The notes beneath the pieces were generated by a model, which worked only from the letters and a program-made list of their open reading frames with translations, ran no database searches and was not told the origin of the DNA. A stretch of DNA of 37,481 nucleotides from Bacillota bacterium (GTDB taxonomy: Bacteria > Bacillota > Clostridia > Ch29). The stretch spans positions 1 through 37,481 of the forward strand of contig JAQUCT010000012.1 in assembly GCA_028686075.1 (NCBI GenBank), written 5' to 3'. Shown piece by piece: positions 1 to 37,481 of this stretch (the stretch's first letter is position 1; each line of letters opens with the position of its first letter). Made by a program: the position numbers and the translations under genes.

Positions 1-1
1 G

Positions 2-175
2 GGGGAAGGTGCCGAGCTTCAGGCACCGCTTTCTACCGCGGTAATAGGCGGGCTGCTGTTTTCCACCGTACTGACGCTGGTGGTTATACCGGTAATGTAT
101 ACCATAGTGGACGATATGGGCAGCAAAATGCGGGGTAAGCTTTCAAGGAAGCCTAGGGCAAGCACCGCCGACTAA
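2..175 (+). CDS. RND efflux transporter, C-terminal fragment (cut by window start)
   Basis: The open frame entering from the left edge and stopping at TAA 173-175 encodes 57 residues. It contains a hydrophobic helix with the stretch [20 protein letters not shown] followed by MYTIVDD and a short basic cytoplasmic tail. This is the usual last transmembrane helix of AcrB/HAE1-type RND pumps. The pump would extrude drugs, metals or lipids using the ion gradient. The TolC-like gene and TetR regulator that follow fit an efflux locus (RND - TolC-like - TetR). Only the end is visible, so substrate and subfamily cannot be told. Confidence 0.75.
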
Positions 176-189
176 ACCGGGGAAACCAG

Positions 190-240
190 GGGGACGATTC
201 CTGCGGACTCGAAGACACGGGGAAACCAGGGGGACGGTTC
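190..240 (+). repeat. Two orphan copies of the GGGGACGGTTC core repeat
   Basis: GGGGACGATTC (190-200, one change) and GGGGACGGTTC (230-240) are each preceded by GGGGAAACCAG or GGAAACCAG. They match the core found in hairpins elsewhere in the window (4419, 17673, 20572, 23817, 23869). Here no clear complementary right arm follows, so these look like decayed or partial copies. Confidence 0.6.
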
Positions 241-280
241 TAGGCCACTGAAAAAGCCCCTTTTTGTTATACTGAGCGGC

Positions 281-426
281 CCTGTCATCCTGAGCGATAG
301 CGAAGGATCTATCTCCAAGTAAGATTCTTCGGGCTTCGCCCTCAGAACGACATAGTCGGATTCTTGGGGCTTCGCCCTCACAATGACAGATAAAGGAATG
401 TAATACAATTGATACGTTGTATATAG
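281..426 (+). repeat. MITE-like element, copy A (left end truncated)
   Basis: It begins CCTGTCATCCTGAGCGATAG and carries the shared AAGATTCTTCGGGCTTCGCC core, with a second GATTCTTGGGGCTTCGCCC copy at about 360. It ends with the terminal sequence GATACGTTGTATATAG at 411-426, the inverted match of the left end of copy E. The left terminal repeat is not visible. With the core repeats at 190-240 it fills the gap between the RND fragment and the TolC-like gene. Spurious reading frames cross it on the minus strand. Confidence 0.75.
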
Positions 427-462
427 CACCTAGCACCTATGTTACGAAGGAGGTTTACCATA

Positions 463-1644
463 ATGAAAAGAAAGCTTTTTGCAGTGGTTTTATGCCTTAT
501 TACAGCCTGCGCCCTGTTTACTTTCGCCGGGGCCGATGAGGCAGAGGATACTATGACCCTTACGCTGCAGCAGTCGGTGGACTACGCACTGGAGAACAGT
601 GCTGCCATTAAGCTTAGTCACACTGCGGTGGAAAAGGCGGAGGTAGGATACAAGGAGGCCAAAAGTGCCTATGATAAGGCGGATAAGGCAGGCGGATTGT
701 CTCGTGAAGATAGAATGCTTATGAGTTCACAAATGATATTTGAAAACTATAAGATGACCGAAGGATACTACAAAGAAATGGCGGATATGGGTAGAACCTT
801 GGCCGAAAAGGGCCGTGAGCAGACTATTGAGACTGTAAAGATGGCGGTGCAAAGCGCTTACTTTAACCTGCTGTTTGCGCAGGATAAGGCGGAGATACAA
901 AGGAGCATTCTGGATTCAGCGAAAAAGGATATGGATATAGCGGGCAAAAAATACGAGCTGGGTATGGTGTCCCAGGTGGACGTGCTTTCCTCCGAGGCTG
1001 CCCTGGAGAGTGCAAAGCTTGGTTATAACACTGCTACCAGGGACTTGGAATACCAACGCATGTCCTTTAATAAAACTCTTGGGCTACCCCTTAAAACCGA
1101 GGTTGGCCTTACCGACAGCCTGACCTTTGAAGAACCGCCGGGGGCCGACATTGAGGAGGAGGTTACCCTTGCCCTCCAAAACAGGTATGAGGTGATTGCG
1201 GCAAAGGAACAGTACCGGGTGAATGAATTAAACCACAAGCTCACGCTGGGCTGGTATCCCGAGAACACTTTTGTCACAAGGCAGGCAAGGTATGATATGG
1301 AAAGCACCCATCAAAGCCTTGTTAACGCCGAGCAGGACGTGGAGCTTTCGGTAAGAAAAGCCTATATGGATATGCAAAGTGCCTACGATAGCATAGGCGT
1401 ACTGTCCAAAAACGTAGAAAGGCTACAAAAAGCGTACGATATTGCAAGGCTTCGTTATGATACCGGCATGGCCACCAGCCAGGAAGTGGTGAATGCACTT
1501 AATGCATTAAACGACATTAAACTGCAGCACTTGCAGGCTGTCCACGGGTACAACCTGGCGAGGATACAGTTTGAGGCCTCAAGCGGTATCGGTATAGCAG
1601 CTGCGGCCGGTGGTGCCGGGGTTGCTGCACCCGGCGGTTTTTAA
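463..1644 (+). CDS. TolC-family (outer membrane efflux-like) protein without obvious barrel strands
   Basis: The protein has 393 residues. The start at ATG 463 is chosen because AAGGAGG lies at 447-453; an upstream ATG at 439 has no such site. Residues 1-23 form a signal peptide ending near FAGA. Two homologous halves follow, each with long amphipathic helices (LTLQQSVDYALENSAAIKL; a second half ending with LRYDTGMATSQEVVNALNAL). These are the repeated helical hairpins typical of TolC, with the hallmark Y-x-x-G-x-x-(S/T) motif seen as KYELGMVSQVDVL and RYDTGMATSQEVV. The stretches where TolC normally has two beta strands per half are replaced by helical or very short sequence. The tail is rich in Gly and Ala. 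It follows an RND pump gene and precedes a TetR regulator, so export is the likely role, but the barrel-less form makes a classical outer-membrane channel doubtful. Confidence 0.8.
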   Translation: MKRKLFAVVLCLITACALFTFAGADEAEDTMTLTLQQSVDYALENSAAIKLSHTAVEKAEVGYKEAKSAYDKADKAGGLSREDRMLMSSQMIFENYKMTEGYYKEMADMGRTLAEKGREQTIETVKMAVQSAYFNLLFAQDKAEIQRSILDSAKKDMDIAGKKYELGMVSQVDVLSSEAALESAKLGYNTATRDLEYQRMSFNKTLGLPLKTEVGLTDSLTFEEPPGADIEEEVTLALQNRYEVIAAKEQYRVNELNHKLTLGWYPENTFVTRQARYDMESTHQSLVNAEQDVELSVRKAYMDMQSAYDSIGVLSKNVERLQKAYDIARLRYDTGMATSQEVVNALNALNDIKLQHLQAVHGYNLARIQFEASSGIGIAAAAGGAGVAAPGGF

Positions 1645-1716
1645 CGGCAGAGGTGTGGAAGAGCCTTAAAGCGAAACGGGATAATGGATACATGGCGGAA
1701 CGGAGGGCATAAAGCT

Positions 1717-2289
1717 ATGATTGGGGTCGGCAAAAGAGAACAGATACTGGCGGCTGCGGCAGAGATTTTCAGTAAAGAAGGCTATCACAACGCCAGAGTT
1801 GAAGATATTGCAATAAAGGCCGGGATAGGAAAGGGAACTGTGTACGAGTATTTCAAAAGCAAAAAGGAGCTTTTCGAGGAGACAATATTCCATGTACTTG
1901 AAACCTACCTTTATGAAGCCCTGGAAAGCATAAGCGGCGTACAGGACCCGGTAGACAAACTTAAGTGCATAATACGCCTTCAGGCCTCCCTGCTGGACAG
2001 GAAGGGAAACATCGCAACCCTTTTTATGAAAAACTCCGCGGACATCCACAGGGAGATGCTGGACCGGCTTATTGCCTTCCGGCAAAGGGTGATTGATTTT
2101 ATCGCGGATATAATAAGAGAAGGAATTGAAGGGGGAGCATTCAGACCGGTGGACCCCCACCTTGCGGGTATCCTTTTTATGGGGGTGCTGCAGGAGGCGG
2201 GCACAATCCATCACAGCGGGTCAAGGATAAACGACCAAACTCTGGATACCATGCTGGATTACATGATTAACGGTATAGGGATTAATTGA
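1717..2289 (+). CDS. TetR/AcrR-family transcriptional regulator
   Basis: The protein has 190 residues from ATG 1717, which has GGAGG at 1702-1706; the in-frame ATG at 1684 lacks a good site. Residues 4-52 form the TetR N-terminal helix-turn-helix: KREQILAAAAEIFSKEGYHN, then VEDIAIKAGIGKGTVYEYFK, the recognition helix with the classic GxxxGTxYxYFxSK pattern. The remaining part is helical and would bind an unknown ligand. It lies 72 bases after the TolC-like gene on the same strand and probably represses the adjacent efflux genes, as is common for this family. The ligand is unknown. Confidence 0.88.
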   Translation: MIGVGKREQILAAAAEIFSKEGYHNARVEDIAIKAGIGKGTVYEYFKSKKELFEETIFHVLETYLYEALESISGVQDPVDKLKCIIRLQASLLDRKGNIATLFMKNSADIHREMLDRLIAFRQRVIDFIADIIREGIEGGAFRPVDPHLAGILFMGVLQEAGTIHHSGSRINDQTLDTMLDYMINGIGIN

Positions 2290-2297
2290 ACCATGCG

Positions 2298-2324
2298 GCG
2301 GGGCGATATGCTCCGCTGTTTTTT
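2298..2324 (+). terminator. Rho-independent terminator after the TetR gene
   Basis: Stem GCGGGG (2298-2303) pairs with CTCCGC (2311-2316, one G-T pair) around loop CGATATG. A TGTTTTTT run follows. It lies just after the TetR stop codon and closes the efflux transcript. Confidence 0.7.
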
Positions 2325-2426
2325 ATATTTTAACTTAAAGGATTCTTATGAGATATGTCGAAAAATAAAAGGAAGGGATTGGAATATAGCAGACTGTGTC
2401 TTAATAGAGAGGAGTGGAAAGGGCCT

Positions 2427-4136
2427 ATGCGTAGTTTCAGGAGCAAGATAACAGTAAGTTTCATATTTGTAGTACTTCTGGTATCTTTGATATTCGGTGT
2501 AATATCCGTAAGAAATATGAAAATTGAGGTGGAGGGCCTGGCGGCTAAGAAACTGAATGCCGATGTTTCACTTATCAACTATATGTTTGAATTCCAGTAT
2601 TCGGGTTTTTGGCAGATAGATAAAAGCGCCGGCGGTGACGGTATACTTTTCAAAGGCTATTATAATATGTACAACAATTCACATCTTATAGATACCATAA
2701 GCGGTCTGGTAGAGGGTACCATGGTATCCATTTATCAGCATGATAGTATAGTTGCTACCAATATTACCGATAGCACTGGCAAAAGAATAATGGGTGACGT
2801 ACTGGAGGATCGGGAAATTCTCGACACGGTGCTGGAGGAGGGGCAGCCCTATTCGGGCAATTCGTACATAGGAAACGAAGAGTATCTTTGTAACTACCTT
2901 CCCCTTAGGGACCAGTCCGATCAAACGGTGGGCATGTTGTTTATTGGAATTCCCACAAGGGACTACACCCAGTCCATAAACAATTTTCTGTTCAACCTGT
3001 GCCTGTGGGGTTTAGGCGCAGTGGCCGTTGCAATGTTTATTGCATACTTCCTTTCGGGGTCTATAGTGGGCCCGGTGCGGAAAATAATAGGTGCTATGGA
3101 CACGGCGGCAACCGGTGACCTTACGGCCAGGGCGGAGATTGGCTCCTCCGACGAACTGGGCAAGCTGGCCCAGGACTTTAACGATATGCTGGAGGCATTA
3201 AACATGTTTATGAAGGGCGTACAGGAGGCGGTTCTGAAGATTTCAGGCTATTCGGAAGGACTTGCCACTGCGTCTCAGGAAACATCGGCGTCATCTCAGC
3301 AAATGGCCACCAGCGTTCAAGAGATGGCTCAAAAAACCTCGATTCAGTTTGAAAGGACAGTCCGGGGCAAGGAATTGACTCAGGACATTTCGGTAAGGAT
3401 TAAAGAGGCCGCCGATCAGATAGAGGCCATACTGGACAGCTCCCGTGAGATTAAGGGCAGTACCGACAAGGGTATAAACATAGTGGAGCAGCTTAAAGAC
3501 AGAAACGAGGACAGTAACAGGGCCAACAGCGAGATAAAACAGGTGTTTGTATCCCTGGAGGACAGTACCAAAAGCATTGACGGGATAATAGGGGATATAG
3601 ACGAGATAGCGGCACAAACAAACCTCCTTGCCCTTAACGCAGCTATAGAGGCGGCCAGAGCTGGCGAAGCCGGTCGCGGATTTGCCGTTGTGGCGGAGGA
3701 AGTACGAAAGCTTGCCGACGACAGCCTGAGGGCCACGTCCCAGGTTAAGGAGATTGTGTCCAATATAAGGGCCAATATGGCAAGTGCCCAGCAAGCGGTG
3801 GATACAGGCCAGGAGGTTGCAAAGCACCAGAGCAGTGCCGTATTGGAGACAGCGGAGTTTTTCAAGAGCATCGCCGATGCCGTGGACGGTGTGGTGCAGA
3901 GCATAGGGGAAATATCCGAAAATTCCCGAAATATTGATGCGAGTAAAGAGGACCTTTTGGAACAGATTAAAGAGGTATCGGCTCTGGCCGACGAACTGAC
4001 CTCTTCGGCGGAGCAGATTGCGTCGGTCACCGAGCAGCAGGCGGCGTCGTCTCAGCAGTTGGCGGATACCTCTGGCCAGATGGAAAGCCTTGTGGCCGAA
4101 TTGGAAAGGGCCCTTGGGAAGTATAAGTTGAAATAG
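2427..4136 (+). CDS. Methyl-accepting chemotaxis protein (membrane chemoreceptor)
   Basis: The protein has 569 residues from ATG 2427, where a Lys/Arg start followed by a membrane helix begins directly ([18 protein letters not shown]); an in-frame ATG at 2355 would add 24 polar residues and has a poor site. Layout: TM1 about 8-28; extracytoplasmic sensor about 30-185, which looks like a single Cache domain (ends with [13 protein letters not shown]); TM2 about 193-213; HAMP about 214-268; then the long cytoplasmic coiled coil. The signalling tip is unmistakable: [20 protein letters not shown] followed by [20 protein letters not shown], which docks CheA and CheW. There is no C-terminal CheR-tethering pentapeptide. 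The ligand is unknown. No chemotaxis genes are adjacent. Confidence 0.93.
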
Positions 4137-4144
4137 AATAAAGC

Positions 4145-4280
4145 ATGTCATCCTGAGCGATAGCGAAGGATCTTGCGATAGCGAAGGGCCTATCTCCAAT
4201 AAGATTCTTCGGGCTTCGCTTCTTCAGAACGACAGGGTTGGATTCTTCGGGCTTCGCTTCTTCAGAACGACAGATAGTAG
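4145..4280 (+). repeat. MITE-like element, copy B (ends degraded)
   Basis: ATGTCATCCTGAGCGATAGC starts the element, with a partial internal duplication GCGATAGCGAAGG. Two tandem copies of GATTCTTCGGGCTTCGCTTC TTCAGAACGACAG follow (about 4204-4235 and 4241-4273). Terminal inverted repeats are not clear. It sits directly after the chemoreceptor stop codon. Confidence 0.7.
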
Positions 4281-4409
4281 TTTTTAGGGCAAAGCTTATT
4301 ATGGCGGGGTGACACATGGGGCGGTTTTACCGCCTCTTTATTATTGGGACGAAAACACTGCTTCTACGTTTTTCATAGCCCCTTGTTTTCTCTCACATTT
4401 TACCATACT
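4281..4409. other. Intergenic stretch with no recognised gene
   Basis: Together with copy B and the hairpin at 4410 this makes a 413-base gap. It holds one small palindrome, GGCGGT-TTT-ACCGCC at about 4320-4334, not followed by a strong T run. A reading frame crossing this region on the + strand has no ribosome site and runs into the SLH gene out of frame. No riboswitch was recognised. Confidence 0.5.
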
Positions 4410-4446
4410 CAGACAAAAGAACCGTCCCCATGTCTGTTCTTTTTGT
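4410..4446 (+). terminator. Core-repeat hairpin with T run (terminator-like)
   Basis: CAGACA (4410-4415) pairs with TGTCTG (4431-4436). The loop contains the repeat core GAACCGTCCCC at 4419-4429. TTCTTTTTG follows, so the hairpin could act as a terminator for the region upstream of the SLH gene. Confidence 0.5.
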
Positions 4447-4549
4447 ATTAAATTACCAATAAAGGTACCCCCGGATAATTCAAGACCGGTGCGAATATAT
4501 ATAACAAAACGGGCCATACATAACAGAAAACTTACAAGGAGGAGTGTAT

Positions 4550-6589
4550 ATGAAAAGACTAGTTGCGCTGACACTGGTTATTGTACTGGTACTTGGGGTG
4601 TCGGTGACGGGTTATGCCGCACCGGACTGGAAGCAGGGGGGAGGCCTTCCGCCGGGGATACAAAAGCAAATAACCCTGGCTATGTTTACAAACCTTAAGG
4701 ATCTTGATATGGTTCCCTGGGCAAAGAACGCAATGGAAAAAATGTCGGTTAAAGGCCTTATAAAGGGCTACGGTGACAACACCTTCAAACCCAATTCTTC
4801 CGTTTCACAGCTTGAAGCGGTGGTAATGGCCTTAAGAGTTTTGGGCTGGGAAGAGGATGCCCGTAGCAGCAAATATGCCAATAACCTGTTATCCAAGTAC
4901 AAAGGCGGCAGGCTGGATCCCTGGGCCTACGGCTATGTAAACGTTGCCTATGAAAAGGGAATTCTTGACGAAGTGGACATTATGTACTTTAATCCCAACT
5001 CTGCGGCAAAGCGCTGGGAGGTGGCCAAGTATTTCGTAAGGGCTTTGGACAAGGAAGATATAGCCGAAGACCACATGAGAGATAAGCTTGACTTTAAAGA
5101 CTATACCGCAATACCGGTGGGGGCAGTGGGGTATATATACGTAATGAACGACCTGGGGCTCATGGTGGGCAATGCCAACGGAACCTTCAACCCCAACGGG
5201 GCTGTATCAAGGGCTGAAATGGCTGTTCTTCTAGAGCGCATAGACGGTAAGGTGGACAGGGACACCGATGGAAACGAGATATACGGCAGGGTAGTTGAGA
5301 TTGACGCCAAAAACTATGAATTAAAGCTTAACGTGGACGGCAGCCAGAAGTGGTACGAGGGTATCGATAGGATAGCCGTGTACAAAGACGGCGAGTATTA
5401 CGACTTTGACGAGCTTAAAAGGGGAGACTATGTGGAAATTCTCCTTAACAGCAGCGGCAAGGTGATATTCATAGAGTTTAAGGATGAGAATGAGGATAAA
5501 ATAATCTCCGATTTCCGTGGAGAGGTAAGGGATGTTGATGCAAGAAACAGAGAGATTACTATAAAATCCGGAACCGCTGTTTTCACATTCAGCGTTAAAT
5601 CCGATGCCGATATCCGGTTAAACGGTAAGGATGCGGACCTTAAAGATATTAAGGCGGGCGACAGTGTTAGGCTTAAGGTGGATGACAGAAACAGGGTAAT
5701 AAAGCTGTCCGCCGAGGGCGATCATGACATAGATGAAAAGGAAGAGGTTGAGGGCACCATATACAAATTGCGGGACGACCAGATAAGGGTTAAGGTTGGC
5801 AACAACTATTATACCTTTGATATAGAAGACGATACTAAGGTTTATATAGATGAGAAAAAGGCAGAAGCAGAAGACCTGATGGCGGATATGCCGGTTGTGG
5901 TAAGATTCCAGGGAGACACCGCCTTAAGGATTATGGCCGAAAGCCTTGAAACGGAACTGGAGGGTGTAATAACCGGACTGTCCGCAAAGGACGATACCAT
6001 TACGGTCAAGGTCGGCAGCCGTACCAGGACCCTTAGTGTCAACAAGAATACCGCAGTAAGGGTAAACGGCAAAGCCGCCGGGTTTAAGGAACTGGCGGTG
6101 GGCATGAAGGTTACGGTAAGATACAGGGCCGGGCTTGCCCTTAGAATAAATGCGGAAGATGCCGTGGCCGAGGTGGAAGGGGTAATAACCTCTGTAAACA
6201 CCAGCAGGGAATACATTACTGTGGAAGTGGGACGCAGGGCCTATACCTATTCGGTGGCAGATGCGGACATCTATGTTGAAGGCGACAGTGCCGACATTGA
6301 AGACCTCGTGGTAGGTATGACAGTGGAACTTGAGCTTTTATACGACAGCACCGTAAACGAGGTGGATGCATGGCTTGAGGAAGTGGAAGGGATTGTGCAG
6401 ACATCCCTGGATGATGATGACGAGGAGATAAACCTGTGGGTCTACGATACCATCGTAACTTACGAATTGGACGAAGATGTGGAAGTTGAGCTTGACGATG
6501 ACGATGGCGACCTTGAAGATATAGAAAGAGGTGACCGGGTGGTACTGGAATTTGAAGACGGTCTGGTGGTCCTCATCAAGGTAAAATAG
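4550..6589 (+). CDS. SLH-domain cell-surface protein with six beta-rich repeats
   Basis: The protein has 679 residues. AAGGAGG at 4536-4542 fits ATG 4550; an in-frame GTG at 4544 is too close. Residues 1-24 are a signal peptide ending GYAA. Three S-layer homology domains follow (about 45-100, 112-165, 172-228), seen in GLIKGYGDNTFKPNSSVSQ, YFNPNSAAKRWEVAKYFVRA and LGLMVGNANGTFNPNGAVSR AEM. SLH domains anchor proteins to pyruvylated secondary cell-wall polysaccharide. The rest is about six degenerate repeats of 65-78 residues, each starting like (V/L)EGxI and containing an acidic turn plus xxLxxGxxVxVx, as in KELAVGMKVTVRYRAG and EDIERGDRVVLEFEDG. These look like small beta barrels stacked in a rod. 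The C-terminus is very acidic (DDDDEE, DDDDGD). It is a paralogue of the gene at 6978. Confidence 0.9.
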   Translation: MKRLVALTLVIVLVLGVSVTGYAAPDWKQGGGLPPGIQKQITLAMFTNLKDLDMVPWAKNAMEKMSVKGLIKGYGDNTFKPNSSVSQLEAVVMALRVLGWEEDARSSKYANNLLSKYKGGRLDPWAYGYVNVAYEKGILDEVDIMYFNPNSAAKRWEVAKYFVRALDKEDIAEDHMRDKLDFKDYTAIPVGAVGYIYVMNDLGLMVGNANGTFNPNGAVSRAEMAVLLERIDGKVDRDTDGNEIYGRVVEIDAKNYELKLNVDGSQKWYEGIDRIAVYKDGEYYDFDELKRGDYVEILLNSSGKVIFIEFKDENEDKIISDFRGEVRDVDARNREITIKSGTAVFTFSVKSDADIRLNGKDADLKDIKAGDSVRLKVDDRNRVIKLSAEGDHDIDEKEEVEGTIYKLRDDQIRVKVGNNYYTFDIEDDTKVYIDEKKAEAEDLMADMPVVVRFQGDTALRIMAESLETELEGVITGLSAKDDTITVKVGSRTRTLSVNKNTAVRVNGKAAGFKELAVGMKVTVRYRAGLALRINAEDAVAEVEGVITSVNTSREYITVEVGRRAYTYSVADADIYVEGDSADIEDLVVGMTVELELLYDSTVNEVDAWLEEVEGIVQTSLDDDDEEINLWVYDTIVTYELDEDVEVELDDDDGDLEDIERGDRVVLEFEDGLVVLIKVK

Positions 6590-6598
6590 CAACAAAAA

Positions 6599-6623
6599 GG
6601 GACAAGGGGCGGTTCTTTGTCCC
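6599..6623 (+). terminator. Hairpin with variant core repeat after the SLH gene
   Basis: GGGACAA (6599-6605) pairs perfectly with TTGTCCC (6617-6623) around GGGGCGGTTCT, a one-base-shorter version of the GGGGACGGTTCT core. It sits 10 bases after the stop codon and is followed by TTATATTTG, so it may terminate or protect the transcript end. Confidence 0.55.
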
Positions 6624-6653
6624 TTATATTTGTTGGCATTAATGCGGTATTGA

Positions 6654-6680
6654 AACGCCGGGAACTTATCCGGCGTTTTT
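6654..6680 (+). terminator. Rho-independent terminator
   Basis: AACGCCGG (6654-6661) and CCGGCGTT (6670-6677) form a perfect 8-bp stem with an 8-base loop, followed by TTT. It is the clearest terminator of the first SLH gene. Confidence 0.8.
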
Positions 6681-6685
6681 CCAGT

Positions 6686-6843
6686 CTAAATATAACGTGC
6701 TTAAGATTTTACATCTTCTAACGTGTTATGCTGGGCGTTTCCTGTCATCCTGAGCGATAGCGAATGATCTATCTCAAAACAAGATTCTTCGGGCTTCGCC
6801 TTCAGAATGACAGGTAAAAGAATGTAATATCTCAACCTGTATT
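6686..6843 (+). repeat. MITE-like element, copy C
   Basis: The left end CTAAATATAACGTGCTTAAG ATTTTACATC matches the left end of copy E and the inverted end of copy D. The inner part runs from CCTGTCATCCTGAGCGATAG to CTTCAGAATGACAGG, so the inner segment itself has inverted ends (CCTGTCAT/ATGACAGG). The right end is degraded after AATGTAATA. It occupies most of the gap between the two SLH genes. Confidence 0.75.
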
Positions 6844-6977
6844 TTGGGACTTCAGGGGTTATTTTACTATGACGAAAAAAGCTTAAAATAATCACTTTTA
6901 GCAGGAATTAGCCATTATGTAAAGAATATTATGAATATATGTAAAAGAAGTAAAATTTGATGGGGAGGATGAAAGAT
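6844..6977 (+). promoter_or_regulatory. Leader of the second SLH gene, no confident promoter
   Basis: This AT-rich stretch holds several TATTAT-like words but no well-spaced -35/-10 pair. GGGGAGG at 6962-6968 is the ribosome site and decides the start: it is 9 bases from TTG 6978, but too close to ATG 6969 and downstream of ATG 6960. Confidence 0.4.
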
Positions 6978-8813
6978 TTGGCTAAGGGAAAGAGACTAAG
7001 GATTCTATCGGTGCTGCTGGCCGTGCTGGTGCTGGCCGCCGGCATGCCCTTGTCTGCAACGGCGACAAGGGTGTTCACCGATGTGGGAGACGGCGAGTGG
7101 TATGACACTTATGTACTTAAGGCCTATGAAGCGGGGCTTATTAGCGGATTTCAGGACGCCACTTTTAAACCTAATAACAAAATCAGCAACGTGGAGGTTA
7201 TAGTATGCCTTGCCAGGCTGGCAGGTTATGCAAACGACTCTGCGGTGGATTCCTACAGACAGAAATACAGCTCCGTAATGAGTACAAACAAAATCCCTAC
7301 ATGGGCAAACGGCTACATAGCTTTCGGTTTGGAGAAGGGGATTGTAACCGGGGAGGAACTTGCCACATTTATTAAAAGCGATGGCAATTCCAAAAATGCT
7401 CTCAGGTATCAGGTCGCAGTATATTTTGCAAGGGCACTCGGGCTTGAGCAGGAGGCAAAGTCCTATATCAATTTAGTGCTTAACTTTGTGGATAACGAGA
7501 TAATTTCACAATGGTCCAGGGGATATATAAAGGCCCTTATGGACAGGGATATAATGAAGGGGGATGCGACAAACAGGTTCAATCCCAACAACGAGATTAC
7601 CCGCGCTGAGGTAGCCACCATGCTTGCCTTGTCCCTTGGCTATGCCGGAGGCGTAGATACCGGTACCACCAGTATCCAGGGCACTGTAAAGGAGGTAGGG
7701 TCCGGGACTGGCGGGACTTATATAAAAATTGAGGTAGCCGACGGCGGTACTGACATATACTATACCGCTTCTAACGTTAACGTGAAGCTGGACGGGGCTA
7801 CCATGTACCTTTCAAGCGTCGCCGTGGGACAAACGGGAACCTTTGGTATAAAGGACGACAAAATTGTTTCGATAAATGTTACAAGCAGTACAGCGGCAAC
7901 GGAAGGCGTGGTAAGGAGCGTATTTGACGGCAGCGATTACAGAAGCATTACCATTGCGAATGATGACGGTGACAGGACCACCTACAGGGTGACCTCAAGC
8001 ACCATAATAAGGCTTGACGGGTCGACGGTGAGCCTTTCACAGATAAGCACCGGGGACAGGGTTTCGGTTACCGCCAGCGGTATAGATGCCACCCGGGTAG
8101 AGGCGGAAAGAAAAGTTAAAACCGTCCTAGGGATCTTCGGCGGACTGAAGACTGAAGACAAATTGATACTGATACTCAAAAAGGGTACCCAGGAGATTGA
8201 ATACGAGGTGGACGATGATGTGGACGTTGAAAGGGATGGAAGGAGAAGGGGCATCGAAGACCTTCGAAAGGGCGATGAGATAGAAATAACCCTTGAGTAC
8301 GGCATTGTGACGGAAATAGAAGCGGAGAGCCAGGACAGGGATGTAGAGGGCACAATCTATTCCCTGCTTATTGCAAGACCCCATCAGTTAACCATATTGA
8401 ACGACGACGGGGACCAGGAGACCTTCGTGGTACCCGTTGATGTAGAAATAGAACTTGACGGTAAGCCCGCCAGCATTTACGACCTGCGGCTGGATTATAT
8501 TGTTGAGGTTGAGGTGGAAAGCGACGAGGTAGTAGGCATCGAGGCGGAATCGGTAGTATCCCAGAACGAGGTAATAGGTACTGTGGAGTACGTCAATACC
8601 AGCGTGAATGTAATTACCGTTAAGGTTTATGATGCCTCCGCCAATGCCAACATTACAAGGCAGGTAAACATTAACGATGATACCAGGATTATTAACCAAA
8701 GCGGTACCAGGCGGTATATAAGACACATAGAAGTGGGTGACCGTCTGGTGGTGGTGGGACATTCTGAGCTTGGAGTATTCATTGCCGATACCATAATGAT
8801 AACCAACCGGTAA
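6978..8813 (+). CDS. SLH-domain cell-surface protein with five beta-rich repeats
   Basis: The protein has 611 residues from TTG 6978 (alternative starts 6957, 6960 and 6969 are in frame). A basic start (KGKRLR) and hydrophobic segment form a signal peptide ending near SATA (about residue 29). Three SLH domains follow, seen in VFTDVGDGEWYDTYVLKAYE, GLISGFQDATFKPNNKISN, WANGYIAFGLEKGIVTGEEL and RFNPNNEITRAEVATMLALS. About five repeats of some 70-80 residues make up the rest, with the same pattern as the upstream paralogue (VEGTIYSLL, RKGDEIEITLEYGIVTEIEA). It should sit in the S-layer or cell wall. The pair probably arose by tandem duplication, with the repeat region diverging faster than the SLH part. 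Confidence 0.9.
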   Translation: MAKGKRLRILSVLLAVLVLAAGMPLSATATRVFTDVGDGEWYDTYVLKAYEAGLISGFQDATFKPNNKISNVEVIVCLARLAGYANDSAVDSYRQKYSSVMSTNKIPTWANGYIAFGLEKGIVTGEELATFIKSDGNSKNALRYQVAVYFARALGLEQEAKSYINLVLNFVDNEIISQWSRGYIKALMDRDIMKGDATNRFNPNNEITRAEVATMLALSLGYAGGVDTGTTSIQGTVKEVGSGTGGTYIKIEVADGGTDIYYTASNVNVKLDGATMYLSSVAVGQTGTFGIKDDKIVSINVTSSTAATEGVVRSVFDGSDYRSITIANDDGDRTTYRVTSSTIIRLDGSTVSLSQISTGDRVSVTASGIDATRVEAERKVKTVLGIFGGLKTEDKLILILKKGTQEIEYEVDDDVDVERDGRRRGIEDLRKGDEIEITLEYGIVTEIEAESQDRDVEGTIYSLLIARPHQLTILNDDGDQETFVVPVDVEIELDGKPASIYDLRLDYIVEVEVESDEVVGIEAESVVSQNEVIGTVEYVNTSVNVITVKVYDASANANITRQVNINDDTRIINQSGTRRYIRHIEVGDRLVVVGHSELGVFIADTIMITNR

Positions 8814-8851
8814 AGTTAAAACAGTGGGACAGGTAACCATGTTTGACCTGG

Positions 8852-8883
8852 GGGACAGGGGTGCATCTGCCTTGTCCCTTTTT
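8852..8883 (+). terminator. Rho-independent terminator after the second SLH gene
   Basis: GGGACAGGG (8852-8860) pairs with CCTTGTCCC (8870-8878) with one G-T pair; a TTTTT run follows. The arms use the same GGGACA/TGTCCC word as the hairpin at 6599. Confidence 0.75.
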
Positions 8884-8966
8884 GTAGGGCGGGTCAAATT
8901 ATTGCGAATAAACGGCAGGAATTGCATACCCAATGGAGAATAATATTAACAGGGGAGGTGTGGGGT

Positions 8967-9479
8967 ATGCTGATTAACAGGAAGACTACCTTGGCGGTAA
9001 GATGCCCCTGGTGCGGTAATATAAGCACAAACAAATTAGATCCGTTTGGTATTTCCGGCGATGACGGTATTACGGCGAAATGCCCGTGCGGTCAGGATTT
9101 GTTCACGCTGAAAAAGCGCAAAGCCGGAGGATATCAACTAAATATTTCATGTATAGCCTGCGATTATGAGCATATTTATAGATTAGGGTACAAGGAATTG
9201 TGGAAAACCAACCTTTTTATACTCAATTGCCATTATACCAATATGGAAGTATGTTTCCTGGGCAGGGAAACCGATGTTAAGCAAGCCGTGGAAAGATACG
9301 AAAGAGAAATGGAAGAAATAATAAAGGAACTGGGGATTGAGGAATTCCTTGAGGATGATGACCTGTGGAGCGAGAGTTTCACAAGGTTTTTGGATAGCGT
9401 AGAAAAGGTTAATTATAATAAGGAATTGGGGAAAAATATAGTTGACCTGATAGCCAGAGACCCAAATCATAGCAAGTAA
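8967..9479 (+). CDS. Small protein with three Cys pairs (putative zinc ribbon), function unknown
   Basis: The protein has 170 residues. GGGGAGG at 8952-8958 fits ATG 8967. I do not recognise the family. The N-terminal 70 residues have three cysteine pairs: CPWC (13, 16), CPC (39, 41) and CIAC (62, 65), a layout that suggests one or two zinc ribbons. The C-terminal half is acidic and helical (YEREMEEIIKELGIEEFLED) and has no membrane segment. It lies just upstream of the transaldolase-glpX-rho genes on the same strand but has its own ribosome site and a terminator before it. A role in nucleic acid or protein binding is only a guess. Confidence 0.75.
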   Translation: MLINRKTTLAVRCPWCGNISTNKLDPFGISGDDGITAKCPCGQDLFTLKKRKAGGYQLNISCIACDYEHIYRLGYKELWKTNLFILNCHYTNMEVCFLGRETDVKQAVERYEREMEEIIKELGIEEFLEDDDLWSESFTRFLDSVEKVNYNKELGKNIVDLIARDPNHSK

Positions 9480-9556
9480 CAAACCCTGGTGCTTAGAGCC
9501 CGTGGGAGCCCGAGGGCGAGGTACGGGCACTTAAATCGAGGGCAAGGAGGATGGCT

Positions 9557-10207
9557 GTGAAACTATTCATTGATACCGCAAACCTTGAGGAGATAAAAAA
9601 GGCTAATTCTATGGGCATAATCTGCGGCGTTACCACCAATCCCTCCTTGGTGGCTAAAGAGGGTGCCGATTTTAAACGAAGGATAAGGGATATCGCGTCG
9701 GTGGTAAAAGGACCAATAAGCGCGGAGGTGGTATCCATTAAGGCATCGGAAATGGTGGAAGAGGGCCGTGCCCTTGCCGCTATACACGAAAATGTTGTAA
9801 TTAAGGTACCCATTACCCCCGAAGGCCTGAAGGCAACCAATATACTGGCCTCTGAGGGCGTAGGCGTAAATACCACTCTTGTGTTTTCCGCCAACCAGGC
9901 ACTGCTGGCAGCCAGGGCCGGGGCGGCCTATGTCAGCCCCTTTGTGGGGAGGATGGACGATATAGGCAGCGATGGCATGGAGGTAGTGCGGGATATTGTG
10001 GATATTTTCCACATCCACGGGATATCATCCCAAGTAATCGCGGCAAGCATACGCCACCCAATGCATGTTACAAAGGCTGCCCTTGCGGGGGCCCATATTT
10101 CCACGATACCCTATAAGGTGCTTATGGCTATGGTTAAGCACCCTATGACCGATCTGGGGATAGAAAAGTTTTTGAAGGACTGGGACCAGGCAGGGGGTAA
10201 AATATAA
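9557..10207 (+). CDS. fsa: Transaldolase / fructose-6-phosphate aldolase-like
   Basis: The protein has 216 residues. GTG 9557 is preferred because AAGGAGG ends at 9550: the spacing is 6 for GTG 9557 but zero for ATG 9551. The family also begins MKxFIDTAN. The short single-domain transaldolase type (about 215 residues) is clear from [26 protein letters not shown], the Schiff-base lysine 83 in [15 protein letters not shown], and [14 protein letters not shown]. It transfers dihydroxyacetone units in the non-oxidative pentose phosphate pathway or cleaves fructose 6-phosphate. Sequence alone does not separate these activities. glpX follows 59 bases downstream, so the pair handles hexose phosphates. 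Confidence 0.93.
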
Positions 10208-10227
10208 GGAATTGAAGGAGCTACTAA

Positions 10228-10247
10228 AGCCGGGGGCCAACCCGGCT
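10228..10247 (+). promoter_or_regulatory. Hairpin between fsa and glpX
   Basis: AGCCGGG (10228-10234) pairs with CCCGGCT (10241-10247) across a 6-base loop, followed by ATTTTAAGG. The T run is weak. It may be a partial terminator or an RNA-stability element that sets the fsa to glpX ratio. Confidence 0.45.
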
Positions 10248-10266
10248 ATTTTAAGGGGGTAATTTT

Positions 10267-11238
10267 TTGGACAGGGACCTTGCGCTAAACCTGGTGAGAG
10301 TGACCGAGGCGGCGGCACTGAAGGCCGCCAAACACATGGGCAGGGGTGACAAGAACGCCGCAGACCAGGCGGCAGTGGACGGTATGCGGCGGATGTTTGA
10401 TACCATCCACATAAACGGAGTGGTGGTAATTGGCGAAGGCGAAATGGACGAAGCACCGATGCTCTACATAGGGGAGAAGATTGGCTGCCGGGCTAAGGAT
10501 GATGTTAAGGTGGATATTGCGGTGGACCCCTTAGACGGTACGTCTTTGATTGCAAAGGGAAGGCCAAACGCCATATCGGTGGTGGCGATTGCTCCCGAGG
10601 GCTGCCTTCTCCATGCGCCGGATATGTATATGAACAAACTGGCGGTAAGTGCAAAGGCCAAGGGGGTTGCGGACATTAACGCACCTCTTGAGGATAACCT
10701 TAGGAACGTTGCCAAGGCGCTTAATAAGGACATTTCTGACCTGACGGTTACGATGCTGGACAGACCAAGGCACGAAGAAATGATAGACAAGATACGACGC
10801 TTAGGGGCAAGAATAAAGCTTTTCGGTGACGGTGATGTTGCTGCCGCTATAGCCGCAGCCTTTGAGTACACCGGGGTGGATATGCTGCTTGGAACAGGCG
10901 GTGCGCCGGAAGGCGTGATCGCGGCGGTGGCTATGAAATGTCTTGGAGCGGATTTCCAGGGCAAGCTCGTTCCTTACACCGACGAGGAAAAGGACCGGTG
11001 TCGCATGATGGGCATTGACGATACCAATAGGGTGCTGTATCTGGACGATTTGGTAAAGGGAAACGAGGCCTACTTCGCGGCCACCGGTGTTTCGGACGGA
11101 GAACTGCTAAAGGGTGTATTGTACTACGAAAAAGGAAGGGCAAAAACTCATTCCTTAGTAATGCGATCAGAAACGGGGACCATCAGGTTCATTGAGGCTA
11201 TCCACCAGCTCGAGAAAAAACCGGAATACGCAATTTAA
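10267..11238 (+). CDS. glpX: Fructose-1,6-bisphosphatase, class II
   Basis: The protein has 323 residues from TTG 10267 behind AAGGGGG at about 10253-10259. It hydrolyses fructose 1,6-bisphosphate to fructose 6-phosphate in gluconeogenesis and is cytoplasmic. The class II signature is complete: GEGEMDEAPMLYIG (metal-binding acidic residues), VAVDPLDGT-type motif seen as DIAVDPLDGTSLIAKGRPNA, and GTGGAPEGVIAAVAMKCLGA. Length is usual for the family. It is the second gene of the fsa-glpX unit and is followed by a terminator. This gene order next to rho and rpmE is common in Clostridia related to Desulfotomaculum. Confidence 0.96.
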   Translation: MDRDLALNLVRVTEAAALKAAKHMGRGDKNAADQAAVDGMRRMFDTIHINGVVVIGEGEMDEAPMLYIGEKIGCRAKDDVKVDIAVDPLDGTSLIAKGRPNAISVVAIAPEGCLLHAPDMYMNKLAVSAKAKGVADINAPLEDNLRNVAKALNKDISDLTVTMLDRPRHEEMIDKIRRLGARIKLFGDGDVAAAIAAAFEYTGVDMLLGTGGAPEGVIAAVAMKCLGADFQGKLVPYTDEEKDRCRMMGIDDTNRVLYLDDLVKGNEAYFAATGVSDGELLKGVLYYEKGRAKTHSLVMRSETGTIRFIEAIHQLEKKPEYAI

Positions 11239-11244
11239 TTTGAA

Positions 11245-11274
11245 AACGGGGCTATAAATTGCCCCGTTCTTGTC
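11245..11274 (+). terminator. Terminator after glpX
   Basis: AACGGGGC (11245-11252) and GCCCCGTT (11261-11268) form a perfect 8-bp stem around TATAAATT. The tail CTTGTC is poor in T, so termination may be partial. Confidence 0.6.
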
Positions 11275-11291
11275 AAGAATCCAAATACCTC

Positions 11292-11319
11292 TTGTAATGC
11301 TGAAAAAATGAAGTATAAT
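11292..11319 (+). promoter_or_regulatory. Putative sigma-A promoter for rho
   Basis: TTGTAA (11292-11297), a 16-base spacer and TATAAT (11314-11319) lie just after the glpX terminator. This would give a leader of about 225 bases before the rho start codon, most of it a MITE-like element. Confidence 0.45.
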
Positions 11320-11373
11320 ATGGGTATGTCTGAATACTCATCCCGAAACAATCCTATTTTGCCGATATAAATA

Positions 11374-11519
11374 ATATAGGAACAACGTATTAATAGTATT
11401 ACATTTCTTTATCTGTCATTCCGAAGGAGCGTAGCCCCCTGTCATTCTGAAGGGGCGAAGCCCGAAGAATCTGGCGATGACATTTTAGAAGATGTAAAAT
11501 CTTAAGTGCGTATATATAG
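11374..11519 (-). repeat. MITE-like element, copy D (inverted), in the rho leader
   Basis: In the minus direction it reads TATATATACGCACTTAAG, then ATTTTACATCTTCTAA, two TGTCAT...TTCGGGCTTCGCCCC-like modules, and ends with GTAATACTATTAATACGTTG. That is the same layout as copies C and E. It ends 34 bases before the rho start codon. The 267-base span between glpX and the upstream limit of the rho frame holds nothing else that I recognise. Confidence 0.75.
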
Positions 11520-11553
11520 TTGTGTTGTACACATAATCTTGGAGGTGCGTTTA

Positions 11554-12867
11554 TTGAACCAGTCAGAACTGGGCAGTAAGACTATTGCCGAATTAAGAAA
11601 CATTGCAAAGGATATGGACGTGAAAAGCCCGACTACCTATAAGAAGGCACAGTTGATAGAGCTTATTCTAGAAAAACAATTGGAGAAACTAAAGGGAGAT
11701 AAAATGAAACAGATTGCCGTCCTGGCCCAACCCGAACTTGTAACGGGAGTACTGGAGGTTTTACCCGACGGCTACGGATTTCTCCGCTCATCAAATTACC
11801 TTCCGGGAGCAGACGACGTTTACGTTTCCCCTTCCCAGATCAGAAAATTCAACCTTAAAACCGGAGATTTAATTACAGGTAAAACAAGGGCTGCAAAGGA
11901 TACAGAAAAGTACCATGCTCTTTTGTTCGTAGAAGCTGTAAACGGCGACAGGCCGGAGGTGGCAGCCAGGAGACCGGACTTTGACACGCTTACCCCCATT
12001 TATCCGGACAAAAGGATAACCCTCGAGCATTCACCCGCCGACCTTTCAACAAGATTAACCGATATCCTATCCCCCATAGGCAAGGGACAAAGGGGCCTTA
12101 TTGTGGCTCCGCCGAAGGCCGGAAAAACAATACTGCTCCAGAAGATAGCTAACAGCGTAGCCAATAACCATCCTGACATAAAGGTAATTGTGCTGCTCAT
12201 CGACGAGCGGCCGGAGGAAGTTACCGATATGCAAAGGTCCATAAAGGGCGACGTTGTTTATTCCACCTTTGACGAGCTGCCGGAGCATCACATCAGGGTG
12301 GCGGAAATGGTACTGGACCGGGCACAGAGGCTTGTGGAGCAAAAGAAAGACGTAATAATACTGCTGGATAGCATAACCAGGCTGGCACGGGCCTATAACC
12401 TCACTATACCTCCCACCGGAAGGACTCTGTCCGGGGGCCTTGACCCGGGGGCACTGCATAAACCCAAGAGGTTCTTTGGTGCGGCGAGGAACATAGAGGA
12501 GGGGGGAAGCCTCACAATACTGGCCACCGCCCTTATAGAAACCGGCAGCCGTATGGACGATGTTATATACGAGGAATTCAAGGGTACAGGTAATATGGAA
12601 CTCCACCTTGACCGGAAATTGTCCGAGAGAAGAATTTTCCCGGCCATAGACATGAACCGATCGGGGACAAGGCGGGAGGAATTGCTGCTTAACCAGGACG
12701 AGCTGGAGGCGGTATGGCATATCAGGAAGGCACTGGGGGCGGGGCAGCCCGCCGAGGTTACCGAGACCCTGATAAACAGGCTTGCGATGACCACCAATAA
12801 CAGGCAGTTCATAGATGTAGTAAAGAAGATGAAACTTTTAAATACAGATAGCAGATCGCAGTATTAG
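11554..12867 (+). CDS. rho: Transcription termination factor Rho
   Basis: The protein has 437 residues. TTG 11554 is chosen because GGAGGT lies at 11541-11546 and the product begins [20 protein letters not shown], the normal Rho N-terminal domain; an open frame further upstream runs into a repeat. Layout: Rho N-terminal helical domain 1-50, cold-shock-like RNA-binding domain about 60-130 ([20 protein letters not shown]), hexameric ATPase from 160. P-loop residues are [15 protein letters not shown]; Walker B is [17 protein letters not shown]; the Q and R loops follow. There is no large insertion as in actinobacterial Rho. It is an RNA-dependent helicase that ends transcription. It is transcribed alone, with a convergent gene after it. 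Confidence 0.97.
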
Positions 12868-12926
12868 AACCTGATACCTGGTATGTGCTGGTATTCATGA
12901 AGCCTAATTGTATTTGTATATAATCT

Positions 12927-12952
12927 AAGCCCGCCGTTTACGCGGCGGGCTT
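12927..12952. terminator. Bidirectional terminator between rho and the aminotransferase
   Basis: AAGCCCGCCG (12927-12936) pairs perfectly with CGGCGGGCTT (12943-12952) around TTTACG. T-rich sequence follows on the + strand (TTTGCTT). It lies between two convergent genes and can serve both. Confidence 0.85.
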
Positions 12953-12955
12953 TGC

Positions 12956-14140
12956 TTACAGCAGTTCTTGCAGGGCTTCTCCCATCCTCTTTATGCCCTC
13001 TGTTATCCTGTCCTCCGGCATGGCGGAAAAACTGAACCTTGCGGTGTTGTGTCCGCCTCCGTTGGGGTAGAAGGGAGCACCGGGGATATAGGCGACATTT
13101 TTCTCCAGCACCTTGGGCATAAGCTCGGTGGTGTTTATATGCTCCGGGAACTCTACCCACAGGAACAGGCCGCCGTCGGCGATGTTTATTTTCACTTCCT
13201 TGGGGAAGTGTTTTTTCATCTGTTCTACCATTACTTCTCTTCTTTTTCTGTATACCTCTATCAGCTCTTGGATGCGGCCATCCAGGTCGTACATTTCCAT
13301 GTATGTATTAATCTGTCGCTGGGTGAGTGAGTTTACCTGCAGGTCCGCTCCCTGTTTTATCAGGTTGTATTTACCCAGTATCTCTTTTCCGGCGCATACC
13401 CAGCCTATCCTTAATCCCGGGGCCAGGGTTTTGGAGAAGGTGCCCAGGAATACCACCCTGTCCTGGGTATCGAAGGACTTAATCGCCGGTTTGGGCTGTC
13501 CCGAGTACCTCAATTCATAATAGGGGTTGTCCTCTATTACTACTTTGTTGTATTTGTTGGCCAACTCCACAAGCTGTTTCCTTCTCTCCGCCGACCAGGA
13601 TTTTCCCGTTGGGTTCTGAAAATCTGGGATTACGTATATAAACTTAACTCTCGAGTTGATCTTTAGAGTTTCCTCCAGCTCGTCCATAAGCATGCCATCA
13701 TCGTCCATCGGGATGTCAATAAACTCGCACTGGTAGGCCCTGAACGCGTTTATAGCTCCTAGGTAGCTGGGTTTTTCGCAGACCACCGCGTCTCCGGGGT
13801 TCAGGAATACTTTGCCGCAAAAGTCGAGTCCCTGCTGGGAACCGGCTGTGAACAGTACGTTGTCCGCGGTGATATCCTTTATGCCAATCCTATCCAGTCT
13901 TTCCACAACCTTTTCCCTTAAGGGGAGATAACCGTCGGTTGGCCCGTACTGCAGGGCTTTTTGCCCGTCCTCGTCCAATACTTTAATAGTTACCTTTTTC
14001 ATTTCATCAACCGGGAAGAATTCTGCGGCCGGCATTCCGCCTCCAAAGGAAATTACCTCCGGTCTTTCGGTAAGCTTTAAGACCTCGCGTATAGTGGAGG
14101 CCTTGACATTGTTCATCCTGTCTGCAAATTGAAAAGTCAT
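12956..14140 (-). CDS. PLP-dependent aminotransferase, class I/II (LysN/2-aminoadipate type)
   Basis: The protein has 394 residues, starting at ATG 14138-14140 behind GGAGGTGAGG. It is a fold type I enzyme: QYGPTDGYLPLRE, TAGSQQGLDFCGKVFLNPGD, FQNPTG (Asn175), VIEDNPYYELRY (Asp204), and the PLP lysine 237 in FLGTFSKTLAPGLRIGW. The N-terminus, FADRMNNVKASTIREVLKL, and the SFGGGMP motif are typical of the aminoadipate/aspartate/branched-chain aminotransferase group related to MocR catalytic domains, but there is no DNA-binding domain here. It transfers amino groups to 2-oxoglutarate in the cytoplasm; the exact substrate cannot be told. It is one of only two genes on the minus strand. Confidence 0.9.
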   Translation of the reverse strand: MTFQFADRMNNVKASTIREVLKLTERPEVISFGGGMPAAEFFPVDEMKKVTIKVLDEDGQKALQYGPTDGYLPLREKVVERLDRIGIKDITADNVLFTAGSQQGLDFCGKVFLNPGDAVVCEKPSYLGAINAFRAYQCEFIDIPMDDDGMLMDELEETLKINSRVKFIYVIPDFQNPTGKSWSAERRKQLVELANKYNKVVIEDNPYYELRYSGQPKPAIKSFDTQDRVVFLGTFSKTLAPGLRIGWVCAGKEILGKYNLIKQGADLQVNSLTQRQINTYMEMYDLDGRIQELIEVYRKRREVMVEQMKKHFPKEVKINIADGGLFLWVEFPEHINTTELMPKVLEKNVAYIPGAPFYPNGGGHNTARFSFSAMPEDRITEGIKRMGEALQELL

Positions 14141-14164
14141 TACCTCACCTCCGGTGATATTTTG

Positions 14165-14176
14165 ATTGTATACAAT
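14165..14176. promoter_or_regulatory. Perfect palindrome upstream of the aminotransferase, possible operator
   Basis: ATTGTATACAAT is a perfect 12-bp palindrome 25 bases before the aminotransferase start. Palindromes centred on GTATAC are typical of GntR-family operators. No GntR gene is present in the window, so the regulator is unknown. Confidence 0.35.
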
Positions 14177-14218
14177 ATTATTGTAACACTAATTCGAATT
14201 TTTTTACAGTAGGAAATG

Positions 14219-14274
14219 CAGGTTACAGGTCACAGGTGCCAGTTGGTAGTCCGTAGTTCGTAGCTGATAGGAGA
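14219..14274. repeat. Array of eight degenerate heptamers
   Basis: The 56 bases split exactly into CAGGTTA, CAGGTCA, CAGGTGC, CAGTTGG, TAGTCCG, TAGTTCG, TAGCTGA and TAGGAGA. Each unit is YAG plus four bases, and neighbouring units are more alike than distant ones. It lies between two divergent transcription units and codes for nothing. Confidence 0.6.
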
Positions 14275-14346
14275 CCTAGCTGTATTTGCTTACCATCTGG
14301 GTTGGGCGGGGCGCCGTATTGTAGCACCATTGTCAATAAAATTAAT

Positions 14347-14375
14347 TTGCGGGGGAATAATAGTTGTGTTATAAT
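14347..14375 (+). promoter_or_regulatory. Sigma-A-type promoter for rpmE
   Basis: TTGCGG (14347-14352), a 17-base spacer and a perfect TATAAT (14370-14375) lie 48 bases before the rpmE start. Confidence 0.65.
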
Positions 14376-14422
14376 ACTATAGTTGAATTACCGCATTATA
14401 GCAAAGAAAGAGGTGAACCAAC

Positions 14423-14638
14423 GTGAAAGAAGGAATTCATCCTGAATACAAAAAGGCAGTGGTAAGGTGCGCCTGCGGCGAAACCTTTGAAACCGGTTCG
14501 GTTAAGGAAGAACTCAAAGTGGAGATTTGCTCCAAGTGCCATCCCTTCTTTACAGGACGCCAGAAATTTGTAGATACCGGTGGCCGTGTTGATAAATTCA
14601 AAAAGAAATACGGTTTATCCGATGATACGGATGCTTAA
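14423..14638 (+). CDS. rpmE: 50S ribosomal protein L31, zinc-binding type
   Basis: The protein has 71 residues from GTG 14423 with AGAGGTG before it. It starts [20 protein letters not shown] and carries the four zinc ligands Cys16, Cys18, Cys36 and Cys39, so it is the C+ form used in zinc-replete cells. [20 protein letters not shown] is the family signature. It sits at the head of the rpmE-yqhQ-prmC-prfA run, a common order in this group. A few extra acidic residues extend the C-terminus. Confidence 0.97.
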
Positions 14639-14694
14639 ATAGCGGATATGGACTGGTGGCCGAGCCAGTCTATATTTGTATGGGGGAATAAAAA

Positions 14695-15636
14695 ATGGGT
14701 GACAACAAAAAGGTTTGTCCTACCAGTATGGGAGGGCAGGCGGTTATTGAGGGTGTCCTTATGAAGGGGCCCAAAAGCACCGCCATTGCGCTTAGAAAGG
14801 CCGACGGGGAGATACTGATACACCGTGAGCAGCTAAAGGGTATCGACAAAAAATACCCTATTTTCAGGCTGCCCATCTTCAGGGGAATGTACACGCTTAT
14901 AGATACCATGGTGCTGGGTGTAAGGGCCCTGACGTTCTCGGCCGAGCAGGTGGAGCTTGACGAGGGCAATGGGGAGCCTTCGAAGTTTGACAAATTTTTC
15001 GATAAACTGTTCGGTGACAAAGCAGAGCAGGCGGCCATATATCTGTCGGTTGTTTTGTCGCTGGTTCTCACCATAGGGCTCTTTATAGTGCTGCCTACCT
15101 ACCTTATAAGGTTCTTTAAATTTGCCTCCGGGGGCACCGTTTTCATGAACCTCATGGAGGGTGTGCTTAGGATAAGCATATTCCTTGTTTATCTTTTGGC
15201 GGTAAGTAGGATGAAGGACATCCAAAGGGTGTTTGAATATCACGGTGCCGAGCACAAGACGATACACTGCTACGAGCACGGGGAGGACCTTACCCCGGAA
15301 AACGCAGCCCGATACCCGCGGCTGCACCCCCGGTGCGGAACAAGCTTTCTGCTTATAGTGCTTGTTGTGAGTATTATACTGTTTTCCTTCATAGGCTGGC
15401 CTAATATGGCGGTGCGAATAGTATCCAGGATTCTGCTTATGCCGTTGGTGGGAGGCATCTCCTACGAGATAATAAAATGGGCAGGCCGGAGCGAGAGCCT
15501 TCTTGCGAGGATTGTAAGGGCACCGGGAATGTTTTTGCAAAACCTGACCACCAGGGAGCCGGACAGCAAGCAACTGGAAGTGGCAATAGCCTCCTTAAAG
15601 GCTGTGGCGGCAGAGGAAGAAGGGGCGCGCCGGTAA
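14695..15636 (+). CDS. yqhQ: DUF1385 family membrane protein (YqhQ-like)
   Basis: The protein has 313 residues. It begins with the hallmark GGQAVIEGVLMKGP and continues FRLPIFRGMYTLIDTMVLG. Membrane helices lie at about 120-142 and 152-172, and again at about 218-238 and 243-265. Between them a conserved polar segment has Glu, His and Cys residues (EYHGAEHKTIHCYEHGEDLT, HPRCGTSF), which could bind metal. The biochemical function of this family is not known to me. The stop overlaps the prmC start (TAATG), so the two are translationally coupled. Confidence 0.88.
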   Translation: MGDNKKVCPTSMGGQAVIEGVLMKGPKSTAIALRKADGEILIHREQLKGIDKKYPIFRLPIFRGMYTLIDTMVLGVRALTFSAEQVELDEGNGEPSKFDKFFDKLFGDKAEQAAIYLSVVLSLVLTIGLFIVLPTYLIRFFKFASGGTVFMNLMEGVLRISIFLVYLLAVSRMKDIQRVFEYHGAEHKTIHCYEHGEDLTPENAARYPRLHPRCGTSFLLIVLVVSIILFSFIGWPNMAVRIVSRILLMPLVGGISYEIIKWAGRSESLLARIVRAPGMFLQNLTTREPDSKQLEVAIASLKAVAAEEEGARR

Positions 15637-16553
15637 TGAAAGGAAACACTGTAAGGGAATTAGCAGCCAAGGGTGTGGATAGGCTTAGGCGGGCAGGCGT
15701 GGAAAGCCCGCGGCTGGACGCGGAGCTGCTGCTTGCAAAGGTTTTGGACAAGGACAGGCATTTCCTTCATGTAAACCCGGATTATTGTCCGGATGTCGGG
15801 GTAGAGGCGGAATACTACGCTTTACTTAACCGCAGGGCCGCCGGGGAGCCTTTGCAGTATTTAACCGGCATCCAGGAATTTATGGGGCTTGTATTTACCG
15901 TTAACCCCTCGGTGCTTATACCCCGCTCGGATACCGAGACCCTTGTGGAAGAGGTGCTTGACCGGCTGAAGGGGTACCGGGGGATGGGGGTATCCGAAAC
16001 GCCCGAAACGCCCGGGTCGGGGATGGACGGCGATAGAGTCCTTGGGCTTGACCTTGGCACCGGTAGCGGAGCTATTGCCGTCAGCCTTGCATGCTACTTT
16101 GCGGGTCTTTATGTAAAGGCGGTGGATATTTCACCGGAGGCCCTGCGGGTTGCACAAAAAAATGCCGTAAGGCACGGAGTGGCGGACAGAATCGATTTTT
16201 TAAGGGGAGACCTGTTCTCGCCCTTTGAGGGAACGGGCCAAAAGTTTGACCTTATCGTGTCCAATCCTCCCTATATATCCGGAAAGGAGATGCGAGAGCT
16301 CCAGCGGGAAGTCCTGCACGAGCCGCAATCTGCCCTTTACGGCGGGAGCGACGGGCTTTGTTTCTACAAAAAAATAGTGGCCGGGGCTCCGGAATTTTTA
16401 AAAAGGGGAGGCCTTCTGGCCGTTGAAATTGGGTACGACCAAGCTGCGGCGGTTATAGATTTATTGAACCAAACCGGTGTCTTTAAATACACAGAAGTGG
16501 TTAAGGACCTGGCGGGAAGGTGCAGGGTGGTGTTGGCAGCTGCCCATAATTAA
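15636..16553 (+). CDS. prmC: Peptide chain release factor N5-glutamine methyltransferase
   Basis: The protein has 305 residues. ATG 15636 overlaps the yqhQ stop by one base; the longer open frame upstream lies inside yqhQ and is not used. The N-terminal helical domain covers 1-85 and the Rossmann-type SAM domain follows: LGLDLGTGSGAIAVSLA binds SAM, and VSNPPYIS is the catalytic NPPY motif that holds the glutamine. It methylates the GGQ glutamine of release factors, and its substrate RF1 is encoded next. A Gly- and Pro-rich stretch of about 20 residues (about 112-130) before the SAM motif is slightly longer than usual. Confidence 0.96.
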   Translation: MKGNTVRELAAKGVDRLRRAGVESPRLDAELLLAKVLDKDRHFLHVNPDYCPDVGVEAEYYALLNRRAAGEPLQYLTGIQEFMGLVFTVNPSVLIPRSDTETLVEEVLDRLKGYRGMGVSETPETPGSGMDGDRVLGLDLGTGSGAIAVSLACYFAGLYVKAVDISPEALRVAQKNAVRHGVADRIDFLRGDLFSPFEGTGQKFDLIVSNPPYISGKEMRELQREVLHEPQSALYGGSDGLCFYKKIVAGAPEFLKRGGLLAVEIGYDQAAAVIDLLNQTGVFKYTEVVKDLAGRCRVVLAAAHN

Positions 16554-16601
16554 AACAATATCCATGACTGGGAACAGTACACAACGTTAGGGGTGAATGC
16601 T

Positions 16602-17663
16602 ATGCTGGAAAAACTTGATTTTCTTACAGATAAATATAAAGAACTAAACCTAAAAATATCCGATCCTGAGATAATTGCCGACAACACCGTATGGACAAAA
16701 TACGTAAAAGAGCATGCGGATATAGAGCCGGTGGTTATAAAGTACCGGGAATACAAGAAAACCGTATCCGAGCTTTCAGATGCCAAGGAGATGCTGGAGG
16801 AGGCAAAGGATAAGGAATTCGAGGAAATGGTAAAAAACGAGATAGCCGAACTAACCGATAAAATGGAGACGCTGGAGCAGGAACTGAAGTTTTTGCTGCT
16901 TCCAAAGGACCCCAACGACGAGAAGAACGTGTTTGTTGAAATTCGGGCGGGGACTGGTGGCGAAGAAGCCGCGCTTTTTGCGGGCACTTTGTTCAGGATG
17001 TACAACAGGTACGCCGAGCGAAGGGGCTGGACGTCCGAGATTATTAGCTCGAACGCCACCAATATAGGCGGCTTCAAGGAAGTGATTTTTATGCTGGAGG
17101 GTAAAGGTGCCTACAGCAGGCTGAAGTATGAGAGCGGCGTGCACAGGGTGCAGCGGATTCCGTCCACAGAGTCCGGGGGTAGGATACACACCTCCGCTGC
17201 AACAGTAGCGGTTCTTCCCGAGGCCCAGGACGTGGATGTAGATATAAACCCCAACGATTTGCGGATAGACGTTTTCAGGTCGTCGGGGCACGGTGGTCAG
17301 AGTGTAAATACCACCGATTCCGCAGTTAGGATAACGCATATTCCCACTGGGCTGGTGGTTTCATGCCAGGATGAGAAATCCCAGCTAAAAAATAAGGAAA
17401 AGGCACTTAAGGTTTTGAAGGCGCGGCTTTTGGACATGGAGATTGCCCGGCAGAACCAGGAGATCGCCCAGTCGCGGAAAAGCCAGGTGGGTTCCGGGGA
17501 TAGGAGCGAGAGGATACGCACCTACAACTATCCCCAGGGGAGGGTTACAGACCACAGGATAGGGCTTACCTTGTACCAGCTGGAGAACTTCCTGGACGGC
17601 GATTTGGAGGAGATGATAGACGCGCTTATAACAAGCGATCAGGCGGAGAAACTGAAAAAATAA
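16602..17663 (+). CDS. prfA: Peptide chain release factor 1
   Basis: The protein has 353 residues. ATG 16602 follows AGGGGTG at 16589-16595 with proper spacing; an in-frame GTG at 16593 overlaps that site. It recognises UAA and UAG and triggers peptidyl-tRNA hydrolysis. The catalytic GGQ motif is in [19 protein letters not shown], and the N-terminal coiled coil and the [11 protein letters not shown] motif are present. Order prmC then prfA is the reverse of that in Bacillus but is usual in Desulfotomaculum-like genomes. Confidence 0.97.
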
Positions 17664-17664
17664 A

Positions 17665-17689
17665 AACCAGGAGAACCGTCCCCTTGGTT
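17665..17689. repeat. Core-repeat hairpin after prfA
   Basis: AACCA (17665-17669) pairs with TGGTT (17685-17689) around a loop holding the core GAACCGTCCCC (17673-17683). It starts right at the prfA stop codon and has no T run. Confidence 0.6.
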
Positions 17690-17756
17690 ATTGTGCTATT
17701 AGCCCGGTGGAGGGAATAGAATCATAACAGCGAATTCTTCCAGGGAGTGATTTGCG

Positions 17757-18494
17757 TTGGATACTATTATTACCTCCACTCTATTGGGTTTTCTGGTAGG
17801 CATGGCGGGCACCGGTGCCGGCGGCGTAGCCGCCTTTTTACTGCGGCGGCCGTCCCGCCGGTTTATGGGTACTATCCTCGGACTGTCGGGGGGCCTTATG
17901 ATGGCAATAGTGTGTTTCGAACTCCTGCCCGAGGCCTTCGAAATGGCTGGTTTAGCCATTGGTATAGCTGGTATAATATTAGGTGTGGGACTGGTAACGT
18001 TAATAGACATGATGGTCCCGGACAGGGACATTACAGACAAAAAAGTCCGAAGCAACGGTTACATAAGGATGGGGATGCTCTTAGGCATTGGGATTGCCAT
18101 ACATAATTTCCCCGAAGGGCTTGCAATAGGTTCGGGCCTTGCCGTCAACCTGCGGTTGGGATTTAGACTTGCCTTTGTGATTGGTTTCCATAACGTGCCA
18201 GAGGGGGTGGCAATGGCCATGCCCATGATAGTGGGCGGCTATTCACGGATAAAGATTTTTCTTGCTACCATAGTAGCCGGCGTACCGCTGGGGCTTGGTG
18301 CCTTTGTGGGTGCACTGCTGGGGGAGATATCGCCGGTTTTGGTTTCGCTGTGCCTTTCCTTTGCCGGGGGAACCATGCTGTATATTACCTGCGGAGAGCT
18401 TATACCCAAGTCCCAGGATGTGTACCGCGGTAGGACGGCGGCCTTTGGGGTAATTATTGGTATAATAGCCGGTATAGTGCTTTCGGCCATCTGA
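17757..18494 (+). CDS. ZIP-family metal transporter
   Basis: The protein has 245 residues from TTG 17757, with GGGAGTGA at 17743-17750. It has about eight membrane helices. The two metal-binding motifs of ZIP permeases are present: HNFPEGLAIG in helix IV and HNVPEGVAMAMP in helix V, with the intervening small-residue helices. The family moves Zn2+, Fe2+ or Mn2+ into the cytoplasm (a minority work in the other direction). The metal cannot be told from sequence. It sits between prfA and tsaC, where Bacillus carries other genes including a manganese exporter. Confidence 0.93.
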   Translation: MDTIITSTLLGFLVGMAGTGAGGVAAFLLRRPSRRFMGTILGLSGGLMMAIVCFELLPEAFEMAGLAIGIAGIILGVGLVTLIDMMVPDRDITDKKVRSNGYIRMGMLLGIGIAIHNFPEGLAIGSGLAVNLRLGFRLAFVIGFHNVPEGVAMAMPMIVGGYSRIKIFLATIVAGVPLGLGAFVGALLGEISPVLVSLCLSFAGGTMLYITCGELIPKSQDVYRGRTAAFGVIIGIIAGIVLSAI

Positions 18495-18542
18495 CCTAAA
18501 GCTTGGAGAAAAGCAGACCGGATAGGGAGGCATTATTATATT

Positions 18543-19592
18543 ATGGATACAAGGGTGGTGTGCATCGACCCTTACAATATTGACCACCAGCAACTGCAAA
18601 AGGCAGGTGCACTTATAAGGGACGGGGGACTTGTGGCCTTTCCCACCGAAACTGTGTACGGGCTCGGGGCCAACGGTCTTGACGCCTATGCAGTAAAAAG
18701 GATATACGGGGCCAAGGGAAGACCTTCCGACAATCCGCTTATACTGCATATTTCCAGTGCGGAGGAATTGGACAGGCTTGTGGCCGGAGTGCCGCAAACG
18801 GCGGTAAAGCTAATGGACAGGTTCTGGCCGGGGCCTTTAACCCTTATACTTAAAAAGTCATCCCTTGTGCCGGAGGCGGTGACGGCGGGGCTTGAAACGG
18901 TGGCAATAAGGATGCCATCACATCCCGTCGCTATGAGCCTTATTAAATATGCGGGGGTGCCGGTGGCGGCACCCAGCGCAAACATCTCGGGCAAGCCAAG
19001 TCCCACCCGGGCGGCCCATGTAATAAGGGACCTTTTGGGCAGGGTGGACATGATTATAGACGGCGGTGATGTGGCGGTGGGCCTTGAATCCACCGTGGCG
19101 GAGGTCATTGATGGCGGGGTTGTGATTTTGCGGCCCGGAGGTATTACGCCGGAGCAGATTAGAGAAGTGGTCGGCGATGTGGCACTTGACCCGGCCATTG
19201 AGGGGGATATTCTTACGGGAATACCGAAGGCCCCCGGCATGAAATACGCCCATTATTCTCCGGAAGCGGATGTTATAATAATAGAGGGACCGCCCCAGAG
19301 GGTTGTGGCGGCCATAGACCGTATGGCAAAGGAGTTGGAGGGACGGGGCAAAAGGGTAGGTATAATGGCAACCGAGCAGACCGGTGCCCTTTACCGGCAC
19401 GGGCGGGTAATATCGGTGGGGGACAGGGAAGAGCCTTCCACTATAGCCGCCGGGCTGTTTGCGGCCCTTCGGGAATTTGATGCCCTGGGAGTGGACGTAA
19501 TACTGGCGGAAGGGATAGAACAAAAAGGAGTGGGGCTGGCGGTGATGAACAGGCTCTTAAAGGCCGCCGCCTATCATGTAATAAAGGTTTAA
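18543..19592 (+). CDS. tsaC: L-threonylcarbamoyladenylate synthase (Sua5 type)
   Basis: The protein has 349 residues. The start ATG 18543 has GGGAGG at about 18524-18529. The YrdC-like catalytic domain covers about 10-205: GGLVAFPTETVYGLGANG, KGRPSDNPLILHISS, FWPGPLTLILKKS and APSANISGKPSPT. A linker and a C-terminal Sua5 domain (about 215-349) make it the long Sua5 form rather than the short TsaC. It makes threonylcarbamoyl-AMP from threonine, bicarbonate and ATP for the t6A37 modification of tRNAs reading ANN codons. It is followed by ywlE-rpiB, the standard order in Firmicutes. Confidence 0.95.
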   Translation: MDTRVVCIDPYNIDHQQLQKAGALIRDGGLVAFPTETVYGLGANGLDAYAVKRIYGAKGRPSDNPLILHISSAEELDRLVAGVPQTAVKLMDRFWPGPLTLILKKSSLVPEAVTAGLETVAIRMPSHPVAMSLIKYAGVPVAAPSANISGKPSPTRAAHVIRDLLGRVDMIIDGGDVAVGLESTVAEVIDGGVVILRPGGITPEQIREVVGDVALDPAIEGDILTGIPKAPGMKYAHYSPEADVIIIEGPPQRVVAAIDRMAKELEGRGKRVGIMATEQTGALYRHGRVISVGDREEPSTIAAGLFAALREFDALGVDVILAEGIEQKGVGLAVMNRLLKAAAYHVIKV

Positions 19593-19631
19593 GCATGTTA
19601 TATATAATTAAAGTTTTCGGGAGGTATTACC

Positions 19632-20564
19632 TTGAAAAGCATATTGTTTGTTTGCACAGGCAATACCTGCAGGAGCAGTATGGCTGAGGCTATGCTAAGG
19701 ACCATGCTAAAGGGAGCCGGACTTGATATGGAGGTTGCCTCCGCCGGTACAGCGGTGTTCTTTAGGGGAGGTGCATCCAGGCAGGCGGTAGAGGTTATGA
19801 AAGAGAGGAGTATAGACCTCTCGGAACACCGTTCCAGGCCGGTCAGAGTCCATGACCTTGAAAAGGCCGACCTGGTACTTACCATGACGTCGGCCCACAA
19901 GAGGGCGGTGCTGGAAATGGCCCCAGCTATTTCGGATAAAGTGTTCACCCTTAAGGAATACGTTGACGGCGACCTTGAGGACAACAGCTGCGATATTTCC
20001 GACCCCTTCGGCGGAACGGTGGAGGATTACAGAGCCTGTGTCGGCGAAATTGAAGGGACCCTAAAGAAACTGGTGGACAGAATAAAGACCGGAAGTCTAA
20101 AGCGGGAAACGGAGGACCAAAGAATGAAAATTGCCATTGGAAGTGACCATGGAGGCTTTGAACTGAAAGAAAACATAAAGGAATTTTTGCTAAGCGAAGG
20201 GATAGAACACACCGACTTTGGTACCTTTGACCTAAGTTCGGTGGACTACCCGGATTTTGCGGGGGAAGTAGCCTCCGCTGTTGCGTCGGGGGAATACGAC
20301 AGAGGAATTCTATGCTGCGGCACCGGGATAGGCATTTCCATTGCGGCAAACAAGGTGCCCGGTATAAGAGCGGCCCTTTGCGGTGACTGTTTTTCCGCCA
20401 AAATGTCCCGGAAGCATAATGACGCTAACATACTGTGCATGGGCGGCAGGGTAGTGGGCAAGGGCTTGGGCCTTGAAATAGCAAAGACCTGGCTGGAGAC
20501 AGGCTTTGACGGGGGAAGGCACCAAAGAAGAATTGACAAGATAGCCGATATTGAAAGAAAATAG
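19632..20564 (+). CDS. Fusion: YwlE-type protein arginine phosphatase + ribose-5-phosphate isomerase B
   Basis: One uninterrupted frame of 310 residues holds two complete proteins. Residues 1-150 are a low-molecular-weight phosphatase: P-loop VCTGNTCRSSMAEA with the catalytic Cys and Arg, and the general acid Asp in ISDPFGG. The Thr after GN is the residue that gives B. subtilis YwlE its phosphoarginine preference over phosphotyrosine. Residues 165-310 are a full-length RpiB: MKIAIGSDHGGFELKENIKE, CCGTGIGISIAANKVPGIRA, HNDANILCMGGRVVG. It interconverts ribose and ribulose 5-phosphate. The joining stretch (about 150-164) is charged. The two are separate neighbouring genes in Bacillus. An internal ribosome site and ATG precede the RpiB part, so RpiB may also be made alone. 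Confidence 0.92.
   Translation: MKSILFVCTGNTCRSSMAEAMLRTMLKGAGLDMEVASAGTAVFFRGGASRQAVEVMKERSIDLSEHRSRPVRVHDLEKADLVLTMTSAHKRAVLEMAPAISDKVFTLKEYVDGDLEDNSCDISDPFGGTVEDYRACVGEIEGTLKKLVDRIKTGSLKRETEDQRMKIAIGSDHGGFELKENIKEFLLSEGIEHTDFGTFDLSSVDYPDFAGEVASAVASGEYDRGILCCGTGIGISIAANKVPGIRAALCGDCFSAKMSRKHNDANILCMGGRVVGKGLGLEIAKTWLETGFDGGRHQRRIDKIADIERK
20111..20126 (+). promoter_or_regulatory. rpiB: Internal ribosome site and ATG for a separate RpiB product
   Basis: GGAGG at 20111-20115 is 8 bases before the in-frame ATG 20124, which begins exactly at the normal RpiB N-terminus. Translation from here would give 146 residues, the usual RpiB length. It looks like the ancestral start signal kept after the upstream stop codon was lost. 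Confidence 0.6.
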
Positions 20565-20591
20565 AAACCAGGGGGACGGTTCCTGTGGTTT
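20565..20591. repeat. Core-repeat hairpin between rpiB and upp
   Basis: AAACCA (20565-20570) pairs with TGGTTT (20586-20591). The loop holds GGGGACGGTTC (20572-20582). It begins directly after the stop codon. Confidence 0.6.
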
Positions 20592-20594
20592 TAA

Positions 20595-21251
<657 letters not shown>

Positions 21252-21290
21252 TGGAAAAATTAAATTTTGTTTACAGTTTGTGCCTTCGTG

Positions 21291-21319
21291 TTGACAGTCT
21301 TGTCCGGTTGTTCTAAAAT
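21291..21319 (+). promoter_or_regulatory. Near-consensus sigma-A promoter for wecA
   Basis: A perfect TTGACA (21291-21296), a 17-base spacer and TAAAAT (21314-21319) lie 33 bases before the wecA start codon. Confidence 0.75.
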
Positions 21320-21352
21320 TAACAGTAGAGCCGATAAAGGGGGCACTTACGA

Positions 21353-22396
21353 ATGGAAAAATATCTTATTGCCTTTGTGGCCGCTTTGGCGATTTCATTT
21401 GCTGCAACGCCTTTTATAAAGAAACTGGCAGTAAGGATAGGAGCCATTGACGTCCCGAAGGATGACAGGCGTGTACACGATAAGCCAATTCCCAGGCTGG
21501 GAGGTTTGGCTATTTATATAGGTTTTTTGGCTGTAGTGTTGACGATGGTACCCTACAGCACCAAAGTACTGGGTATACTGGCGGGAGCTACCCTGATTGT
21601 TATTCTGGGCGTTGTAGATGACATAAAACCGCTTCCGTCAAAGCTCAAACTCCTGGTGCAGATTGTGGCCGCCGTTATATTGGCAGCCAGCGGGGTGAGA
21701 GTTGAGTGGGTGACAAATCCCTTTGACAGCGTAGACGGTATGGCCTATTTATCCTATTTCAGCTATCCTATAACCATTTTCTGGGTGGTGGGAGTGACCA
21801 ACACCTTAAACCTCATCGACGGGCTGGATGGCCTGGCGGCGGGGATAGCTTCAATAGCCGCCCTTACGCTACTGGCGGTATCCATTATGAACGGACATAC
21901 AACGGTGGTTATTTATACGGCGGCACTGGCCGGCGCGGCCATAGGGTTTTTGCCGTACAATTTCAATCCGGCTAAGATTTTCATGGGAGATACCGGTTCC
22001 ACCTTCCTGGGCTTTGTTCTGGCGGCTGTTTCCATCGAGGGGGCAATAAAAGGAGCGGCCACGCTGGCCATTGCAATTCCCATACTGGCCCTTGGGCTAC
22101 CCATTTTTGATACCGCCTTTGCGATAATAAGACGGGCCGTAAACGGGAAACCCATTATGGAGGCGGACAAGGGGCACCTGCATCACAGACTGCTGGCCCT
22201 GGGGCTTTCCCAGAAACAGGTGGTATTCACACTGTACGCGATTAGTGCATTTCTGGGGTTGGGGGCCATAGTGATTACACAGGATAACCCCGTCAAATCG
22301 GTGGCGGTTGTGGGGTTTGTAATTGCCACCATGGTACTGGCACTTGGCCAGATGGGCTTTCATGAGTCCGAGCATAAGAGAAAGCTTGACCAATAG
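21353..22396 (+). CDS. wecA: Undecaprenyl-phosphate N-acetylglucosaminyl 1-phosphate transferase (WecA/TagO family)
   Basis: The protein has 347 residues with about ten membrane helices. Family motifs: RVHDKPIPRLGGLAIYIGF at the N-terminus, VVDDIKPLPSKLKLLVQ, TNTLNLIDGLDGLAAGIAS (catalytic Asp pair), FMGDTGSTFLGF, and the C-terminal GHLHHRLLALGLSQKQV loop that binds the sugar nucleotide. It moves GlcNAc-1-phosphate from UDP-GlcNAc to the lipid carrier at the inner face of the membrane. This starts synthesis of a wall glycopolymer, possibly the one bound by the SLH proteins encoded in this window. wecB follows. Confidence 0.94.
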   Translation: MEKYLIAFVAALAISFAATPFIKKLAVRIGAIDVPKDDRRVHDKPIPRLGGLAIYIGFLAVVLTMVPYSTKVLGILAGATLIVILGVVDDIKPLPSKLKLLVQIVAAVILAASGVRVEWVTNPFDSVDGMAYLSYFSYPITIFWVVGVTNTLNLIDGLDGLAAGIASIAALTLLAVSIMNGHTTVVIYTAALAGAAIGFLPYNFNPAKIFMGDTGSTFLGFVLAAVSIEGAIKGAATLAIAIPILALGLPIFDTAFAIIRRAVNGKPIMEADKGHLHHRLLALGLSQKQVVFTLYAISAFLGLGAIVITQDNPVKSVAVVGFVIATMVLALGQMGFHESEHKRKLDQ

Positions 22397-22397
22397 C

Positions 22398-22420
22398 AGC
22401 CGGGATATCCCGGCTTTTAT
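22398..22420 (+). terminator. Palindromic terminator-like hairpin between wecA and wecB
   Basis: AGCCGGGATATCCCGGCT (22398-22415) is a perfect 18-base palindrome followed by TTTAT. A loop must open at its centre. It probably reduces read-through into wecB. Confidence 0.6.
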
Positions 22421-22448
22421 TATATATTTTGGAACAAGGAGGCAGAGT

Positions 22449-23615
22449 ATGAAGCGGATAAAGGTTATGACGGTTTTCGGAACCAGGCCGGAGGCCATAA
22501 AGATGGCCCCGTTGGTAAAGCTTATGCAAAAGAACGGGCATATTGAAACAACTGTTTGCGTAACGGCACAGCACAGGGAAATGCTTGACCAGGTGCTGGG
22601 GCTTTATGATATTGTCCCGGATTATGACCTGGATATAATGCGGGAGAGGCAGACATTAACCGGCGTGACGGTAAGGGCCCTAGAAGGGCTGGAGAGGGTT
22701 CTAGACAGCGTTAAGCCGGACGCGCTTTTGGTCCACGGCGATACCACTACCACCTTTGCCGGGAGCCTGGCCGGTTTCTACCGACATGTAAGGGTGGGCC
22801 ACGTTGAGGCAGGCTTAAGAACCTTCGACCGCTATTCGCCCTATCCCGAGGAGGTAAACCGAAGGCTTGCCGGAGTATTATCCGATATGCATTTTGCGCC
22901 TACCGCTGGTGCGAAGAGCAATCTGCTCAAGGAAAACGTGCCCGGTTCTTCCGTTGTGGTTACCGGGAATACTGTAATAGATGCGCTTGTGCAGGTGGTG
23001 GACAGCACCTATAAATTCATGCAACCATCCCTTAAGAGTATGGATTTTAGTTCAAAAAGGGTTATACTTCTTACCTGCCACCGGCGGGAGAACATAGGCC
23101 GGCCGATGGTTGAAATTTTCAATGCGGTAAGGGATATTGCGGACGTTTACAGCGACGTTGAGGTGGTCTATCCGGTACACAAAAACCCTGCGGTGATTGA
23201 TACCGCCCGAAGTATTTTAGGGGGCAGAGAAAGGATACACTTGATAGAACCGCTGGACTATCTGCCCTTTGCCAACCTCATGGGCAGGTGTTTTATGGTG
23301 ATGACGGATTCCGGTGGTATTCAGGAGGAGGCACCGTCGCTGGGTAAGCCGGTGCTGGTGCTACGGGAGGTTACCGAAAGGCCCGAGGCGGTGCAGGCAG
23401 GCACCGTAAGGCTGGCCGGGGTTAAAAGGGAGGACGTTTTTAAGGCTGCATCGGAACTTTTGGAAAATGATGACCTGTACAACAAAATGGCCCAGGCGGT
23501 AAACCCCTATGGTGACGGGAGGGCGTCCCAAAGGATAGTGGATTCCCTTCTGTATTTCTTCGGAATAAACCAAAACTCGCCAAAGGACTTCCGGCCGACA
23601 ACAATAAAAAAATGA
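22449..23615 (+). CDS. wecB: UDP-N-acetylglucosamine 2-epimerase (non-hydrolysing)
   Basis: The protein has 388 residues. ATG 22449 follows AAGGAGG at about 22437-22443; the longer frame upstream overlaps wecA and is not used. It converts UDP-GlcNAc to UDP-ManNAc. Motifs: TVFGTRPEAIKMAPLVKL, VHGDTTTTFAGSLAGFY, GHVEAGLRTFDRYSPYPEE, LTCHRRENIG, YPVHKNPAV, and MTDSGGIQEEAPSLGKPVL. In Firmicutes this gene (also called mnaA) serves teichoic acid or SCWP synthesis and usually lies just before the F-type ATP synthase operon. Here it precedes a V-type ATPase operon. Confidence 0.95.
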   Translation: MKRIKVMTVFGTRPEAIKMAPLVKLMQKNGHIETTVCVTAQHREMLDQVLGLYDIVPDYDLDIMRERQTLTGVTVRALEGLERVLDSVKPDALLVHGDTTTTFAGSLAGFYRHVRVGHVEAGLRTFDRYSPYPEEVNRRLAGVLSDMHFAPTAGAKSNLLKENVPGSSVVVTGNTVIDALVQVVDSTYKFMQPSLKSMDFSSKRVILLTCHRRENIGRPMVEIFNAVRDIADVYSDVEVVYPVHKNPAVIDTARSILGGRERIHLIEPLDYLPFANLMGRCFMVMTDSGGIQEEAPSLGKPVLVLREVTERPEAVQAGTVRLAGVKREDVFKAASELLENDDLYNKMAQAVNPYGDGRASQRIVDSLLYFFGINQNSPKDFRPTTIKK

Positions 23616-23761
23616 CAAAGAATAATGGATTATTACAATTTTTTGATAAATATTAGACAGGAATTTGAAGGTTGATGTAGAATGTATACGTGTATATGCA
23701 TAAATTGAAACCGGCGAGCCTTCGTTTCCGGATTCGCATGTTTTTATGTACAACTTTATAG

Positions 23762-23767
23762 TATAAT
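23762..23767 (+). promoter_or_regulatory. Possible -10 element for the V-ATPase operon
   Basis: TATAAT lies in an AT-rich stretch (about 23740-23775) in the 305-base gap before the first ATPase gene. No good -35 sequence is seen 16-18 bases upstream, so this is weak. Confidence 0.3.
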
Positions 23768-23794
23768 AAAAGGGATATTAATAGGACGCGGGCA

Positions 23795-23894
23795 AAGGGA
23801 TAAAATAAGGGACAAGGAACCGTCCCCTATCCCTTGGGAATAATTGGTGACACACAAATGACACAGAAGAACCGTCCCCTTGTGTCATGTCACC
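23795..23894. repeat. Two adjacent core-repeat hairpins upstream of the V-ATPase operon
   Basis: First: AAGGGATA (23795-23802) pairs with TATCCCTT (23828-23835), core GAACCGTCCCC at 23817-23827. Second: a two-part stem in which GGTGAC (23846-23851) pairs with GTCACC (23889-23894) and ATGACACA (23858-23865) pairs with TGTGTCAT (23881-23888), core at 23869-23879. They lie in the probable leader of the operon; the second ends 27 bases before the first start codon. Apart from these, the 305-base gap from 23616 holds only AT-rich sequence. Confidence 0.7.
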
Positions 23895-23920
23895 ATTAAT
23901 CGAGAGGTGGTGAGCATTCG

Positions 23921-24233
23921 TTGGCATTTCAGGCAATTGAAAGCATCAAGGATGCAGAAAGCCAGGCAACCGTTATAGTTGCGGAGGCCAGAAAGACGGC
24001 TGCCCAGATGCAAAAGGATGGCAGAGAAAAAGCTGACGCCATCATTGAAAGGGCACGCAGTGAGGCCGAAGAGAAAAGCCGCCGTATGGTGGAAGAGGCC
24101 CGAAAGAGTTGTGAGAAGGAGGTAGATAAGCTTAAGGAAAGGTACAGGGAGGAGAGAGACCTCTTAGAACAGTCAACCGGTAAAAATATGGATCGGGCTG
24201 TTGATTCTATTGTGGAGAGGATAGTGACACAGT

Positions 24234-24247
<14 letters not shown>
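23921..24247 (+). CDS. ntpF: V/A-type ATPase subunit H (peripheral stalk)
   Basis: The protein has 108 residues from TTG 23921 behind GAGGTGG. It is almost wholly a charged coiled coil (AESQATVIVAEARKTAAQMQ, RSEAEEKSRRMVEEARKSCE), as expected for the stalk subunit called H, G or NtpF that pairs with subunit E. It holds the catalytic head against rotation. It is the first gene of the operon and overlaps the start of subunit I by 14 bases. Confidence 0.88.
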
Positions 24248-26671
<2,424 letters not shown>

Positions 26672-26684
26672 GGGAGTGTCCTAA

Positions 26685-27272
26685 ATGGAGGGAATGGAAA
26701 GGATTAGAGAAAGTATTCTGGCGGAAGCGAAGGCCCAGGCGGAAAGCATAGTTAAGGAAGCGGAAGACAAGGTTAAGGAAATGGAAGAGCAGGCTGAAAA
26801 AAGGGCCGGGGAAAACACCCAGAACCGTTTAACCAGGGCGGAGGTAGAGGCCGAGGAGGCCCAAAAAAGGATGCTCTCCATGGCGGAACTAGACCTTAAA
26901 AAACAAAGCCTGGAGGTCAAACAGTCGCTTATAGATAAGGCCTTTGACAAGGCCCTTGGCCGGCTCAAAAACCTTCCGGAGGAAAGGTACATCGACATGA
27001 TGGTATCCTTCCTAGGCAGTGCGGGTATCACCGGAAAGGAAGAGCTGATTGTTCCGCAGAAGGACAGGGAAAGGTTTGAGAAGGGGCTTTTAAAGAAGAT
27101 AAACGGTGAGCTGGGTTTTGAACTGAAGCTGTCGGGTGAGACCCGCAACATGCAGGGTGGTTTTATTGTAAAGTCTAATGGAGTGGAAATAAACAACTCC
27201 TTTGAAACACTACTCAGGATGGAGAGGGAGAAAATAGAGACCGGAATCGCGGAAATCCTTTTCCAACAGTAA
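26685..27272 (+). CDS. ntpE: V/A-type ATPase subunit E (peripheral stalk)
   Basis: The protein has 195 residues. The N-terminal half is coiled coil (IRESILAEAKAQAESIVKEA), which pairs with subunit H. The C-terminal half is the globular part that binds the top of the catalytic head (GGFIVKSNGVEINNSFETLL, the family signature). An alternative in-frame ATG lies three codons later. The gene follows subunit K by 13 bases and precedes subunit C by 10. Confidence 0.92.
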   Translation: MEGMERIRESILAEAKAQAESIVKEAEDKVKEMEEQAEKRAGENTQNRLTRAEVEAEEAQKRMLSMAELDLKKQSLEVKQSLIDKAFDKALGRLKNLPEERYIDMMVSFLGSAGITGKEELIVPQKDRERFEKGLLKKINGELGFELKLSGETRNMQGGFIVKSNGVEINNSFETLLRMEREKIETGIAEILFQQ

Positions 27273-27282
27273 GGAGGTACCA

Positions 27283-28284
27283 ATGAGGGATACAATGTTT
27301 TTATATGCAGTGTCCAGGGTAAAGGCCCTGGAAAACAACCTCCTTTCCAGAAGTACGGTAGACAGGATGCTGGAAGCTTTATCACCGGACGAAGCACTCA
27401 AAATACTCGGTGAGACCGATTACGGTAATTATTTCGGCGAGGTGGACAGCGTTTATGACTTTGAAAAGGCCCTGGACCAGTCCTTAAGGGCGGCCTACAA
27501 GGTTATTGAGGATTCCACCGGGGATGAAAGGCTTACACTCCTTTTCAGGCTGAGGTACGATTTTCACAACCTGAAGGTACTGATGAAGGAGAAGTATCTA
27601 GGTGAAGACTTTAAGTCTATCCTTTCCCAGGCGGGGTCGATAAGCGTGGAGGCCCTTCGTAAAGCGGTGGACGACAAGGATATGGTTGGGTTTGCCCCGC
27701 ATATAAGGGAAGCCTATGAAAGGGCTGACGTGGACTTTGAGCTTAACGGCGACCCGCGAACAATCGATATGATACTCGATGGTGGGCTGTACGCTTACCT
27801 TTTGGAACTGGTAAAGGATATTAAGGACGACGGGCTCATGGAGTTTGTAAGGACCGAGATAGACCTTTTGAATATAAATACCCTGCTTAGGATAAGGAAG
27901 ACTGGAGGAAACGTAAAGGTCCTGGAAACGGCACTCTTTGACGGCGGCTTCCTGGACAGGTCGGCACTTTTAGGTTCCGTGGGCGAGCCGGTGGGAAGCT
28001 TTGCCGACAGGCTATCCTCCACAAGGTACGACAGGGTGGCAGTCGAAGGTATCGGGTCCTTTATTGACACCGACAGCACTACCGTACTCGAAAAAATAAC
28101 GGATGATTTGCTCCTTAATATGGCTAAAAAAGGAAAGTACGCAGCCTTCGGTATTCTGCCTATAATTGGGTACCTATGGGCCAAGGAGAACGAGGCCAGG
28201 GTGATAAGGATGATTATGGTGGGCAAGATAAACGGAATACCGGCGGAAAGTCTGCGGGAAAGGTTGCGTGATTTATATGTATAG
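27283..28284 (+). CDS. ntpC: V/A-type ATPase subunit C (central rotor connector)
   Basis: The protein has 333 residues from ATG 27283 behind AAGGAGG. It is an all-helical subunit, corresponding to eukaryotic subunit d, that seats the central stalk on the K ring. Recognisable features are LYAVSRVKALENNLLS at the start, FHNLKVLMKEKYLG, and YLWAKENEARVIRMIMVGKI near the end, the most conserved stretch of the family. It overlaps subunit F by 8 bases. Confidence 0.93.
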   Translation: MRDTMFLYAVSRVKALENNLLSRSTVDRMLEALSPDEALKILGETDYGNYFGEVDSVYDFEKALDQSLRAAYKVIEDSTGDERLTLLFRLRYDFHNLKVLMKEKYLGEDFKSILSQAGSISVEALRKAVDDKDMVGFAPHIREAYERADVDFELNGDPRTIDMILDGGLYAYLLELVKDIKDDGLMEFVRTEIDLLNINTLLRIRKTGGNVKVLETALFDGGFLDRSALLGSVGEPVGSFADRLSSTRYDRVAVEGIGSFIDTDSTTVLEKITDDLLLNMAKKGKYAAFGILPIIGYLWAKENEARVIRMIMVGKINGIPAESLRERLRDLYV

Positions 28285-28609
28285 GGTGGGAGTTATAGGA
28301 GACAGGGATACGGTGCTTGCATTTAAAGCTCTTGGTGTGGACATCTTCCCGGTGATAAGCCCGGAGGAAGCCAAAAAAGCCTTAAGAGCGATGGCAAGGG
28401 AAAAATACGCGGTAATATTTGTAACGGAGCAGGTTTCCGTTCAGATTGAGGATATGATAGGCGAGTATGAAAACGAAGTCCTTCCTGCCATAATACCGAT
28501 ACCCAACAACCAAGGTTCCCTGGGAATAGGGCTAAAGAGGATCAGGGAATCCGTGGAAAGGGCCATAGGAGTGGATATATTCTTCGAAAGAGAGGGAGAA
28601 GAGAATTGA
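28277..28609 (+). CDS. ntpG: V/A-type ATPase subunit F (central stalk)
   Basis: The protein has 110 residues from ATG 28277; a GTG three codons earlier (28268) is also possible. It begins [20 protein letters not shown], the family signature, and has the small Rossmann-like fold with [18 protein letters not shown] and [16 protein letters not shown]. It regulates and completes the DF central stalk. Its stop overlaps the TTG start of subunit A. Confidence 0.92.
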
Positions 28610-30381
28610 AACAAGGTAGAATAACCAAAGTTTCCGGTCCCCTGGTAATGGCTGAAGGCCTCGGAGATGCCAAGATGTTCGACGTTGTAAGGGTTGGGCC
28701 GCAGCGCCTTATAGGGGAGATAATAGAGCTAAGAAGTGGCGTGGCCTCAATTCAGGTTTATGAGGAGACCGCAGGTTTGAGCCCGGGGGACCCGGTGGAA
28801 AGTACCGGTGCACCCCTAAGCGTTGAGCTAGCTCCCGGTATAATGGAAGGTATCTTTGACGGCATACAAAGGCCACTGGACTTAATAAGGGAAAGAGTCG
28901 GATCGTATATAACCAGAGGGGTTGAAGTTCCGGCCCTTGACCATGAGAAGAAATGGGACTTTGTGCCCACCGCAAAGGTGGGGGATGAAGTTACCGGTGG
29001 AGATATACTGGGGGCTGTCAGGGAAACCATTCTGGTGGAACATCGGATTATGGTTCCCCACGGGATAAAGGGTAAGGTCGTAAAGATCAATTCAGGCGAA
29101 ATGACCATAGTTGAAACAATCGCGGAAATAGAGACACAAGACGGGGTCAAAGAGGTGCAGATGATGCAGAAGTGGCCGGTAAGAAGGATAAGGCCCTACA
29201 AGGAAAAACTGCCGCCTCTCCAGGCCATGACCACCGGCCAGAGGGTTATAGACATGTTCTTCCCGGTGGCAAAGGGCGGAGTTGCCTGCATTCCCGGACC
29301 TTTTGGAAGTGGTAAGACGGTGGTTCAGCATCAGCTGGCAAAATGGGCGGAAGCGGACATTGTTGTATACATTGGCTGCGGCGAGCGCGGGAATGAAATG
29401 ACCGACGTTTTGATGGAGTTCCCGGAGCTTATAGACCCCAAATCAGGGGAACCGCTTATGAAACGTACAGTGCTTATTGCCAATACCTCCAACATGCCGG
29501 TTGCGGCGAGGGAGGCATCGATATACACAGGGGTAACGATAGCCGAATACTTCAGGGACATGGGATATAACGTGGCACTTATGGCGGATTCTACCTCACG
29601 ATGGGCTGAGGCCCTAAGGGAAATGTCGGGCCGTCTTGAGGAGATGCCAGGCGAGGAGGGCTATCCCGCGTACCTTGCATCCCGTATTGCCGAGTTCTAC
29701 GAGCGGGCCGGAAGGGTTGTATGCGAAGGAAGCCAGAACCGCGAGGGAACAGTAACCGCTATCGGAGCGGTATCACCGCCCGGCGGCGACTTGTCCGAGC
29801 CGGTTACCCAGGGGACGCTCCGTGTTGTTAAGGTGTTCTGGGCCCTGGACGCATCCCTTGCGTATAGCCGTCACTTCCCGGCGATACATTGGCTGACCAG
29901 CTATTCGCTTTATTTGGATACTCTGGAGGACTGGCTGAAGGAAAATGTAAATTCCGAATGGGGAGAGCTTCGGGCAGAGGCAATGAAGCTTTTGCAGCTT
30001 GAATCTGAACTGCAGGAGATAGTGCGGCTGGTTGGTATAGATGCGCTGTCGGTTAAAGACAGGCTGGTACTGGAGGTAACAAAGTCCATAAGAGAGGACT
30101 TCCTGCACCAGAACGCGTTCCATGAGATAGATACCTATGCATCGCTAAAGAAACAGTTCGAGATGCTAAAGACAATACTTGTCTTCTACCATGAAGCCGA
30201 AAAGGCCATGGAGGCCGGTGCTTCCTTCAAGGATGTGGAAACCCATCCGGTACGGGAGAGGATATCCAGAATGAAATACTATAAGGAAGACGAGATGGAT
30301 AGAATAGAGGCCGTTAAGGAAGAGGTTAAGAAGGAACTGGAAAGCTTGGTTTCGGAAGAAGGGGGTGGGCTGAGTGCTTAA
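28606..30381 (+). CDS. ntpA: V/A-type ATPase catalytic subunit A
   Basis: The protein has 591 residues from TTG 28606. Domains: N-terminal beta barrel ([18 protein letters not shown]), the V-type-specific insertion of about 80 residues around 110-200 that F-type beta lacks, then the nucleotide-binding domain. The P-loop is [16 protein letters not shown] (about 230-245), with [13 protein letters not shown] (catalytic Glu) and [20 protein letters not shown]. Three copies alternate with three B subunits in the head and make or hydrolyse ATP. It overlaps both neighbours, so the operon is tightly coupled. Confidence 0.97.
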
Positions 30382-31756
30382 GGAATACAGAACCGTAAGG
30401 GAAGTTGCAGGACCGCTTATGCTTATAGACGGGGTAGACGGGGCCCACTTTGACGAGCTGGTTGAGATAGAACTTCAGGGCGGTGAACTCCGACGCGGTA
30501 AAGTGCTGGAGGTTAACGCCGACAAGGCTCTTATACAGCTGTTCGAGGGTTCCTCCGGTATAAACGCCAACGAGTGTAAGGTAAGGTTCTTAGGCAAAGG
30601 TATAGAACTGCCGGTGTCCTTGGATATACTGGGCCGTGTATTCGACGGGTTTGGAAGGCCGAGGGACAATGGACCAAAGATTATACCGGAAAAAAGGCTT
30701 GATATAAACGGTGCGCCTATAAACCCCACCGCCAGGGACTATCCTTCAGAGTTCATCCAGACCGGCGTATCGGCAATAGACGGACTAAATACCCTTGTAA
30801 GAGGTCAGAAACTGCCCATATTCTCCGGGTCGGGCTTGCCCCACTCGCAGCTTGCGGCGCAGATAGCCCGTCAGGCAAGGGTGTTGGGTACCGAAAGTAA
30901 ATTTGCCGTTGTGTTTGCGGCCATAGGTATAACATTTGAGGAAGCAAACTACTTTATAGAGGACTTTACAAGGACAGGGGCCATAGACCGTTCGGTGCTG
31001 TTTATAAATTTGGCAAATGACCCGGCAATAGAGCGTATAGCAACGCCCAGGATGGCACTTACGGCGGCGGAGTACCTGGCCTACGAGAAAAATATGCACG
31101 TCCTTGTAATACTCACTGATATAACCAACTACTGCGAGGCCCTAAGGGAGGTATCCGCAGCCCGTAAGGAGATACCCGGTCGAAGGGGTTATCCCGGTTA
31201 CATGTATACAGATCTTTCCAGCATATATGAGAGGGCGGGGAGGCTTATTGGTGCCGATGGGTCGGTTACCCAGATACCAATACTCACCATGCCGGAGGAT
31301 GATAAGACCCATCCTATACCCGACCTTACCGGTTATATAACCGAGGGGCAGGTAATACTGAGCAGGGAGCTCTACCGTAAGGGTGTTATGCCGCCCATAG
31401 ACGTTCTGCCTTCGCTGTCCCGGCTTAAGGATAAGGGTATAGGCGAGGGCAAGACGAGGGAGGACCACGCAGATACGATGAACCAGCTGTTTGCGGCCTA
31501 TGCAAGGGGTAAGGAAGCTAAGGAGCTGGCGGTCATCCTTGGTGAAGCGGCCCTTAGTGATATCGATAAACTGTTCGCGCAGTTCGCCGACGAGTTTGAG
31601 AAAAGGTACGTTTCCCAGGGCGAAAACGAGAACCGTTCAATAGAGGAAACACTGCAGATTGGCTGGGACCTTTTGGCCATACTGCCTAGGGCGGAGCTAA
31701 AAAGAATCAGTGATGAACATCTTGACAAATATCTACCGGAAAAAAAGGAGTTGTAG
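30374..31756 (+). CDS. ntpB: V/A-type ATPase regulatory subunit B
   Basis: The protein has 460 residues from GTG 30374, overlapping the end of subunit A. It is the non-catalytic head subunit: the normal P-loop is replaced by [20 protein letters not shown], the usual state for B. Other signatures: [36 protein letters not shown], and [20 protein letters not shown]. It contributes an arginine to the catalytic sites at the A-B interface. Confidence 0.97.
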
Positions 31757-31759
31757 GCC

Positions 31760-32410
31760 GTGGAGATACGAGTCAATCCAACCCGAATGGAGCTTTCTAA
31801 GCTCAAGAAAAGAATTGTGGTTGCGAGGAGAGGCCATAAGCTCCTAAAGGACAAACAGGATGAGCTTGTCAAGAAATTCATCGATATGGTGAAGGAGAAC
31901 AAGCGGCTCCGGGAGGAAGTGGAGAAGGAGCTGTCCCAGGCCTTCGGGCACTTTGTAATGGCGAGGACGCTCATGTCGGATCAGGTGCTGGAGGAGAGCC
32001 TTATGTATCCGGTGGGCAAGATGGATATAAAGGTTGCCAGGAGGAACGTGATGAGCGTACGCATCCCCGATATAGAAACAGTTTCCGTCGGCAAGGAGGA
32101 CAGGGAAAAGGAGAAAAGCCCCTTTGCCTACGGCTTTGCAGGCACCTCCGGCGAGCTGGACGATTCAATTTCGATACTGTCGGGAATACTGCCAAAGCTT
32201 CTTAAACTGGCGGAACTGGAAAAGGGCTGCCGGCTTATGGCCATAGAGATAGAAAAGACAAGGCGCAGGGTGAATGCACTGGAATACGTAATGATACCCT
32301 CCATGTCTGAAAAGATAAAATACATTACAATGAAGCTGGATGAGAACGAGAGGGGAAACGTCACCCGGCTGATGAAGGTAAAGGATATGATGATGGAGAA
32401 GGGCGTGTAA
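31760..32410 (+). CDS. ntpD: V/A-type ATPase subunit D (central stalk shaft)
   Basis: The protein has 216 residues from GTG 31760, three bases after ntpB. Long N- and C-terminal helices form the rotating shaft, with the family signature NPTRMELSKLKKRIVVARRG at the start and EIEKTRRRVNALEYVMIP in the C-terminal helix. It corresponds to gamma of F-type enzymes in position though not in sequence. It is the last of the nine ATPase genes and ends inside a terminator. Confidence 0.95.
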   Translation: MEIRVNPTRMELSKLKKRIVVARRGHKLLKDKQDELVKKFIDMVKENKRLREEVEKELSQAFGHFVMARTLMSDQVLEESLMYPVGKMDIKVARRNVMSVRIPDIETVSVGKEDREKEKSPFAYGFAGTSGELDDSISILSGILPKLLKLAELEKGCRLMAIEIEKTRRRVNALEYVMIPSMSEKIKYITMKLDENERGNVTRLMKVKDMMMEKGV

Positions 32411-32426
32411 TACGCGCCCTTTTTTT
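32401..32426 (+). terminator. Terminator of the V-ATPase operon
   Basis: GGGCG (32401-32405) pairs with CGCCC (32415-32419), followed by seven T. The stop codon of ntpD lies in the loop. Confidence 0.75.
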
Positions 32427-32518
32427 CATGGTGTGTTGTTAGTGTTATGCTAATGTTAACAGAAGCTGGATATAAAACATATCACAGGATAAAATAAGGG
32501 TGCAATCGGGGTGAAAGT

Positions 32519-32740
32519 GTGAAAAAAAGGGATGCCACGCCGCTAAAATATATAGGCCTTATCATCCGGCTGGGGATGTCCATGGCACTGCCGGTTGTTG
32601 CAGGAGTACTGGCGGGAAGATACCTCGATGGCCGGCTGGGCACAGGTAATGTATTCCTGTTTATCTTTATAATTATCGGCACTCTTACATCCTTTAGAAA
32701 TTTGTACCGACAGGTGAACAAATTCACTGTCAAGAAATAA
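32519..32740 (+). CDS. atpZ: AtpZ-like small membrane protein (F-ATPase-associated family)
   Basis: The protein has 73 residues from GTG 32519 behind GGGGTGA. Two membrane helices are seen (about 10-30 and 40-58). The pattern GVLAGRYLDGRLGTGNVFLF followed by SFRNLYRQVNKF matches AtpZ, the small protein normally encoded just before atpI and atpB of F1Fo operons, where it is implicated in Mg2+/Ca2+ handling or Fo assembly. Here the nearest ATPase is V-type, and no F-type subunit gene is present in the window. It has its own transcription signals on both sides. Family assignment is by pattern only. Confidence 0.7.
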   Translation: MKKRDATPLKYIGLIIRLGMSMALPVVAGVLAGRYLDGRLGTGNVFLFIFIIIGTLTSFRNLYRQVNKFTVKK

Positions 32741-32778
32741 TTGTAAAAGGGACCTATCCTCTTGTTTTGGGGCCGAAT

Positions 32779-32818
32779 AACCTGCCCTAAGTAATAGGGA
32801 CGGGTTTTTTATTTTTTG
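32779..32818 (+). terminator. Terminator after the atpZ-like gene
   Basis: AACCTGCCCTA (32779-32789) pairs with TAGGGACGGGTT (32795-32806) with a bulge and a wobble pair; TTTTTTATTTTTT follows. Confidence 0.75.
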
Positions 32819-32907
32819 CATAAAAAATGATAGCGGGAAACTCATGCCCGAACAGGTAAGTATTACAATAGCAAAGGTTGTATACCAAAGGAATTGATTT
32901 TCAAATA

Positions 32908-33094
32908 CTATATACAACGCATTTAAAATTTTACATCTCCTAGTGTGTCATCCTGAGCGGTAGCGAAGGAATCTATCGCCAAACCAGATTCTTCGGGCTT
33001 CACCCTCAGAATGACCGATAAAAGAGAGTGGATGACCGATAAAAGAAAGTGGATGACCGATAAAAATATAATACTATTAGTACATTGTATATAG
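32908..33094 (+). repeat. MITE-like element, copy E (most complete)
   Basis: It begins CTATATACAACGCATTTAAA and ends TAGTACATTGTATATAG; the first 10 bases of the two ends are perfect inverted repeats. A TA dinucleotide flanks each end (32906-32907 and 33095-33096), as expected for TA target duplication of Tc1/mariner/IS630-type movement. Inside are GTCATCCTGAGCGGTAGCGA, GATTCTTCGGGCTTCACCCT and a short tandem repeat at 33011-33066. It codes for nothing and fills most of the 450-base gap before ywmB. Confidence 0.8.
33011..33066. repeat. 21-bp tandem repeat inside MITE copy E
   Basis: The unit ATGACCGATAAAAGA plus GAGTGG occurs at 33011-33031 and 33032-33052 with one difference, and a third partial copy runs to 33066. 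The other MITE copies have a single unit here, so the expansion is specific to this copy. Confidence 0.75.
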
Positions 33095-33190
33095 TAGCGG
33101 AGGAGGTTTTGGGCATCATTTATAAAACGGTATATTTCCCCGGCTTTGGGCAATAATCGAAAAGGCTCATAAGGCCGGGAGGTGAGGTTA

Positions 33191-33970
33191 TTGAAAAGAA
33201 AGGCATGGTATGCAGTTGGGTTGCTGGCCGCAGTGGGTATTGGGTTTGGCTTATTCCAGGTGGTGAACGTTTTTAATCCCAAAAGAAGTGACGGGGAAGT
33301 TCTTGTAAAGGCCTTCAACTCTTCGGGAGCTGCAGTGGTGGAGGTAAACATTAACGCCTATGCGTCGGATACCGGTATGTTTTTGGGAGAAGAAGAAGTA
33401 ATGCGGATTGTTACGTCCCTTGCGGAAGGAATAGAACTGGACTTTGACGGTGCCGAAAGAATAGAGAACTTCAGCGATGATTACAATCAGCTTTCGGTGA
33501 CCGGCAAAAATGTAGATGGGTACGGCACTGTAATAATTGCACATTCAATGGATTTTACGGGCATAGAAGAGGGTCCGGGGGGCTTTGAGACCAATATTGT
33601 AGTTGATGTTGTCCTGGATGACAATATAAAAGAATTGCCGTATATGGAAGATAGAATAAGAATGCTGGTGGAGGAACACATGCAAGGGGTCCGCACCACA
33701 TCCTGCATTGTGGGCAGCTACGCCGAAAGCATTCCCGAAGACAATATGGACGCAATAATAGGTTCGATTTTCCAATCCATCGAAGCTAAAGAGGTGGAAA
33801 GGGCCATATGCGACGATTTTTTGAGCGTATCGGCCTATACACCCCGTATAGGTGACCATATTGAAATGGGGGACGAGAGAATAAACCTAAACGTAGCGAT
33901 GAGGTACAATTCCTATGAAGGCAGGACCTATATATGGCTGGGCTCTCCGGTTATTACTTTGGAATACTAA
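33191..33970 (+). CDS. ywmB: YwmB-family protein
   Basis: The protein has 259 residues. TTG 33191 follows GGGAGGTG at 33177-33184; an in-frame GTG at 33182 overlaps that site. A basic start and a membrane anchor or signal segment (about 6-24) precede an extracytoplasmic domain (VEVNINAYASDTGMFLGEEE; LSVSAYTPRIGDHIEMGDER). The family is found in endospore-forming Firmicutes next to murA, downstream of the ATP synthase operon, but its biochemical role is unknown to me. The position here, directly before murA, supports the call. Confidence 0.82.
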   Translation: MKRKAWYAVGLLAAVGIGFGLFQVVNVFNPKRSDGEVLVKAFNSSGAAVVEVNINAYASDTGMFLGEEEVMRIVTSLAEGIELDFDGAERIENFSDDYNQLSVTGKNVDGYGTVIIAHSMDFTGIEEGPGGFETNIVVDVVLDDNIKELPYMEDRIRMLVEEHMQGVRTTSCIVGSYAESIPEDNMDAIIGSIFQSIEAKEVERAICDDFLSVSAYTPRIGDHIEMGDERINLNVAMRYNSYEGRTYIWLGSPVITLEY

Positions 33971-33998
33971 GTGGCTTTAAGGAACGGGAGGATGCAAA

Positions 33999-35252
33999 TT
34001 GCCAAAAATTGTAGTAGAGACCAGTCCCCCGCTAAAGGGGACTGTTAGGGTAAGCGGTGCAAAAAACGCAATACTGCCAATAATAGCTGCAAGCCTTTTA
34101 TCAAGTGACCGGTGCGTACTGGATGAAACCCCCATGCTGGACGATGTGGAAATAATGTGTGAAGTGCTGGTATCGCTGGGGGCGGATATCAGGAAGACTG
34201 CAAGCGGCAGGATTGAAATAGATTCAAGGAATATAGACAACCACGAGGCTCCCTACGAGCTGGTAAGACGTATGAGGGCATCCTTCCTAGTAATGGGGCC
34301 TATACTGGCAAGGCTGGGAAAGGCCAGGATATCCATGCCTGGGGGCTGCGCCATTGGTACCAGGCCAATAGACCTTCATTTGAAGGGCTTTAAGGCTATG
34401 GGAGCTGAAATAATCCTGGGCTACGGTTATGTAGAAGCCAGGGCAAAACGGCTTAAGGGAGAGAGGATTTACCTTGACTTCCCAAGCGTAGGGGCTACCG
34501 AAAACATAATGATGGCTGCAGCCCTGGCAGAAGGAATGACGGTTATAGAGAACGCCGCCGAGGAGCCGGAGATAGTGGACCTAGCAAACTTTATAAACAA
34601 AATGGGCGGACGTGTTAAGGGTGCCGGTACCGATACCATTAGGATAGAGGGGGTGGAGGTTCTTGGGCCGGCGGTCCATACGGTTATACCCGACAGGATA
34701 GAAGCGGGGACCTTCATGATTGCCGGGGCCATAACCGGTGGAGACATTATTGTGGATAATATTGTACTATGCCACCTTATGCCAATAATAGCAAAGCTTA
34801 AGGAGGCCGGGGTGACGGTGGAGGAACTGGGTAACGGCGTCAGGGTGTGCAGCTCTAAGAGGGTGGATGCTGTGGACATTAAGACACTGCCCTATCCGGG
34901 CTTTCCTACCGACATGCAGGCCCAGATGATGGCTTTAATGAGCGTTGCCAGGGGTACCAGCGTTATTATCGAAACGGTTTTTGACAATCGGTATATGCAC
35001 GTGAACGAGTTGAGGCGCATGGGTGCCTACATTAAAATAGACGGCAGGAGCGCGGTGGTGCAGGGCATTCCCCGGCTGACCGGGGCAAGGGTTAAAGCTA
35101 CCGACCTAAGGGCAGGTGCCGCCCTGGTGCTGGCGGGGCTGGTGGCCCGGGGACAGACCGAGATATACGATATTCATCACCTTGACCGGGGATATCATAA
35201 CCTGGATAAAAAATTTCAAGACTTGGGTGCGAGAATCCAAAGAATTGACTGA
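33999..35252 (+). CDS. murA: UDP-N-acetylglucosamine 1-carboxyvinyltransferase
   Basis: The protein has 417 residues from TTG 33999 with GGGAGG at 33986-33991. It transfers enolpyruvate from PEP to UDP-GlcNAc, the first committed step of peptidoglycan synthesis. Motifs: [39 protein letters not shown] and [20 protein letters not shown]. The active-site cysteine that fosfomycin attacks is present (Cys117), so no intrinsic Cys-to-Asp resistance is predicted. In Bacillus spoIID comes next; here a convergent ribU gene follows. Confidence 0.97.
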
Positions 35253-35317
35253 GTTACGATAGCACAGGTGTTAGTTCATACCATTTTCAATTATAGCAAG
35301 TGGACTACGAAGACTTT

Positions 35318-35371
35318 ATATTAAAAAAGGATTTAATATCAAAGGGACATACTCATATTTGTATGTCCCTT
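35318..35371. terminator. Two hairpins between convergent murA and ribU
   Basis: ATATTAAA (35318-35325) pairs with TTTAATAT (35332-35339). AAGGGACATAC (35342-35352) pairs perfectly with GTATGTCCCTT (35361-35371) across an 8-base loop. Neither has an ideal T run, but the 11-bp stem between two converging genes is probably a two-way terminator. Confidence 0.6.
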
Positions 35372-35388
35372 GTATGTTTCCACTTTGT

Positions 35389-35964
35389 CTATTCATGCTG
35401 GTGGGCTTCGCTGCCGGAGGTAGCGGGTTCAATCCTAAGAACCTTTGCGACCGATTTATACACTAGTACCGTAAGTGCAGAGTTTGCCGAGGCCTTTATA
35501 AGGTTAAAGGGAATTATTATTGGCATTAGCATGGCCTTTACCGCTTCTGTCGGTACTCCGAGGAACTTTGTCGTGAAGTACAGGTTAAGCGGTATCATTA
35601 CCAGAGTCATACTAATGGTTCCCACCGTAAGGGCAAGCAGCGCTCCCTTGAAAGTGTGCATTTTCCTGTATATAAGCCCTGCTACTAAAACCATGGTACC
35701 GGTTGAAATCATGTGCATAAGGCCGCCTATCCATCCGCTCCCGGCGCTTACGGTTATTGCCTGGAACAGGGAAACCGCAGCGGTTATCATGAGTCCGGCA
35801 CCGGGACCGTACAAGAAGGCCCCAATAAGGGCGGGAACGTCCCCTGGCTCGTATTCTAAAAAGGGTGCTGCTGGGATTACCGGAAACCTTATTACCATCA
35901 TAAGTAAAATGGACAGTGCTGTAAGCAGTGCTAGTTTTACAAGTTTGTTTACATTTTGGTTCAT
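35389..35964 (-). CDS. ribU: Riboflavin ECF transporter, substrate-binding component RibU
   Basis: The protein has 191 residues and is very hydrophobic, with five to six membrane helices. The RibU signature is seen as EYEPGDVPALIGAFLYGPGA. It binds riboflavin or FMN outside the cell and works with the shared EcfA-EcfA'-EcfT module, which is not in this window. The call is strongly supported by the FMN riboswitch in its leader. The start ATG 35964 has AGGAGG at 35973-35978 on the complementary strand. A His/Glu-rich C-terminus follows the last helix. Confidence 0.93.
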   Translation of the reverse strand: MNQNVNKLVKLALLTALSILLMMVIRFPVIPAAPFLEYEPGDVPALIGAFLYGPGAGLMITAAVSLFQAITVSAGSGWIGGLMHMISTGTMVLVAGLIYRKMHTFKGALLALTVGTISMTLVMIPLNLYFTTKFLGVPTEAVKAMLMPIIIPFNLIKASANSALTVLVYKSVAKVLRIEPATSGSEAHQHE

Positions 35965-35965
35965 T

Positions 35966-36023
35966 GAATTTACCTCCTAAGAAAATAAAATTCCCCGCAA
36001 TATAATCTCAGGGAAATAAATTC
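35966..36023 (-). promoter_or_regulatory. Translational expression platform of the FMN riboswitch
   Basis: On the minus strand the ribosome site GGAGGTAAATTC (35966-35977) can pair over 12 bases with GAATTTATTTCC (36012-36023), ten Watson-Crick and two G-U pairs. Next to it CCCTGAGATT (36004-36013) can pair instead with the 5' strand of riboswitch helix P1. This gives two competing structures, so control by hiding the ribosome site is likely. Confidence 0.6.
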
Positions 36024-36028
36024 ATTCC

Positions 36029-36151
36029 AATCTTCTCTCATCCAGACTTTACTGTCGGCCCCGGAATCGCACCGGGTCAGCGTTGGCTCGCGGGCTAGCG
36101 GATCTTTTCCGCATTACCGCCGGTCGGGAATCTCACCCTGCCCTGAAGATT
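36029..36151 (-). ncRNA. FMN riboswitch (RFN element)
   Basis: On the minus strand the conserved RFN order is complete: AATCTTCAGGGCAGGGTG, then ATTCCCGACCGGCGGTAAT, CCCGCGAGC, GGTGCGATTCCGGGGCCGAC, and AGTAAAGTCTGGATGAGAGA, closed by GAAGATT, which pairs with AATCTTC to form P1. It senses FMN and switches off the downstream riboflavin uptake gene ribU. Confidence 0.96.
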
Positions 36152-36172
36152 ATATTTGGTTTTCTAAAATTA

Positions 36173-36201
36173 ATAATAGCATTTCGCCGCGTTGTTGTCA
36201 A
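36173..36201 (-). promoter_or_regulatory. Sigma-A promoter for the ribU leader
   Basis: On the minus strand a perfect TTGACA (36196-36201), a 17-base spacer and TATTAT (36173-36178) lie about 22 bases before the riboswitch. The rest of the gap up to 36358 shows no other recognisable signal. Confidence 0.8.
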
Positions 36202-36358
36202 GATGCGGTGCGTTTAATGCATTGAAACAAGTCAGGCTAGACAGCGATGATTTTTAATAAAGGAATTTAAATGATTTTGTAGAAGTATGAATACAAATCA
36301 AGAAGGAAATCGGGTGGTTTAATATATCTTGTCAAAACTATAGAAAAGAAGGGGTCAG

Positions 36359-37399
36359 ATGGACGAAAAAGCCAAGTCTAAAAACAAGCCTATAAGAATA
36401 AAAAATAAAATCATGGCGTTAACCACAATCATTTTGATAATTACCCTTTCTATCGTAGGAATCATTGTCGAGAGAATAGCCACTTCAAGAATCGAAAACA
36501 GATTAGGAAATCATGCCTTGGACATAGCACATTCGGTTGCAGAAATTGAACAAATCAAACAAAACGTAGGGAAACCAGACGGGCACCTGATAATTCAACC
36601 TATTGCCGACGGTATCAGAAAAAAGACAGAAGCTGAGTTTATAGTGGTAATTGATATGAATAGGGTTAGGTACTCCCACTCGGTTCCGGACAGAATTGGA
36701 AAGACATTTGTGGGAGGAGACGAAGGTCCTGCTTTGCAGGGTAAGGAGTATACCTCTAAAGCGGTTGGAACTTTAGGTCCTTCCCTGAGAGCCTTTGTAC
36801 CTTTATATAATAATGACGGCCGGCAGGTTGGTGTGGTGACGGTTGGAATAATGATGACCGATGTCAATGCCTTAAAAGGGGAATTGAGGAGTTGGATATT
36901 CTTCGCAGTTACGCTGGGGCTTGTTATTGGTATTCTTGGGTCAAATTACCTTGCCGAAAACATTAAAAAAGCCATATTCGGTATGGAGCCCTATGAAATT
37001 GCCTCCATGTTTAACGAACGGGAAGCACTCCTGGAAGCTATTAGGGAAGGTATCTTGGCAGTGGACAAAAATGGCAGTATTACAGTAATAAACAGTGAAG
37101 CAAGAAGGATCCTGGGAATTCGGGACAATGTTCAGGGCCGCAATGTAACCGAAGTAATTCCAAATTCCAGACTAGTTGAAGTGATTGAATCGGGGGTGGC
37201 CGAATACGACCAGGAGCAGAGAATTAAAGACGTCCGGGTATTGACAAACAGGGTTCCGGTAAAACTGAAGGATCAAGTGATTGGGGCTATCGCCAGTATA
37301 AGGGACATGACGGAAGTGAATATAATGGCGGAAGAACTCACAGGGGTAAAAAAGTATGTTCAAGCAAAGAAGGGAGGAATCAAAGCTGAGGCTGCCTAA
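36359..37399 (+). CDS. CitA/DcuS-like membrane sensor lacking the kinase domains
   Basis: The protein has 346 residues. ATG 36359 has AGAAGGGG upstream. Layout: TM1 about 18-38; extracytoplasmic Cache/PAS-like sensor about 40-175 with the carboxylate-sensor signature RYSHSVPDRIGKTFVGGD; TM2 about 178-200; cytoplasmic PAS about 222-325 ending VIGAIASIRDMTEV. The next conserved stretch, MAEELTGVKKYVQA, is where CitA/DcuS kinases pass into the His-containing dimerisation helix. Here the reading frame diverges and stops 11 codons later, so the phosphorylated His region and ATPase domain (about 200 residues) are absent. It is a truncated kinase or a kinase-less sensor. The next gene overlaps its end in another frame. 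Confidence 0.82.
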   Translation: MDEKAKSKNKPIRIKNKIMALTTIILIITLSIVGIIVERIATSRIENRLGNHALDIAHSVAEIEQIKQNVGKPDGHLIIQPIADGIRKKTEAEFIVVIDMNRVRYSHSVPDRIGKTFVGGDEGPALQGKEYTSKAVGTLGPSLRAFVPLYNNDGRQVGVVTVGIMMTDVNALKGELRSWIFFAVTLGLVIGILGSNYLAENIKKAIFGMEPYEIASMFNEREALLEAIREGILAVDKNGSITVINSEARRILGIRDNVQGRNVTEVIPNSRLVEVIESGVAEYDQEQRIKDVRVLTNRVPVKLKDQVIGAIASIRDMTEVNIMAEELTGVKKYVQAKKGGIKAEAA

Positions 37400-37481
37400 G
37401 GGGATACAGCAGAAAACTCTGGAGCTGGTTATTAATATACTGAACAGGAGCAATAAAAGCTTGTCGGCCGATGAGATGGCA
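37356..37481 (+). pseudogene. C-terminal part of a CitB/DctR-type response regulator without receiver domain (cut by window end)
   Basis: A frame starting at ATG 37356, shifted +1 relative to the sensor gene and overlapping its last 44 bases, runs to the window end (42 codons). It reads MFKQRREESKL, then RLPKGIQQKTLELVINIL and NRSNKSLSADEMA. This matches the LPKG-x3-TLE-x7-17-LSA(D/E)E(V/M)A stretch that begins the C-terminal HTH domain of CitB/DctR-type regulators. The normal phosphoacceptor receiver domain (about 120 residues) is missing. It could start at this ATG (AGGGGT lies 9-10 bases upstream), making a free DNA-binding domain, or be a remnant fused by deletion. The end of the gene is not visible. 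Confidence 0.6.

Follow-up and report, generated by a model that had tools for sequence, protein, structure and literature searches.

A truncated citAB locus lacking about 1.03 kb at an assembly branch of a Bacillota draft genome: probably a recently arisen deletion allele or a chimeric junction

The window, the whole stretch of DNA analysed here (positions 1–37,481), is one entire contig (C37; JAQUCT010000012.1) of a draft genome of a Bacillota bacterium (GCA_028686075.1; 95 contigs, 1.95 Mb), and position 37481, where it ends, is an assembly break. Close to that end, on the forward strand, lies a truncated CitA-type sensor ORF of 346 aa (36359–37399, stop codon at 37397–37399). Pfam matches identify the two domains that characterize CitA-type sensors, an extracytoplasmic Cache domain (sCache_3_2, residues 42–171, E = 2.3e-26) and a cytoplasmic PAS domain (residues 220–302, E = 4.9e-9), and the candidate membrane helices are plain hydrophobic stretches flanking the Cache domain. 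SPOB_a (the DHp domain with the phospho-accepting His) and HATPase_c are absent from the ORF by Pfam; both are found in the intact 540-aa CitA of a relative, to which the ORF is 84% identical at the amino acid level. A first-pass annotation, made from the letters of the DNA, had described a kinase-less CitA-like sensor with Cache and PAS domains, and the domain searches bear this out. The ORF stops where CitA proteins go on with YVEALRxQxHEFxNKLHT, right before the phospho-accepting helix, and its final ~10–14 codons are regulator-gene sequence read out of frame.

A second reading frame, +1 relative to the sensor, starts at ATG 37356 on the same strand and is cut by the contig end (37356–37481). 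The two frames overlap by 44 bases (37356–37399). The +1 frame reads MFKQRREESKLRLPKGIQQKTLELV... and corresponds to the linker and HTH of a CitB-type regulator, with 84% identity to the tail of the relative's CitB; the CitB-like DNA-binding tail proposed for these 44 bases and beyond is thus confirmed. When the sequence is read past 37481, as had been suggested as a check of HTH completeness, a second contig (C83) completes the frame at 87 aa with a normal stop. This product has the C-terminal CitB/DpiA-like HTH that defines CitB-type regulators; its HTH_64 match (E = 1.2e-5) falls slightly below the curated cut-off, and the relative's intact CitB scores just above that same cut-off. The Response_reg receiver is absent across C37 and C83 and present in the relative. 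By eye, a weak Shine-Dalgarno-like AGGGG (37342–37346, forward strand) lies 9 nt before ATG 37356 and an A6 run lies ahead of the frame overlap; the regulator frame carries a stop codon, TAA, at 37347–37349, just upstream of the ATG.

Downstream of the 127 bp that it shares with the window, C83 carries the remainder of the HTH ORF followed by genes for malic enzyme, a 2HCT-family transporter, citC, citD, citE and citF. A malic enzyme/2HCT transporter/citrate lyase neighbourhood is the usual setting for citAB, and the truncated pair is linked to it through the 127-bp overlap. The neighbourhood upstream of the cit locus differs between the two genomes: genes for an NtrC-type regulator and a sensor kinase occupy it in the relative (235–3610 of its locus L015), and a MurA-like gene and a riboflavin uptake unit occupy it in the window (33999–36154). 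The uptake unit, an ordinary one that immediately precedes the sensor gene and runs on the other strand, consists of an FMN riboswitch (RF00050, 120 bits; 36026–36154, reverse strand) and, downstream of it, a gene for a RibU-like S component of an ECF riboflavin transporter (35389–35964, reverse strand). No close citA orthologue was found in the two other genomes of the bacterium's own genus.

In the nearest relative that has the locus (genome G005, loci L015 and L017), an intact citA (540 aa) overlaps an intact citB (228 aa), and the same operon follows. Compared with this arrangement, C37 and C83 together lack one single block of 1029 bp (L015 4901–5929), which covers the CitA DHp and ATPase domains, the start of citB and the receiver. 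The earlier suggestion that one deletion joined the two genes, removing the histidine kinase core and the receiver, is therefore supported by a single gap with 5–12 bp of microhomology at its edges. Its position does need correction: the junction had been placed near 37366–37372, but regulator homology already begins at 37355, where the preceding base is g in C37 and a in the relative's regulator. TATGT (37355–37359) is common to both genes of the relative and marks the minimal junction; in this strain the shared stretch is at most TATGTTCAAGCA (12 bp, 37355–37366), because the sensor codon that follows encodes a conserved Leu. Searches of the bacterium's own genome by protein and by DNA found no close copy of the missing kinase/receiver part elsewhere in the bin.

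The final 127 bases of the window (37355–37481, forward strand) match exactly the opening 127 bases of C83 read on its reverse strand, and the match reaches the very end of each contig. Read in this direction, C83 starts at 37355, precisely where regulator homology begins. At its other end C83 overlaps contig C72, also by exactly 127 bases. Seven exact end-to-end overlaps were found among 103 contig ends, every one of them 127 bp long; this count sets aside 7 contigs shorter than 3,000 bp, whose ends matched themselves and each other over all 400 bases and were taken as N. An unbroken ORF crosses two of the six other 127-bp joins (one of them, by eye, a full-length threonyl-tRNA synthetase, ThrS), and a long frame is absent across the remaining four. 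Exact end overlaps of fixed length are a signature of k=127 de Bruijn assembly, and de Bruijn contigs end at vertices having more than one way in or out. Since all seven overlaps measure 127 bp, we read them as k=127 vertices; judged from its contig ends, the C37/C83 break is such a vertex, a branch of the draft assembly. The first-pass annotation had suspected an assembly problem at 37340–37400, and the contigs do break at a vertex starting at 37355. Strain differences are one cause of contig breaks of this type (PMC8021871).

Sensor homologues were sought in 391 genomes of the class, and those that were well matched with E below 1e-16 and covered the query were counted as clearly full-length. 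Every other sensor in this group is intact, with an open frame of ~518–563 aa, and the search for the same arrangement in relatives thus came back empty among clearly full-length homologues. One short match, of 109 aa (G003:C9:201-395), begins ~200 bp from a contig start. In comparison with the relative, dN/dS is 0.06 for the sensor half and 0.09 for the HTH half, values like those of normal genes, and neither half carries further lesions; any truncation is therefore recent. These ratios neither prove nor disprove function of the truncated products themselves, because most of the divergence from the relative arose before any recent deletion.

Taken together, these observations make it very likely that the locus, rather than being a new signalling system, is a canonical CitAB pair from which ~1.03 kb is missing, either as a recent deletion allele or through a chimeric junction at an assembly branch. 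On this reading a standard CitA/CitB (DcuS/DcuR-type) pair stands in front of a malate/citrate fermentation operon, and the contig lacks a single segment of ~1.03 kb, whose flanks are joined across 5–12 bp of microhomology. With CitA/CitB (DpiB/DpiA) and DcuS/DcuR-type systems the locus shares a Cache and PAS sensor, an overlapping downstream regulator with a CitB-type HTH, and downstream genes for malic enzyme, a 2HCT transporter and citrate lyase; it differs from them by the 1029 bp that encode the sensor's SPOB_a and HATPase domains and the regulator's receiver. The k=127 branch vertex at the junction points to an intact regulator among the same reads: if intact and deleted paths were both sequenced, they should come together at the earliest base that the sensor and regulator sides have in common, which is 37355, the start of C83. 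An intact citAB version is thus probably present in the reads, its bypass path being deduced from the vertex. A bypass contig through the intact regulator would measure ~1278 bp, whereas no contig in the bin is shorter than 2556 bp, so the bypass would probably have been left out of the bin. A counterpoint is that C37 is unbroken on the sensor side near 37359, where a plain two-allele mixture predicts a break. Either the deleted path was the preferred continuation, therefore, or the sensor gene of the intact strain differs slightly. A join of at most 12 bp is too short for k-mer confusion (usual k at least 21), and some reads, real or chimeric, must therefore span the junction.

As to where the deleted form came from, it may be a deletion allele that arose recently and is carried by some members of the population, or template switching at the microhomology may have produced a chimeric junction. 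If the allele is real, we infer a loss of function: a pair deprived of the phosphorylatable His, the ATPase and the receiver would be expected to carry no phosphorelay. For MaeK, a sensor of the same family, growth on malate is lost when the C-terminal CA domain is removed (PMC5457438), and by analogy loss of signalling would be the expected effect of the deletion. The MaeK/MaeR system of Lactobacillus casei (PMC5457438) resembles this locus in belonging to the citrate family, in its link to malic enzyme and in having a sensor without a working ATPase. MaeK, however, keeps the DHp His together with a degenerate CA domain, the hallmark of its kinase-deficient type, and MaeR keeps its receiver; all of these are absent here, where the sensor ORF stops before the DHp domain.

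Both origins can be taken to extremes, and the likelihoods that we assign to the two resulting explanations partly coincide with the one given above for the general explanation. At one extreme the junction is a wholly technical artefact: a chimeric read or amplicon arose at the microhomology, and the cells hold intact citAB only. That the junction sits at the end of a contig on a branch vertex, that the microhomology is short and that relatives show only intact forms would all fit such an origin, but chimeric edges usually have low coverage and are pruned, whereas the assembler chose this path in building a contig of 37 kb. We regard this version as possible but on balance doubtful. At the other extreme the deletion is real and fixed in the species; citA and citB have recently become pseudogenes, and the operon is either unregulated or driven constitutively by the free HTH. 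That C37 has no other continuation than the one through the junction, that the missing part has no copy elsewhere in the bin and that the HTH is complete on C83 agree with fixation; a C83 start exactly at the junction homology, however, calls for a second incoming path, and a bypass contig would be smaller than any other in the bin and so could have escaped it. Fixation therefore seems unlikely.

If a natural deletion allele yielded a free, receiver-less CitB HTH and a kinase-dead sensor, the citrate/malate fermentation operon would come under signal-independent control in part or all of the population, a scenario that we consider improbable. The openly accessible literature yielded no earlier case of a CitB that acts alone without its receiver. 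A pattern scan of viral contigs gave no match to the regulator-side sequence. Were the deletion both real and selected, it would represent a two-component system switched to a constitutive or null state by one small deletion.

The first-pass annotation had also entertained a compact new system, in which a membrane PAS sensor controls a separate HTH protein or a +1 frameshift yields a membrane-tethered one-component regulator. Membrane-tethered one-component regulators are of the CadC/ToxR type, which this locus would resemble only if a frameshift fused the sensor and HTH frames; as it stands, membrane segment and HTH are not encoded in one polypeptide, the two lie in different frames with the sensor stop at 37397–37399, and the homology is to CitA and CitB. 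Although the sensor and HTH frames are each open, the HTH is complete on C83, and the A6 run and weak AGGGG noted by eye precede the overlap and ATG 37356, a compact system is very improbable: none of the other clearly full-length homologues among the 391 class genomes is truncated, the TAA at 37347–37349 in the regulator frame leaves ~6 bases for a frameshift, no sequence feature beyond the AGGGG and the A6 run points to use of the truncated products, the junction coincides with the start of an assembly-graph vertex, and one deletion at an assembly branch accounts for everything.

The contig does contain the junction, which may represent a real deletion allele; the compact system suggested earlier is unsupported. 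For genes with collapsed domain structures at the ends of metagenome contigs, we recommend a check for k-mer-length end overlaps before a new architecture is claimed. Two further features of the window lie away from the cit locus. Short repeats of ~35 bp within positions 1–300, parts of them at 173–300, are 83–96% identical to copies that recur at ~25 places in the genome, and constitute a dispersed small repeat family. Consecutive ORFs at 28606–32410 resemble, by eye, V-type ATPase subunits A, B and D.
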